Positions 1-64,000 of a stretch of DNA of 64,000 nucleotides are shown here, one piece after another. Below the pieces are notes generated by a model. It was given only the letters and a program-made list of their open reading frames with translations, ran no database searches and had not been told where the DNA came from. The DNA lies in assembly GCF_024127895.1 (NCBI RefSeq), contig NZ_JAMYBK010000004.1, positions 62,001 through 126,000 of the forward strand, written 5' to 3'. A program made the translations under genes and the position numbers. The stretch comes from Pseudomonas guariconensis. GTDB taxonomy: Bacteria; Pseudomonadota; Gammaproteobacteria; Pseudomonadales; Pseudomonadaceae. Every line of letters starts with the position of its first letter. Within the stretch, counting starts at the first letter, position 1.

Positions 1-25
1 CGTGCGGCGCTTGCTGGAGGCCTGA
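1..25 (+). CDS. kdsB: 3' end of kdsB (CMP-KDO synthetase), partial
   Basis: Only the last seven codons are present (VRRLLEA, then TGA). The stop overlaps the next ATG by one base, so the genes are translationally coupled. The identification rests on context: in Pseudomonas kdsB precedes a tyrosine phosphatase gene and murB. The tail alone could not identify the protein. Confidence 0.6.
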
Positions 26-489
26 TGCGCGTTTTGTTCGTCTGCCTGGGCAACATCTGCCGCTCGCCGACCGCCGAAGGCGTGCTGCGTCACCAGCTCG
101 AAGCGGCGGGGCTCGCCGCGCAGGTCCATGTGGCCTCGGCCGGCACCGGTGACTGGCATGTCGGCAAGGCGCCCGACGGCCGTACCTGCCGCGCCGCCCT
201 AGCGCGTGGCTACGACCTGTCGCGCCAGCGTGCCCAGCAGGTCCAGGTGGCCCACTTCGGTGAGTACGACCTGATCCTGGCCATGGACAAGCACAATCTC
301 GGTCATCTGCAGGCCATGCGCCCGCACACCGCGAGCGGCGAGCTCGACCTGTTCCTACGGCGCTACGGCGCCGCCCTGGATGAGGTGCCGGACCCTTACT
401 ACGGTGGCGCCGAAGGCTTCGAGCAGGTGCTGGACCTGATCGAGGCCGCCTGCCGAGAGCTGGTCGTGGAAATCAAGGGGCGGCTATGA
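25..489 (+). CDS. Low-molecular-weight protein-tyrosine phosphatase
   Basis: A 154-residue cytoplasmic enzyme that hydrolyses phosphotyrosine. The N-terminus carries the complete P-loop CLGNICRSP (residues 7-15), with the nucleophilic Cys and phosphate-binding Arg. The general-acid loop DPYYGG is near residue 122. Length and motifs match the Wzb/Etp class. It lies between kdsB and murB, overlapping both slightly, so it is probably co-transcribed with envelope genes. No kinase partner is visible here, so its substrate is unknown. Confidence 0.9.
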   Translation: MRVLFVCLGNICRSPTAEGVLRHQLEAAGLAAQVHVASAGTGDWHVGKAPDGRTCRAALARGYDLSRQRAQQVQVAHFGEYDLILAMDKHNLGHLQAMRPHTASGELDLFLRRYGAALDEVPDPYYGGAEGFEQVLDLIEAACRELVVEIKGRL

Positions 490-1505
490 CGGCGTGCTGG
501 CAGGAGCGGGTGTCGCTCAAGCCCTACAACACCTTCGGCATCGATGTAACGGCGCGTTACTTCACCCAGGCGTGCAGCGACGAGGCGATACGCCAGGCCC
601 TGGCCGAGGCAGGCGAGCGGCAGGTGCCGGTGCTGGTGCTCGGCGGTGGCAGCAACCTGCTGCTCACGCGTGACGTCGACGCGCTGGTGCTGCACATGGC
701 CAGCCATGGCCGGCGAGTGTTGCACGACGATGGCGAGCGGGTGGTGGTGGAGGCCGAGGCCGGCGAACCCTGGCACCCCTTCGTGCAGTGGAGCCTGGCG
801 CAGGGTTTCTGCGGTTTGGAGAACCTCAGCCTGATCCCGGGCACCGTGGGCGCCGCGCCGATGCAGAATGTCGGCGCCTATGGGGTCGAGATCAAGGATG
901 TGTTCGCCGGGCTGACCGCGCTGGACCGGGAAACCGGCGAGTTGCGGGACTTCGGCCTGGAGGCGTGCGCCTTTGCCTACCGGGATAGTTTGTTCAAGCG
1001 CAACCCGGGGCGTTGGTTGATCCTGCGGGTACGCTTCGCCCTGACGCGTACATTGCAGGCACACCTGGACTACGGGCCGGTGCGTCAGCGCCTGGCTGAG
1101 CAGGGTGTCGAGCAGCCGACCGCACAGGCCATCAGCGAAGCCATCTGCAGCATTCGCCGGGAGAAGCTGCCGGACCCTGCCGAGCTGGGCAATGCCGGGA
1201 GCTTCTTCAAGAACCCGGTGGTGCCGGCGGCGCTGGCCGAACGGATCCGCTCGCGCTATCCGAACCTGGTGGCCTATCCACAGGCCGACGGCCAGGTGAA
1301 GCTGGCGGCGGGTTGGTTGATCGAGCAGGCGGGGTGGAAGGGGTACCGGGAAGGGGATGCGGGGGTGCATCGCTTGCAGTCGCTGGTGCTGGTCAACTAT
1401 GGCCAGGCGAGCGGGGCGCAGTTGCATGACCTGGCGCGCAGGATCCAGGCCGATATCCTGGAACGGTTCGGTGTCGAGTTGGAGATGGAGCCGAACCTGT
1501 ATTGA
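486..1505 (+). CDS. murB: UDP-N-acetylenolpyruvoylglucosamine reductase MurB
   Basis: FAD- and NADPH-dependent enzyme that reduces UDP-GlcNAc-enolpyruvate to UDP-MurNAc, the second committed step of peptidoglycan synthesis in the cytoplasm. The 339-residue protein has the FAD-binding run VLGGGSNLL near residue 55, the loop IPGTVGAAPMQNVGAYG near residue 118, and the substrate and catalytic segment NAGSFFKNPVV near residue 236. The last is typical of the type I (E. coli-like) enzyme. The start overlaps the phosphatase stop by 4 bp. A REP and a strong terminator follow. Confidence 0.97.
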   Translation: MTACWQERVSLKPYNTFGIDVTARYFTQACSDEAIRQALAEAGERQVPVLVLGGGSNLLLTRDVDALVLHMASHGRRVLHDDGERVVVEAEAGEPWHPFVQWSLAQGFCGLENLSLIPGTVGAAPMQNVGAYGVEIKDVFAGLTALDRETGELRDFGLEACAFAYRDSLFKRNPGRWLILRVRFALTRTLQAHLDYGPVRQRLAEQGVEQPTAQAISEAICSIRREKLPDPAELGNAGSFFKNPVVPAALAERIRSRYPNLVAYPQADGQVKLAAGWLIEQAGWKGYREGDAGVHRLQSLVLVNYGQASGAQLHDLARRIQADILERFGVELEMEPNLY

Positions 1506-1510
1506 CCGAG

Positions 1511-1555
1511 GCGGCTGCTGCGCAGCCGATCGCCGGCAAGCCGGCTCCCACGGGG
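1511..1555. repeat. REP-type palindromic element downstream of murB
   Basis: A GGCTGCTGCGCAGCC hairpin is followed directly by CGCCGGCAAGCCGGCTCCCAC. The second part is the core of the common fluorescent-pseudomonad REP family, and related copies occur near 23400, 33650, 40900, 47250 and 52150 in this window. Confidence 0.8.
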
Positions 1556-1590
1556 TCCTTGTTGTGCTTTCGGTCTTTGGTTTCCCCGAT

Positions 1591-1628
1591 GAAAAAGCCC
1601 CGCCAGTTCGCACTGGCGGGGCTTTTTC
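1591..1628. terminator. Bidirectional rho-independent terminator between murB and rne
   Basis: A perfect GC-rich stem (GCCCCGCCAGT / ACTGGCGGGGC, loop TCGC) is flanked by A5 on the left and T5 on the right. It can therefore terminate both murB (plus) and rne (minus), which converge here. Confidence 0.93.
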
Positions 1629-1643
1629 ATTCAGCCGATGGCA

Positions 1644-4600
1644 TCAACCGTGGTGAGGCTTGTGCTCCTCGGTGGTTTCCAGGGGCTGTTGCTCGGCCAC
1701 TTCCGGTTGCTCGGCCGCAGGCGCTTGCTGCTCGATAGCTTCGGGCTGGGCCTCCTGCTGGGCCGCCGCCTGGGCAGCGGCGGCAGCGGCGGCGGCCGCT
1801 GCTGCAGCTTCGGCCTCGCGCTTGCGACGACGCACTTCACGCGGGTCGTTCGGGGCGCGGCCGTTGGGCAGCATCACGGTGGCGGGCTCGGCCGGGGCTG
1901 GGGCTTCGGCTGGGGTTGGCTCGGCGGCGGCCGGGGAGGCCTCGGTCACTTCCGGCGTGGCCTCGACGACAGCGGCTGGTTGCTCGACGACTGGCGTCTC
2001 GACCGGCGCCTGCTCGGCGACCACTGCTGGCTCGGCTTCACCGCCTTCGACCGCAGGCGCCTGCTCGACAGCTTCAGCTTCGGTAACGGGCTGCGGCACG
2101 ACTTCGACCACTGGCTCGGCGCTTGGCTCGACCACGGCGACAGGTTCGCTGACCGGCTGCTCGACCACTGGGGCGGCGGCGGTTTCCTCGGCCTGGGCAG
2201 CCTGTTCGGCTGGCTGGCTGACGGTTTCGGCCTCGCGGGTAACGGCAGTGGCGAGCTCTGCCTGCTGGTTGGCCTGGGCCTCGGCTTCGGCGCTGATGTT
2301 GCTGCTGGCGACGGCAGCGGTCACGGCCAGGCCGGCAGCCAGTTCGGCACCCAGCTCGGTGGCCTTGTGTGGCTGTGGCTGCTGCTCGCCGCTGGCTTCT
2401 TCCTCGCCACCTTCGATCAGCTCGCCATTGGCGTTGCGCTGGCGTTCGCGGCGGTTGCTGCGACGACGCTGGCCACGGGAGCGGCGGCGTGGGCGTTCGC
2501 CATCGGTGCCTTCCTGTTGTTCGTCCTGCAGCAGTTCCTCGTTCGGCAGTTGCTCCTCGGCCGCTTCGGCAGCCTGCTCGGCAGCGCGTGGCTGACGTTC
2601 TTCACGTGGCGGACGTGGCTGGCGCTCTTCGCGCTCGACACGTTCTTCGCGTGGCGCACGCTCTTCACGCGGTGCACGTTCCTCACGTGGAGCACGTTCT
2701 TCGCGTGGAGCACGTTCTTCGCGCGGTGCGCGTTCCTCGCGTGGGGCGCGCTCTTCACGGGGCGCACGCTCCTCGCGTGGTGCGCGTTCTTCACGTGGCG
2801 CACGCTCCTCGCGGGTTACGCGCTCTTCGCGCGGTGCGCGTTCCTCACGTGGGGCGCGCTCTTCACGGGGCTGGCGCTCCTCGCGGGCGGCAGGGGCTGC
2901 ATCCAGCGGCTCGCGCAGTTCGCGAACGCGTTCCTCGCGGTTGCCGCGACGGTCTTCGCGTGGCTGGCGCGGCTGGCGCTCCTCGCGTGGTGCACGTTCT
3001 TCACGCGGGGCACGCTCTTCACGCGCCTGGCGCTCCTCGCGCGGGGCGCGCTCGCTGCGCTCTTCGCGTGGCTTGCGGTCTTCCTCGCGGCGACCACCGC
3101 GGTTGCGGCTCTGCTGGCGGCCGTTGCGGCGCTCCTCGTTGCGCTGCGTGCGCTCGGTGGTGGGCTTGGCGGGGGTGGCGGCCGGTGCGGCGGCAGGCTC
3201 TTCCTTGCCGGCGAACAGGCTGACCAGGGATTTCACCAGGCCCTTGAACAGGCTCGGCTCGGGAACGCTGGGCGCGGCTGCGACCGGCGCGGCGGGCTGT
3301 TGCTCGGGCGTGCTCGGCAGCGGTGCATTGGCGCGGGCCGGCGCGGTCTTGACCGCAGCTTCCTGGCGAACCAGGGTGCGGGTCGCGGTCGGCTGGGGCG
3401 CTTCTTCCGTTTCGGCGGCGGCGATCTCGTAGCTGGACTGGCTGTTCAGCACGTCCGGGTTGTCGTCGCGCAGGCGCTGGACTTCGAAGTGCGGGGTTTC
3501 CAGGTGATCGTTCGGCAGGATGATGATGCGCGCACGGGTGCGCAGTTCGATCTTGGTGATCGAGTTGCGCTTTTCGTTCAGCAGGAAGGCGGCGACCGGG
3601 ATCGGCACCTGGGCGCGAACCTCGGCGGTGCGGTCCTTCAGGGCCTCTTCCTCGATCAGACGCAGGATCGCCAGGGACAGCGACTCGACGTCACGGATGA
3701 TGCCGGTGCCCGAGCAGCGCGGGCAGACGATGCCGCTGCTTTCGCCGAGCGATGGGCGCAGGCGCTGGCGGGACATCTCCAGCAGGCCGAAGCGCGAGAT
3801 GCGGCCGACCTGCACGCGGGCACGGTCGGCCTCGAGGCATTCGCGCACGCGCTCTTCCACGGCGCGCTGGTTCTTCGCCGGGGTCATGTCGATGAAGTCG
3901 ATGACGATCAGGCCGCCGATGTCGCGCAGGCGCAGCTGGCGGGCGATTTCCTCGGCCGCTTCCAGGTTGGTCTGCAGGGCGGTTTCCTCGATGTCGCTAC
4001 CCTTGGTGGCGCGCGCCGAGTTGATGTCGATGGACACCAGGGCCTCGGTCGGGTCGATGACGATCGAGCCGCCCGATGGCAGGTCGACCACGCGCTGGAA
4101 GGCGGTCTCGATCTGGCTTTCGATCTGGAAACGGTTGAACAGCGGGACGCTGTCCTCGTACAGCTTGACCTTGCTGGCGTACTGCGGCATCACCTGGCGG
4201 ATGAAGGTCAGGGCTTCTTCCTGGGCGTCGATGCTGTCGATCAGCACCTCGCCGATGTCCTGGCGCAGGTAGTCGCGGATGGCGCGGATGATGACGTTGC
4301 TTTCCTGGTAGATCAGGAAAGGCGCGGCGCGGTCCTGGGAGGCTTCCTTGATGGCGGTCCACAGCTGCAGGAGGTAGTCGAGGTCCCACTGCATTTCTTC
4401 GCTGCTGCGGCCAAGGCCGGCGGTGCGCACGATCAGGCCCATGTCGGCGGGGACGGTCAGGCCGTTGAGGGCCTCGCGCAGTTCGTTGCGCTCCTCGCCT
4501 TCGATGCGGCGGGAGATACCGCCGGCGCGGGGGTTGTTGGGCATCAGCACCAGGTAGCGGCCAGCCAGGCTGATGAAGGTGGTCAGGGCGGCGCCTTTGT

Positions 4601-4925
4601 TGCCGCGCTCTTCCTTCTCGACCTGGACGATGACTTCCTGGCCCTCGCTCAGCACTTCCTTGATGTTGACGCGGCCTTCGGGGGCCTTCTTGAAGTACTC
4701 GCGGGAGATTTCCTTCAGCGGCAGGAAGCCGTGGCGTTCGGAACCGAAGTCGACGAAAGCCGCTTCGAGGCTGGGTTCGATCCGGGTGATCTTGCCTTTG
4801 TAGATGTTGGCCTTTTTCTGCTCACGCGCGCCGGACTCGATGTCCAGGTCGTAGAGACGTTGGCCGTCCACCAGGGCTACACGCAACTCTTCGGGTTGAG
4901 TCGCGTTAATCAGCATTCTTTTCAT
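1644..4925 (-). CDS. rne: Ribonuclease E
   Basis: Essential endoribonuclease and scaffold of the RNA degradosome, a protein of 1093 residues. The catalytic half begins [10 protein letters not shown], has an S1 RNA-binding domain (about residues 35-120), the metal-binding aspartates in VSIDINSA and IVIDFIDM, and the zinc-link CPRC near residue 404. The C-terminal half is disordered: arginine- and glutamate-rich repeats, Pro/Ala/Val/Glu-rich stretches, a run of about 12 alanines and a His-containing tail. I chose this start over an upstream in-frame one because MKRMLIN is the conserved family N-terminus. A long leader precedes it, in line with known autoregulation of rne by its own 5' UTR in E. 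coli. Confidence 0.96.
2649..2810 (-). repeat. 18-bp tandem repeat inside rne (nine EERAPR units)
   Basis: Nine consecutive copies of the hexapeptide EERAPR, exactly 162 bp, are bounded by EERVTR upstream and EERVER downstream. Imperfect copies ([12 protein letters not shown]) extend the array on both sides. The DNA units differ mainly at third positions. It encodes a highly charged, probably helical or disordered segment in the RNA-binding and scaffold half of RNase E. Confidence 0.9.
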
Positions 4926-5608
4926 GTTGTACCGTCGGTTTCCGGGCTGCCGGAAACGGCGTTCGGCACACACGACTTCTCATGGTCGGTGCCAAGGTGC
5001 GCAAAGGGTGGCGGGCCACCCCCGTGTCCAGCGACGTTCGGCACCAGCCGGTTGCCCAGCCTGCCGTGGTCGCGACGACGCGTCCTGATTTGCTGCATGT
5101 GCACTCAGTTCAGGAGGAGGAATCAGCCAGGGGGCCGTGGACGCCCGTGGGCATCTGGAAAACAGCGGGTCCGCTCGCCAGGCCGTTGTCAGAAGGCCGG
5201 TGGCCGGATGCCGTGCTACACGGTCCGAGGTCTGTGCATCTCCACCCTGCACGTATCCCTGATAATTCGGGTGCTGCCGCGCGCTGAATCCGCAACGGGT
5301 TGCATTTTTCGCGAGCTCCACGTCGGGAGCTGGCGCATTCATGTCCAAGGCAGATGTTTCCGAAGCATTCGCCAGGTTGCGCGGAAGCGACGGTGGCGGG
5401 CAGAGGCGCGGCGAAAAAGAACAGGGAAGGAGGTGAAACACCGCACTCGTCGTTTTTTTTCGGTCTTCTCTACTCGGCGCTGGTGGCGATTCCAGGCATT
5501 TCGGTAAACTGGCGAAAACCCCGTCGGACGGCCTCGCGTCCTCGAGAATTGCGTTGGTCAGGGGCCGGCGTGGAGCCATGTGCCGCTGGCCTGCCGCTTT
5601 TGGCGGCG
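4926..5608 (-). promoter_or_regulatory. Long 5' leader of rne
   Basis: About 680 nt separate the predicted rne start site from its ATG, with no convincing gene on either strand. Several GC-rich palindromic stretches are present. In E. coli the rne leader (361 nt) forms hairpins that RNase E recognises to control its own mRNA. Assigning the same role here is inference from position and length. Confidence 0.55.
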
Positions 5609-5614
5609 TTCGCG

Positions 5615-5643
5615 ACTATAGCAGTAATGATTAAGTGCTTCAA
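5615..5643 (-). promoter_or_regulatory. Sigma-70 promoter for rne
   Basis: On the minus strand TTGAAG is followed by exactly 17 nt and then TATAGT, five of six matches to the consensus at the -10. The stretch is AT-rich in an otherwise GC-rich region and lies just upstream of divergent rluC. The predicted start is about position 5608. Confidence 0.7.
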
Positions 5644-5671
5644 TTCCATAAAAAATTGTTATGATCCATCC

Positions 5672-6628
5672 ATGACGACCAATACCCCCCCGACTTCCGG
5701 CGTTCAGCTGATCGAAGTCGCGCCGGAGCTTGCCGGCCAGCGCATCGACAATTTCCTCATCACGGCCCTCAAGGGCGTGCCCAAGACCCTGGTGTACCGC
5801 ATCCTGCGCAAGGGCGAAGTGCGGGTGAACAAGGGCCGGATCAAGCCCGAGTACAAGCTCCAGGCCGGCGATATCGTGCGGGTACCGCCCGTCCGCTTGC
5901 CCGAGCGCGACGAGCCGGTGCCGGTGGCCCAGGGGCTGCTGCAGCGCCTGGAGGCGGCCATCGTCTACGAGGACAAGGCGCTGATCGTGCTCAACAAGCC
6001 TGCCGGCATCGCCGTGCACGGCGGCAGCGGCCTGAGCTTCGGGGTGATCGAGGCGCTGCGCCAGCTGCGCCCGGACGCCAAGGAGCTGGAGCTGGTCCAT
6101 CGCCTGGATCGCGACACCTCCGGCCTGCTGATGATCGCCAAGAAACGCAGCATGCTGCGCCACCTGCACGCGGCCTTGCGTGGCGACGGCGTCGACAAGC
6201 GCTACATGGCCCTGGTGCGCGGCCATTGGCCCACGTCGAAGAAACAGGTCAGCGCGCCGTTGCAGAAGAGCAACCTGCGCTCGGGCGAGCGCATGGTCGA
6301 GGTCAACGACGAGGGCAAGGAGGCGTTGACCCTGTTCCGGGTGCTGCGCCGCTTCGGTGATTTCGCCACCCTGGTCGAGGCGCGTCCGGTGACCGGGCGT
6401 ACCCACCAGATCCGCGTGCATACCCTGCATGCCGGGCACAGCATCGCCGGTGACAGCAAGTACGGCGACGAGGATTTCACCCGGGAACTGCGCGATCTGG
6501 GCGGCAAGCGCTTGTTCCTGCATGCTTATGCGCTGACCGTGCCGCTGCCTGACGGCGGCGAGCTCAAGCTCGAGGCCCCGGTGGACGACATGTGGGCCAG
6601 GACCGTGGAGCGCCTGAGTGCGACCTGA
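5672..6628 (+). CDS. rluC: 23S rRNA pseudouridine synthase RluC
   Basis: Converts U955, U2504 and U2580 (E. coli numbering) of 23S rRNA to pseudouridine. The 318-residue protein has an N-terminal S4 RNA-binding domain (about residues 20-80) and the RluA-family catalytic motif HRLDRDTSG with nucleophile Asp146. A later [10 protein letters not shown] motif completes the fold. An in-frame ATG 45 nt upstream exists, but MTTNTPP matches the usual pseudomonad N-terminus. Divergent from rne, as in other Pseudomonas. Confidence 0.95.
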
Positions 6629-6634
6629 CTTTTC

Positions 6635-7324
6635 ATGAAAAAGAGCTACGAGCTGTTGATTTTCGACTGGGACGGAACCCTGGCCGACTCCATTGGGCGC
6701 ATCGTCCTGGCCATGAACGCCGCGGCCGAGCGCGCCGGGGAGGCGCCGAGCGACGAGCGGGCGATCAAGGGCATCATCGGCCTGGCTCTGGGCGAGGCCA
6801 TCGCCACCCTCTATCCGCACCTCGATGCTGTCCAGGTCGAGGTGTTTCGCCAGCACTACGCTGACATCTACATGGCCCTGGACCAGCAGCCGTCGCCGCT
6901 GTTCGACGGCGTGGTCGAGTCGCTGGAGGCCTTCCGTGCCGAGGGCTATCGCCTGGCGGTGGCCACCGGCAAGGCGCGCCGCGGCCTGGATCGTGTGCTC
7001 AAGGCCAACGGCTGGGAAGGCTACTTCGACATCACTCGCGCCGCCGACGAGACCCGTGGCAAGCCCCATCCACTGATGTTGGAGGAGATCCTCGCCCACT
7101 GTCGGGTCGAACCGCGGCAGGCGCTGATGGTCGGAGATTCGGCATTCGACCTGCAGATGGCCAGCAATGCTGGCATGCACTCGGTCGCGGTGGGCTATGG
7201 CGCGATGTCGCTGCAGGCCCTGAGCGAGTTCGGGCCGCAGGTGTGCATCGATCATTTTTCACAGTTGCGCGAGTGGCTGGCCGCTACGCGCAGCGCCACT
7301 TCCAAGGTAGGTGAGCATGGCTGA
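6635..7324 (+). CDS. HAD-superfamily hydrolase (phosphoglycolate phosphatase-like)
   Basis: A 229-residue cytoplasmic phosphatase. Motif I is FDWDGTLADS (residues 10-19) with nucleophile and acid Asp. Motif II is in VATGKARRG, and the Lys/Asp motifs III-IV are GKPHP and MVGDSAFDLQMA. The helical cap between motifs I and II puts it in the Gph/PGMB subclass. The substrate cannot be read from sequence. It starts 6 bp after rluC and overlaps the next gene by 8 bp. Confidence 0.88.
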   Translation: MKKSYELLIFDWDGTLADSIGRIVLAMNAAAERAGEAPSDERAIKGIIGLALGEAIATLYPHLDAVQVEVFRQHYADIYMALDQQPSPLFDGVVESLEAFRAEGYRLAVATGKARRGLDRVLKANGWEGYFDITRAADETRGKPHPLMLEEILAHCRVEPRQALMVGDSAFDLQMASNAGMHSVAVGYGAMSLQALSEFGPQVCIDHFSQLREWLAATRSATSKVGEHG

Positions 7325-8300
7325 CGAGTGGAAAGCGCCCGAGCCCGATGACGGCGAGGAGCGCAAGAGCTGGAAACTGCTGGAGAAGACCCTGCTGGCG
7401 GGCGTCCAGGAACAGCGTCGGGCGCGGCGCTGGGGCATCTTCTTCAAACTGCTGACCTTCGTCTACCTGTTCGGTGTGCTGGTGCTGTTCACGCCGCTGA
7501 TGGACATGGACAAGGCTACTTCGCGCAGTGCCAGCCATACGGCGCTGGTCGAGGTGCGCGGGATGATCGCCGACCAGGAGCCTGCCAGCGCGGACAACAT
7601 CATCAAGAGCCTGCGCGCAGCGTTCAAGGATCCCAAGACCAAGGCCGTGGTCATGCGTGTCAACAGCCCGGGTGGCAGCCCGGTGCAGGCGGGCTATGTC
7701 TATGACGAGATCCGGCGCCTGCGGGCCGAGTATCCGGCGATCAAGCTCTACGCGGTGATCGCCGACCTGGGGGCTTCGGGCGCCTACTACATCGCCAGTG
7801 CGGCGGACGACATCTATGCCGACAAGGCCAGCCTGGTCGGCTCCATCGGCGTCACCGCGGCCGGGTACGGTTTCGTCGGTGCCATGGAAAAGCTCGGTGT
7901 GGAGCGGCGTACCTATACCGCTGGCGAGCACAAGGCCTTCCTCGACCCCTTCTCGCCGCAGAAGTCGGAAGAGACCGAGTTCTGGCAAGGGGTGCTCGAC
8001 ACCACCCATCGCCAGTTCATCGCCATGGTCAAGCAGGGGCGGGGCGAGCGGCTCAAGGACAAGGAGCACCCAGAGCTGTTCAGTGGGCTGATCTGGTCGG
8101 GCGAGCAGGCCAAGGCGCTGGGGTTGGTGGATGGCCTGGGCAGTGTCGGTTATGTGGCGCGTGAAGTGGTGGGCGAGAAGGAGCTGGTGGACTTCACCGT
8201 CCAGGAGTCGCCGTTCGACCGCTTCTCCAAGCGCCTGGGCGCCAGCGTGGCTGAACGCCTGGCCATGTGGATGGGGTTCCAGGGGCCTTCGTTGCGCTGA
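7317..8300 (+). CDS. Signal peptide peptidase SppA-like S49 protease
   Basis: Membrane-bound serine protease of family S49 (327 residues). One transmembrane helix lies at about residues 43-62 after a charged cytoplasmic N-terminus. The catalytic dyad is visible as Ser154 (GASGAYY) and Lys206 (AGEHK), 52 residues apart as in short-form bacterial SppA. The ATG at 7317 is preferred over a GTG 6 nt upstream because AAGGTAG is well spaced from it. It is the last gene of the rluC-HAD-sppA run. Confidence 0.9.
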   Translation: MADEWKAPEPDDGEERKSWKLLEKTLLAGVQEQRRARRWGIFFKLLTFVYLFGVLVLFTPLMDMDKATSRSASHTALVEVRGMIADQEPASADNIIKSLRAAFKDPKTKAVVMRVNSPGGSPVQAGYVYDEIRRLRAEYPAIKLYAVIADLGASGAYYIASAADDIYADKASLVGSIGVTAAGYGFVGAMEKLGVERRTYTAGEHKAFLDPFSPQKSEETEFWQGVLDTTHRQFIAMVKQGRGERLKDKEHPELFSGLIWSGEQAKALGLVDGLGSVGYVAREVVGEKELVDFTVQESPFDRFSKRLGASVAERLAMWMGFQGPSLR

Positions 8301-8323
8301 GGGCGCGTCGCTGGCCTTGCGGT

Positions 8324-8369
8324 GCCTGTGAGATCGAGTGCTGCCCGCGCTGTGCTCGATCTCACAGGC
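8324..8369. repeat. 15-bp perfect inverted repeat between convergent sppA and maf
   Basis: GCCTGTGAGATCGAG and its exact reverse complement are separated by 16 nt. There is no T-tract, so it may act as a shared attenuating hairpin or be a REP-like element. It differs from the GGCAAGCC-type REPs elsewhere in the window. Confidence 0.7.
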
Positions 8370-8389
8370 GCCAGAGATCCTGAGCCAGG

Positions 8390-8968
8390 CTAGGGAATCA
8401 CCACGCCTTCCTTGGTCAGCATATCCACCAACCTGATCAGTGGCAGGCCAATCAGGCTGGTCGCATCACACCCATGGGTGCTCCGGAACAAGCTCACCCC
8501 CAGACCCTCCGCCTTGAAACTGCCAGCGCAGTCCAGCGGCTGCTCCGCCGTCACATAGCGCTCCACCCGCTCCCGGTCCAGTTCACGCAGTGTCACGGTA
8601 AACGGCACGCAGTCGACCTGGCATTCCCCGGTGGCGCTGTTCAGCAGTGCCAGTCCGGTCAAAAAGCTCACCTGCTGCCCGCTGCATTCCAACAATTGCT
8701 CGCAGGCGCGCTCGAAGGTATGAGGCTTGCCGAGGATCTGCTCGCCGAGCACCGCCACCTGGTCGGAGCCGATGATCAGGTGCCCGGGGTGACTGCCCGC
8801 CAGCGCCTCGGCTTTTTGCCTGGCCAGCCGGCGCACCAGTTCCACGGCGGGCTCGTCATCCAGGCGGCGCTCGTCTATGTCGGGGGTTGCCCAGGTAAAA
8901 GGCAGGCGCAGGCGCTCGAGCAGTTCGCGCCGGTAAGGGGAGCTGGAAGCCAGTAACAGGGGAAGCAT
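8390..8968 (-). CDS. Maf-like nucleotide pyrophosphatase (YceF type)
   Basis: House-cleaning nucleoside triphosphate pyrophosphatase of 192 residues. The N-terminal LLASSSPYRRELL motif binds the triphosphate; the E-x-x-V-x-R-like segment and the later GSDQVAVL and CAGSFKAEG motifs are typical. The YceF branch hydrolyses m7GTP; assignment to it rests on the yceD-rpmF neighbourhood. AGGAG lies 6 nt before ATG. It faces away from yceD. Confidence 0.92.
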   Translation of the reverse strand: MLPLLLASSSPYRRELLERLRLPFTWATPDIDERRLDDEPAVELVRRLARQKAEALAGSHPGHLIIGSDQVAVLGEQILGKPHTFERACEQLLECSGQQVSFLTGLALLNSATGECQVDCVPFTVTLRELDRERVERYVTAEQPLDCAGSFKAEGLGVSLFRSTHGCDATSLIGLPLIRLVDMLTKEGVVIP

Positions 8969-9025
8969 GGTAGACTCCTGGTCAGATGAGCCGATTCTAA
9001 CATGGCAGATGCCGCCGAATTTCCT

Positions 9026-9054
9026 TTGACAGGGGCGGGGGGCATCCCTAGAAT
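9026..9054 (+). promoter_or_regulatory. Sigma-70 promoter of the yceD-rpmF-plsX operon
   Basis: A perfect TTGACA is followed by 17 nt and TAGAAT (five of six). The predicted start falls at about 9061, giving a leader of only a few bases before the yceD ATG at 9064. Confidence 0.85.
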
Positions 9055-9063
9055 GCTGCGCCT

Positions 9064-9591
9064 ATGTTGAATGACCCGATTCCACCTCACGTTGACCCGC
9101 GCAAATTGGCCGATCGTGGCGTAACCCTCCAGGGTTCGCTGCAACTCGCTGATTTGGAAAGACTCTGCGACCCGCTGTCCGACGATGTCGGTACGGTGCA
9201 GGCGAAGTTCGATTTTGAGCGAGACGAGCAAGGCGTTGTGGTGTTCCACAGCGAACTCGATGTCGAAGTCAAGATGGTTTGCCAGCGTTGTCTTGAGCTG
9301 GTCACCCTGCCGATTCACAGCGAGTGTACCTACGCTGTGGTGAAGGAGGGTGCGAATACCCAGTCGTTGCCGAAAGGCTATGACGTGCTGGAACTGGGCG
9401 AAGATCCTTTGGATCTGCAGGCACTGATCGAGGAGGAGCTCTTGCTCGCCTTGCCCATCGTGCCTGCTCATCATCCGGAAGAATGCCAGCAGCCGGCGGG
9501 CGCCGACGAGCCCGAACCGAGCAAGGACGAGGTATCGCGGTCCAACCCGTTCAGTGTCTTGGCGCAGTTAAAGCGTGACCCAAACGTTTAG
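9064..9591 (+). CDS. yceD: YceD family protein (DUF177), 23S rRNA accumulation protein
   Basis: A 175-residue cytoplasmic protein required for normal 23S rRNA accumulation in enterobacteria. The diagnostic CQRC motif lies at about residue 77, followed by an acidic segment (LGEDPLDLQALIEEELLLALP) and the HxxEC motif near the C-terminus (HHPEEC). The three-gene order yceD-rpmF-plsX is conserved in proteobacteria. With the promoter ending about 10 nt upstream the leader is very short. Confidence 0.92.
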   Translation: MLNDPIPPHVDPRKLADRGVTLQGSLQLADLERLCDPLSDDVGTVQAKFDFERDEQGVVVFHSELDVEVKMVCQRCLELVTLPIHSECTYAVVKEGANTQSLPKGYDVLELGEDPLDLQALIEEELLLALPIVPAHHPEECQQPAGADEPEPSKDEVSRSNPFSVLAQLKRDPNV

Positions 9592-9604
9592 GAGTTAATC
9601 AATT

Positions 9605-9787
9605 ATGGCTGTTCAGCAGAACAAAAAATCCCGCTCTGCCCGCGACATGCGCCGTTCCCACGACGCCCTGTCGGAAAACGCGCTGTCGGTAGAGAAGAGC
9701 ACCGGTGAAGTACACCTGCGCCACCACGTTTCGCCAGAAGGCGTATACCGTGGTCGCAAAGTGATCGACAAGGGCGCCGACGAGTAA
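9605..9787 (+). CDS. rpmF: 50S ribosomal protein L32
   Basis: A 60-residue basic ribosomal protein beginning [19 protein letters not shown] after Met, the conserved L32 N-terminus. It has no zinc-binding cysteines and is therefore the Zn-independent form. GGAGTTAATCA precedes the ATG. It lies 13 bp after yceD and 3 bp before plsX. Confidence 0.97.
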
Positions 9788-9790
9788 TCC

Positions 9791-10801
9791 TTGTCCGCTC
9801 AGATCATCGCGATCGACGCAATGGGCGGGGACTTCGGTCCCCGCAGCATTGTCCAGGCAAGCATTGCCTGCCTTTCGGCTACCCCCTCGCTGCACCTGAC
9901 CCTCGTCGGTCAACCTTCCTTTCTCGAAGAGCTCGTCAGCGGCCTACCGGCTGCGGATCGTGCGCGCCTGCAAATCGTTGGGGCGAGCGAGGTGGTGGGT
10001 ATGGACGAGCGGCCGTCCCAGGCGTTGCGCGGCAAGCCTGACTCGTCGATGCGCGTCGCCCTGGAGTTGGTGCGTGACGGCAAGGCGCAGGCCTGCGTGA
10101 GCGCCGGCAATACCGGTGCACTGATGGCCCTGTCGCGCTTCGTGCTCAAGACCCTGCCGGGCATCGACCGGCCGGCCATGGTGGCCGCGATCCCGACCCA
10201 GGCAGGCTACTGCCAACTGCTCGACCTGGGTGCCAACGTCGATTGCAGTGCCGAGAACCTCTACCAGTTCGCCGTGATGGGCTCGGTGGCCGCGCAGGCC
10301 CTGGGTATCCATCGTCCGCGCGTGGCGCTGCTCAATGTCGGTACCGAGGACATCAAGGGCAACCAGCAGGTCAAGCTGGCCGCCAGCCTCCTGCAGAATG
10401 CCCGTGGCCTCAACTATATAGGCTTCGTCGAGGGCGACGGCCTGTATCGCGGCGAGGCGGACGTGGTGGTCTGCGATGGGTTCGTCGGCAATATCCTGCT
10501 CAAGTCCAGCGAAGGCCTGGCGACCATGATCGGTGTGCGTATCGAGGCGCTGTTCAGGAGCGGGCTGCTCGCCCGTGCCGCCGGTGCGCTGGCCATGCCG
10601 CTGCTCAAGCGCTTGCAGGCCGACCTGGCGCCGGCGCGACACAATGGCGCGAGTTTTCTCGGCCTGCAGGGTATCGTCATCAAGAGCCATGGCTCGGCGG
10701 GGGTGCAGGGTTTCCAGAGCGCCATCCAGCGGGCGCTGATCGAGATCCAGGAGAACCTGCCGCAACGGCTGCATGGTCGCCTGGAAGATCTCTTGCTTTA
10801 A
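9791..10801 (+). CDS. plsX: Phosphate acyltransferase PlsX
   Basis: Converts acyl-ACP plus phosphate to acyl-phosphate, the donor for PlsY in phosphatidic acid synthesis. It is a peripheral membrane protein of 336 residues. The N-terminus [13 protein letters not shown] and the later [13 protein letters not shown] motif are diagnostic. The likely start is a TTG three bases after the rpmF stop, the only start that keeps the conserved N-terminus. Such a weak start suggests coupling to rpmF translation. About 125 bp without a gene follow before fabD. Confidence 0.94.
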
Positions 10802-10925
10802 TTCCCGCCGTGAAGTGGTTAAATGTGACCGCTTGGTCCCTTTTCCCATCCAAGTGTTCAGTTTCCGCGTCCAGCCCCGGGCTCGACGCACCCTATCCGA
10901 CGACAAGATCATAAGGGCTTGTTCA

Positions 10926-11864
10926 ATGTCTGCATCCCTCGCATTCGTCTTTCCCGGTCAAGGTTCCCAGTCGCTGGGCATGCTCGCCGAACTCGGCGCA
11001 GAGAAGCCGGTAATCGTCGAGACCTTCAAGGAAGCCTCCGAGGCCCTGGGCTACGACCTGTGGAAGCTGGTCCAGCAAGGTCCGGAAGAACAACTCAACC
11101 AAACCGACAAGACCCAGCCGGCGATCCTCACCGCCTCCATCGCCCTGTGGCGCCTGTGGCTGGAGGAGGGCGGCGCACGCCCGGCATTCGTCTCCGGCCA
11201 CAGCCTGGGTGAATACAGTGCGCTGGTTGCCGCTGGCAGCCTGAGCCTGAAGGACGCCGTTCGCCTGGTCGAGCGCCGTGGTCAGCTGATGCAGGAAGCC
11301 GTACCGGCAGGCCATGGCGCCATGGCGGCGATCCTGGGCCTGGACGACGCCGACGTGGTGGCCATCTGTGCCGAAGCGGCCGAGGACGAAGTGGTCAGCG
11401 CGGTCAATTTCAACTCCCCTGGCCAGGTGGTCATCGCCGGCAACAAAGCTGCGGTGGACCGTGCCATCGAGCTGTGCAAGGCCAAGGGCGCCAAGCGCGC
11501 GCTGCCGCTGGCGGTCAGCGTGCCGTCGCACTGTGCCTTGATGAAGCCGGCCGCCGAGCGCTTCGCCGAGGCGGTCAACGCCATCGAGTGGAAGGCTCCG
11601 CAGATCCCGGTGGTGCAGAACGTCACCGCCGCGGTCGCCGCCAGCCTCGACGCCCTCAAGCAAGACCTGCTGGCGCAGCTGTACCAGCCGGTGCGTTGGG
11701 TGGAATGCGTGCAGACCCTGGCCGCCAACGGTGCGCTCAACCTGGTCGAGTGCGGCCCGGGCAAGGTCCTGGCTGGCCTGAACAAGCGTTGCGCCGACGG
11801 CGTGACCACCTACAACCTCAATACCCCTGACGCTGTCGCCGCCACCCGTGCGGCGCTGGCCTGA
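10926..11864 (+). CDS. fabD: Malonyl-CoA:ACP transacylase FabD
   Basis: Loads malonyl groups onto ACP for fatty acid elongation. The 312-residue protein begins MSASLAFVFPGQGSQ, with the oxyanion-hole Gln in GQGSQ. The nucleophile is Ser93 in GHSLGE, and the partner His is in the VPSHCALM segment near residue 201. An in-frame ATG upstream would add 51 unconserved residues, so the ATG at the conserved N-terminus was chosen. fabG starts 16 bp after the stop. Confidence 0.96.
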   Translation: MSASLAFVFPGQGSQSLGMLAELGAEKPVIVETFKEASEALGYDLWKLVQQGPEEQLNQTDKTQPAILTASIALWRLWLEEGGARPAFVSGHSLGEYSALVAAGSLSLKDAVRLVERRGQLMQEAVPAGHGAMAAILGLDDADVVAICAEAAEDEVVSAVNFNSPGQVVIAGNKAAVDRAIELCKAKGAKRALPLAVSVPSHCALMKPAAERFAEAVNAIEWKAPQIPVVQNVTAAVAASLDALKQDLLAQLYQPVRWVECVQTLAANGALNLVECGPGKVLAGLNKRCADGVTTYNLNTPDAVAATRAALA

Positions 11865-11880
11865 ACTAGGAGAAGCTTGC

Positions 11881-12621
11881 ATGAGCCTGCAAGGTAAAGT
11901 TGCATTGGTCACTGGCGCGAGCCGTGGCATCGGCCAGGCCATCGCCCTCGAACTGGGCCGCCAGGGCGCGACCGTGATCGGCACCGCCACCTCGGCCTCG
12001 GGTGCCGAGCGCATCGCTGCCACCCTCAAGGAGCACGGCATCGCCGGTACCGGTATGGCGCTGAACGTGACCAGCGACGAGTCGGTCACCGCGGTCCTCA
12101 ATGCGATCCAGGAACAGTTCGGCGCGCCGGCCATCCTGGTCAACAACGCCGGTATCACCCGCGACAACCTGATGCTGCGCATGAAGGATGACGAGTGGTT
12201 CGACGTGGTCGACACCAACCTCAACAGCCTCTACCGTCTGTCCAAGGGCGTGCTGCGTGGCATGACCAAGGCGCGTTGGGGCCGTATCATCAGCATCGGC
12301 TCCGTGGTCGGTGCCATGGGCAACGTCGGCCAGGTCAACTACGCCGCCGCCAAGGCCGGCCTGGAAGGCTTCAGCCGCGCCCTGGCGCGTGAAGTCGGCT
12401 CGCGTGGCATCACCGTCAACTCGGTGGCCCCGGGCTTCATCGACACCGACATGACCCGCGAGCTGCCAGAAGCGCACCGCGAGGGCCTGTTGAGCCAGAT
12501 TCCGCTGGGCCGCCTGGGCCAGGCCGAGGAGATCGCCAAGGTGGTTTCCTTCCTGGCATCCGACGGTGCAGCCTACGTCACCGGCGCCACCGTGCCGGTG
12601 AACGGCGGGATGTACATGTAA
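11881..12621 (+). CDS. fabG: 3-oxoacyl-ACP reductase FabG
   Basis: NADPH-dependent reduction of beta-ketoacyl-ACP in fatty acid elongation. A classical short-chain dehydrogenase of 246 residues: TGASRGIGQA cofactor motif, NNAG, catalytic Ser in SIGSVVG, Tyr and Lys in YAAAKAG, and the C-terminal VNGGMYM typical of FabG. AGGAG lies 9 nt before the ATG. Confidence 0.97.
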   Translation: MSLQGKVALVTGASRGIGQAIALELGRQGATVIGTATSASGAERIAATLKEHGIAGTGMALNVTSDESVTAVLNAIQEQFGAPAILVNNAGITRDNLMLRMKDDEWFDVVDTNLNSLYRLSKGVLRGMTKARWGRIISIGSVVGAMGNVGQVNYAAAKAGLEGFSRALAREVGSRGITVNSVAPGFIDTDMTRELPEAHREGLLSQIPLGRLGQAEEIAKVVSFLASDGAAYVTGATVPVNGGMYM

Positions 12622-12765
12622 AACTGCAACTCAATGTGACGGATTGCTTCAAAAAAGAGTCATACACGGAGCCTAAAATCCGTTATAAAGCTGCAACCAG
12701 ATTCCGGGCAGAGGGTCGGGTGACTTGGTGGAAGGCGCGTTCCGCTTGAAAAGCAGGCGTCTTCC

Positions 12766-12771
12766 TATAAA
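12766..12771 (+). promoter_or_regulatory. -10 element of a probable acpP promoter
   Basis: TATAAA stands out in the 203-bp fabG-acpP gap, preceded by a weak -35 (CGCTTG at 17 nt). Separate transcription of acpP fits the high demand for acyl carrier protein. The -35 is poor, so this is a moderate call. Confidence 0.45.
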
Positions 12772-12824
12772 CTTGGTCACCGGCCAGCTGCCTGACATAT
12801 GTCCATTAGGAGTGAAAACTAGGT

Positions 12825-13061
12825 ATGAGCACCATCGAAGAACGCGTCAAGAAAATCGTCGCCGAGCAACTGGGCGTCAAGGAAGAGGAAGTGACTGCCG
12901 AGAAGTCCTTCGTCGATGACCTGGGTGCCGATTCGCTTGACACCGTTGAGCTGGTGATGGCTCTGGAAGAGGAATTCGAGACCGAAATCCCTGACGAAGA
13001 AGCCGAGAAGATCACTACCGTTCAAGCTGCTATCGACTACGTCAAAAGCCACCAGGCCTAA
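12825..13061 (+). CDS. acpP: Acyl carrier protein AcpP
   Basis: A 78-residue acidic carrier of growing acyl chains. The phosphopantetheine attachment site is Ser37 in [17 protein letters not shown] lies upstream of the start. fabG and fabF flank it, and a strong terminator follows. Confidence 0.98.
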
Positions 13062-13089
13062 GACGCAGTAGTCGACGCTTCTTGTCGGG

Positions 13090-13126
13090 AAAAACCGCAC
13101 TGCCTTTGCCGGCGTGCGGTTTTTTC
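13090..13126 (+). terminator. Rho-independent terminator after acpP
   Basis: AAAACCGCAC pairs with GTGCGGTTTT across a short loop and is followed by a T-run. It limits acpP read-through into fabF. Confidence 0.88.
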
Positions 13127-13215
13127 TTTGCGAGCGCCGAGGGCCTGTTGCCATTTCATTCCCTCAACGTGAATGCAATGGCAAGAGACTCTAGTTATTA
13201 GAAGAGGAGAGTACT

Positions 13216-14460
13216 GTGTCGCGTAGACGCGTCGTGGTCACCGGTATGGGTATGTTGTCGCCACTGGGTACCGATGTACCGAGCACTTGGCAAGGCATTC
13301 TGGCTGGCCGCAGTGGCATCGGTCCGATCGAGCATACGGACCTGTCTGCCTACTCCACCCGTTTTGGCGGCTCGGTGAAGGGCTTCGATGTCGAGCAATA
13401 CCTGTCGGCCAAGGAAGCCCGCAAGCTCGACCTGTTCATCCAGTACGGCCTGGCGGCCGGTTTCCAGGCGGTGCGCAACGCCGGCCTGGAAATCTCCGAC
13501 GCCAACCGTGAGCGCATCGGCGTCGCCATGGGCTCGGGCATCGGCGGCCTGACCAACATCGAGGACACCAGCCGGACCTTGCACGAGCAGGGCCCGCGGC
13601 GGATCTCGCCGTTCTTCGTACCGGGTTCGATCATCAACATGATCTCCGGCTTCCTGTCGATCCACCTGGGTCTGCAGGGGCCCAACTACGCCATTTCCAC
13701 CGCTTGCACCACTGGCACCCACTGCATCGGCATGGCCGCGCGCAATATCGCCCATGGCGAGGCCGATGTGATGATCGCCGGTGGCGCCGAGATGGCCGCC
13801 TGTGGCCTGGGCATGGGGGGCTTCGGCGCTTCCCGTGCGCTGTCGACCCGCAATGACGAGCCGGCCCGCGCCAGCCGTCCGTGGGACAAGGGCCGTGATG
13901 GCTTCGTGCTGTCCGATGGCGCCGGTGCCCTGGTGCTCGAGGAACTCGAGCATGCCAAGGCCCGTGGCGCGACCATCTATGCCGAGCTGGTCGGTTTCGG
14001 CATGAGCGGCGATGCCTTCCACATGACCTCGCCGCCCGAGGACGGTGCCGGCGCTGCCCGTTGCATGGCCAACGCCTTGCGCGATGCTGGCCTTGCGCCG
14101 GAAGCGGTCAGCTACATCAATGCCCACGGCACCTCGACGCCTGCGGGCGATTTGGCCGAAGTGGCGGCGATCAAGCAGGTGTTCGGCGAACATGCCTACA
14201 AGCTGGCGGTCAGCTCCACCAAGTCGATGACCGGCCACCTGCTGGGCGCAGCCGGCGCGGTGGAGGCGATCTTCAGCGTGCTGGCGATCAACAGCCAGAT
14301 GGCGCCACCGACCATCAACCTGGACGAGCCGGACGAAGGCTGTGACCTGGACTTCGTACCGCACGAGGCACGCAGCATGCCGATCGACGTGGTGCTGTCC
14401 AACTCCTTCGGCTTCGGTGGGACCAACGGTTCGCTGGTATTCCGCCGGTTCGTTGGCTGA
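13216..14460 (+). CDS. fabF: 3-oxoacyl-ACP synthase II FabF
   Basis: Condenses malonyl-ACP with acyl-ACP, including palmitoleoyl to cis-vaccenoyl elongation. The 414-residue thiolase-fold enzyme has nucleophile Cys164 (STACTTGTH) and the two catalytic histidines in NAHGTSTP and MTGHLLGA. The start is GTG, preceded by AGAGGAGAG. The stop overlaps the pabC ATG (ATGA). Confidence 0.96.
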
Positions 14461-15281
14461 TGCACAGCTGGATCGACGGCCAGGAGGCGACTGCGGTCAA
14501 CCTGCAGAACCGCGGCCTGGCCTATGGCGATGGCCTGTTCGAGACCATCGCCGTGCGTGGCGGCAGGCCGAGCCTGCTCACCCAGCATCTCGATCGCCTG
14601 GCGCTGGGTTGCCAGCGCCTGGCGATCGAGCTCGACCTGGCGCTGGTGCGTGACGAAGTCGTGCGCTATGCCAGCCTGCTCGGCGACGGCGTGGCCAAGC
14701 TGATCCTCACCCGTGGCGATAGCCTGCGTGGCTACGCACCTGCCGTGGGCGCCATGCCCCGGCGTATCCTCCAGGGCAGCCCTCTGCCGGCCTATCCCCG
14801 TGAGCATGCCGAACACGGCGTGCGCCTGTTCGCCTGCCAGACTCGTCTGGCGGAACAACCGTTGCTGGCTGGGCTCAAACACCTGAACCGCCTGGAACAG
14901 GTGCTGGCCCGTGGCGAATGGCAGGATGGCGAGCATGCCGAAGGGTTGATGCGCGACATGCGCGGGCGGCTGATCGAAGGGGTGTACAGCAACCTGTTCC
15001 TGGTGCACGACGGCGTGTTGCTGACGGCCGACCTGAGCCGCTGCGGCGTGGCGGGCGTCATGCGCGCGGCGTTGCTGGAGCAGGCGACGGCGCTCGGCAT
15101 CCCGGTGCAGGTGCGCGACCTCGAGCTGGCGGAGCTTGCGCGAGCCGACGAAGTGTTTCTGTGCAACAGCGTCTATGGCGTGTGGCCGGTGCGCGAGTTC
15201 GCCGCGCTGAAGCTCGGCTGGTCGCCAGGCCCGCTCACCCGTAAACTGCAGGCCGTTGCCCGTACGTTACTGGATATCTGA
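14460..15281 (+). CDS. pabC: Aminodeoxychorismate lyase PabC
   Basis: PLP-dependent fold-type IV enzyme that releases p-aminobenzoate and pyruvate from 4-amino-4-deoxychorismate for folate synthesis. The 273-residue protein has GDGLFETIAV near residue 22, the Schiff-base Lys in GLKHLNRLEQV near residue 140, and EGVYSNLFLV near residue 175. It overlaps fabF by one base, the usual fabF-pabC-mltG arrangement. Confidence 0.95.
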   Translation: MHSWIDGQEATAVNLQNRGLAYGDGLFETIAVRGGRPSLLTQHLDRLALGCQRLAIELDLALVRDEVVRYASLLGDGVAKLILTRGDSLRGYAPAVGAMPRRILQGSPLPAYPREHAEHGVRLFACQTRLAEQPLLAGLKHLNRLEQVLARGEWQDGEHAEGLMRDMRGRLIEGVYSNLFLVHDGVLLTADLSRCGVAGVMRAALLEQATALGIPVQVRDLELAELARADEVFLCNSVYGVWPVREFAALKLGWSPGPLTRKLQAVARTLLDI

Positions 15282-15285
15282 ATTC

Positions 15286-16470
15286 GTGAGACGCAAATTC
15301 CTGCTGCTGCTGGAAATGGGCCTGATCCTCGCCGGTCTGGCCTTGGGCTGGGGGGCCTGGAAGGTCTACACCGTCCTGGAGCAGCCCCTGCACGTGACGC
15401 AGGAGCGCCTGCTCGACGTGCCCAGTGGCACCACCCCCAATCGCATGTTCTATCGCATGCAGGGCGAAGGCCTGCTCGAGGATGCCCTCTGGCTGCGCCT
15501 GTACTGGCGCTTCAACATGGCCGGTACCCCATTGCACACCGGCGAGTACCGCCTCACGCCGGGCATGACCGTGCACGACCTGTTCGAGGCCTGGCGCCGG
15601 GGCGACGTGGTGCAGTACAACCTGACCCTGGTCGAGGGCTGGACCTTCCGCCAGGTGCGCGCGGCCGTCGCCAAGCATGAAAAGATCAAGCATACCCTCG
15701 GCGGCTTGTCCGACTCGGAAGTGATGGATCGGCTCGGCCACACCGGCGTGTTTCCCGAGGGCCGCTTCTTCCCCGACACCTACCGTTTCGTGCGGGGCAT
15801 GAGCGACGTCGAGCTGTTGCAGCAAGCCTACATGCGCCTGGAAGAGGTGCTGGCCAAGGAGTGGGCCGCACGGGCCAGCGGCTTGCCGTATCGCGATCCG
15901 TACCAGGCGCTGATCATGGCCTCGCTGGTGGAGAAGGAAACCGGTATTCCCCAGGAGCGTGGGCAGATCGCCGGCGTGTTCGTGCGCCGCCTGCGCCTTG
16001 GCATGATGCTGCAGACCGACCCGACGGTGATCTACGGCATGGGCGAGCGCTACAACGGCAGGATCACCCGTGCCGACCTGCGCGAGCCGACGCCCTACAA
16101 CACCTACACCATGACCGGCCTGCCGCCGACGCCGATCGCCATGGTCGGTCGCGAGGCCATCCATGCCGCGCTGAACCCGGCCGATGGCAGCAGCCTGTAC
16201 TTCGTCGCCCGTGGTGACGGCAGCCATGTGTTCTCCGACGACCTGGACGACCACAATACGGCGGTACGTGAATACCAGCTCAAGCGTCGTGCGGACTACC
16301 GTTCCAGCCCGGCGCCCCAGGCGCAGCCGGAGGAGGGCGGGCAGGTCGCGCCCTCCGAGCCGCCGGCCGAGACCGGCGAGCCCCCGGCCACCGGCCCGGC
16401 GGACGCGGGCGACGAGCCTGCCACCGAATCCGCGCCGGCCGAGTCGCCGGCACCTGACGAACAACAGTAA
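15286..16470 (+). CDS. mltG: Endolytic peptidoglycan transglycosylase MltG (YceG)
   Basis: Inner-membrane lytic transglycosylase thought to terminate nascent glycan strands. From the GTG start (394 residues) a transmembrane helix covers about residues 3-22, then a LysM-like segment and the YceG domain with the catalytic Glu in MASLVEKETG and the TYRF and PTPI motifs. The last 60 residues are a Pro/Ala/Glu-rich tail. An ATG ten codons upstream is possible but would overlap pabC by 26 bp and break the short N-terminus seen in relatives. Confidence 0.92.
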   Translation: MRRKFLLLLEMGLILAGLALGWGAWKVYTVLEQPLHVTQERLLDVPSGTTPNRMFYRMQGEGLLEDALWLRLYWRFNMAGTPLHTGEYRLTPGMTVHDLFEAWRRGDVVQYNLTLVEGWTFRQVRAAVAKHEKIKHTLGGLSDSEVMDRLGHTGVFPEGRFFPDTYRFVRGMSDVELLQQAYMRLEEVLAKEWAARASGLPYRDPYQALIMASLVEKETGIPQERGQIAGVFVRRLRLGMMLQTDPTVIYGMGERYNGRITRADLREPTPYNTYTMTGLPPTPIAMVGREAIHAALNPADGSSLYFVARGDGSHVFSDDLDDHNTAVREYQLKRRADYRSSPAPQAQPEEGGQVAPSEPPAETGEPPATGPADAGDEPATESAPAESPAPDEQQ

Positions 16471-18091
<1,621 letters not shown>

Positions 18092-18128
18092 TCTTTCCTT
18101 TCGTTTCCTTCACGTGTGTCGTCATCCC

Positions 18129-18914
18129 ATGCTCGTAGATTCCCATTGCCACCTCGACCGTCTTGACCTGAGTGCCCACCAGGGCTCCCTCGATGCCGCC
18201 CTGCAGGCCGCCCGTGAGCGGGGCGTCGGGCATTTCCTGTGCATCGGCGTGAGCGCCGATAACGCCGATGCGGTCAAGGCGCTGAGCGAGCGCTATGCCG
18301 ATGTCGACTGCTCGGTGGGCGTGCATCCGCTGGACCTGGCGCCGGGCGAGACACCGGCGCTGGCGTGGCTGCTGGGCGAGCTCGCCCATCCTCACGTGGT
18401 GGCGATCGGCGAGACCGGGCTGGACTATCACTACGAGCCGGAGGCCGCCGAGTTGCAGCAGGCCTCCTTCCGCCTGCACCTGGAGGCGTCGCGGCAGACC
18501 GGCAAGCCGGTGATCGTCCATACTCGCGCAGCGCGGGCCGACACCTTGGCGCTGCTGCGCGAGGCCAGCCTGCCCCAGGCCGGGGTGCTGCACTGCTTCA
18601 CCGAGGACTGGGACATGGCCCGCGCGGCGCTGGACCTGGGCTACTACATCTCGCTGTCGGGCATCGTCACCTTCCGCAACGCCGATGCCCTGCGCGATGT
18701 CGCCCGCCAGGTGCCGGCCGACCGCCTGCTGGTGGAAACCGATTCGCCCTACCTGGCGCCCATCCCGTACCGTGGCAAGCCGAACCTGCCGCAGTACGTG
18801 CGCGAAGTGGCCGAGTACGTGGCCTCGCTGCGCGGCGTCAGCTATGAGCAGTTGGCGCAGCAGACCACCGCCAACTTCAAGCGGCTGTTTCCGCTGGCGC
18901 GGGTTGCCGGCTGA
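18129..18914 (+). CDS. tatD: TatD-family metal-dependent hydrolase
   Basis: A TIM-barrel metallohydrolase (261 residues) with 3'-5' exonuclease activity in characterised relatives. It begins MLVDSHCHLD, the HxH metal site, followed by GETGLDYHYE, HTRAA, HCFTED and the ETDSPYLAP motif with metal Asp. An upstream in-frame ATG adds five residues without homology. Only 37 bp separate it from holB. Naming within the TatD/YcfH family is approximate; the family is secure. Confidence 0.92.
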   Translation: MLVDSHCHLDRLDLSAHQGSLDAALQAARERGVGHFLCIGVSADNADAVKALSERYADVDCSVGVHPLDLAPGETPALAWLLGELAHPHVVAIGETGLDYHYEPEAAELQQASFRLHLEASRQTGKPVIVHTRAARADTLALLREASLPQAGVLHCFTEDWDMARAALDLGYYISLSGIVTFRNADALRDVARQVPADRLLVETDSPYLAPIPYRGKPNLPQYVREVAEYVASLRGVSYEQLAQQTTANFKRLFPLARVAG

Positions 18915-19005
18915 GTTTGCAGGCCGCTCTGTGTGAGCGGTATAGCCATTACTCGGGCCGCTTCGCGCCCCAACGGTGTAACCCGACGCAGTGGCCTGAT
19001 CGCAG

Positions 19006-19127
19006 GCAAAAAAAACCCGGGTTCTGGGGGGGGAATCCGGGTTAAGACCATTAGGAGTAAAACAAAGGTACCGCGGTCCCTGGGCACCTTTATTGGCGTG
19101 CCACTTGGGGGGATGCGCCACGCCAAC
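19006..19127 (-). ncRNA. rgsA: RgsA (P16) small RNA
   Basis: On the minus strand, a hairpin (AACCCGG / CCGGGTT with a C-rich loop) followed by eight Ts forms an intrinsic terminator at 19006-19043. A CAATACT -10 element at 19134-19140 predicts a start near 19127, giving about 122 nt. In P. aeruginosa the roughly 120-nt RpoS-dependent RgsA gene lies next to tatD. Position, orientation, size and an RpoS-like -10 without a -35 agree. Further stems (GGCGTG..CACGCC, GGT..ACC) support a structured RNA. The identification is by synteny and features, not alignment. Confidence 0.72.
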
Positions 19128-19218
19128 ACTCCAAGTATTGGTCAGCTTTGGCACAGTGCCAGCGACAACTGGTCGTTTTTTAAACAGATTTGGAATACGC
19201 CTGGGATGCATCCGGCCA

Positions 19219-20352
19219 TCAACGCATGGCCAGCGCGCGGACTTGCTGGATCGCTTCGTCGATCGAGCGCTCTTCTGTATGGAAATGCGGCGAAAAACGC
19301 ACACCCGACCCGCGCAGCGCACAGATCGTCCGCTCGGCGGTGAGTGCCCGGTAGATATCCTCACTGTCGTGCCCATCCAGGCTGAAGGTCACGATACCGG
19401 CCCGTCGCGCCGGGTTTGCCGGGCTGTGCAGGCGCACGCCAGGAATCGCCGCCAACCCTTGGTGCAATTGCTCGATGCGTTGCTCCAGGTGGCGCGCCAC
19501 CACGTCCATGCCGACGTCTTCCAGCAGCGACAGGCTCGCCTCCAGCGCACAGGCGCCCAGCATGTTCGGGCTGCCGCACTCGAACCGCCGGGCGCTGCGC
19601 GCCGGTTGCCACTGACGGCGCTCGAAATCGCCCAGGTGCTCGAGCATGTGCCAGCCATAGGCGTTGAGCTTCAGGCGCGGGCGCGGTTCGGCGCGGCAGT
19701 AGAACATCCCCAGGCCCTCGGGGCCGAGCATCCACTTGTGGCCATCGGCCATGGCGAAGTCGCACTGGTAGCGCTGCACGTCGAAGGGCAGGGCGCCGAC
19801 CTGCTGGATGGCATCGACGCAGAACAGCACACCCCTTGCCCGACAGGCCTGGCCGAGCCGGGCCAGGTCCAGGCGCAGGCCGCTGGCGAACTGCACGGCG
19901 CTGACCGCCAGCAGCCGGGCCCGCTCGCCGCAGGCGGCAAGCAGGGCGGCCTCCGGGTCGGTGCCGGCGAGGCTCACCGGGATCACCTGTACGCCGCGGT
20001 CGGCCAAGGCTTCCCAGACCACTCGGTTGGAGGGGAACTCCTCGTCGCTGATCACCACCTGGTCGCCCACCTGCCAGTCGAGGCCGAAGGCCACCAGGGA
20101 GAGCGCCTCGGACGTGCTCTTGACCAGGGCGATGTCCGCGCGCGACGGCGCATTGACCAGGCGGGCCAGGCGTTCGCGCAGGCGCCGCTCGGTATCCAGC
20201 CAGCGTGGGTACTGGCTGGCGCCCAGCTGCACGCTGTCGCGGGCGAAACGGGCCACCGCCTCGCCGGCCCGCCGTGGCCAGGGGGCGACGGCGGCGTGAT
20301 TCAGGTAGCGCAGGCCCGGCGCCAGGTCGAACTCATCGTGAAACATAGACAT
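19219..20352 (-). CDS. Class V aminotransferase (isopenicillin-N-epimerase/CsdA-like)
   Basis: A 377-residue PLP enzyme of fold type I, class V. The Schiff-base Lys is in ADGHKWMLGPEG near residue 206; the PLP-phosphate and ring-binding residues are in STSEALS and VDAIQQVGALP. It lacks the active-site Cys loop of dedicated NifS/IscS desulfurases, so it could be an aminotransferase, epimerase or lyase. The reaction is unknown. Divergent from a TetR gene 72 bp away, which may regulate it. Confidence 0.8.
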   Translation of the reverse strand: MSMFHDEFDLAPGLRYLNHAAVAPWPRRAGEAVARFARDSVQLGASQYPRWLDTERRLRERLARLVNAPSRADIALVKSTSEALSLVAFGLDWQVGDQVVISDEEFPSNRVVWEALADRGVQVIPVSLAGTDPEAALLAACGERARLLAVSAVQFASGLRLDLARLGQACRARGVLFCVDAIQQVGALPFDVQRYQCDFAMADGHKWMLGPEGLGMFYCRAEPRPRLKLNAYGWHMLEHLGDFERRQWQPARSARRFECGSPNMLGACALEASLSLLEDVGMDVVARHLEQRIEQLHQGLAAIPGVRLHSPANPARRAGIVTFSLDGHDSEDIYRALTAERTICALRGSGVRFSPHFHTEERSIDEAIQQVRALAMR

Positions 20353-20424
20353 GCTTGGATGATCCGTGCAATTTGCTGCAAGTTAGGCATAATAAACCGC
20401 TTCGATTGTCATCCAGTCCTTCCT

Positions 20425-21060
20425 ATGCAGAAAGAACCTCGTAAGGTCCGTGAGTTTCGCCGCCGCGAACAAGAGATCCTCGACACCGCGCTCAAGCTGT
20501 TCCTCGAACAGGGTGAAGACAGCGTCACCGTCGAGATGATCGCCGACGCCGTGGGTATCGGCAAAGGTACGATCTACAAGCACTTCAAGTCCAAGGCGGA
20601 GATCTACCTGCGCCTGATGCTCGACTACGAGCGCGACCTGAACGCCCTGTTGCACTCGGACGACGTCGACCGCGACAAGGAAGCCCTGTCGCGCGCCTAC
20701 TTCGAGTTTCGCATGCGTGACCCGCAGCGCTACCGGCTGTTCGACCGCCTGGAAGAGAAAGTGGTCAAGGGCAACCAGGTGCCGGAGATGGTCGAGGAGC
20801 TGCACCGTATCCGCGCCTCCAACTTCGATCGCCTGACCCTGCTGATCAAGGGGCGCATCAGCGAGGGCAAGCTCGAGGACGTGCCACCGTACTTCCACTA
20901 CTGCGCGGCCTGGGCCCTGGTGCACGGTGCCGTGGCACTGTACCACTCGCCATTCTGGAGCAACGTGCTGGAAGACCAGGAGGGCTTTTTCCAGTTCCTC
21001 ATGGACATCGGGGTACGCATGGGCAACAAGCGCAAGCGCGACCCGGAACCCGCGAACTGA
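20425..21060 (+). CDS. TetR-family transcriptional regulator
   Basis: A 211-residue repressor-type protein. The N-terminal helix-turn-helix (about residues 12-58) contains ILDTALKLFLEQG and the typical GIGKGTIYKHFKSK recognition helix. The C-terminal ligand domain ends with a basic tail (GNKRKRDPEPAN). The ATG gives the usual short basic N-terminus (MQKEPRKVREFRRRE). The effector is unknown; the divergent aminotransferase is the obvious candidate target. Confidence 0.88.
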   Translation: MQKEPRKVREFRRREQEILDTALKLFLEQGEDSVTVEMIADAVGIGKGTIYKHFKSKAEIYLRLMLDYERDLNALLHSDDVDRDKEALSRAYFEFRMRDPQRYRLFDRLEEKVVKGNQVPEMVEELHRIRASNFDRLTLLIKGRISEGKLEDVPPYFHYCAAWALVHGAVALYHSPFWSNVLEDQEGFFQFLMDIGVRMGNKRKRDPEPAN

Positions 21061-21104
21061 AGCACGCCACCGGGTTTTTCCCGGTACTGTCCGACATGCA
21101 GGCT

Positions 21105-21137
21105 TGCAAAAACCTGATTTTTGAGTCAGGTTTTGCA
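21105..21137. terminator. Hairpin between tetR and moaA
   Basis: TGCAAAAACCTGA and TCAGGTTTTGCA form a long stem with a one-base bulge around a TTTTTGAG loop. A smaller hairpin (CCGGG/CCCGG) lies at 21070-21084. Neither has a classic T-tract beyond the stem, so the terminator call is tentative. Confidence 0.5.
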
Positions 21138-21166
21138 GGCCCGATTCTTCCATGCCGGAGTCATCC

Positions 21167-22135
21167 ATGATCGTCGATCGTCAAGGCAGGCGCTTTCGCA
21201 ACCTGCGTGTCAGCCTGACGGCTGCTTGCAACTATGCCTGCAGCTATTGCGTGCCCGACGGCAAGCGCCTGGTGGCGGCGCAGGATGAGCTGCCGGCCGA
21301 TGCCCTGGCCCGCGGCGTGGCGTACCTGATCGAAGCGGCGGGCATCGAGCGGCTGCGCATCACCGGTGGCGAGCCACTGGTCAGCCCCCGCCTCGAGGCG
21401 TTTCTGCAGACCGTGGCAGGGCTGGGCCTGGTGGATATCGGCCTGACCACCAATGGCCAGTTGCTGTCGCGCAAGCTGCCGCTGCTGCGCGCCGCTGGCA
21501 TCCGCCGTCTCAACGTTTCCCTCGATACCCTCGATGCCCAGGCCTTTCGCCGCATCGCCCGTGGCGGCGACTTGGCCTGCGTGCTGGCCGGCATGGAGCA
21601 GGCCAGTGCCGCCGGTATGCGCATCAAGGTGAACATGGTGCCGATGCGTGGGCAGAACCTCGACCAGGTCTTGCCGATGCTCGACTACTGCCTGGCGCGG
21701 GGCTACGAGCTACGCTTCATCGAGCTCATGCGCATGGGCCACCTGGCGCGTGATACCAATGCCTTCCTGCAGCAGTTCGTGGGCCTGCAGCACTTGCTGG
21801 AGATGATCGGCCAGGCCCACGACTACCAGCCGGCCAGCGCGGCACCGGACGCGACGGCGCTGCGCTACCGGATTCCCGGCAAGGGCCATTTTGGTGTGAT
21901 CGCCAACGAAAGCATGCCGTTCTGCCGGAGCTGTTCGCGCCTGCGCTTGTCGTCCACCGGCTGGCTGCATGGCTGCCTGTCGTCGGGCAACCGTCATTTC
22001 ATCGGTGATTTGCTCGACAAACCTCGCCACCAGGCGCTTCCCGCCTTGCAGCGGCTGCTGGTCAAAGCCCTGGCGGACAAGCAGGACCTGGCGTTTTCCG
22101 GGGGCGCGACGATCATGAAGGTGATCGGCGGCTGA
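21167..22135 (+). CDS. moaA: GTP 3',8-cyclase MoaA (radical SAM)
   Basis: Starts molybdenum cofactor synthesis by converting GTP to 3',8-cyclo-GTP. The 322-residue protein has the radical-SAM cluster CNYACSYC (Cys21, 25, 28), the SAM-binding TGGEP, the C-terminal second-cluster cysteines (CRSC...GC) and the essential terminal GG. GGAG lies 6 nt before the chosen ATG; an ATG five codons upstream lacks a site. No other moa gene is adjacent, so it may be one of two MoaA paralogues. Confidence 0.88.
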   Translation: MIVDRQGRRFRNLRVSLTAACNYACSYCVPDGKRLVAAQDELPADALARGVAYLIEAAGIERLRITGGEPLVSPRLEAFLQTVAGLGLVDIGLTTNGQLLSRKLPLLRAAGIRRLNVSLDTLDAQAFRRIARGGDLACVLAGMEQASAAGMRIKVNMVPMRGQNLDQVLPMLDYCLARGYELRFIELMRMGHLARDTNAFLQQFVGLQHLLEMIGQAHDYQPASAAPDATALRYRIPGKGHFGVIANESMPFCRSCSRLRLSSTGWLHGCLSSGNRHFIGDLLDKPRHQALPALQRLLVKALADKQDLAFSGGATIMKVIGG

Positions 22136-22200
22136 CTCTGGCGCAAAAGCTGCATCTGGCGGCTGTTCGCCGGTTTTTCGTCACCGGTTCTGGAGGAAAG

Positions 22201-22806
22201 ATGCGTAGCCTGGTCTTGCTGCTGGCGCTGATGGCGCTGGGCGGCTGCATGAATGTCAGCGATATGGGCGAAGGTGTTCGCTACCACATGAGCGATGCCG
22301 GATTGCTGGATCACAGCGATACGCGCCGCAGCCTGTCGGTGCGCCTGCAACCCGATTCGTTCATCTTCATCGGCCAGGGGGCCTTCGTGCCGCCGGGCAA
22401 GGGGCCTGCGCCCCGGCCGAACGTGGTGGCCGAGCAAGCATTCAAGAGTTTCGTCGAGTATTTCCCCTTGGTACGTCGTGCCCAGGGGCCACTGGGGCTG
22501 GAGGAGGCGATTGCCGAGGCCCGCTCGGTGGGGGCTCACTATGTGTTGTACACGCGTTTCGCACGGACCGACGACCGGATCGGCAATGGCGATGAATGGT
22601 ACGACGAGCAGGCGGTCGATCGCCTGGGTGTGGACACCGGCGTGGTACAGATGATGCTGATCGAAACCAGTACCCGCTACTTGATCGACACGGCACGCAT
22701 CAAGAGCCGTGGCGGTTTGTTGACGTTCCACGACAAGGCGCCGGAAGATTTGCTTGGGCCGCCCATGCGCGATTACGCTCGTAGCTTGTTGGGCATGAGT
22801 CGTTGA
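22201..22806 (+). CDS. DUF4823 lipoprotein
   Basis: A 201-residue predicted lipoprotein. A short hydrophobic signal ends in a lipobox with Cys16 (MALGGC). The mature part has the pattern [15 protein letters not shown] followed by a Tyr/Asp-rich strand and an [17 protein letters not shown] segment, which recall DUF4823. Function unknown. Only 10 bp separate it from the following gene, so they are probably co-transcribed. Confidence 0.75.
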
Positions 22807-22816
22807 GGAGAGGGTG

Positions 22817-23374
22817 ATGACAGCTACCGGCAAGGCCAATGATCTTCTGGCGCAGATCCCCAAGGAGAAGGGCCTGCCGCCGGTGCACCTGTGGAACCCG
22901 GATTTTTGCGGCGACATCGACATGCGCATCGCCCGCGATGGCACCTGGTACTACCTGGGGACGCCGATCGGGCGCAAGCCGATGGTGCGCTTGTTCTCCA
23001 CCATCATCCGCCGCGACGGCGACGACTATTTCCTGGTCACGCCGGTGGAGAAGGTGGGGATCCGCGTCGATGACGCGCCCTTCGTCGCGGTGTTGCTGGA
23101 GGTGGAGGGCAGTGGCGAGCAACAGGTGCTGCGCTTGACCAGCAATGTCGACGACCAGGCCGAGGCGGGTCCCGACCATCCGCTGCGGGTCGAGATCGAC
23201 CCCGGCACCCAGGAGCCTTCGCCCTACATTCTCATGCGCAGCAACCTCGAGGCGCTGATCCATCGCAATGTGTTCTACCAACTGGTCGAGCTGGCGGTGC
23301 CGCGCGAGATCGCGGGGGAGGAGTGGCTCGGGGTCTGGAGCCATGGCGAGTTCTATCCGATCGGGCGGCCCTAG
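22817..23374 (+). CDS. DUF1285 domain protein
   Basis: A 185-residue cytoplasmic protein of unknown function. It has the DUF1285 pattern: [18 protein letters not shown], then [19 protein letters not shown], then a C-terminal [22 protein letters not shown] precedes two possible starts (GTG at 22814, ATG at 22817); the ATG is taken. Confidence 0.8.
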
Positions 23375-23384
23375 GTTTTTTGGG

Positions 23385-23662
23385 GCCGCTTCGCGCCCCA
23401 TCGCCGGCAAGCCGGCTCCCACACAGGCTGTGTGAAAATCCTCCGAGCAATCGGGCTGTTCAAAAAACAACCTAAAAATCGCGCTTCTACGCGTATTCTG
23501 GGTGAGTTGAGCAGCCAAGCTTTTCCAGATTTCGCGTAGAAGCGCGATCCTGAAAAAGCATTGGAGGTTTTCACACAGCCTGCACAGGTATGGCGCAATC
23601 CTGAAGTTCGGCGCTAACCCTGTGGGAGCCGGCTTGCCGGCGATGGGCTGCAACGCAGCCCC
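23385..23662. repeat. REP pair (BIME) split by a MITE-like insert
   Basis: Two REP cores in opposite orientation (CGCCGGCAAGCCGGCTCCCAC near 23401 and its reverse complement near 23623) flank the 157-bp palindromic element described separately. This 408-bp intergenic stretch holds no gene I can support. The remaining 120 bp before the cupin gene carry its leader. Confidence 0.85.
23425..23581. mobile_element. Palindromic 157-bp MITE-like element
   Basis: Terminal inverted repeats AGGCTGTGTGAAAATCCTCC and GGAGGTTTTCACACAGCCT match except for one extra base. An inner 16-bp perfect inverted repeat (ATCGCGCTTCTACGCG at 23478-23493, complement at 23533-23548) adds a second symmetry. It has no coding capacity. 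The structure suggests a non-autonomous element moved by a transposase acting on TGTGTGAAAA-type ends. No such transposase is in this window. Confidence 0.6.
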
Positions 23663-23782
23663 AGTGTCGCTTAACTGACCGGCATTGCGCGAAGCGGCCC
23701 CCTGCTTTTCCTTCAGATTGGCTGTTTTTCTCCCACGGCGTAGGGCCTAACCTGCTGGCAGCCACCCATCAGGAGATGCCCC

Positions 23783-24196
23783 ATGAGACCCATCCCTCTA
23801 TCCCTGGCCTTGCTCACTGCCGCAGGTCTACTCGCCGCCCAGGCATCCGCCTGGGCCCACGGCGAGGAGCGCGGCCAGGTCAAGGTCCTGCAGCAGCAGC
23901 GCCCCAGCAATGCCCCCGGCCAGCAAGCGGTGATGCTCACCGTCAGCTATGCACCCGGGCAGGCATCGCCCGCCCATCGGCATCCGGGCGCCGTGATGGC
24001 CTACGTGCTGGAAGGGGCGGTGGTGTCGAAGCTCGGCGATGGCCAGGAGAAGACCTACAAGGCCGGCGAATACTGGTACGAGGCGCCAGGCACCGTGCAC
24101 AGCGTGTCGCGCAATGCCAGCGAGGCCGAGCCGGCCAGTTTGCTGGTCTGGAGCCTGATGGACGAGGGCAGGGCGGTCACCGAACCGCTGGAATGA
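23783..24196 (+). CDS. Exported cupin-domain protein
   Basis: A 137-residue protein with a cleavable signal peptide (about residues 1-25, AQASAWA). One small beta-barrel cupin follows: metal-binding histidines in SPAHRHPGAVMAYVLEG and the second motif GEYWYEAPGTVHSVSRN. Probably a periplasmic metal-binding or sensory cupin; the substrate is unknown. GGAG precedes the ATG. Confidence 0.85.
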   Translation: MRPIPLSLALLTAAGLLAAQASAWAHGEERGQVKVLQQQRPSNAPGQQAVMLTVSYAPGQASPAHRHPGAVMAYVLEGAVVSKLGDGQEKTYKAGEYWYEAPGTVHSVSRNASEAEPASLLVWSLMDEGRAVTEPLE

Positions 24197-24230
24197 AAAA
24201 ACCTCCAGTGCTTGCGCATCTGGAGGTTTT
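24196..24230. terminator. Bidirectional terminator between cupin gene and tRNA-Asn
   Basis: A6CCTCCAG pairs with CTGGAGGTTTT around a 14-nt loop, with A and T tracts on both sides. It can stop the cupin transcript on plus and the tRNA-Asn transcript on minus. Confidence 0.88.
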
Positions 24231-24237
24231 CAATGTC

Positions 24238-24313
24238 TGGCTCCGCGACCTGGACTCGAACCAGGGACCCAATGATTAACAGTCATTTGCTCTACCGACT
24301 GAGCTATCGCGGA
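24238..24313 (-). tRNA. tRNA-Asn(GTT)
   Basis: 76 nt on the minus strand, TCCGCGAT...TCGCGGAGCCA with encoded CCA, TTCGAGTCC T-arm and anticodon GTT in ACTGTTAATC. All arms close. Confidence 0.97.
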
Positions 24314-24374
24314 ATCTGGGCGTATCTTACTGATTGCCAAGGAGAAGTCAAGCTCCTCCTTGGCAATCGGCGCG

Positions 24375-25571
24375 TTACAGCACCTCGACGATGGCCTTGG
24401 TGACCACGTGGATGTTGCCCTGGTTCAGCGCGGCGACGCAGATGCGGCCGGTGTCCAGGGCATAGATGCCGAACTCGTCCTTCAGGCGGGCGACCTGCGC
24501 GGCGCTCAGGCCCGAGTAGGAGAACATGCCGCGCTGGCGGCCGACGAAGCTGAAGTCACGCGAGGCGCCGTATTCGGCCAGCAGCTCGACCATCTGCTTG
24601 CGCATGCCGTGGATGCGGCCACGCATCTCGCCCAGCTCGGCTTCCCACATCTGGCGCAGCTCGGCGTTGTTGAGCACGGCGCAGACGATGCTGGCGCCGT
24701 GGGTCGGCGGGTTGGAGTAGGTGGTGCGGATGACGCGCTTGACCTGCGACAGCACGCGGGTGCTCTCGTCGCGGGAGCCGGTGACGATCGACAGGGCGCC
24801 GACACGCTCGCCATACAGCGAGAACGACTTGGAGAACGAGCTGGAGACGAAGAAATCCAGGCCCGACTCGGCGAACAGGCGCACGGCGAAGGCGTCTTCG
24901 GCGATGCCATCGCCAAAGCCCTGGTAGGCCATGTCGAGGAACGGCACATGGCCCTTGGCCTTGACCACGTCCAGGACGTTCTTCCAGTCGTCCAGACCCA
25001 GGTCGACGCCGGTCGGGTTATGGCAGCAGGCGTGCAGAACGATGATCGAGCCGGCGGGCAGGGCGTTCAGGTCTTCGAGCATGCCGGCGCGGTTCACGTC
25101 GTTGCTCGGTGCGTCGTAGTAACGGTAGTTCTGCACCGGGAAGCCGGCACTCTCGAACAGGGCACGGTGGTTCTCCCAGCTCGGGTCGCTGATCGCCACC
25201 ACGGCGTTGGGCGACAGGCGCTTGAGGAAGTCGGCGCCGATCTTCAGGGCGCCGGTGCCACCGACCGCCTGCACGGTCACCACGCGGCCTTCGGCCAGCA
25301 GCGGCGACTCGGCGCCGAACAGCAGCTTCTGCACGGCCTGGTCGTAGGTGGCGATGCCGTCGATCGGCAGGTAGCCGCGGGAGGCGTGCTGGGCGGCACG
25401 CTGGGTCTCGGCCTCGATGACCGCGCGCAGCAGCGGGATACGGCCTTCCTCATTGCAGTACACGCCCACGCCCAGGTTGACCTTGTCGGTACGGGTATCG
25501 GCGTTGAATGCTTCGTTGAGGCCCAGGATGGGGTCGCGGGGTGCCAGCTCGACAGCGGAAAACAGGCTCAT
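24375..25571 (-). CDS. tyrB: Aromatic amino acid aminotransferase TyrB
   Basis: PLP aminotransferase of the aspartate/aromatic family (398 residues) interconverting Tyr, Phe or Asp with their 2-oxo acids. It begins MSLFSAVELAPRDPILGL; PLP contacts are in HNPTG, LDMAYQGFGDG and the Lys-bearing SSSFSKSFSLYGERVG. The terminal RICVAALN has the substrate-carboxylate Arg. The ATG with AAGGTAAC upstream was preferred over an ORF extension of 24 codons. Divergent from uvrB, as in P. aeruginosa. Confidence 0.94.
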   Translation of the reverse strand: MSLFSAVELAPRDPILGLNEAFNADTRTDKVNLGVGVYCNEEGRIPLLRAVIEAETQRAAQHASRGYLPIDGIATYDQAVQKLLFGAESPLLAEGRVVTVQAVGGTGALKIGADFLKRLSPNAVVAISDPSWENHRALFESAGFPVQNYRYYDAPSNDVNRAGMLEDLNALPAGSIIVLHACCHNPTGVDLGLDDWKNVLDVVKAKGHVPFLDMAYQGFGDGIAEDAFAVRLFAESGLDFFVSSSFSKSFSLYGERVGALSIVTGSRDESTRVLSQVKRVIRTTYSNPPTHGASIVCAVLNNAELRQMWEAELGEMRGRIHGMRKQMVELLAEYGASRDFSFVGRQRGMFSYSGLSAAQVARLKDEFGIYALDTGRICVAALNQGNIHVVTKAIVEVL

Positions 25572-25817
25572 TGTTACCTTGGCTCTGAATGGAGTGTGAT
25601 AGGACGCGCACGCTCCGGCCGAGTGCACTGAAGCGGTGCGCAAACGGGGAGTCAGTATAGTGATACCGGCCGGTCACGGCGACAGCCTGGCGCGGCTTTT
25701 CCGGGGTTTTGCGCGAATATTTTTCAACCATTGGTCGTATTGCCAGGTCCATTGGAGAAAATGCCCGTCCGCTTGCCTTGAAAGGGGCGCCTGGCACGCT
25801 CATTTGGGTATAGACTA

Positions 25818-25833
25818 CTGGCTAAATTTACAG
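25818..25833 (+). promoter_or_regulatory. Candidate LexA (SOS) box upstream of uvrB
   Basis: CTGG-N8-ACAG with an AT-rich centre (CTAAATTT) matches the LexA consensus CTGT-N8-ACAG at seven of eight defined bases. It overlaps a TATAGACT -10-like stretch 26 bp before the uvrB ATG. uvrB is LexA-controlled in E. coli. Confidence 0.55.
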
Positions 25834-25859
25834 TTGCCGCGACACCATCGAGGTCCGTC

Positions 25860-27875
<2,016 letters not shown>

Positions 27876-27977
27876 CCGGGGAGGGCGGTTGCGGCCTCGA
27901 GGTGTTTTGACGCGGCCCCAATGCGCTCAGCTCTTCCCCTGCCGGATGTTCACTGCTGGAGCCCGATACCCGCTCCC

Positions 27978-27995
27978 TGCTAACATCCGGCCTTT
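27978..27995 (+). promoter_or_regulatory. Extended -10 promoter of gltX
   Basis: TGCTAACATCCGGCCTTT contains an extended -10 (TG-N-TAACAT), 27 nt before the gltX ATG. The identical 18-mer occurs in front of trpF at 48348. No clear -35 is present. Confidence 0.5.
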
Positions 27996-28021
27996 GTTTC
28001 ATCTTTCGTCCGAGACTGTCC

Positions 28022-29503
28022 ATGACCACCGTTCGCACGCGTATCGCGCCATCGCCCACCGGCGATCCCCATGTCGGCACCGCCTACATCGCCCTGTTCA
28101 ACTACTGCTTCGCCAAGCAGCACGGCGGTGAGTTCATCCTGCGTATCGAAGATACCGACCAACTGCGCTCGACCCGCGAGTCGGAGCAGCAGATCTTCGA
28201 CGCCCTGCGCTGGCTCGGCATCGAGTGGAACGAAGGCCCGGACGTCGGCGGCCCCCATGGTCCGTACCGGCAGAGCGAGCGGGGTGAAATCTACGCCAAG
28301 TACGCCAAGCAACTGGTGGATGCCGGCCACGCCTTCTATTGCTTCTGCACCGCCGAGGAGTTGGAGCAGATGCGTGCCGAGCAGATGGCCCGCGGTGAAA
28401 CCCCGCGCTACGACGGCCGCGCCCTGAAGCTGAGCGCCGAAGAAGTGCAGCGCCGCCTGGATGCCGGCGAGCCCCACGTGATCCGCATGAAGGTGCCCAG
28501 CGAGGGCGTCTGCGTGGTGCCGGACATGCTCCGTGGTGACGTCGAGATTCCATGGGACCGCATGGACATGCAGGTGCTGATGAAGAACGACGGCCTGCCG
28601 ACCTACTTCCTGGCCAACGTGGTCGACGACCACCTGATGGGCATCACCCACGTCCTGCGGGGCGAGGAGTGGCTGCCGTCGGCGCCCAAGCTGATCAAGC
28701 TATACGAATACTTCGGTTGGGAGCAGCCGAAGCTGTGCTACATGCCGCTGCTGCGCAATCCTGACAAGAGCAAGCTGTCCAAGCGCAAGAACCCGACCTC
28801 GGTGACCTTCTACGAGCGCATGGGCTTCCTCCCCGAGGCCATGCTCAACTACCTGGGCCGCATGGGCTGGTCCATGCCGGACGAGCGCGAGAAGTTCTCC
28901 CTGGCCGAGATGGTCGAGCATTTCGACCTGTCGCGCGTCTCGCTGGGCGGCCCGATCTTCGACATCGAGAAGCTGTCCTGGCTCAACGGCCAGTGGCTGC
29001 GTGACCTGCCGCTGGAGGAGTTCGCTACGCGGGTGCAGAAATGGGCCTTCAACAGCGACTACCTGATGAAGATCGCCCCGCACGTGCAGAGCCGGGTCGA
29101 GACCTTCAGCCAGATCGCGCCGCTGGGCGGGTTCTTCTTCGAGGGCGCGTTGAAGCTCGACGCCAAGCTGTTCGAACACAAGAAGCTGTCGCCCGACCAG
29201 GTGCGCCAGGTCATGCAACTGATCCTGTGGAAGCTGGAAAGCCTGCGCCAGTGGGAGAAGGAGCGCATCACCGGCTGTATCCAGGCCGTGGTCGAGGCCC
29301 TGGAGCTGAAGCTGCGCGATGCCATGCCGCTGATGTTCGCCGCCATCACTGGCCAGGCCAGTTCGGTCTCGGTGCTCGACGCCATGGAAATCCTCGGCCC
29401 GGACCTGACCCGCTATCGCCTGCGCCAGGCCCTGGACCTGCTCGGTGGCGTGTCGAAGAAGGAAAACAAGGAGTGGGAGAAGCTGCTGGCGAACATCGCC
29501 TGA
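28022..29503 (+). CDS. gltX: Glutamyl-tRNA synthetase
   Basis: Class I aminoacyl-tRNA synthetase charging tRNA-Glu (493 residues). The HIGH motif is [14 protein letters not shown] (residues 9-22) and the KMSKS equivalent is [12 protein letters not shown] near residue 248. Length fits the discriminating type. It lies just upstream of three tRNA-Glu genes but has its own promoter and is separated from them by a REP-bearing gap. Confidence 0.97.
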
Positions 29504-29520
29504 TCGCTTCGAGCATGGCC

Positions 29521-29600
29521 TGTAGGGCTGCTTCGCAGCCCATCGCCCCACCCATACGGCGCCGCTGCCAGGGCGGCGCCAGCCTTGTGGGAGTGGGCCT
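29521..29600. repeat. REP-like hairpins after gltX
   Basis: GGGCTGCTTCGCAGCCC (29525-29541) is a perfect 7-bp stem. It is followed by a GGCGCCGCTGCCAGGGCGGCGCC palindrome-like segment and a degenerate GTGGGAGTGGGCCTGTCCGCG core. The next 110 bp to the tRNA promoter show nothing else I can name. Confidence 0.6.
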
Positions 29601-29711
29601 GTCCGCGAAGGCGCGGGTGAATACCCCGCCGCATTTCGGGTGGTTTTTCTCGGCAGGGCGGTAAGTGATTGTTATCTCGAAAAAAACTTTTGGTTTTTTT
29701 CAAAAATTTGT

Positions 29712-29740
29712 TTGACAGCCCTGCAATCCGATCTTAATAT
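29712..29740 (+). promoter_or_regulatory. Promoter of the Ala/Glu tRNA array
   Basis: Perfect TTGACA, 17-nt spacer, TAATAT. A GC-rich discriminator (GCGCCCCG) follows, as expected for stringently controlled stable-RNA promoters. An A/T-rich stretch upstream could act as an UP element. Confidence 0.9.
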
Positions 29741-29815
29741 GCGCCCCGTCCACAGCGATGAGCGACTACGAAACGCCAGGCAACCAGCCAGCGATTCCGT
29801 TCAGCGCGACATTGT

Positions 29816-29891
29816 GGGGCTATAGCTCAGCTGGGAGAGCGCCTGCATGGCATGCAGGAGGTCAGCGGTTCGATCCCGCTTAGCTCCACCA
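29816..29891 (+). tRNA. tRNA-Ala(GGC), copy 1
   Basis: 76 nt, GGGGCTAT...TAGCTCCACCA, anticodon GGC in the loop of GCCTGCATGGCATGCAGG. CCA is encoded. Identical to the two later copies. Confidence 0.97.
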
Positions 29892-29970
29892 AATTCCGCT
29901 TCACGATCACATTCGTTGATCGGGAGGCAAGATCGGATTCCAGCAATCCGGTCTTGAAGGTAGAAGGTTC

Positions 29971-30046
29971 GTCCCCTTCGTCTAGTGGCCTAGGACACCG
30001 CCCTTTCACGGCGGTAACAGGGGTTCGAGTCCCCTAGGGGACGCCA
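29971..30046 (+). tRNA. tRNA-Glu(TTC), copy 1
   Basis: 76 nt, GTCCCCTTCG...TAGGGGACGCCA, anticodon TTC in CCCTTTCACGG, encoded CCA. Confidence 0.97.
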
Positions 30047-30099
30047 GTTTTACACAAGCGACGTTTCAGGATGTCGCTGGGCCGAGAGGCTAGAAATCC

Positions 30100-30175
30100 G
30101 GGGCTATAGCTCAGCTGGGAGAGCGCCTGCATGGCATGCAGGAGGTCAGCGGTTCGATCCCGCTTAGCTCCACCA
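30100..30175 (+). tRNA. tRNA-Ala(GGC), copy 2
   Basis: Sequence-identical to copy 1, 284 bp further on. Confidence 0.97.
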
Positions 30176-30217
30176 ATTTTGCCGGGTTCGCGCAAGCGGA
30201 TCGGTACGAAGGTTGTT

Positions 30218-30293
30218 GTCCCCTTCGTCTAGTGGCCTAGGACACCGCCCTTTCACGGCGGTAACAGGGGTTCGAGTCCCCTAGGGGACGCCA
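30218..30293 (+). tRNA. tRNA-Glu(TTC), copy 2
   Basis: Sequence-identical to copy 1. It is followed by a terminator-like hairpin inside the array. Confidence 0.97.
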
Positions 30294-30319
30294 CTTTTAC
30301 CCGCGTCTTGCGGGAGTTG

Positions 30320-30356
30320 AAAGGCTCATTCGCATATTGGATGGGCCTTTTGTTTT
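30320..30356 (+). terminator. Internal terminator-like hairpin between tRNA pairs 2 and 3
   Basis: AAAGGCTCAT and ATGGGCCTTT form a stem with one G-T pair around TCGCATATTGG, followed by TTGTTTT. It is a near copy of the terminal terminator at 30584. Confidence 0.75.
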
Positions 30357-30362
30357 CACCTC

Positions 30363-30438
30363 GGGGCTATAGCTCAGCTGGGAGAGCGCCTGCATGGCAT
30401 GCAGGAGGTCAGCGGTTCGATCCCGCTTAGCTCCACCA
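30363..30438 (+). tRNA. tRNA-Ala(GGC), copy 3
   Basis: Sequence-identical to copies 1 and 2. It begins just after the internal hairpin. Confidence 0.97.
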
Positions 30439-30481
30439 ATTCCGCCAGGGTCCGTGAATGTGGATCTGCACGAAGGTCAAC

Positions 30482-30557
30482 GTCCCCTTCGTCTAGTGGC
30501 CTAGGACACCGCCCTTTCACGGCGGTAACAGGGGTTCGAGTCCCCTAGGGGACGCCA
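30482..30557 (+). tRNA. tRNA-Glu(TTC), copy 3
   Basis: Sequence-identical to copies 1 and 2; last gene of the array. Confidence 0.97.
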
Positions 30558-30583
30558 TTTTTACCCGCGTTTTGCGGGAGTTG

Positions 30584-30622
30584 AAAGGCCCATTCGCATA
30601 TTGAATGGGCCTTTTGTTTTTT
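30584..30622 (+). terminator. Terminator of the Ala/Glu tRNA array
   Basis: AAAGGCCCATTC pairs with GAATGGGCCTTT around GCATATT, followed by TTGTTTTTT. The stem is longer and cleaner than the internal copy. Confidence 0.9.
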
Positions 30623-30678
30623 CCACGCCCTTATTTTCTGCTCGATCGATGGTCGCGGATTTCGCTTGCCAGAGAATA

Positions 30679-30714
30679 TTACGCTGATAATATTTCGATC
30701 ATAATATTTTCGAG
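30679..30714 (+). promoter_or_regulatory. Probable operator/promoter of the tetR gene
   Basis: A cluster of AATATT motifs lies immediately before the regulator, including the direct repeat ATAATATTTCGA and ATAATATTTTCGA (16 bp apart). The AT-rich block is strongly unlike its surroundings. Autoregulation is inferred. Confidence 0.5.
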
Positions 30715-30721
30715 GTGAGCG

Positions 30722-31261
30722 ATGAACGACAGGAAGAGCAAGACCCGTGAGCGCATTCTCGAGGCCGCCTGCAACGCCTTGATCCAGCATGGCCCGGCCG
30801 AACCGAGCGTCAGCCAGGTGATGGGCGCCGCTGGGCTGACGGTGGGCGGTTTCTACGCGCACTTCGACAGCAAGGACGAACTGATGCTGGAGGCGTTCCG
30901 TCATCTGCTCGGCGAGCGTCGGGCCTTGCTCGCCCAGGTCGACCCCAGCCTTGATGGCGCGGGGCGACGGGCCCTGGCGGCGGCCTTCTACCTGTCGCGC
31001 AAGCACCGTGATGCCCAGGAACATGCCTGCCCGCTGCCCAATGCCCTGGGCGAGATGCAGCGCCTGCCGGAGGCGTTTCGCGAGGTGCTGGCCGAACACA
31101 TCGAGTTGATGACCGCGCAGATGGTCGATCGTCCCGAAGATATCGACAAGGCCTTCGCCGACCTTGCCCTGATGATCGGCGGCCTGACCCTGGCCCGTGC
31201 CTTGGGCGATGGCGAGCTGTCCGATCGGATCCTGCGTGCCGCCAAGTCGGCGGTGCTCTGA
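30722..31261 (+). CDS. TetR-family regulator
   Basis: A 179-residue regulator. The N-terminal helix-turn-helix (about residues 8-53) includes RILEAACNALIQHG and GLTVGGFYAHFDSKDEL, the GGFYxHF recognition helix of the AcrR/NemR-like group. The effector domain carries a lone Cys in EHACPLPNALG, a position often seen in electrophile-sensing TetR proteins. 25 bp separate it from the downstream hydrolase, so it probably controls an operon with it. Confidence 0.86.
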   Translation: MNDRKSKTRERILEAACNALIQHGPAEPSVSQVMGAAGLTVGGFYAHFDSKDELMLEAFRHLLGERRALLAQVDPSLDGAGRRALAAAFYLSRKHRDAQEHACPLPNALGEMQRLPEAFREVLAEHIELMTAQMVDRPEDIDKAFADLALMIGGLTLARALGDGELSDRILRAAKSAVL

Positions 31262-31286
31262 ACAACCTGACCCCTGGAGCAAGGTG

Positions 31287-32120
31287 ATGACAACCCTGAG
31301 CTGGATTCGAGGCGTCAACGGCACCCTGGGCCACCTGGCCCCTGAAACCGTCGCTGGCCGGATGCGCCGGGCCTTCATGACCCCGCGCAACCTGCCGCCC
31401 AGGCAGTGGGAGCTGCCGCTGCTGGCCACGGCCGAGCGCATCACCTTGCGCTTCGGCTTGTCGGCGCTGCGCTGGGGCAAGGGGCCGACGGTGCTGCTGA
31501 TGCACGGTTGGGAAGGGCGGCCGACCCAGTTCGCCGCGCTGATCGATACCCTGGTGCGGGCCGGCCATACCGTGGTGTCCCTGGAGGGGCCGGCCCATGG
31601 CCGTTCGCCCGGCCAGCAGGCCCATGTGGTGCTGTTCGCCCGCGCCTTGCTGGAGGCGGCCGCTGAATTGCCACCGCTGCGCGCAGTGATCGGCCATTCC
31701 ATGGGCGGTGCCAGCGTGCTGCTGGCCTTGCAGTGGGGCTTGCGCACGGAGGCGGCGGTGAGCATCGCCGCACCCGCGCAGCTGCTTGGGGTGCTGCGCG
31801 GCTTCGCCCGGCGCCTGGGGTTGCCGGCGCGGGCCCGGGCAGCGTTCATCCGCCAGGTCGAGCAGGATGTCGGCGTGCAGGTCGCGCGCCTGGACGTCAG
31901 CGGCTACCAACTCGAGCTGCCCGGGTTGGTGGTGCACGCCAGCGATGACCGGTTGGTACCGGCCAGCGAGGCCCAGCTCATCCACAAGGCCTGGTTCGAC
32001 AGCCGCCTGATGGTGCTGGAGGAGGGCGGCCACCAGCGCGTACTGGCCGACCCACGCCTGGGCGACGCGGTGCTCGAACTGCTGGCGCGTGCGCCACGAC
32101 CGGCGCGGCAAAGCGCCTGA
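31287..32120 (+). CDS. Alpha/beta hydrolase
   Basis: A 277-residue hydrolase. Oxyanion motif HGWEGRPTQF near residue 72, nucleophile Ser in GHSMGG (about residue 137), acid Asp in HASDDRLVP, and His in EGGHQRVL near the end, so the triad is complete. No signal peptide. The substrate cannot be read. Co-directional with the upstream tetR gene, suggesting inducible detoxification or ester hydrolysis. Confidence 0.85.
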   Translation: MTTLSWIRGVNGTLGHLAPETVAGRMRRAFMTPRNLPPRQWELPLLATAERITLRFGLSALRWGKGPTVLLMHGWEGRPTQFAALIDTLVRAGHTVVSLEGPAHGRSPGQQAHVVLFARALLEAAAELPPLRAVIGHSMGGASVLLALQWGLRTEAAVSIAAPAQLLGVLRGFARRLGLPARARAAFIRQVEQDVGVQVARLDVSGYQLELPGLVVHASDDRLVPASEAQLIHKAWFDSRLMVLEEGGHQRVLADPRLGDAVLELLARAPRPARQSA

Positions 32121-32164
32121 GCATCCGGTACACTCTGCCCGATCACTGACCAAGGGGAGCGGGC

Positions 32165-32599
32165 ATGAGCTGGGACCTGGCATCGCCATTCATCATCGAC
32201 CTTCGCGTCGCCACCGAGGACATCGACGGCCTTGGCCACGCCAACAACGCCGTCTACGTGACCTGGCTGGAGCGCTGCGCCTGGCGCCACTCCCAACGCC
32301 TGGGCCTGGACCTGGCCGAGTACCGGCGCCTGGACCGGGCCATGGCTGTGGTGCGCCACGAGATCGACTACCTGGCCGCGGCCTATGAGGACGACGAGCT
32401 GCAGTTGGCCACCTGGATCATCGACTGGGACCAGCGCCTGCGCATGACTCGGCGTTTCCAGCTCAAGCGCCCGAGCGATGGCGCCACCCTGTTGCGGGCG
32501 CAGACCACCTTCGCCTGTATCGAGCTGTCCAGCGGCAAGCCCAGGCGCATGCCGGCGGAGTTTCTCGAAGGGTATGGTCCGGCGCTGATCGGCGCCTGA
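32165..32599 (+). CDS. Acyl-CoA thioesterase, 4HBT hotdog family
   Basis: A 144-residue hotdog-fold thioesterase of the YbgC/FadM class. The active-site Asp is in TEDIDGLGHANNAVYVTWLE, the D-x3-G-H-x-N-N pattern near residues 20-28. It hydrolyses acyl-CoA thioesters; chain length is unknown. GGGGAGCGGGC precedes the ATG. Confidence 0.87.
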   Translation: MSWDLASPFIIDLRVATEDIDGLGHANNAVYVTWLERCAWRHSQRLGLDLAEYRRLDRAMAVVRHEIDYLAAAYEDDELQLATWIIDWDQRLRMTRRFQLKRPSDGATLLRAQTTFACIELSSGKPRRMPAEFLEGYGPALIGA

Positions 32600-32649
32600 A
32601 GCGGCGACGTTTTTGCTAGACTGGCGCCTTTTTCCGCCGAGAGCCTGAC

Positions 32650-33630
32650 ATGCAAATTGCCCTGGCCCCCATGGAGGGGCTGGTCGACAACATCCTGCGC
32701 GACGTCCTGACCCGGGTGGGTGGCATCGATTGGTGCGTCACCGAGTTCATCCGCGTCTGCGACCGCCTGCTGCCGGCGTCGTCGTTCGACAAGCTGGCCC
32801 CAGAGCTGCGCCACGGTGCGCGGACCGCGGCTGGGGTGCCGATGCGTGTGCAACTGCTGGGCTCCGATCCGGCCTGCCTGGCCGACAACGCGGTGTTGGC
32901 CTGTGAGTTGGGCGCACCGGTGATCGACCTGAACTTCGGCTGCCCGGCCAAGACGGTGAACAAGTCCCGGGGCGGGGCGGTGCTGCTCAAGGAGCCGCAG
33001 TTGCTGCATGCGATCGTCAGCGAGGTGCGGCGGGCGGTGCCGGCGCAGATTCCGGTGACCGCCAAGATGCGCCTGGGTTTCGACAGCCCGGACGCTGCCC
33101 TGGAGTGCGCCACGGCCCTGGCCGAGGGTGGCGCCGCGCACCTGGTGGTGCATGCCCGTACCAAGGTCGAGGGCTACAAGCCGCCGGCCCATTGGGAGTG
33201 GGTGGCGCGGGTGCAGGAGGTGGTGCAGGTGCCGGTGTTCGCCAACGGCGAGATCTGGACGGTCGATGACTGGCGGCGCTGCCGCGAGGTCAGCGGCGCC
33301 GAGGACATCATGCTCGGTCGTGGGCTGGTGTCGCGGCCAGACCTGGCCCTGCAGATCGCGGCGGCCCGCGATGGCCGGGAATACCAGCCCATGGATTGGC
33401 AGGCCCTGCTGCCGTTGCTGCGTGAGTTCTGGCGCCAGGCCCAGGCCAAGTTGTCGCCCCGCTATGCGCCGGGGCGGATGAAGCAGTGGCTGGCCATGCT
33501 GACCCGCAGTTACCCCGAGGCCGTGGCGTTGTTCGCGCAGTTGCGGCGGGAGGATGACTGCCAGCGGATCAGCGGGTTGCTGGGTGTTGAGCAGGCAGCC
33601 GGCGTGAGCTTCGAGGAATGCGTTGCCTGA
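32650..33630 (+). CDS. dusC: tRNA-dihydrouridine(16) synthase DusC
   Basis: FMN-dependent reduction of uridine in the tRNA D-loop. The 326-residue TIM-barrel protein begins [13 protein letters not shown], has the catalytic Cys in [15 protein letters not shown] (about residue 98), the H-x-R motif VVHARTK, and [18 protein letters not shown] and the APMEG start favour DusC over DusA or DusB. A TAGACT -10-like sequence lies in the short upstream gap. Confidence 0.93.
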
Positions 33631-33640
33631 ACGGGCCGTT

Positions 33641-33666
33641 CGCGGGCAAGCCCGCTCCCACAGGGT
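33641..33666. repeat. REP element after dusC
   Basis: Single REP core CGCGGGCAAGCCCGCTCCCAC between dusC and the ibpA promoter. Confidence 0.8.
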
Positions 33667-33759
33667 GGCTCTGTAAACCACATCAGCTGTGGTCGACCCG
33701 GACCTGTGGCAGCGGGTTTGCCCCTGCTCTGTGACCTGCAAAAAATTTTTTGCCCGCCT

Positions 33760-33787
33760 CTTGAAAACCTTTTGCCGGACCTTATCT
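33760..33787 (+). promoter_or_regulatory. Sigma-32 heat-shock promoter of ibpA
   Basis: CTTGAAA, 13-nt spacer, CCTTATCT compares with the RpoH consensus CTTGAAA-N13-CCCCATNT. Transcription should begin near 33794. Confidence 0.88.
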
Positions 33788-33793
33788 CTTGAG

Positions 33794-33855
33794 TACGCGA
33801 TGCCGAAGTCGGGTCGCGTAGTGACTTACTTGCTGAATCTCAGGAGTTTATGACC
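33794..33855 (+). promoter_or_regulatory. ROSE-like RNA thermometer in the ibpA leader
   Basis: The leader is about 60 nt. Just before the start, TTGCT (33829-33833 region) can pair with the AGGAG ribosome site at 33842-33846, the short ROSE arrangement. An upstream stem is possible in CGCGATGCC...GGTCGCG. ROSE-like thermometers control ibpA in P. putida and P. aeruginosa; application here is by family knowledge plus visible pairing. Confidence 0.75.
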
Positions 33856-34299
33856 ATGACCACTGCATTCTCTCTCGCTCCACTGTTCCGCCATTCCGTT
33901 GGCTTCGACCGTTTCAACGATCTGTTCGAGTCTGCGGCACGTAACGAGGCGGGTAGCAGCTACCCTCCCTACAACGTGGAAAAGCATGGCGATGACCACT
34001 ATCGCATCGTGGTTGCCGCAGCCGGTTTCCAGGAGCAGGACCTCGACCTGCAGGTCGAGAAAGGTGTCCTGACCGTCACCGGCGGCAAGCGCGACACCAG
34101 CGCCGCAGACGTTACCTACTTGCACCAGGGCATTGCCCAGCGGGCGTTCAAGCTGTCCTTCCGCCTGGCTGACCATATCGAGGTCAAGTCCGCCGGTCTG
34201 GCCAACGGCCTGCTCAGCATCGACCTGCTGCGCATCGTGCCGGAAGAGGCCAAGCCCAAGCGTATCCCGATCAACGGCGAGACGCCGGCGCTGAACTGA
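33856..34299 (+). CDS. ibpA: Small heat-shock protein IbpA (Hsp20)
   Basis: ATP-independent holdase that binds aggregating proteins in the cytoplasm. The 147-residue protein begins MTTAFSLAPLFRHSVGFDRF, carries the alpha-crystallin domain (about residues 35-130, YRIVVAAAGF to GLANGLLSIDL) and a C-terminal I-x-I-like KRIPIN motif. An alternative ATG two codons upstream sits only 4 nt from AGGAG; the second ATG is better spaced. Confidence 0.95.
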   Translation: MTTAFSLAPLFRHSVGFDRFNDLFESAARNEAGSSYPPYNVEKHGDDHYRIVVAAAGFQEQDLDLQVEKGVLTVTGGKRDTSAADVTYLHQGIAQRAFKLSFRLADHIEVKSAGLANGLLSIDLLRIVPEEAKPKRIPINGETPALN

Positions 34300-34313
34300 G
34301 TTTGGCAACCTGC

Positions 34314-34347
34314 AAAAAGGGGCACTTCTTAGAAGTGCCCCTTTTTT
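34314..34347 (+). terminator. Terminator after ibpA
   Basis: AAAAAGGGGCACTTCT pairs perfectly with AGAAGTGCCCCTTTTT; it ends in six Ts and could also act on the opposite strand for the convergent GGDEF/EAL gene. Confidence 0.93.
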
Positions 34348-34426
34348 GTGTTTTTGACAACCTTTTCAGGGTGTTCGAGACCATTGGGGCTGCAAAGCGG
34401 CCCCCAGCGTTTGTCCTTGAGAAGCG

Positions 34427-37400
34427 CTAATAATCCGCCGGCGCCTCCATCAGCATCTGACGAAACTCCGCCAACGGCAGCGGCCGGCTATGCAAGTACC
34501 CCTGATATAGGTGGCAACCCTGGCGTTCGAGGAACGCCAACTGCTCGCTCTGCTCGACCCCCTCGGCAATCACCGCCAGTTCCAGGCTGCGCGCCATGGC
34601 CACGATGGCACGGACGATCTCCGCATCGTTGGGGTCGACCGGGGCGTCGCGGACGAAGGTCTGGTCGATCTTCAGGGCATCCACCGGCAGGCGCTTGAGG
34701 TAGGTTAGCGACGAATACCCGGTGCCGAAGTCGTCCATGGCGAAGCTCACGCCGTAGCGCTTGAGCTCGCGCATCTTGCTGATGGTGTCCTCGAGGTTCT
34801 GGATGACGATGCCTTCGGTGATCTCCAGCTTGAGCATGCGCCTTGGCAGCCGGTAGTCGTCGAGGCTGCGCAGCACCCGTTCGACGAAGTCGTTCTGGCG
34901 GAACTGCCGTGGGCTGATGTTGACGCACAGGCTGAAGTCGTCGGCGTCGATCAGCCCGTCCTGCAGCATGTGCGCGCAGGCGTCGCAGGCTTCGTCGAGG
35001 ATCCAACTGCCCACCTCGAGGATCAGCCCGCTTTCCTCCAGCACCTGGATGAACTGCGCCGGCGGCTGCTGGCCCAGCTGCGGATGATGCCAACGCAGCA
35101 GCACCTCGGCGCCGACGATGCGATTGTCGCGGGCATCCACCTGGGGCTGGAAGTGCAGGGCCAGCTCGCCCCGGGCCAGGGCCAGGCGCAGGTCGTTCTC
35201 CATGCGCAGGCGCTCGCTGGCGGCCTTCTGCATGGTGGTATGGAACAGTTGCGTGGTGTTGCGCCCGGAGTCCTTGGCCCGGTACAGGGCGATGTCGGCG
35301 CGCTTGAGCAAGTCGGCCGGTGTCGCGCCATGGTCGGGGATCAGCGCCACGCCGATGCTCGGCGTCACCTGCAGGCGCTGGCCGTCCAGGGACATGGGCT
35401 CGGCCAGCAGCTCGCGCAGGGTGTCGGCCAGTTCGCGAACCTTGTTCTCCACCTGCTCGCGGCTACCCTCCAGGCCGCTGAGCAGCACCACGAACTCGTC
35501 GCCGCCCAGGCGCGCCACGGTGTCTTCCAGGCGCACGCTGGCCTCCAGGCGTGCGGTGATGATCTTGAGCACCGTGTCGCCCACGGGGTGACCGAGGGAG
35601 TCGTTGATGTGCTTGAAGTGATCCAGGTCGAGGAACAGCAGGGCGCCGCGCAGGTTGTGGCGTTTGAGCAGGGCGATCTGCTGGCTCAGGCGGTCCATCA
35701 GCAGGGCGCGGTTGGGCAGGTTGGTCAGCGGGTCGTGATAGGCCAGGTGGCGGATCTGCGCCTGGGCGTTCCTCAACTGGCTGACATCGCGTGCGGTGAG
35801 CAGCAGGCAGTCGGCCTCGTTGAGGCTGATCGGCTCGACCGAGACCTCCACGGTGAGAATGTCGCCACGCTTGTTGCGCCCGAGCATTTCCCGGTGATGG
35901 ACCCGGCCATGCTCCTTGAGCTCGGTGAGCAGGGCGCTGCGTTGCTTGTCGTCGGCCCAGATGCCGATCTCGTAGACGCTGCGGCCGATCACCTCGGCGG
36001 CGCTGTAGCCGGTCAGCCGGCAGAAGCCGTCGTTGACCTCCAGGTAGCGGCCGCTCTTGCGCTCGGTCAGGGTGATGGCGTCGGGGCTGGAGTGGAAGGC
36101 CTTGGCGAACTTCTCCTCGCTGGCCTTGAGCGCCGCCTCGGCGCGCTGTTGCTGGGTGATGTCGCGCAGGGTGGTGACGCTGCACGGCTGGTTGTCGACC
36201 GTGATCAGGCGGCTGGAGATCACGCAGGTCAAGGCCGTGCCATTGCGATGGTTGACCACCACCGCCACGTTGCTCAGGGCCTGTTCGCGGATCACCCGTT
36301 CGATGCGCTGGGCGCGCTTGGCCGATTCGGCCCACAGGCCGATCTGCTCGGCGGTGCGGCCGATCACCTGTTCGGCGCTCCAGCCGAAGGTCTGGGTGAA
36401 GGCCGGGTTGATCTCGATGAACTGGCCGCTGTCCTGGCGGGTCACGCAGATCGGGTCGGGGCTGACCTGGAACAGGCTGGCGAATTTCTCCTCCGAGGCG
36501 CTCAGGCGCTGCTCACGCTCCACCTGGTCGGTGATGTCGAGCAGGGTGCCGGCCATGCGCAGCGGATTGCCCTGCTCGTCGCGGTACAGGCGCGCGCGGC
36601 TTTCGATGTAGCGGGAGGTGCCATTCTCCAGTTGCACCCGGTAGGTGATCTGGTAGTTGCCCGCCGGGCCTTCGCGCAGGCTGCGGTAGGCCTGGCGCAT
36701 GACGTTGCGTTCCTGCTCCGGCACGCCTTCGAAGAAGGCCTCGAAGGATTCGTGGAAGGGCACCGGATCCAGGCCGTGCAACTGGGCGGCGCGGGCCGAG
36801 CCATAGAGCATGCCGCTGGGAATGTGCCAGTCCCAGGTGCCCAGCTGGGCCGAGTCCAGGGCCAGGTCCAGGCGCTCCTGGCTGTCCTTGAGGGCCTGTT
36901 CGGCGCGCTTGCGCTCGGTGGTGTCGACGAAGGTGCTGATCAGGTAGGTCACCCCCTCCATCTCGATGCCCTGGGTGCACAGGATGCCGTCATGCACCTT
37001 GCCGCTGCTGGCGCGGAACTGCACCTCCATGATCAGCGGGCCACCGTTGGCGCGGGTCGACTCCAGCACCTGGTGACGTTGCTCGGGATTGACCCATAGC
37101 CCCAGTTCCAGGCTGGTCTTGCCGATCACCTGTGGGCCGGGCCAGCCGAACATGTCTTCGAAATGGCGGTTGACCTCGAAGATCATGCCGTCGTGGCGGC
37201 GGGTCAGGAGGATGGCGTTGGGGCTCAGGTGGAACAGCGTGGCGAAGCGCTTCTCCGAATTGATCAGCGCGGTCTCCCGCTCGCGCTGGCGGGTGATCTC
37301 GCGGATCACCCCGATCATCTGCGGTCGGCCGTGGCGATCGTGGGTCAGGCTGCCGTTGATCTCCAGCCAGTGCAGGCTGCCGTCCGGCCAGCGGATGCGA

Positions 37401-37723
37401 TGGCGCATGGCCTGTTCCACCGGCTCGCCGTCGACCACGGCCTGGAATGCCTGGCGTGTGCGGGCACGGTCTTCCTCGGGCAGCAGGTCGAGGTAGTCGA
37501 TGTCGTTGGGCAGGGGCCGCTGCGGGTCGAAGCCGAACAGTGCCTGGGTGGCCCGCGACCAGCTGATCCGGCCGCTTTCTATATCCCACAGCCAGGCGCC
37601 CAGGTGGGCGCCGTTGAGGGCGGCCAGCAACTGTGGGGCGCTCTGCCAGGCCTGTTCCGATTCCTGGGGATCGGCCGCGAAGATGCGCGGCAGGCGCGGA
37701 AAGCGGTTTGCTGATTTGGGCAT
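34427..37723 (-). CDS. Multi-PAS GGDEF-EAL cyclic-di-GMP enzyme
   Basis: A 1098-residue cytoplasmic sensor with no membrane segment. Five tandem PAS domains (about residues 30-150, 155-280, 285-410, 415-535, 540-660) precede a GGDEF domain (about 665-830) and an EAL domain (about 845-1090). The cyclase motif GGDEF (740-744) is intact, with the inhibitory site RLED five residues before it. The EAL signature reads EVL (873-875), keeping the catalytic Glu; ITEG, DDFGTGYSSL, KIDQTF and AEGVE are present. Both cyclase and phosphodiesterase activities are possible. Probably monocistronic and converging on ibpA. Confidence 0.94.
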   Translation of the reverse strand: MPKSANRFPRLPRIFAADPQESEQAWQSAPQLLAALNGAHLGAWLWDIESGRISWSRATQALFGFDPQRPLPNDIDYLDLLPEEDRARTRQAFQAVVDGEPVEQAMRHRIRWPDGSLHWLEINGSLTHDRHGRPQMIGVIREITRQRERETALINSEKRFATLFHLSPNAILLTRRHDGMIFEVNRHFEDMFGWPGPQVIGKTSLELGLWVNPEQRHQVLESTRANGGPLIMEVQFRASSGKVHDGILCTQGIEMEGVTYLISTFVDTTERKRAEQALKDSQERLDLALDSAQLGTWDWHIPSGMLYGSARAAQLHGLDPVPFHESFEAFFEGVPEQERNVMRQAYRSLREGPAGNYQITYRVQLENGTSRYIESRARLYRDEQGNPLRMAGTLLDITDQVEREQRLSASEEKFASLFQVSPDPICVTRQDSGQFIEINPAFTQTFGWSAEQVIGRTAEQIGLWAESAKRAQRIERVIREQALSNVAVVVNHRNGTALTCVISSRLITVDNQPCSVTTLRDITQQQRAEAALKASEEKFAKAFHSSPDAITLTERKSGRYLEVNDGFCRLTGYSAAEVIGRSVYEIGIWADDKQRSALLTELKEHGRVHHREMLGRNKRGDILTVEVSVEPISLNEADCLLLTARDVSQLRNAQAQIRHLAYHDPLTNLPNRALLMDRLSQQIALLKRHNLRGALLFLDLDHFKHINDSLGHPVGDTVLKIITARLEASVRLEDTVARLGGDEFVVLLSGLEGSREQVENKVRELADTLRELLAEPMSLDGQRLQVTPSIGVALIPDHGATPADLLKRADIALYRAKDSGRNTTQLFHTTMQKAASERLRMENDLRLALARGELALHFQPQVDARDNRIVGAEVLLRWHHPQLGQQPPAQFIQVLEESGLILEVGSWILDEACDACAHMLQDGLIDADDFSLCVNISPRQFRQNDFVERVLRSLDDYRLPRRMLKLEITEGIVIQNLEDTISKMRELKRYGVSFAMDDFGTGYSSLTYLKRLPVDALKIDQTFVRDAPVDPNDAEIVRAIVAMARSLELAVIAEGVEQSEQLAFLERQGCHLYQGYLHSRPLPLAEFRQMLMEAPADY

Positions 37724-37784
37724 CGATACCAGACCTTTGGCGGATGGCGCGTCCTTGGAGTTGAAGTGCCGTGCTGACGACCGG

Positions 37785-38663
37785 TCAGGCGGGCCCTGCG
37801 TGGCTGTCGAGCAGGGCCATGAAGGCCCTGGCCGCGTTCGATAGCGTTCGCTCCGTATGCAGAATGTAGCCTAGCTGGCGCGACAGCTGAATGCCGGGCA
37901 AGGCGATGCGGGCAACCTGCTCATCGAGCATAGTACGCGGCAGTACGCTCCACGCCAGGCCGATGGACACCATCATCTTGATGGTTTCCATGTAGTTGGT
38001 GCTCATGGCGATGTTCGGTGTCAGGCCCTGGCTTTCGAACAGGCGCTGGACGATATGGTGGGTGAAGGTGTTGCCGCCTGGGAAGACCGCCGGGTGGCGG
38101 GCCACGTCGGCGAGGCTGACGGGGTCGATGCTGGCCAGGGGGTGTTCCGGCGCGGCGACGAAATCCAGCGCATCGTCCCACACCGCAACGGCGCGAACCA
38201 GGTGATGCGGTTCGGGGGCGAGGGTAATGACCGCTATTTCCGCTCGGCCATGAAGGATCTCATCGTAGGCCGCTTCCGAGTCGAGGAACTGGATATCCAG
38301 CGCCACCGCCGGGTGCTGGCGGGTGAACGCCCGCAGCAGCGGGGGCAACCGGTGCAGGCCGATGTGATGGCTGGTGGCCAGGGTCAGGCGGCCGCTCACT
38401 TCGCCGGTCAGGTTGCTCAGGGCGCGCCGGGTATCGTCCAGTACATTGAGGATCTGGTAGGCGCGTGGCAGCAGCGCGCGGCCGGCCTCGGTCAGGGTCA
38501 CCTCGCGGCCGAGGCGGTCGAACAGGCGCACGTCCAGCTGCTGCTCGAGCCCGGCGATACGCTTGCTGACGGCCGGCTGGGTCAGGTGCAGGCGCTCGCC
38601 GGCCCCCGAGAAACTGCCGGTTTCGGCGATGGCGATGAAGGCGCTGAGGTTGGCCAGGTCCAC
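37785..38663 (-). CDS. LysR-family regulator divergent from leuCDB
   Basis: A 292-residue regulator with winged helix at residues 1-60 (FSGAGERLHLTQPAVSKRIAGLE) and a periplasmic-binding-protein-like effector domain. Divergent placement 133 bp from leuC makes control of leucine biosynthesis plausible, as seen for LysR genes beside leuC in other pseudomonads. The inducer is unknown. Confidence 0.88.
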   Translation of the reverse strand: MDLANLSAFIAIAETGSFSGAGERLHLTQPAVSKRIAGLEQQLDVRLFDRLGREVTLTEAGRALLPRAYQILNVLDDTRRALSNLTGEVSGRLTLATSHHIGLHRLPPLLRAFTRQHPAVALDIQFLDSEAAYDEILHGRAEIAVITLAPEPHHLVRAVAVWDDALDFVAAPEHPLASIDPVSLADVARHPAVFPGGNTFTHHIVQRLFESQGLTPNIAMSTNYMETIKMMVSIGLAWSVLPRTMLDEQVARIALPGIQLSRQLGYILHTERTLSNAARAFMALLDSHAGPA

Positions 38664-38682
38664 GGTTTTTCGGATTCCTGTT

Positions 38683-38724
38683 GGTTATTCAAAGCATAAA
38701 AAATATGAATTTGAGTTATTCAAT
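38683..38724. promoter_or_regulatory. Candidate LysR binding region upstream of leuC
   Basis: GTTATTCAA occurs twice as a direct repeat (38684 and 38715, 31 bp or about three helical turns apart). Between them ATTCA-N13/14-TGAAT forms a T-N11-A-type dyad in an AT-rich block. Confidence 0.5.
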
Positions 38725-38796
38725 CTAACGCCATAGCATCGTCCGTACAAGCCAAGGGGTTATTGGCATAGAAAGACGCTGATGAGGAACAGTCTG

Positions 38797-40230
38797 ATGG
38801 CTGGCAAAACGCTCTACGACAAACTCTGGGATGCGCATGAAGTCAAGCGACGCGACGATGGTTCGTCCTTGATCTACATCGACCGTCACATCATCCACGA
38901 AGTGACTTCACCCCAGGCCTTCGAAGGCCTGCGCCTGGCCAACCGCAAGCCATGGCGCATCGATGCCAACATTGCCACCCCGGACCACAACGTACCGACC
39001 ACGCCAGAGCGCAAGGGCGGCATCGAGGCCATCGTCGACCAGGTGTCGCGCCTGCAGGTGCAGACCCTCGACGAGAACTGTGACGAATACGGCATCGTCG
39101 AATTCAAGATGAACGACGAGCGCCAGGGCATCGTCCATGTCATCAGCCCGGAGCAGGGCGCTACCTTGCCGGGCATGACCGTGGTCTGCGGCGACTCGCA
39201 CACCTCGACCCACGGTGCCTTCGGCGCCTTGGCCCACGGTATCGGCACCTCCGAGGTGGAGCACGTGCTCGCCACCCAGTGCCTGGTGGCCAAGAAAATG
39301 AAGAACATGCTGGTGCGCGTCGAGGGCCAGTTGCCCGCGGGTGTCACTGCCAAGGACATCGTCCTCGCCGTGATCGGCAAGATCGGTACCGCCGGTGGCA
39401 ACGGCCATGCCATGGAGTTCGCCGGCAGCGCCATCCGCGAGCTGTCCATGGAAGGCCGCATGACCATCTGCAACATGTCCATCGAAGCCGGTGCCCGCGT
39501 GGGCCTGGTGGCGGTCGACGACACCACCGTCGCCTATGTCGAAGGCCGCCCGTACGCGCCCAAGGGCGAGCAGTGGAAGCAGGCGGTCGAGGCCTGGAAG
39601 GGCCTGGTTTCCGATGCCGATGCGGTGTTCGACACCGTGGTCGAGCTGGACGCCTCGCAGATCAAGCCGCAGGTCAGCTGGGGCACCTCGCCGGAGATGG
39701 TCCTGGCTGTCGACCAGCGTGTGCCGGACCCGGCCGCCGAGCCCGACCTGATCAAGCGTGGCTCCATCGAGCGCGCCCTCAAGTACATGGGCCTGAGCGC
39801 CAACCAGGCGATCACCGACATCAAGCTCGACCGCGTGTTCATCGGCTCCTGCACCAACTCGCGGATCGAGGACCTGCGTGCCGCGGCCGAGATCGCCAAG
39901 GGCCGCAAGGTCGCCGCCAACGTCAAGCAGGCGCTGGTGGTGCCGGGCTCGGGCCTGGTCAAGGCCCAGGCCGAGCGCGAAGGCCTGGACAAGATTTTCC
40001 TCGAGGCGGGCTTCGAATGGCGTGAACCGGGCTGCTCCATGTGCCTGGCGATGAACCCGGACCGCCTGGAGAGCGGCGAGCATTGCGCCTCGACCTCCAA
40101 CCGCAACTTCGAGGGCCGTCAGGGCGCCGGTGGCCGTACCCACCTGGTCAGCCCGGCCATGGCCGCCGCCGCCGCGGTGACCGGCCACTTCATCGATGTC
40201 CGCGAGTTGATCCAAGGGAGCGCAGCATGA
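38797..40230 (+). CDS. leuC: 3-isopropylmalate dehydratase large subunit
   Basis: Aconitase-family isomerase of leucine synthesis, acting with LeuD (477 residues). Cluster ligands are visible as GSCTNSR and CSMC (Cys near residues 350, 410 and 413), with [12 protein letters not shown] near the front. The second ATG (MAGKTLYDK) was chosen over one five codons upstream because AGGAAC precedes it by 7 nt. The stop overlaps leuD. Confidence 0.97.
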
Positions 40231-40871
40231 AAGCCTTCACCCAGCACACCGGTCTTGTCGCGCCATTGGATCGCGCCAACGTCGACACCGACCAGATCAT
40301 CCCCAAGCAGTTCCTCAAGTCGATCAAGCGCACCGGCTTCGGCCCCAACCTGTTCGACGAGTGGCGCTACCTGGACGTGGGCCAGCCCTACCAGGACAAC
40401 AGCAAGCGTCCGCTGAACCCCGAGTTCGTGCTCAACCATGAGCGCTACCAGGGTGCCAGCGTGCTGCTGGCCCGCGAGAACTTCGGCTGTGGCTCGAGCC
40501 GCGAGCATGCACCGTGGGCCCTGGACGAGTACGGCTTGCGCTGCATCATCGCGCCGAGCTTCGCCGACATCTTCTTCAACAACAGCTTCAAGAACGGCCT
40601 GCTGCCGATCATCCTCGCCGACGAGGAAGTCGACGAGCTGTTCAGGCAGGTCGAGGCCAACCCGGGCTACCAGCTGACCATCGACCTGCAGGCCCAGGCC
40701 GTGACCCGCCCCGACGGCAAGGTGCTGCCGTTCGAGATCGACGCCTTCCGCAAGCATTGCCTGCTCAACGGCCTCGACGATATCGGCCTGACCCTGCAGG
40801 ACAGCGATGCCATCCGCGCGTTCGAACAGCAGCACCGGGCGAGCCAGCCCTGGCTGTTCCGTGACGCCTGA
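40227..40871 (+). CDS. leuD: 3-isopropylmalate dehydratase small subunit
   Basis: The swivelling domain partner of LeuC (214 residues). Begins [20 protein letters not shown]; the substrate-binding loop is [14 protein letters not shown] near residue 86. Translationally coupled to leuC (ATGA overlap). Confidence 0.97.
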
Positions 40872-40886
40872 TCGGCCGCGCTGAGC

Positions 40887-40960
40887 CTTTGGCGGGCAAG
40901 CCCGCTCCCACGGGGATAGCCGCAGTGCGGTACCGGTGGGAGCGGGCTTGCGCGTCAAAG
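40887..40960. repeat. REP pair (BIME) between leuD and leuB
   Basis: GGCGGGCAAGCCCGCTCCCAC and, inverted 20 bp later, GTGGGAGCGGGCTTGCGCG; even the flanks are symmetric (CTTTG / CAAAG). Confidence 0.85.
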
Positions 40961-41066
40961 GGCTCGAGGCAACCACGCAAACGCCCGGGTGTGCTGGTAT
41001 CGTGGGCCGAACATTGGTTTTTTCCGGCGTGCCGCAGGCGCGCCGTCTGAATGGATAGAGGAAAGC

Positions 41067-42149
41067 ATGAGCAAGCAGATTCTGATTCTCCCAGGTGATG
41101 GCATCGGCCCGGAAATCATGGCCGAGGCGGTCAAGGTGCTGGAGCTGGCCAACGACAAGTTCCAGCTCGGCTTCACCCTGGAGCACGACGTGATCGGCGG
41201 CGCGGCCATCGACAAGCACGGCGTGCCACTGGCCGACGAGACCCTGGAACGCGCGCGCCAGGCCGACGCGGTGCTGCTCGGCGCGGTCGGCGGGCCGAAG
41301 TGGGACAAGATCGAGCGTGACATCCGCCCCGAGCGCGGCCTGCTGAAGATCCGTTCGCAACTGGGCCTGTTCGCCAACCTGCGCCCAGCGATCCTCTACC
41401 CGCAACTGGCCGATGCGTCCTCGCTCAAGCCCGAGGTCGTCGCCGGCCTGGACATCCTCATCGTCCGCGAGCTGACCGGCGGCATCTACTTCGGTGCGCC
41501 ACGTGGCCAGCGCGAGCTGGACGGTGGCGAGCGCCAGGCCTACGACACCCTGCCGTACAGCGAAAGCGAGATCCGCCGCATCGCCCGCGTCGGCTTCGAC
41601 ATGGCCCGCGTGCGCGGCAAGCGCCTGTGCTCGGTGGACAAGGCCAACGTCCTGGCGTCCAGCCAGCTGTGGCGCGAAGTGGTCGAGGACGTGGCCAAGG
41701 ACTACCCGGACGTCGAGCTCAGCCACATGTACGTCGATAACGCCGCCATGCAACTGGTGCGCGCACCCAAGCAGTTCGACGTGATGGTGACCGACAACAT
41801 GTTCGGTGACATCCTGTCGGATGAGGCTTCCATGTTGACCGGTTCCATCGGCATGCTGCCATCTGCATCCCTGGATGCCGACAACAAGGGCATGTACGAG
41901 CCGTGCCATGGCTCGGCCCCGGACATCGCCGGGCAGGGCATCGCTAACCCGCTGGCGACCATCCTGTCGGTGTCGATGATGCTGCGCTACAGCTTCAACC
42001 AGCAGGCCGCCGCCGACGCCATCGAGAAGGCCGTCAGCCTGGTGCTGGATCAGGGCTTGCGTACCGGTGACATCTGGTCGGCCGGCTGCAGCAAGGTAGG
42101 TACGCAGGAAATGGGCGACGCAGTAGTCGCAGCGCTGCGGAATCTGTAA
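41067..42149 (+). CDS. leuB: 3-isopropylmalate dehydrogenase
   Basis: NAD- and Mg-dependent oxidative decarboxylation giving 2-oxoisocaproate (360 residues). [18 protein letters not shown] start, substrate arginines in [19 protein letters not shown], and the metal-site [27 protein letters not shown] precedes the ATG. In several pseudomonads another gene separates it from leuD; here only a BIME does. Confidence 0.97.
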
Positions 42150-42212
42150 TCTCTCTGGCCCGCCGTCGCTTTCCTGCGATGGCGGCCCACTTTTAGCAAA
42201 GGTGTAGTTGCG

Positions 42213-43325
42213 ATGAAACGTGTAGGTCTGATCGGTTGGCGCGGTATGGTCGGTTCCGTGCTCATGCAGCGGATGCTGGAGGAGCAGGATTTCGACCTCA
42301 TCGAGCCGGTGTTCTTCACCACCTCCAATGTCGGTGGCCAAGGGCCGAACGTGGGCAAGGACATTGCTCCGCTCAAGGACGCCTACAGCATCGAAGAGCT
42401 CAAGACCCTCGACGTCATTCTGACCTGCCAGGGCGGCGACTACACCAACGAGGTCTTCCCCAAGCTGCGCGAAGCCGGCTGGCAAGGCTACTGGATCGAC
42501 GCCGCTTCGTCCCTGCGCATGCAGGATGACGCGGTGATCGTCCTCGACCCGGTCAACCGTAAGGTGATCGACCAGCAGCTCGATGCCGGGACCAAGAACT
42601 ACATCGGCGGTAACTGCACCGTCAGCCTGATGCTGATGGGCTTGGGCGGCCTGTTCGAGGCTGGCCTGGTCGAGTGGATGAGCGCCATGACCTACCAGGC
42701 GGCCTCCGGTGCCGGCGCCCAGAACATGCGCGAGCTGATCCGCCAGATGGGCGGCATCCACGCGGCGGTGGCCGATGACCTGGCCAACCCGGCCAGCGCC
42801 ATCCTCGACATCGACCGCAAGGTCGCCGAAACCATGCGTGGCGAGGCGTTCCCCACCGAGCACTTCGGCGTGCCGCTGGCCGGCAGCCTGATCCCGTGGA
42901 TCGACAAGGAGCTGCCCAACGGCCAGAGCCGCGAGGAGTGGAAGGCCCAGGCCGAGACCAACAAGATCCTCGGCCGTTTCAAGAGCCCGATCCCGGTCGA
43001 TGGCATCTGCGTGCGCATCGGTGCCATGCGCTGCCACAGCCAGGCGCTGACCATCAAGCTGAACAAGGACGTGCCGCTGGCCGACATCGAAGGCATGATC
43101 AGCCAGCACAACCCTTGGGTGAAGCTGGTGCCGAACCAGCGCGAGATCAGCATGCAGGAGCTGAGCCCGACCAAGGTCACCGGTACCCTGAACATCCCGG
43201 TAGGCCGTTTGCGCAAGCTGAACATGGGGTCCCAGTACCTGGGGGCCTTCACCGTCGGCGACCAGTTGCTGTGGGGCGCTGCCGAGCCGCTGCGGCGTAT
43301 GCTGCGGATTCTGCTGGAGCGTTGA
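42213..43325 (+). CDS. asd: Aspartate-semialdehyde dehydrogenase
   Basis: NADPH-dependent reduction of aspartyl phosphate, the branch point for Lys, Met, Thr and diaminopimelate. The 370-residue protein has the cofactor loop [10 protein letters not shown] (residues 8-17), nucleophile Cys in [12 protein letters not shown] near residue 135, and the proton-relay His in [14 protein letters not shown] terminator follows. Confidence 0.97.
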
Positions 43326-43347
43326 TCGCGCCTTGCGCTTTACGGAG

Positions 43348-43371
43348 AGCCCGCGCCTTGCGCGGGTTTTC
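43348..43371 (+). terminator. Terminator after asd
   Basis: CCCGCGC / GCGCGGG with a short CTT loop, followed by TTTTCTATTT. Confidence 0.78.
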
Positions 43372-43463
43372 TATTTGGGGGCCGCTTAGGTACGGACACT
43401 CGATCTAAACCCCCAAGCCGAGTAAAGTGCCGCACCCTGAAGTTCCACCAGAAGGATCCTTCC

Positions 43464-44468
43464 ATGACCCAGCCCATAGATATCGCCATCGTCGGCGCCA
43501 CCGGCAGCGTCGGCGAAACCCTCGTGCAGATCCTCGAGGAACTCGATTTCCCGGTAGGCACCCTGCACCTGCTGGCCAGCATGGAGTCGGCGGGCAGCAG
43601 TGTGATGTTCGCCGGCAGGAAGCTGCGCGTGCGCGAGGTCGACAGCTTCGACTTCGCCCAGGTCAGGCTGGCGTTCTTCGCCGCAGGTCCGGCCGTCAGC
43701 CGCAGTTTCGCCGAGAAGGCGCGGCAGGCGGGGTGCTCGGTCATCGACCTGTCCGGCGGCCTGGACCAGGCCCTGGCGCTGGTGCCCGAGGCCAACGGCG
43801 AGCAGCTGGCGCAACAGCCGCTGCCCGTGCTGCTCGCCAGCCCCAGCGCCGCTGCCGTGGCCCTGGCCGTGGCCCTGGCGCCGCTCAAGGGCCTGCTCGA
43901 CATCGAACGGGTCCAGGTGATGGCCTGCCTGGCGGTTTCGTCCCAGGGCCGGGAAGCGGTCAGTGAACTGGCCCGGCAGACCGCCGAGCTGCTCAATGCC
44001 CGCCCGCTGGAGCCGCGCTTCTTCGATCGGCAGATGGCGTTCAACCTGCTGGGCCGCGTCGGCGGCGCCGATGAGCAGGGCCATACGGCCCTGGAACGCC
44101 GTCTGGTCGGTGAGCTGCGCGTGCTGCTGGGCATGCCGGCGCTGAAGATTTCCGTGAGCTGCGTTCAAGTCCCGGTGTTTTTCGGCGATAGCTTCAGTGT
44201 GGCGTTGCAGAGCCGCCGCGCGGTCGACCTGGCGGCGGTCAACGCGGCCCTGGAGGCGGCCGAGAGCGTCGAGCTGGTCGAGCCGGACGATTATCCGACG
44301 CCCGTTGGCGACGCAGTGGGGCAGGACGTGGTCTATGTTGGTCGTGTACGCCATGGCATCGACGAAGATCAGCAACTCAACCTCTGGCTGACCACCGACA
44401 ACCTGCGCAAGGGAGCGGCGCTCAACGCCGTGCAGGTGGCCCGATTGTTGATAAAACATATGGCGTAA
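43464..44468 (+). CDS. USG-1-like Asd paralogue lacking the catalytic Cys
   Basis: A 334-residue homologue of aspartate-semialdehyde dehydrogenase. The Rossmann start IAIVGATGSVGETLVQ and overall fold are kept. The position equivalent to NC(T/S) in Asd reads LASPSAAAVALA, with no cysteine, so dehydrogenase activity is not expected. Immediate downstream placement after asd and before fimV is conserved. Function unknown. Confidence 0.85.
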   Translation: MTQPIDIAIVGATGSVGETLVQILEELDFPVGTLHLLASMESAGSSVMFAGRKLRVREVDSFDFAQVRLAFFAAGPAVSRSFAEKARQAGCSVIDLSGGLDQALALVPEANGEQLAQQPLPVLLASPSAAAVALAVALAPLKGLLDIERVQVMACLAVSSQGREAVSELARQTAELLNARPLEPRFFDRQMAFNLLGRVGGADEQGHTALERRLVGELRVLLGMPALKISVSCVQVPVFFGDSFSVALQSRRAVDLAAVNAALEAAESVELVEPDDYPTPVGDAVGQDVVYVGRVRHGIDEDQQLNLWLTTDNLRKGAALNAVQVARLLIKHMA

Positions 44469-44538
44469 AAGATACTGGCGAGCACTTTGTCCTGCGCCAT
44501 TCGCAGGTTTCGGGACGATTCTTACAAGGGAAGAGGTC

Positions 44539-47205
44539 ATGCTTCGAATTCGCAAACTGGTTCTGGCCATGGCGGCAGCCTCGGCGCTGTCGTCCGGCAT
44601 GGCGAATGCCCTCGGGTTGGGTGAGCTGACCCTCAAGTCGGCGCAGAACCAGCCGTTGGATGCCGAGATCGAGCTGCTCGACGTGCGCGACCTTACCGCC
44701 GCCGAAGTCGCACCGAGCCTGGCGCCACCTGAAGAATTCGCCAAGGCGGGGGTGGCCTATCCGTCCTATCTCGAGGACCTGACCTTCACCCCGGTGATCA
44801 ACCCCAATGGCAAGAGCGTGCTACGGGTGACCTCCAGCCAGCCGCTGCCAGCCCCGGTGGTCAAGTTCCTGGTCCAGGTGATGTGGCCCCAGGGCCGTCT
44901 GCTGCGCGACTACAACGTGCTCCTGGACCAGGCCCAGGCACAGGGCGAACAGGCGGGGGCAGACAGCATCGCGCCTGCGCTGAGCGGGGCGGGCAGCTAC
45001 ACCACCAAGCGCCGCGACACGCTCTGGCAGATCGCCGCGCGTCATACACAAGGGGGCTCGGTCCAGCAGACCATGCTGGCGATCCAGGCCCTGAACCCGG
45101 ACGCCTTCATCGGCAACAACATCAACCAGCTCAAGGTCGGGCAGGTCCTGCGCCTGCCCGACCAGCAGCAGATCCAGGGCATTCCCCAGGGCGAGGCGAT
45201 CAGCGAGGTGGCCGAGCAGTATGCCGCCTGGCGCGAGGGCCGGCGCCTGGGCCCACCCGCCCGCCAGCTGGACGCGACCCGGCGCGGCGCGGCCGAGGCG
45301 GCGCCGGCGCGTATCGCCCAGGGCGATAACCTGCGCCTGGTCAGCCCAGGCAACCAGGCCGGTGCGCAGGATGCCAAGGCCCTCAGCGACCAGCTGGCCG
45401 TGGCCCAGGAGAGCCTGGACACCAGCCGCCGCGACAACGAAGAACTCAAGAGCCGCATGGCCGACCTGCAGAGCCAGTTGGACAAGCTGCAGCGCCTGAT
45501 CGAGCTGAAGAACGACCAGCTGGCCCGCCTCGAGGCGCAAGGTGGGGCCGGGCAGACCCCGCCGCCGGCTGCGTTGCCTGGCGAACCTGCACCCGCGCAG
45601 CCGCCCGCCGAGGCCCAACTGCCCCCAGCCGAGCCAGAAGGCGAACCTGCGCCGCAGGCGGCTGCCGAGCGTGAGGCCGGGCAGCAGCAGGGCGTGCTCG
45701 ACGAGCTGCTCGGCAACCCGGTGCTGCTGGGGCTGCTGGCCGGTTCGGCGTTCCTCGTCCTGTTGTTGCTGTTGCTGCTCCTGGCACGCAAGCGCAAGGC
45801 CCAGCAGGAGGCCGAGAAGCACCTGCGCATGGCTCGGGCGCTGGCTGAGGAAAGCGAGCGCAGCCCAGACCTGGACCTGCCTGCGGGCAGCTTCGACGGG
45901 CTGGATGTGTCGGCGCCGAGCGTGAAGCTGGCGCCGGCCGTGGTGGCGGCGTCGGCAGCCGCCGCGGCGGCTGCCGAGAAGCCTGCCGCACAGACGGTGC
46001 AGGCCGCTGCGCCAGTGGTTGCGCCGGCCGAGCAGGACCTGACTGGCCAACTGCTGACCGAGGTCGAGCAGAGCCTGGCCCGTGGCCGCTTGAATCATGC
46101 CGCCGATCTGCTGGAGCCAGCGGTGGCCGCCGAGCCCCAGCGCAGTGATCTGCGCCTGAAGCTGATGGAAGTCTACGCTCGCCAAGGCGACCAGACCGCC
46201 TTCGCCGAGCAGGAACGCCAACTGCCGTCTTCCGAGCAGAACAAGGCGGTGGTCGATTCGCTCAAGGAGCGTTTCCCGGCGATGCTCGGCATTGCCGCCG
46301 CTGGCCTTGGCGCTGCGGCGCTGGCGGCCGAGATGGATGAGCAGTATGTCCAGGAACTGCTGCAGGACAGCGACCTGAAGCCGACTGTCGAGGAGCCGGA
46401 GCCCGTCGCTGAGGCAGCGCCATCCCCTGAGCCCGGGGCGGAGCCAGAGGTGGTCGATGAAGCGCCGGCGACCGAAGAGGACGACCTGGACAGCGCCTTC
46501 GACCTGAGCCTGGGTGACGACCTGCCGGTGGAGGATCCGCTGGATCCACCGATGCTGGACACGGCAGAGGCGCAGGTCGATGAGCAACAGGCACAAGAGG
46601 CTGCCGAGCCCGAGCCTGAGTCAGTGGCCAGCGAGACCGATGCCGACGCCGATGCCGATTTCGAGGCGCTGCTGGCCCAGGCCCAGGTCGAGCCGCAGAC
46701 CCAGGACGACCTGGCTGATTTCGACCTCGACGTCGGTGAGCCTGCCGCTGCGGCGCCCACCGAGGATGAGCCGGTGGATGTGGCCGCGGAACTGGCTGCC
46801 TTCGACGAGATCCCCGAGTTCGACCCGATCTCCGAGCTGGAGCTGCCGGAGGACTTCGACCTGTCCCTGTCGCTGGACGACGACTCCCAGGCGGCCAAGC
46901 ACTTCGCCTCGGAGCTGGACGATGTCAACGCCGAGCTGGACAAGCTGTCGCAGAACCTCGAGTCGCCTTCGCTGGAGCCGCACTTCACCGCCGAGGACGC
47001 GGCGCGCGAACCCGAGCCGCTGGACGACCTGGACTTCGACTTCTTCTCCGGCACCGACGAGGTCGCCACCAAGCTCGACCTGGCCCGCGCCTACATCGAC
47101 ATGGGCGACCACCAGGGTGCCCGCGACATCCTCGATGAAGTGGTCAAGGACGGTAGCGACGACCAGCGTCAGGAAGCCGAGGAGATGCTCTCGCGTTTGG
47201 TGTGA
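44539..47205 (+). CDS. fimV: FimV, polar inner-membrane hub protein
   Basis: An 888-residue bitopic protein. A signal peptide (about residues 1-28) leads to a periplasmic N-terminal FimV domain. A LysM peptidoglycan-binding domain (about 154-210), a coiled coil (about 280-335), a Pro/Ala-rich linker, one transmembrane helix (about 394-416) and a long acidic cytoplasmic part with TPR-like segments follow. It ends in the FimV C-terminal motif (about 845-888). In P. aeruginosa FimV organises the pole and supports type IV pili; pilZ is missing from its usual place here, so a broader polar role is likely. Confidence 0.94.
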   Translation: MLRIRKLVLAMAAASALSSGMANALGLGELTLKSAQNQPLDAEIELLDVRDLTAAEVAPSLAPPEEFAKAGVAYPSYLEDLTFTPVINPNGKSVLRVTSSQPLPAPVVKFLVQVMWPQGRLLRDYNVLLDQAQAQGEQAGADSIAPALSGAGSYTTKRRDTLWQIAARHTQGGSVQQTMLAIQALNPDAFIGNNINQLKVGQVLRLPDQQQIQGIPQGEAISEVAEQYAAWREGRRLGPPARQLDATRRGAAEAAPARIAQGDNLRLVSPGNQAGAQDAKALSDQLAVAQESLDTSRRDNEELKSRMADLQSQLDKLQRLIELKNDQLARLEAQGGAGQTPPPAALPGEPAPAQPPAEAQLPPAEPEGEPAPQAAAEREAGQQQGVLDELLGNPVLLGLLAGSAFLVLLLLLLLLARKRKAQQEAEKHLRMARALAEESERSPDLDLPAGSFDGLDVSAPSVKLAPAVVAASAAAAAAAEKPAAQTVQAAAPVVAPAEQDLTGQLLTEVEQSLARGRLNHAADLLEPAVAAEPQRSDLRLKLMEVYARQGDQTAFAEQERQLPSSEQNKAVVDSLKERFPAMLGIAAAGLGAAALAAEMDEQYVQELLQDSDLKPTVEEPEPVAEAAPSPEPGAEPEVVDEAPATEEDDLDSAFDLSLGDDLPVEDPLDPPMLDTAEAQVDEQQAQEAAEPEPESVASETDADADADFEALLAQAQVEPQTQDDLADFDLDVGEPAAAAPTEDEPVDVAAELAAFDEIPEFDPISELELPEDFDLSLSLDDDSQAAKHFASELDDVNAELDKLSQNLESPSLEPHFTAEDAAREPEPLDDLDFDFFSGTDEVATKLDLARAYIDMGDHQGARDILDEVVKDGSDDQRQEAEEMLSRLV

Positions 47206-47231
47206 CGCCTGCTGGTTGCGTGTAGCGGCCT

Positions 47232-47280
47232 TGTGGCTGCTGCGCAGCCGATCGCGGGCAAGCCCGCTCCCACAGGGGGG
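47232..47280. repeat. REP element between fimV and truA
   Basis: GGCTGCTGCGCAGCC hairpin plus CGCGGGCAAGCCCGCTCCCAC. The rest of this 271-bp gap holds a second partial core (CCCCTGTGGGGCTTGCCGGC near 47387) and the truA promoter. Confidence 0.8.
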
Positions 47281-47434
47281 CGTTGCCTTTTCGGCCTCTG
47301 TTCCCTGCGCGACAGCGCAGCCCGAAGGGCTCGGTGATCTCCCACAGGGTCTTCTGCGGAACACCTGATGTGTGAACACCGTCGGCCCCTGTGGGGCTTG
47401 CCGGCAATGTCCGCCCAGGCACCGCCGTTGCCGC

Positions 47435-47440
47435 TATAAT
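47435..47440 (+). promoter_or_regulatory. -10 element of truA
   Basis: Perfect TATAAT; the -35 is weak. Predicted start near 47447, about 30 nt before the chosen start codon. Confidence 0.55.
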
Positions 47441-47476
47441 GCCCGCCTTCCCGTTTCACCCACAGGTTTCGCTTCC

Positions 47477-48331
47477 TTGGACATCAACGACAACGACACG
47501 GCCGAATCGGCGGCCGAAGGCTACTCCCGCATCGCCCTGGGCGTGGAATACAAAGGCTCGCGCTACCGCGGCTGGCAGCGCCAGGCCAGTGGCGTGCCCA
47601 GCGTCCAGCAGGCCCTGGAGCAGGCGCTGTCGAAGGTGGCCGACTCGCCGGTCTCTGTGGTCTGCGCCGGGCGCACCGATGCAGGTGTGCATGCCTGTGG
47701 CCAGGTGGTGCATTTCGATACCCGGGCCGTGCGCGACGAGCGCGCCTGGACCATGGGCACCAACTTCAACCTACCCCACGACATCAGCGTCACCTGGGCA
47801 CGGCCCATGCCCGCGGACTTCCATGCCCGCTTCAAGGCCACGGCGCGGCGCTACCGCTATGTCATCTACAACGACCCGATTCGCCCCGCGCACCTGGCCG
47901 AGGAGGTGACCTGGAACCATCGCCCGCTGGACATCGCGCCCATGGCCGAGGCCGCCAGCTTTCTGCTGGGCACCCATGATTTCAGCGCGTTCCGCGCCAG
48001 CCAATGCCAGGCCAAGTCGCCGGTCAAGCACATCCATCACCTGCGCGTCACCCGCCATGGCCGGATGATCGTGCTGGACGTGCGCGCCACCGCTTTCCTG
48101 CACCACATGGTGCGCAACATCGCCGGCGTGCTGATGACCATCGGCGCCGGCGAGCGCCCGGCCACCTGGGCCTGCGAGGTACTGGAAGGGCGCAACCGCC
48201 GCGAAGGCGGGGTGACCGCCCATCCCTACGGCCTGTACCTGGTGCAGGTGGAGTACCCGGAGACGTTCGTCCTGCCGCAACGTTACATCGGCCCACACTT
48301 TCTCACCGGCTTCGAAGCGCTGGCCGACTGA
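47477..48331 (+). CDS. truA: tRNA pseudouridine(38-40) synthase TruA
   Basis: Modifies uridines 38-40 of the tRNA anticodon arm. It has the catalytic Asp in GRTDAGVHACGQVVHF, and later FHARFKATARRYRYVI and HHMVRNIAGVLM. No ATG fits: the protein probably starts at a TTG (284 residues), because longer readings run through the TATAAT promoter. The exact start is uncertain. Confidence 0.92.
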   Translation: MDINDNDTAESAAEGYSRIALGVEYKGSRYRGWQRQASGVPSVQQALEQALSKVADSPVSVVCAGRTDAGVHACGQVVHFDTRAVRDERAWTMGTNFNLPHDISVTWARPMPADFHARFKATARRYRYVIYNDPIRPAHLAEEVTWNHRPLDIAPMAEAASFLLGTHDFSAFRASQCQAKSPVKHIHHLRVTRHGRMIVLDVRATAFLHHMVRNIAGVLMTIGAGERPATWACEVLEGRNRREGGVTAHPYGLYLVQVEYPETFVLPQRYIGPHFLTGFEALAD

Positions 48332-48347
48332 CGGGCGAAACGTCATT

Positions 48348-48365
48348 TGCTAACATCCGGCCTTT
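48348..48365 (+). promoter_or_regulatory. Extended -10 promoter of trpF
   Basis: TGCTAACATCCGGCCTTT, identical to the element upstream of gltX, 27 nt before the trpF start codon. Confidence 0.5.
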
Positions 48366-48391
48366 CACCGATCACTCAGGGTTCGCTTTCC

Positions 48392-49012
48392 ATGAGCAAC
48401 GTTCGCAGCAAGATCTGCGGAATCACCCGCGTCGAGGACGCCCTGGCCGCGGCCGAGGCCGGCGCCGACGCCATCGGCCTGGTCTTCTACGCCAAGAGCC
48501 CACGCGCGGTGGACGTGCGTCAGGCGCGGGCGATCATCGCCGCGTTGCCGCCTTTCGTGACCACGGTCGGGCTGTTCGTCAATGCCACCCGCTGCGAACT
48601 CAACGAGATTCTCGAAGCGGTGTCGCTGGACCTGCTACAGTTCCACGGCGACGAAACCCCGGCCGACTGCGAAGGCTACCAGCGCCCCTGGATCAAGGCC
48701 TTGCGGGTGCGCCCCGGTGGCGATCTCGAGGCCGCTTGCCGGCAGTATGCCGGCGCCCGCGGCATCCTCCTGGATACCTATGTGCCCGGCGTGCCCGGCG
48801 GCACCGGCGAGGCGTTCGACTGGTCGCTGGTGCCTGCTTCCCTGAGCAAGCCGATCATCCTCGCCGGCGGGTTGTCGCCGGACAACGTCGGCCAGGCCAT
48901 CGCCCAGGTGCGCCCGTTCGCGGTGGATGTCAGCGGTGGTGTCGAGCAGGCCAAGGGCATCAAGGATGCGGCGAAGATCGAGGCCTTCCTGCGTGCGGTG
49001 AAGCAGGCGTGA
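48392..49012 (+). CDS. trpF: Phosphoribosylanthranilate isomerase
   Basis: Third step of tryptophan synthesis, an Amadori rearrangement in a TIM barrel (206 residues). Catalytic Cys in SKICGITR (residues 6-13) and Asp in LLDTYVPG near residue 128; phosphate loops ILAGGL and VDVSGGVE. Starts at MSNVRSK; an upstream in-frame ATG overlaps truA's 3' region and the promoter. Confidence 0.96.
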
Positions 49013-49074
49013 CAACGGATGTGACGGCGGGGCGCGCGCCATCGTCCATAGCTTTCGCAGCCCGGTGCTGCCAG

Positions 49075-49097
49075 GCCCGCCCTTGCGGCGGGCTTTT
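49075..49097 (+). terminator. Terminator after trpF
   Basis: GCCCGCC / GGCGGGC with a CTTGC loop followed by TTTT. It separates trpF from accD; the 250-bp gap then holds GC-rich palindromes and the accD leader. Confidence 0.78.
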
Positions 49098-49264
49098 GCA
49101 GGGCGCCGGCATGACAGATTGACGATGGCCCGGCTGCCTGGCCGGCCCCGCCCCGTGCGGGCCCCGGAGCCGGTCCATCATCGTTTCATTGAAGAACATG
49201 AGCTCAAGGGCAGGGCATGGCCGGCCAGACTGGTCCCCGCCCGCCGATACTGGAGAAAGAAAGC

Positions 49265-50157
<893 letters not shown>

Positions 50158-50158
<1 letters not shown>

Positions 50159-51465
50159 TGAGCCCACGTACTCTGGGCGACTGGCTCGCCTACCTCGAGC
50201 AGTTGCACCCCTCGGCCATCGACATGGGCCTGGAGCGTTCGCAACAGGTGGCTGCGCGGCTCGGGCTGGGCAGGCTGGCACCCCGGGTGGTGACGGTCAC
50301 CGGCACCAACGGCAAGGGCTCGACCTGCGCCTTCGTCGCCGCGTTGCTCCAGGCCCAGGGTCTCAAGGTCGGCGTCTATGCCTCGCCGCACCTGCTGCGC
50401 TACAACGAGCGGGTGCGCATCGATGGCGTCGAGGCCGGCGATGAGCAGCTGTGCCAGGCGTTCGCCGCGGTCGAGGCCGCGCGTGGCGAGATCTCCCTCA
50501 CGTACTTCGAGATGGGGACCCTGGCGGCGTTCTGGCTGTTCCAGCAGTCGGCGTTGGATGCCGTGGTGCTCGAGGTCGGCCTGGGCGGGCGGCTGGATGC
50601 CGTGAACCTGGTGGATGCGGACCTGGCGCTGGTCACCAGCATCGGGGTCGATCACGCCGACTACCTGGGCGACAGCCGCGAATCCGTGGCCTTCGAGAAG
50701 GCCGGGATCTTCCGCCAGGGCAAGCCGGCCCTGTGCGGAGACCTGGAGCCGCCGCAACCGCTGCTGGACAAGGCCCGCGAACTGGCCTGCCCGTTCTTCC
50801 TGCGCGGCCGTGATTTCGACCTGGCCAGCACCGACCAGTACTGGCAATGGCGCGGCAGCAAGGCCGATGGCCGTGTCGTGGAGCTGCACGACCTGCCGCT
50901 GCTCGACCTGCCGATGGAAAATGCAGCCTTGGCCCTGCAGGCCTACCTGCTGATGGATCTGCCCTGGGAGGCCGGGCAGATTCGCCAGGCCTTGCTGTCG
51001 ACCCGCGTCACCGGTCGCCTGGATCGCCGTGTGCTGCACTGGCAGGGCAAGCGCCTGGAGCTGCTGCTGGATGTGGGGCACAACCCCCATGCCGCGCAGT
51101 ACCTGGCCCAGCGCTTGGCCGCACGGCCCGTCGGCGGGCGGCGCCTGGCGGTGTTCGGTCTGCTCGCCGACAAGGATCTCGAAGGCGTCGTCGCGCCGCT
51201 TGAGGGGCTGGTCGACCACTGGGCGGTGGCGCCGTTGGATACCCCGCGCAGCCGGCCGGCTGCGGAGCTGGCGGCAGCCTTGACGAACCTGGGTGCCTCG
51301 GTGAAGTCTTATGCCAGCGTCGATGCTGCCCTGGAAGGGCAGTGCGCGCAGGCGGCGGCGGATGACCAGATCCTGCTGTTCGGTTCGTTTTTCTGTGTCG
51401 GCCAGGCCCTGGAATGGCTCGAGCGGCAGGCCCCGGAGGGTGGAGTAGATGGCAGTGCTGGATAA
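50158..51465 (+). CDS. folC: Folylpolyglutamate/dihydrofolate synthase FolC
   Basis: Adds Glu to dihydropteroate and polyglutamates to folates (435 residues). ATP loop TVTGTNGKGSTCAF near residue 46, Mur-ligase motifs VLEVGLGGRLDAVN and GVDHADYLG, and DVGHNPHA in the C-terminal domain. A GTG one codon upstream is also possible. Overlaps accD by 1 bp and the SPOR gene by 17 bp. Confidence 0.95.
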
Positions 51466-52102
51466 AGGGATGAAGCAGCGCATGGTCGGTGCGCTGGTGC
51501 TGGTGGCGCTGGCGGTGATCTTCCTGCCGATGCTGTTCACCCGCGAGGATGAGATGCGCCAGGTGCGCGTCGAGGCGCCCGAGGCGCCGGCCATGCCAAG
51601 CCTGCCCCAGGTGCAGGTCGAGCCGGTTGCGGTGCCGGAGCCCCAGCCGTTGCCGGAGGCGCCGGAGCAACCGCCGGTGGTCATCGACGAGTCTACCGGG
51701 CCAATGACGACGCCAAGCCAGCCGATCGCGCCGGCCCCGTCCGCGCAAGCGCCGGTCGCCAAGTCGCCAGCCCCGGCGCCGAAGACCGAGAACCGTCCGG
51801 CACCTGCGGCAACGGCCACTGCCCCCAAGCCGGCCACGCCCTCCAGGATCGACGCCAACGGCCTGCCGGTGAGCTGGTCGATCCAGCTGGCCAGCCTGTC
51901 CAACCGCGCTGGCGCCGACAACCTGCAGAAGACCTTGCGCAGCCAGGGCTACAACGCCTACATCCGTTCCGTCGATGGCATGAACCGGGTGTTCGTCGGG
52001 CCGCTGGTCGAGCGCGCCGAGGCCGAGCGCCTGCGCGATGTGATCAACCGCCAGCACAACCTCAAGGGCTTCGTGGTGCGCTTCCAGCCGGAGCGCAGCT
52101 GA
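51449..52102 (+). CDS. SPOR-domain cell-division protein (DedD-like)
   Basis: A 217-residue bitopic inner-membrane protein. One transmembrane helix at about residues 11-30, a Pro/Ala-rich periplasmic linker and a C-terminal SPOR domain (about 138-215, WSIQLASLSNRAGADNLQKTL to GFVVRF), which binds denuded septal glycan. Position folC-spor-cvpA-purF matches DedD. Confidence 0.9.
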   Translation: MAVLDKGMKQRMVGALVLVALAVIFLPMLFTREDEMRQVRVEAPEAPAMPSLPQVQVEPVAVPEPQPLPEAPEQPPVVIDESTGPMTTPSQPIAPAPSAQAPVAKSPAPAPKTENRPAPAATATAPKPATPSRIDANGLPVSWSIQLASLSNRAGADNLQKTLRSQGYNAYIRSVDGMNRVFVGPLVERAEAERLRDVINRQHNLKGFVVRFQPERS

Positions 52103-52137
52103 GCTGCACGACAACTGCCCTGCAGGGCGCACTGCCC

Positions 52138-52190
52138 CTTGTAGGAGCGGCCTTTCCGGGGCACCGGACCGGCAAGGCCGCTCCTACAAG
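52138..52190. repeat. 17-bp perfect inverted repeat before cvpA
   Basis: CTTGTAGGAGCGGCCTT and its exact complement are separated by 19 bp. It belongs to the GTAGGAGCGGCC REP variety of pseudomonads and may also terminate the SPOR gene. Confidence 0.85.
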
Positions 52191-52274
52191 GGTTCGCGTA
52201 AACCCGACATTCCGCTTACCCCCAGCCCGCCGCTCTGGTAAAATGCGCCGCCTCAAACGTCTGTAGGCAACACC

Positions 52275-52829
52275 GTGGCATTTACCTGGGTTGATTGGGC
52301 GATCATCGCGATCATCGCCATTTCCTCACTGATCAGTCTCAAGCGCGGCTTCGTCAAGGAAGCCTTGTCCCTGCTCATCTGGATCATTGCCGGTGCGGTC
52401 GCCTGGATGTTCGGCGGGTCGCTGTCGCAGTACCTGGAAAGCTACATCCAGACACCCTCGGCGCGCATCATCGCCGGCTGTGCCATTCTTTTCGTCGCCA
52501 CCCTGCTGGTGGGGGCCATGATCAACTTCCTCATCGGCGAGCTGATCCGCGTGACCGGGCTGTCCGGCACCGATCGTTTCCTCGGCATGGCCTTCGGCGC
52601 CGCGCGGGGGGCCTTGCTGGTGGTGGTGGCCATCGGGCTGTTGAGCCTGGGGCCGGTACAACAGGACCCGTGGTGGCAGGAATCGCGCCTGATACCACAA
52701 TTTCTATTGGTCGCTGACTGGTCGAAGAACCTGATCCTGGGGTTCACCAGCCAGTGGATGTCCAGTGGGATCAGCGCACCGGCTGATCTTCCGTTCCAGG
52801 AACAGTTGCTCGGGCCCAGCAAGCCCTGA
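52275..52829 (+). CDS. cvpA: CvpA family membrane protein
   Basis: A 184-residue inner-membrane protein with about four transmembrane helices (roughly residues 5-22, 30-47, 62-85, 100-122). Named for its role in colicin V production in E. coli. It precedes purF, as widely conserved. Start is GTG; a TAAAAT -10-like element lies 33 nt upstream. Confidence 0.92.
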   Translation: MAFTWVDWAIIAIIAISSLISLKRGFVKEALSLLIWIIAGAVAWMFGGSLSQYLESYIQTPSARIIAGCAILFVATLLVGAMINFLIGELIRVTGLSGTDRFLGMAFGAARGALLVVVAIGLLSLGPVQQDPWWQESRLIPQFLLVADWSKNLILGFTSQWMSSGISAPADLPFQEQLLGPSKP

Positions 52830-52871
52830 GCGCTTTTCACTCAAGTTTCATCAAAGTAGGGGTTGCGTCGC

Positions 52872-54377
52872 ATGTGTGGCATCGTCGGTATCGTCGGTAA
52901 GTCGAACGTCAATCAGGCGCTGTATGACGCGCTAACCGTGCTCCAGCACCGCGGCCAGGACGCTGCCGGTATCGTGACCAGCCACGACGGCCGGTTATTC
53001 CTGCGCAAGGACAACGGCCTGGTGCGCGACGTCTTCCAGCAGCGCCACATGCAGCGCCTGGTCGGCCACATGGGCATCGGCCACGTGCGCTACCCGACCG
53101 CGGGCAGCTCCACCTCGGCCGAGGCCCAGCCGTTCTACGTCAACTCGCCCTATGGCATCACCCTGGCGCACAACGGCAACCTGACCAACGTCGAGCAGTT
53201 GGCCAAGGAGATCTACGAGTCGGACCTGCGCCACGTCAACACCAACTCCGACTCGGAAGTGCTGCTGAACGTGTTCGCCCATGAGCTGGCCGTGCGCGGC
53301 AAGCTGCAGCCGACCGAGGAAGACGTGTTCGCCGCGGTTTCCCACGTGCACAGCCGCTGTGTCGGTGGCTATGCCGTGGTGGCGATGATCACCGGCTACG
53401 GCATCGTCGGCTTCCGCGACCCCAATGGCATCCGCCCGATCGTCTTCGGCCAGCGCCACACCGACGAAGGCGTCGAGTACATGATCGCCTCGGAAAGCGT
53501 CGCACTGGACGTCCTCGGCTTCACCCTGATCCGCGACCTGGCGCCGGGCGAAGCGGTGTACATCACCGAGGAAGGGCAGATGCACACCCGCCAGTGCGCG
53601 AACAATCCGAAGCTTTCGCCGTGCATCTTCGAGCACGTCTACCTGGCCCGCCCGGACTCGATCATGGACGGCGTCTCGGTGTACAAGGCGCGCCTGCGCA
53701 TGGGCGAGAAGCTGGCCGAGAAGATCCGCCGCGAGCGTCCGGACCACGACATCGACGTGGTCATCCCGATCCCCGACACCAGCCGCACCGCGGCGCTGGA
53801 GCTGGCCAACCACCTGGGCGTCAAGTTCCGCGAAGGTTTCGTCAAGAACCGCTACATCGGCCGTACCTTCATCATGCCCGGCCAGGCCGCGCGCAAGAAG
53901 TCCGTACGCCAGAAGCTCAATGCCATCGAGCTGGAGTTCCGCGGCAAGAACGTGATGCTGGTGGACGACTCGATCGTGCGCGGCACCACCTGCAAGCAGA
54001 TCATCCAGATGGCCCGCGAAGCCGGGGCGAAGAACGTCTACTTCTGCTCCGCGGCCCCTGCGGTGCGTTACCCCAACGTCTACGGCATCGACATGCCGAG
54101 CGCTCACGAACTGATCGCCCACAACCGTACCACCGACCAGGTGGCCGAGTTGATCGGCGCCGACTGGCTGGTCTACCAGGACCTGCCTGACCTGATCGAA
54201 TCGGTCGGGGGCGGCAAGATCAAGATCGAGCATTTCGATTGCGCGGTGTTCGACGGTGAATACGTCACCGGCGACATCGACGAAGCCTACCTGGAGCGCA
54301 TCGAGCAATCGCGCAACGACGCGGCCAAGGTGAAGAACCAGGCCGTCAGCGCGATCATCGACCTCTACAACAACTGA
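52872..54377 (+). CDS. purF: Amidophosphoribosyltransferase PurF
   Basis: First committed step of purine synthesis: PRPP plus Gln to phosphoribosylamine. The 501-residue protein starts MCGIVGIVG with the N-terminal nucleophile Cys2 exposed after Met removal. The PRPP loop is [13 protein letters not shown] near residue 362. There is no propeptide. An in-frame ATG three codons upstream would bury Cys2 and is rejected. Confidence 0.97.
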
Positions 54378-54392
54378 TTTGGGAGCGACGGC

Positions 54393-55604
54393 ATGACGGA
54401 TCAATGGGATGCCGGGCGACTGGACAGCGACCTCGAGGGTGTCGGTTTCGACACCCTGGCGGTGCGCGCCGGTCAGAACCGTACACCGGAGGCAGAGCAC
54501 AGCGAAGCGCTGTTCCTGACCTCCAGCTATGTCTTCCGCACCGCCGCCGATGCGGCCGCGCGCTTTGCTGGCGAGACGCCGGGCAACGTCTACTCGCGCT
54601 ACACCAACCCGTCCGTGCGCGTCTTCGAGGAGCGCCTGGCGGCGATGGAAGGCGCCGAGCAGGCCGTGGGCACCTCCACCGGCATGGCGGCGATCCTTGC
54701 CGTGGTCATGTCGCTGTGCAGCGCCGGCGACCATGTGTTGGTGTCGCAGAGCGTGTTCGGTTCGACCATCAGCCTGTTCGAGAAGTACTTCAAGCGTTTC
54801 GGCGTGCAGGTGGACTACGTGCCACTGGTCGACCTGGCCGGTTGGGAAAAGGCCATCAAGGCCAATACCAAGCTGCTGATCGTCGAGTCGCCATCCAACC
54901 CGCTGGCGGAACTGGTGGATATCGCCGCGCTGGCCGAGATCGCCCACGCCCGCGGCGCCATGCTGGTGGTGGACAACTGCTTCAGTACCCCGGCGCTGCA
55001 GCAGCCGCTCAAGCTCGGCGCTGACATCGTGTTCCACTCGGCGACCAAGTTCATCGACGGCCAGGGCCGTTGCATGGGCGGCGTGGTGGCCGGGCGCAGC
55101 GAGCAGATGAAAGAAGTGGTGGGCTTCCTGCGTACCGCAGGGCCGACCCTCAGCCCATTCAACGCCTGGATCTTCACCAAGGGCCTGGAAACCCTCAAGC
55201 TGCGTATGCGTGCGCACTGCGAAAGCGCCCAGGCGCTCGCCGAATGGCTGGAGCAGCAGGAGGGCGTGGAGAAGGTCCATTACGCCGGCCTGCCAAGCCA
55301 CCCGCAGCACGAACTGGCCAAGCGCCAGATGAGCGGCTTCGGCGCGGTGGTGAGCTTCGAGGTCAAGGGCGGCAAGGAGGGCGCCTGGCGCTTCATCGAC
55401 GCCACCCGGATGATCTCCATCACCACCAACCTGGGTGACAGCAAGACCACCATCGCCCACCCGGCCAGCACCTCCCACGGTCGCCTGACACCGCAGGAGC
55501 GTGAGGCGGCGGGTATCCGCGACAGCCTGATCCGCGTTGCCGTCGGCCTGGAAGACGTCGCCGACCTGCAAGCCGACCTGGCGCGTGGGCTGGCGGCGCT
55601 GTGA
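54393..55604 (+). CDS. metZ: O-succinylhomoserine sulfhydrylase MetZ
   Basis: PLP enzyme of the Cys/Met metabolism family making homocysteine directly from O-succinylhomoserine and sulfide (403 residues). PLP Lys in [12 protein letters not shown] near residue 214; [15 protein letters not shown] and [12 protein letters not shown] are characteristic. Position after purF is conserved in pseudomonads. Stop overlaps the next GTG. Confidence 0.94.
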
Positions 55605-56374
55605 TCGACTGGAAGGGCGGCGAACCGGACCATAACGGTCGGGTAGCCCTGGTCACCGGTGCCGCGCGCGGCATTGGCCTGGGCATCGCCGCCTGGCTGA
55701 TCTGCGAAGGTTGGCAGGTGGTGCTCAGCGACCTGGATCGCCAGCGTGGCGCGAAGGTGGCCAAGGCCCTTGGCGACAACGCCTGGTTCGTGACCATGGA
55801 CGTCGCAGACGAGGCCCAGGTCAGTGCCGGCGTGGCCGAGGTGCTGGGGCAGTTCGGCCGCCTGGATGCGCTGGTGTGCAACGCGGCGATCGCCAATCCG
55901 CACAACCAGACGCTCGAAAGCCTGTCGCTGGCCCAGTGGAACCGGGTGCTGGCGGTCAATCTCAGCGGCCCGATGCTGTTGGCCAAGCACTGTGCGCCGT
56001 ATTTGCGCGCCCATGGCGGGGCCATCGTCAACCTTGCCTCGACCCGTGCCAGGCAATCGGAGCCGGACACCGAGGCCTATGCCGCGAGCAAGGGTGGCCT
56101 GGTGGCGCTGACCCATGCCCTGGCCATGAGCCTGGGCCCGGAGATTCGCGTCAACGCCGTCAGCCCGGGTTGGATCGATGCACGCGACCCTGCCGAGCGG
56201 CGCGCCGAACCCTTGAGCGAGGCCGACCATGCCCAGCATCCAGCGGGCAGGGTAGGGACCGTGGAAGACGTCGCTGCCCTGGTGGCCTGGCTGCTGTCGC
56301 GCCAGGCGGGGTTCGTCACCGGCCAGGAGTTCGTGGTCGATGGCGGCATGACGCGCAAGATGATCTATAGCTGA
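55601..56374 (+). CDS. SDR-family oxidoreductase
   Basis: A 257-residue classical short-chain dehydrogenase. Cofactor motif [10 protein letters not shown] (about residues 20-29), NAAI, catalytic Ser in LASTRAR and YAASKGG (Tyr and Lys). The substrate is unknown. It starts on a GTG inside the metZ stop, so it is coupled to metZ, and a terminator ends the run. Confidence 0.88.
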
Positions 56375-56387
56375 GCCAAGCGGCAAG

Positions 56388-56411
56388 AAGGGACCGAGAA
56401 GGTCCCTTTTT
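56388..56411 (+). terminator. Terminator after the SDR gene
   Basis: AAGGGACC / GGTCCCTT with a GAGAA loop, then a T-run. The next 100 bp contain only GCTTGCTGC-type repeats and a poly-A stretch before the tRNA promoter. Confidence 0.9.
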
Positions 56412-56513
56412 CGTTTTTATGGATCTAGCATCGACGGGGAGGGCAGCGGGCTTTTTCTTGCCGCTTGCTGCTCGACGCTTGCTGCTTGTTTGAAAAAAAA
56501 TTCAATGGGGCTA

Positions 56514-56542
56514 TTGACTTAGCTCCGGTACCTGCGTAAATT
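56514..56542 (+). promoter_or_regulatory. Promoter of the Val/Asp tRNA array
   Basis: TTGACT, 17-nt spacer, TAAATT, with an A-tract immediately upstream that could act as an UP element. Confidence 0.78.
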
Positions 56543-56572
56543 TCGCGGCCTCAGCGAAGCAAACGCACCAAC

Positions 56573-56648
56573 GGGTGGTTAGCTCAGCCGGGAGAGCATC
56601 TGCCTTACAAGCAGAGGGTCGGCGGTTCGATCCCGTCACCACCCACCA
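56573..56648 (+). tRNA. tRNA-Val(TAC)
   Basis: 76 nt, GGGTGGTT...ACCACCCACCA, anticodon TAC in GCCTTACAAGC, encoded CCA. Confidence 0.97.
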
Positions 56649-56727
56649 CTTCCTGAGATTGTTCCTGACCCAGGCCGATTCGTACGATGAAGCCAATTGA
56701 GAGGAACCGGACGCAAGTCCACAATGC

Positions 56728-56804
56728 GCAGCGGTAGTTCAGTCGGTTAGAATACCGGCCTGTCACGCCGGGGGTCGCGGGTTCGAGTCCCGTCCGCTGC
56801 GCCA
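56728..56804 (+). tRNA. tRNA-Asp(GTC), copy 1
   Basis: 77 nt, GCAGCGGTAG...CCGCTGCGCCA, anticodon GTC in GCCTGTCACGC, encoded CCA. Confidence 0.97.
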
Positions 56805-56906
56805 CTTTTCTTCAGATGGGTGCTGGTCACCGGTCTGGGGTCTGAAGAACCGGCAAGGTCTTCAGGCCAGATCCCAGTTTCAATCAGGCGCAAGCCTGAA
56901 CGATAC

Positions 56907-56983
56907 GCAGCGGTAGTTCAGTCGGTTAGAATACCGGCCTGTCACGCCGGGGGTCGCGGGTTCGAGTCCCGTCCGCTGCGCCA
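56907..56983 (+). tRNA. tRNA-Asp(GTC), copy 2
   Basis: Identical to copy 1. The upstream spacer (AGATCCCAGTTTCAATCAGG) recurs before copy 3, so the duplicated unit includes it. Confidence 0.97.
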
Positions 56984-57024
56984 TCTTCGCTTCGAGGCCC
57001 TTGAACTTCTCGAAGCAACACAAG

Positions 57025-57049
57025 AAGCGATCGAGCATCGCTTTTTTTG
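57025..57049 (+). terminator. Internal terminator-like hairpin between tRNA-Asp 2 and 3
   Basis: AAGCGAT / ATCGCTT with a CGAGC loop followed by T-rich sequence (seven Ts). Confidence 0.75.
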
Positions 57050-57121
57050 TGCCTGCCTTTTGTGCGATCGCCGCTGGAAGGTCAGATCCCAGTTTCAATC
57101 AGGCGCAGGCCTGAGCGATAC

Positions 57122-57198
57122 GCAGCGGTAGTTCAGTCGGTTAGAATACCGGCCTGTCACGCCGGGGGTCGCGGGTTCGAGTCCCGTCCGCTGCGCCA
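57122..57198 (+). tRNA. tRNA-Asp(GTC), copy 3
   Basis: Identical to copies 1 and 2, 215 bp after copy 2. Confidence 0.97.
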
Positions 57199-57239
57199 TC
57201 TTCGCCTCGAGGTCCCTTGAACACCTCGAAGCTCGCCAG

Positions 57240-57265
57240 AAAGCGACCTCAGGGTCGCTTTTTTG
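57240..57265 (+). terminator. Terminator of the Val/Asp tRNA array
   Basis: AAGCGACC / GGTCGCTT around a TCAG loop followed by a T-run. Confidence 0.9.
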
Positions 57266-57398
57266 CTTTCCGAGGCAGCTTCCACTGGCTACCTGACGAG
57301 CGATCATGAATTTTGCCTGGTGAGACGAGCGTCGCGGTTTCAGTGATGCGCCAGGTGTTGCACAATAAGCACCGTTTGTCCTACCCCCGGAATCCACG

Positions 57399-58319
57399 AT
57401 GTCCAGATCATCCGTCTTCGGTGCGCTCGGGCTGGCCCTTGTGCTGGCGGGCGTATCCGGTTGTTCCTCGAAGAAACCCGCAGTCTACGAGCACGAGAAC
57501 TTCGACGACTCGGGCACCTTCTCGCGCAGCTTCCCGGTCAGCGAGGCCGGCTCCTGCGAGGCGGCCCGGCGTGCCCTGCTGAGCCAGGGCTACATCATCA
57601 CCAGCAGTGGCGCCAACCAGGTCAACGGCAACAAGAGCTTCCAGCAGAACAGCGAGAACCACCTGCAGATCAGCTTCAACGTCACCTGCGCCCCCGACAG
57701 CAACGACGAGCAGGGTTCGACCATGTTCGCCAACGCGCTGCAGGACCGCTACACCCTGAAAAAATCCAATACCTCGGCCAGCCTGGGCGTAGGTGTGCTC
57801 GGTTCGGTGTCGATGCCGATCGGCTCGACCGACGACTCCATGGTCAAGGTGGCCAGCGAGACGGTGACGGCACCGCAGTTCTACGATCGCTATTTCGCCC
57901 TGGTGGAGAGCTACCTGCCCAAACCCAAACTGGCGAAGAAGGCAAAGCCCAAGGCCGAGGCGCCCAAGGCCGAGAAGCCGGCTGCCGACCTTGGCTTGCC
58001 GGAGCAGGTGCAGGCCCCGGTTGCCCCGCCGGCGGCCATGCCGGTGGCAGCCCAGGCTGTCCCCTCGGCACCAGCCGCACCTTCCCTGGCCGAGCCAGCG
58101 CCTGCCCAGCCCAGCGCGAGCGAGGCCGTGGAACCTGGCGCGGCTGAAGCACAGGCCGCGGCGCCGGCCAGCGAGGTGCCGACGGCGCCCACGGTGGACG
58201 ACAGCCAAGGCTCCCAGCCGATAGCACCCCCCAGCGATCCGGCGCCGATCCAGGTGCAGCAGGAGCTGCCGGCAACCGAGGCGGAACCCGCCCCGCAAGC
58301 CTCGCCTGAGCCCCTGTAG
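57399..58319 (+). CDS. DUF2242 lipoprotein
   Basis: A 306-residue predicted lipoprotein: signal with lipobox ending at Cys22 (AGVSGC). The conserved domain (about residues 30-170) contains YEHENFDDSGTFSR, CEAARRALLSQGYIIT and a Gly/Ser-rich strand pair. The C-terminal third is an Ala/Pro/Glu-rich low-complexity tail preceded by a Lys-rich helix. Function unknown; probably envelope-associated. Confidence 0.82.
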   Translation: MSRSSVFGALGLALVLAGVSGCSSKKPAVYEHENFDDSGTFSRSFPVSEAGSCEAARRALLSQGYIITSSGANQVNGNKSFQQNSENHLQISFNVTCAPDSNDEQGSTMFANALQDRYTLKKSNTSASLGVGVLGSVSMPIGSTDDSMVKVASETVTAPQFYDRYFALVESYLPKPKLAKKAKPKAEAPKAEKPAADLGLPEQVQAPVAPPAAMPVAAQAVPSAPAAPSLAEPAPAQPSASEAVEPGAAEAQAAAPASEVPTAPTVDDSQGSQPIAPPSDPAPIQVQQELPATEAEPAPQASPEPL

Positions 58320-58471
58320 CGGCGCTCATCCGCTGTTACAGGTGCGATGGGATAACTTCCAGGAGGCCTGCTACGTTTACCACTCATGGAGTTGTCATGA
58401 TTCCTTCACCTGGCCAGCCTAGGGTGGCGGCATGACCCGAGAGTGCAAACGAGTGAAGAGGACGCAGGCCT

Positions 58472-58558
58472 ATGGATGAGTATCAGGAAGAGCTGCTCGA
58501 AGACCAGGCATACCAACTGGATACCCCCGAGCCGGCGGACGACGCCACCGAGCTCTAA
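58472..58558 (+). CDS. 28-residue acidic micro-ORF
   Basis: ATG to TAA encodes a small acidic peptide beginning MDEYQEELLEDQAYQ and ending DDATEL, preceded by GAAGAGGA at a workable distance. It has no Cys, no hydrophobic segment and no known domain. Its stop codon overlaps that of the convergent AraC gene. Coding is supported only by composition and ribosome site. Confidence 0.4.
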   Translation: MDEYQEELLEDQAYQLDTPEPADDATEL

Positions 58559-59598
58559 GTGCCCGCCCGCCGCTGGTTGCGGCGAAACGCCCCCGGCGTC
58601 AGGCCGGTCCAGCGCTTGAAGGCGCGCTGGAAGGCCTCTGCCGAGGCGAACCCCAACAGATAGGCGATCTCGCCAAAGGCCAGCTCCGTATCGCGGATGT
58701 AGGTCTCGGCCAGGTCGCGTCGCGTGTCGTTGAGCAGGTCGCGAAAGCGGGTGCCTTCCTCGGCCAGCTTGCGGCGCAAGGTCCAGCTCGGTAACTGCAG
58801 GCGCTGCGCCACTTCTTCCAGGCTCGGTTCCCGCCCGCCGTTGAGCAAGGGGCCGAGCAGGTGGGTGATGCGTTCGCCCAGGCTGCGGATGCGGGTGCGC
58901 TGGGCCAGTTCCGCTTCGCACAGCTGCAACAGGTGCTGCCACGTGCTTGGGCAATGCTGCGGGTTGGCGCGTTCCAGGGTGGCCCGGCTCAGGCGCAGTT
59001 GGTTGTTGGCGGCGCCGAACTGCACCGGCGCGCAGCACAGGGCCTGGTACTGGGCGGCATAGGCGGGCGCCTCGAACTCGATTTCCATGCGCTCGGCCTG
59101 CACCGGCACGCCGGCCAGGCCCGACAGTTGCGCCAGCCAGCCGGCCAGCAGCGAGTCGACCACGAAGCGGTTGTAGGCGTTGTAGGGGCTGATGGAATAA
59201 AAGCGCAGCCAGGCGCCCTGGGCGTCTTCGATGAAGCTCGAACGGCCCCGATAGTTGGCCGCGTACAGCGGCTCGAAGCGCAGCAGGGTGCGTGCCGCCT
59301 CGCCCAGGCAGGGCGCCTGGGCCGCGGTGACGCCGGCAAGGCCGGCTTGGGCCAGGCGGCTCAGGCTGCCCATGCGTAGCCCCAGGGCCGGATCGCCACA
59401 GCGCTCGATGGCGGCATGGCCCAGGTGCATGTAGCGCGGGATCGACAGGCGTGCGCCGGCCTCGCCCAGGCGCGCGGCATCCAGCCCATAGCGGAGCAGC
59501 AAGGGCGCCGGGTCGTGGCCGAGCTGGCGCAGCGCCTCGTCCAAGGGCTGGACGAAGCCTACCGAGAGGTCACCCAGGCGTACGCGGGGGCGTGGCAT
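58555..59598 (-). CDS. AraC-family regulator (OruR/ArgR-like layout)
   Basis: A 347-residue regulator. The N-terminal Arabinose_bd-type domain (about residues 15-200) carries the GDPALGLRMG motif; the C-terminal double helix-turn-helix (about 240-340) ends in LGFASAEAFQRAFKRWTGLTPGAFRR. ORF extensions upstream are unconserved, so MPRPRVRLGDL was taken as the start. It lies 4 bp after the nitrilase-like gene, probably in one transcript. Confidence 0.88.
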   Translation of the reverse strand: MPRPRVRLGDLSVGFVQPLDEALRQLGHDPAPLLLRYGLDAARLGEAGARLSIPRYMHLGHAAIERCGDPALGLRMGSLSRLAQAGLAGVTAAQAPCLGEAARTLLRFEPLYAANYRGRSSFIEDAQGAWLRFYSISPYNAYNRFVVDSLLAGWLAQLSGLAGVPVQAERMEIEFEAPAYAAQYQALCCAPVQFGAANNQLRLSRATLERANPQHCPSTWQHLLQLCEAELAQRTRIRSLGERITHLLGPLLNGGREPSLEEVAQRLQLPSWTLRRKLAEEGTRFRDLLNDTRRDLAETYIRDTELAFGEIAYLLGFASAEAFQRAFKRWTGLTPGAFRRNQRRAGT

Positions 59599-59602
59599 CG
59601 CG

Positions 59603-60724
59603 TCACAGCCACAGGTTGAGCAGGCGGGCGCCGTGGCTCGGGTTGCCGGCCAACTGCTCGCCGGCACGGTTGGCAAAGCCCTGCCCATCGCTGCCCAGCT
59701 CCCAGAACTGGCCACGCAGGAACACGCTCATGCTGGTGGCCCCGGCATGGGTGGCGCCCAGGGTCAATTGCTGCCAGGCCGTCTGCTCGCTGACCTCGCC
59801 GCGCTGCAACGGCAGCTCGGCCGCGGCTCGCTGGTGGCGATTACCACGCCAGGGGGCGCTCCAGCTGTCCTTGCCACTGAGGAATGCCGGGTTGGCGATC
59901 AGCTCCACCGACTGACGGGCCAACTGCCGATGGTTTTCTGGATACCAGCTGTCGCTGCCCACCAGCACGCCGAGACGCCCTGCGGGGGTCTGCAGCACTT
60001 GCAGGGGATGCTGGCGTCCGTCCTGGACATAGCGGCGCATCTCGCTGTCCGGGTACTGCTGGCGCTGCGGCTGGCCGAGCACCGAGCCGTCGCCGGCGAA
60101 GACCAGGCTGCTGTTGAACAACGGGCCTCTGCCGGTGCGCAGCACGCCGTGTTCGACATGGGGGGCGGGCAGCACGATGGAGCCGGCCACCAACGTCACG
60201 CCGAATTCCTTGGCCAGGCCGCCGAACAACTGCTGGTAGTCGGCGGCCATCTGCTGCGCCTTCATGCGCAGGTGGGCGTCGGCGCGGCGGTCGTCACCGG
60301 TGGCGCCGAGCATGGCCAGGCCGTAGCGCAGCGGGTTGCTCAGCTCCAGCCACTGCCACGCCTCGCGGCGCTGGGTGACCTGGTACAGCTCGTTCTTCTC
60401 GCCCCGGGCCCACAGCCAGGTGCCGATATGCTCCGGCAACACCACCACGGTGCGCGGGCCGACCAGCCCCAGGGCGCGGGCCTGTTCCAGGTAGGCGGAA
60501 AGCTTGCGGTGCAGGCGTTGCAGGTTCTGGTAGTCGCTGGGGTAGAGCAACGGCTCGATGCCCAGCAGGTTGCCCTGTTCGCCCGGCACCCCGTGGTTGA
60601 GCGCCAGCTCGATGCGCAGGTCGGAAAGGTAATGGCCTTCCGGGCGTTGCTGGGTCCAGAAACCATAGCCGCAGAGGGCGGCGATCATCACCAGCGCCAG
60701 GGCGCCTGCCAGGAGTTTTCGCAT
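59603..60724 (-). CDS. Membrane-anchored nitrilase-fold protein lacking the catalytic Cys
   Basis: A 373-residue protein with an N-terminal signal anchor (about residues 5-23) and a carbon-nitrogen hydrolase domain resembling the periplasmic domain of apolipoprotein N-acyltransferase. The first catalytic Glu is present in VVLPEHIGTWLW. The segment normally GVxICYD reads GVLVGSDSWYPE: Gly stands where the nucleophilic Cys belongs. Amidase or acyltransferase activity is therefore doubtful. Upstream of the araC gene on the same strand. Confidence 0.75.
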   Translation of the reverse strand: MRKLLAGALALVMIAALCGYGFWTQQRPEGHYLSDLRIELALNHGVPGEQGNLLGIEPLLYPSDYQNLQRLHRKLSAYLEQARALGLVGPRTVVVLPEHIGTWLWARGEKNELYQVTQRREAWQWLELSNPLRYGLAMLGATGDDRRADAHLRMKAQQMAADYQQLFGGLAKEFGVTLVAGSIVLPAPHVEHGVLRTGRGPLFNSSLVFAGDGSVLGQPQRQQYPDSEMRRYVQDGRQHPLQVLQTPAGRLGVLVGSDSWYPENHRQLARQSVELIANPAFLSGKDSWSAPWRGNRHQRAAAELPLQRGEVSEQTAWQQLTLGATHAGATSMSVFLRGQFWELGSDGQGFANRAGEQLAGNPSHGARLLNLWL

Positions 60725-60996
60725 GAAGCTTTAGTTTTCGCTGGGAACGGGAATGGCCACGTGGAAAATCGAACGGATACTGGGCATTTTTCCACGAAAC
60801 CTCGGGCGCTCGATGCATTGAATCTCGAACGATGGCCCTGTTCAACACCTGAAAACGACTGATGCACCAGGGGCTGCAGGGTTACGGAAGGGTAAAGGAT
60901 AAGCCTGGTCGATGATAGGGTTTGGACCTGGGTCAATGCCAGTGGCCTGGGCGCTTAAAAGGCTGGAGTGGGCGGCTTGCACTCGCACCGCAGGGT

Positions 60997-61348
60997 TCAG
61001 CTAAGGATGAAGGCCAGCAGGTCGGCGTTTATCTCGTCGGCGTTAGTGGTCGGCATGTCGTGGGGAAGCCGGCGTAGGTCTTGAGTGTGCCGTTACGCAG
61101 CAGCTTGGCGCAGAGCGGGCCTGAGTTGTCATAGGGCACGATCTGGTCGTCATCGCCATGCATCACCAGCACCGGCACCGTCACGCTTTTCAGGCTTTCG
61201 GTGAAGTCGGTCTGGGAGAAGGCGACGATCCCGTCGTAGTGCGCGATGGCACAGCCCATCATGCCCTGGCGCCGCCAGTTGAGGATCACGCCCTGGTCCG
61301 CTTTGGCGCCTGGGCGGTTATAGCCATGGAACGGGCGACCACAGCCTT
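60997..61348 (-). pseudogene. Truncated and frameshifted alpha/beta hydrolase (non-haem haloperoxidase-like)
   Basis: Reads RPFHGYNRPGAKADQGV, then VLVMHGDDDQIVPYDNSGPL, then LKTYAGFP, the C-terminal 40 percent of a chloroperoxidase-type hydrolase with the acid Asp. After GFP a missing C shifts the frame; restoring it continues HDMPTTNADEINADLLAFILS to a stop. The N-terminal part with the nucleophile Ser is gone. The 270 bp between this remnant and the nitrilase-like gene contain nothing I can assign. Confidence 0.85.
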
Positions 61349-61413
61349 GTTATGAGCTAAGTGCAACGGGTCGGGGGGGGGGCTTCAGCCACTTCGCCCC
61401 TTGGCTCTGCAGG

Positions 61414-61444
61414 ACTCCAGGATTAAAGTGCACTTTAAGGTCAA
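61414..61444 (-). promoter_or_regulatory. MerR-type promoter with 19-bp spacer and dyad
   Basis: On the minus strand TTGACC, a 19-nt spacer containing the perfect palindrome TTAAAGTGCACTTTAA, and TGGAGT. An overlong spacer with the operator inside it is the hallmark of promoters twisted into shape by MerR activators. It faces the haloperoxidase remnant and starts 22 bp before the merR gene. Confidence 0.8.
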
Positions 61445-61466
61445 TCCATTTCAGAAGGTGTGTCCC

Positions 61467-61931
61467 ATGAGAATCGGAGAGCTGGCCAGGATCACCGGCC
61501 TGGCCCCTTCGCGCATCCGCTTCTACGAGGCGAGCGGGCTGATCCAGTCGGTCGCGCGCAAGGCCAACGGCTACCGCGATTATTCGGCCGACGCGGTGTG
61601 GGTGCTGGAGATGATCACCAGTGCCCAGGCGGCCGGGTTTTCCCTGGAAGAGATCCGCCACCTGTTGCCGGTCGATTCGAACGGTTGGCAGCATGACGAA
61701 CTGCTCCAGGGGCTCAAGCGCAAGGTCGAGGAAATCGAAGTGCTGCAACAGCGCCTGGCACACAACAAGGAGCAGTTGCTGCTGGTGATCGATGTCATCC
61801 AGAGCAAGCCCGAGGGCATGCCGTGCGTGGACAATACCCAGCGGGTGTTGAATCGGCTGCGCGAAGAGATCGCCCTGGGCAAGGCGAGCGTTGCGCCTGC
61901 ACATGAGCAAGCTGGCAGGGCGCTGAAGTAG
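61467..61931 (+). CDS. MerR-family regulator
   Basis: A 154-residue activator. Winged helix at residues 1-70 (MRIGELARITGLAPSRIRFYE), long dimerisation helix at about 80-115, and a C-terminal segment with a single Cys (GMPCVDN). It lacks the Cys pair of metal sensors, so an organic or redox signal is more likely. The only recognisable operator is the divergent 19-bp-spacer promoter just upstream. Confidence 0.9.
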   Translation: MRIGELARITGLAPSRIRFYEASGLIQSVARKANGYRDYSADAVWVLEMITSAQAAGFSLEEIRHLLPVDSNGWQHDELLQGLKRKVEEIEVLQQRLAHNKEQLLLVIDVIQSKPEGMPCVDNTQRVLNRLREEIALGKASVAPAHEQAGRALK

Positions 61932-61970
61932 GGCGGGCGTCGACGCGGGCTGTCGCCGCCTGCATCGTCA

Positions 61971-62978
61971 TCACTTGCCCGCGTTCAGCGCTGCCAGTGG
62001 CTTGGGCGCATACAGGGCGCTCTGGAACTCGGGCACGTATTCGTATTTCACCAGCTTGCCCAGCTTCAACGAGCGGATGTAGGTCGACAGGCTGCCTTCA
62101 CCGAGCACCAGCTCTGCCGAGTCCGCGCTCATGCTCGATGCATGGCGGGTCTGCCTGGACGTTGCATAGCCGTAGGTCAACTGGCCGTCGTGGTCGAGGT
62201 TGGTGAAGCTGTTCGTCACCAGGTCGGCTTCATGGGACAGGCCGTCGAGTTTCTTCGCCTTGAAGGTCACATCGACCTTGCCGGTCTGGTCGTCGAAGAG
62301 GTCGTACGAGACCGTCGCGGCTTCCTCTCGGCGGTTGATGTCTGTCAGCCATTTCGGCAGGTTGTAGCCCACCACGCCCCGCACACGTGCGAGCTCCGTG
62401 TTCACTGGGAGCTTGAGTACGTAACCCCAGAAGTCTTTCGACAGCGACTGCCCGATCAGGGTGAAGGGCCCGAGATTCGCTTTGCCAGGTTTGTTGGTGA
62501 TGATCGACAGCGCGATTTCGTTGTAGCTGTCGTTGTCGCAGTAGTCGTAGGTGTAGGCCGTGAACGCCACCAGGCCCCGCCCCGGCCATACCTGCAGGGG
62601 CTGCACCTGCTCCAGCACCTGGGCCGGTATCAATGCGCGCAGGCGTTCGAGATCGGCCGTGTAGACAGCGGTCACGCGGCTGTTCTGGTAGTAGAAGTTC
62701 GGCGAGTAGGACTCGAACCCCATATCGACCTTGGTTTTTTCCAGGCCTTTGAACCAGCTCAAGTCCATGCCTGGCGCTTGGGCCTGGATCACCGACAGGG
62801 GAGGGTTGGAGCGGTAACGGTCGTACAGCCCGCCTTTGAGCACGGGCACCGGGTGACCCGCGATATCGATCACCGTGGTGTCGGCGTGCTTGGGGAGGCC
62901 GTTGGCGTCTGCCAGGGCGGCGTTCGCTAGGGGGGTCAGGAGTATGCCAGTCAGTGTGGCGACGGTTCCGAGTTTCAC
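61971..62978 (-). CDS. Exported acetoacetate-decarboxylase-like protein
   Basis: A 335-residue protein with a signal peptide (about residues 1-21). The body resembles the ADC fold: SPNFYYQNSRVTAVYTADLERLRALIPAQVLEQ, VAFTAYTYDYCDNDSYNEIALS, and LARVRGVVGYNLPKWLTDI. A lysine in VLKLPV or LPKW may match the catalytic Lys, but I cannot align it with certainty. Secreted ADC-like proteins exist in pseudomonads; substrate unknown. Confidence 0.7.
   Translation of the reverse strand: MKLGTVATLTGILLTPLANAALADANGLPKHADTTVIDIAGHPVPVLKGGLYDRYRSNPPLSVIQAQAPGMDLSWFKGLEKTKVDMGFESYSPNFYYQNSRVTAVYTADLERLRALIPAQVLEQVQPLQVWPGRGLVAFTAYTYDYCDNDSYNEIALSIITNKPGKANLGPFTLIGQSLSKDFWGYVLKLPVNTELARVRGVVGYNLPKWLTDINRREEAATVSYDLFDDQTGKVDVTFKAKKLDGLSHEADLVTNSFTNLDHDGQLTYGYATSRQTRHASSMSADSAELVLGEGSLSTYIRSLKLGKLVKYEYVPEFQSALYAPKPLAALNAGK

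Positions 62979-64000
<1,022 letters not shown>

Follow-up and report, generated by a model that had tools for sequence, protein, structure and literature searches.

An intact transcriptional regulator that faces a broken target gene raises the question of what it still regulates. Such a pair is found in the stretch of DNA analysed here (the window, 64,000 nucleotides, C4:62001-126000 of the 5.34-Mb genome G000), in which a MerR-type gene stands opposite the remnant of a hydrolase gene, and an earlier note on the window had offered three answers: a non-coding RNA driven from the former target promoter, regulation of the regulator by itself only, or targets elsewhere. The reading regarded here as quite probable is that of a small MerR regulon which would have lost one of its arms, the remnant being dead and self-control being retained together with the control of an acetoacetate-decarboxylase-like (ADC-like) gene and an old-yellow-enzyme (OYE) gene.

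Regulator, operator and hydrolase remnant

The merR gene (61467-61931, plus strand) is an open frame of 154 amino acids with a single cysteine (C120), whose product scores above the gathering scores of PF13411, PF09278 and PF00376 (MerR helix-turn-helix and DNA-binding region), which bears out its earlier description as intact. The closest named matches of the protein are from Pseudomonas and show at most 86% identity, and no very close relative of the locus was found in the collections searched. Of the 201 loci encoding a relative of the protein, the best 80 (L060-L139) were kept, and all counts given for the 80 relatives refer to loci picked because a merR match is encoded; that the frame reaches at least 133 amino acids in 80 of 80 has to be read with this selection in mind. 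C120 is invariant in all 81 rows (window plus 80 relatives), residue 54 is Gln in the window and in all 81 rows, and residue 52, which is Ser in the window, is Cys in 9 of the 81. Median pN/pS values of merR are 0.24 for the window versus eight partner-bearing close relatives and 0.22 for these relatives among themselves. At one further locus (L024, G023:C1:3713382-3713498), a merR fragment was seen of which only 39 residues match, with 87% identity.

Between merR and the remnant lies a perfect 16-bp palindrome, TTAAAGTGCACTTTAA (61423-61438), similar operators being present in the relatives. The palindrome reported in the earlier note is thus real and goes beyond chance, as it is the single match in the window at up to three mismatches (0.02 expected), and the genome-wide search proposed there yields one more place at up to two mismatches. 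The operator is part of a divergent promoter of the form TTGACC-N19-TGGAGT (61414-61444, minus strand), which faces the remnant and has kept its -35 element and operator, but lacks the -11 A of its -10 element. In the ancestral state, one operator would have been common to two overlapping and oppositely directed promoters: that of merR itself, with its -10 element in the operator, where binding of MerR would repress, and the promoter with the 19-bp spacer, from which MerR would have switched on the divergent hydrolase.

This hydrolase was a chloroperoxidase-like (CPO) alpha/beta hydrolase of 276 amino acids, of which the window retains only a remnant (60997-61337, minus strand). About 60% of the gene is gone from its 5' end, since the remnant aligns to residues 165-276 only, and a frameshift near residue 254, within a C-rich run, splits it into two parts, matching residues 165-255 and, in another frame, residues 254-276 of the intact protein of a relative; both lesions had been described correctly before. 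Residues 1-164 are missing together with the nucleophile region, including the sequence GHSTGG, which we take to be the nucleophile motif, and the presumed His of the triad is located beyond the frameshift; nucleophile, acid and His do not occur in one frame of the remnant. An open frame of 86 amino acids is still present. The suggested comparison with relatives carrying the full gene is possible, as an intact 276-aa hydrolase gene faces merR within 400 bp in 29 of the 80 relatives. The in-frame part of the remnant (approximately 91 codons) has a pN/pS of 0.22, barely above the 0.17 of eight intact copies, and the loss is therefore recent or the test weak.

Further genes with the same promoter type

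A 31-bp promoter motif, defined after the ADC site of the window had been seen, occurs at up to three mismatches in three places of the 5.3-Mb genome, namely at the remnant, at the ADC-like gene and at an OYE gene; all three sites have a spacer of 19 bp, in keeping with the overlong spacers (19-20 bp) of the MerR family, and a reversed-pattern control found 0 places. The ADC-like gene (61971-62978, minus strand; 335 amino acids) adjoins merR and is the proposed surviving local target. Its MerR-type promoter, TTGATA-N19-TAGGGT (63068-63098, minus strand), lies 90 bp upstream and contains an imperfect palindrome, and related sites are found at the ADC genes of relatives. The protein matches PF06314 with an E value of 4e-6 and 27.0 bits, slightly short of the gathering score of 29.8, and the gene shows 76% identity to its counterpart next to merR in L081. 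Its median pN/pS is 0.22 for the window versus eight close relatives and 0.26 among these relatives, and by this measure both merR and the ADC-like gene look maintained. Beside it, at 63351-63998, lies a distantly related flavin oxidoreductase, which shows 31% identity to the OYE of L124 over half its length and has no MerR-type motif in front of it. The OYE gene proper is located on another contig (C25), with its site 30 bp from the ATG, and is 83-86% identical to those OYE genes that accompany merR and ADC in the loci L063 and L066-L070.

In the relatives, homologues of these motif-bearing target genes cluster with merR. When the 80 loci were searched for the motif (up to three mismatches, up to 330 bp upstream), it was found before 59 of 59 OYE genes, 28 of 29 CPO genes and 5 of 5 members of a second ADC family, as well as before 10 of 25 ADC and 2 of 11 SDH genes. 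For PfpI genes, the counts are 5 of 7 with a short query and 5 of 17 with a long one, two sets that may share genes, leaving 12 of the 17 long-form genes without a site. Among 338 control frames of at least 200 amino acids, which were picked mechanically and are not all real genes, only three are preceded by the motif, and all three face merR. Eleven of the 15 ADC genes that lack a site are situated behind a PfpI gene; in the remaining four (L066, L067, L069 and L070), a variant site is present that falls short of the cut-off. Good motifs facing merR are also seen in front of a 317-aa frame in L060 and a 342-aa frame in L110; both frames, lying upstream of merR, are possible further members of the regulon.

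A wider view is provided by 398 genomes of the genus, in which merR was called present at E values up to 1e-30 and the motif was searched at a stricter setting of up to one mismatch. The motif occurs in 147 of 179 merR-bearing versus 2 of 219 merR-lacking genomes, so that 147 of 149 motif carriers have merR, a figure inflated because many of the matches are the merR-facing site itself; 32 of the 179 merR-bearing genomes have no match at this setting. Both exceptions, inspected over stretches of 3 kb, fit the regulon model. In one of them (L194, G295, 1345-2427), the merR match covers 46 residues only, and hydrolase and promoter are intact; the stretch from the other shows an ADC match of 68 residues only and nothing that matches merR. 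L194 is in this respect the mirror image of the window.

From this distribution of sites, it is very likely that MerR has other targets besides the remnant, and the earlier suggestion of targets elsewhere is upheld by the same promoter type before an adjacent ADC-like and a distant OYE gene and by the joint occurrence of motif and merR across the genus. The opposite view, that MerR now controls itself only and that the sites at the ADC and OYE genes serve another MerR protein or are fossils, could draw on the imperfect ADC dyad, on the other MerR-type genes of the genome (five further matches, E up to 0.001) and on the proposed merR promoter, which shares sequence with the operator and persists in loci without a partner. 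It appears improbable nevertheless in view of three motif sites in one genome, of the OYE site in every one of the 59 cases at relatives' merR loci and of the co-occurrence in the genus. Of the claim that the gene regulates only itself, the self-regulation may therefore stand, by virtue of the overlapping promoter, and the exclusiveness does not, in view of the ADC and OYE sites. In the regulon with one lost arm, which remains the preferred reading, the surviving MerR would act through promoters of the same kind on no fewer than two further enzyme genes, one of them the ADC-like neighbour of merR and the other the OYE gene on another contig. This continued control of itself and of these genes would explain why merR, the promoter from which it is read and the operator are still there.

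Two proposed promoters on one operator

The outer half of the operator reads TAAAGT on the opposite strand, and the proposed merR promoter of the window consists of TTGGCT (61401-61406), 17 bp and this TAAAGT (61424-61429, within the operator), covering 61401-61429 on the plus strand. For comparison, the 81 loci were divided by whether merR is faced, at a distance of up to 400 bp, by an intact partner gene (hydrolase, OYE or PfpI), which is found in 50 and missing in 31, including the window. A TTGG or TTGA box 16-18 bp upstream of TAAAGT is present in 28 of the 50 partner loci and in 19 of the 31 orphan loci, against a background of 24 in 3078 positions (0.8%); two partner loci (L104 and L107) are unreadable at this position and were scored as misses, and the box is absent from a group of OYE-partnered loci (L122, L125, L126, L128-L130, L135, L136 and L138). 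A fixed distance of 17 bp throughout, which had also been considered, proved wrong, as the box-bearing relatives mostly show 18 bp and the window 17. The simplest reading is that box and TAAAGT represent merR's own promoter, whose -10 element would lie inside the operator.

The elements of the divergent promoter are distributed differently. Its -35 sequence TTGAC is found in 49/50 loci with a partner versus 9/31 without, and its -10 pattern TA...T in 46/50 (26/29 where the partner is a hydrolase) versus 7/31. The half of the operator on the side of the divergent gene, which reads ACTTTAA or ACTTCAA, occurs in 48/50 and 27/31, respectively, and by a stricter score of the whole operator the values fall from 42/50 to 19/31. 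Correction for relatedness reduces the number of independent cases. On the best tree the partner state has to change 10 times, and the starred branches force 6 changes. In the six well-supported pairs, loss of the -35 element follows loss of the partner in 3.5 cases on average, compared with 1.0 for the outer operator half and 1.6 for the whole-operator score; changes in the opposite direction are almost absent (a few of 200 pairings contain one such pair), and with six pairs the median p is below 0.05 for no trait. The operator would outlast the decayed divergent promoter because the -10 element of merR lies inside it, and it is probably for this overlap that it has been kept.

In the window itself, the -10 element reads TGGAGT instead of the TAGAGT or TACAGT of close relatives with an intact hydrolase. 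Its second base is G, compared with A in 48 of the 50 loci with an intact partner, and this position corresponds to the -11 A, the adenosine to which the highest conservation within a -10 element is ascribed (PMC9909328). The loss is a strong but not absolute sign of a dead promoter, because two partner-bearing loci (L095 and L103) have lost the A as well, and the change need not by itself kill the promoter, because three hydrolase-bearing relatives likewise lack TA...T. The earlier term 'textbook' promoter therefore applies to the 19-bp spacer of the minus-strand element, but not to its -10 sequence.

Continued use of the promoter, with the remnant yielding either a short peptide or a non-coding RNA, would agree with the survival of the -35 element, the operator and the 19-bp spacing, with the 86-aa frame and with the -10 sequence TGAAGA in L095, whose hydrolase is intact; against it stand the missing -11 A and the lack of TA...T in 24 of the 31 partnerless loci, and we give it very little credence. 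A non-coding RNA in particular, as the earlier note had envisaged, is unlikely and further disfavoured by an Rfam search of both strands of 60725-61970, which gave no family match up to an E value of 1.

The interval between promoter and remnant contains, at 61338-61382, a run of ten G (61373-61382) and the 35 bases that separate it from the remnant. These 35 bases match no other genome's locus among the 40 blastn matches listed, and no repeats of at least 12 bases were found in 61200-61500. A truncated form shared with relatives, considered earlier as an argument against decay, did not come to light: when the 398 genomes were searched at the DNA level, no match listed except that of the window spans the junction of promoter and remnant. 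An intact hydrolase gene misassembled near the G run is hardly credible, even with the long homopolymer in front of the remnant and the frameshift in a C-rich run, as no other place in the genome holds a highly identical copy of the missing 5' part (one long match to a paralogue at 67%, the others touching it at 27-41%) and the separate -10 change likewise marks decay. This paralogue (L152, G000:C36:1-10000; 3680-4654, plus strand) is an intact chloroperoxidase-like gene with a signal-like N-terminal extension, 67% identical to the hydrolase of L081; it adjoins a different MerR gene and genes which by eye resemble SDR and katG, and the three motif sites all lie on other contigs. With this paralogue present, the lost copy may have become dispensable. 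The gene decay in one arm of a living regulon thus envisaged for the window lineage, by loss of 60% of the hydrolase from its 5' end, of its frame and of the -11 A of its promoter, is a mostly ordinary event.

Proposed regulon and known MerR-type systems

The case nevertheless turns an odd regulator beside a dead target into a small regulon that is open to testing, and it suggests a cause for the persistence of the operator, in that the divergent promoter is eroded one base at a time and the half which doubles as the regulator's -10 element stays. Genomes with and without the partner, side by side, form a natural series on the loss of regulon members, and they advise caution, as a conserved operator is no proof that the facing gene is still regulated. 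A description of this MerR regulon was not found among the papers listed by searches of an open library; of most interest here are the proposed regulon and the way in which an activator promoter decays and its operator, which is probably autoregulatory, is kept.

The layout of the locus, its decay, the distribution of the motif and its joint occurrence with merR are shown by the sequences, and from them we infer that MerR binds these sites, activates the enzyme genes and represses itself. The targets (OYE, DJ-1/PfpI, hydrolase and ADC), together with the AdhR operator described below, suggest an electrophile or carbonyl as signal, and our guess is a reactive carbonyl or other electrophile sensed by C120. 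A more general proposal is tentative and rather doubtful as a whole: a MerR subfamily of Pseudomonas and other Proteobacteria would sense a reactive molecule through C120 and command a modular set of detoxifying enzymes (OYE, chloroperoxidase-like hydrolase, ADC-like, DJ-1/PfpI and saccharopine-dehydrogenase-like), mostly from their own promoters, with members dropping out repeatedly and the operator outliving its target as the regulator's own promoter.

In Pseudomonas aeruginosa, PA2717 is named a chloroperoxidase precursor (PMC7685553) and may be better matched by the C36 paralogue beside the different MerR; PA2717 and PA2718 should be neighbours, as judged from their gene numbers. ChIP-seq data for PA2718 (PMC13086498) were set aside as binding evidence, as PA2718 may not be the orthologue of the window MerR.

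Regulators of the MerR family activate transcription by distorting the DNA in response to an effector. The metal-sensor branch of the family (CueR, ZntR, CadR and MerR) shares with the window protein the N-terminal DNA-binding domain and the palindrome in a 19-bp spacer, but the classified neighbours of the window-type merR are enzymes rather than metal pumps. Sensors of the CueR type carry two metal-binding cysteines in a C-terminal loop. The best curated match of the window MerR is indeed CueR (TIGR02044), at 70.6 versus a cut-off of 147.4, and no curated cut-off is reached among the 13 NCBIfam families listed; the best-matching solved structures are also those of CueR, and the alignment with it stops at residue 113, so that only its position puts C120 where CueR has its metal loop. 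Metal sensing of the CueR kind is unlikely because of the single cysteine.

AdhR and NmlR are carbonyl- and redox-responsive MerR regulators, a class induced by formaldehyde, methylglyoxal or similar compounds. One target of AdhR, YraA, is reportedly of the DJ-1/PfpI type, and the AdhR operator, CTTAAAG-N4-CTTTAAG, is nearly identical to that of the window. Like the window MerR, AdhR has a single conserved cysteine, and it is reported to need C54 (PMC3499171). By comparison of residue numbers rather than by alignment, the window protein has Gln54 and Ser52 at this place and its cysteine at 120. The class score is not reached either, as the NmlR model gives 46.7 against a cut-off of 175. In Escherichia coli, NemR controls the old-yellow-enzyme reductase NemA in electrophile stress. 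It would resemble the regulator of the window in the control of an OYE, but is a repressor of the TetR family and not a MerR protein.
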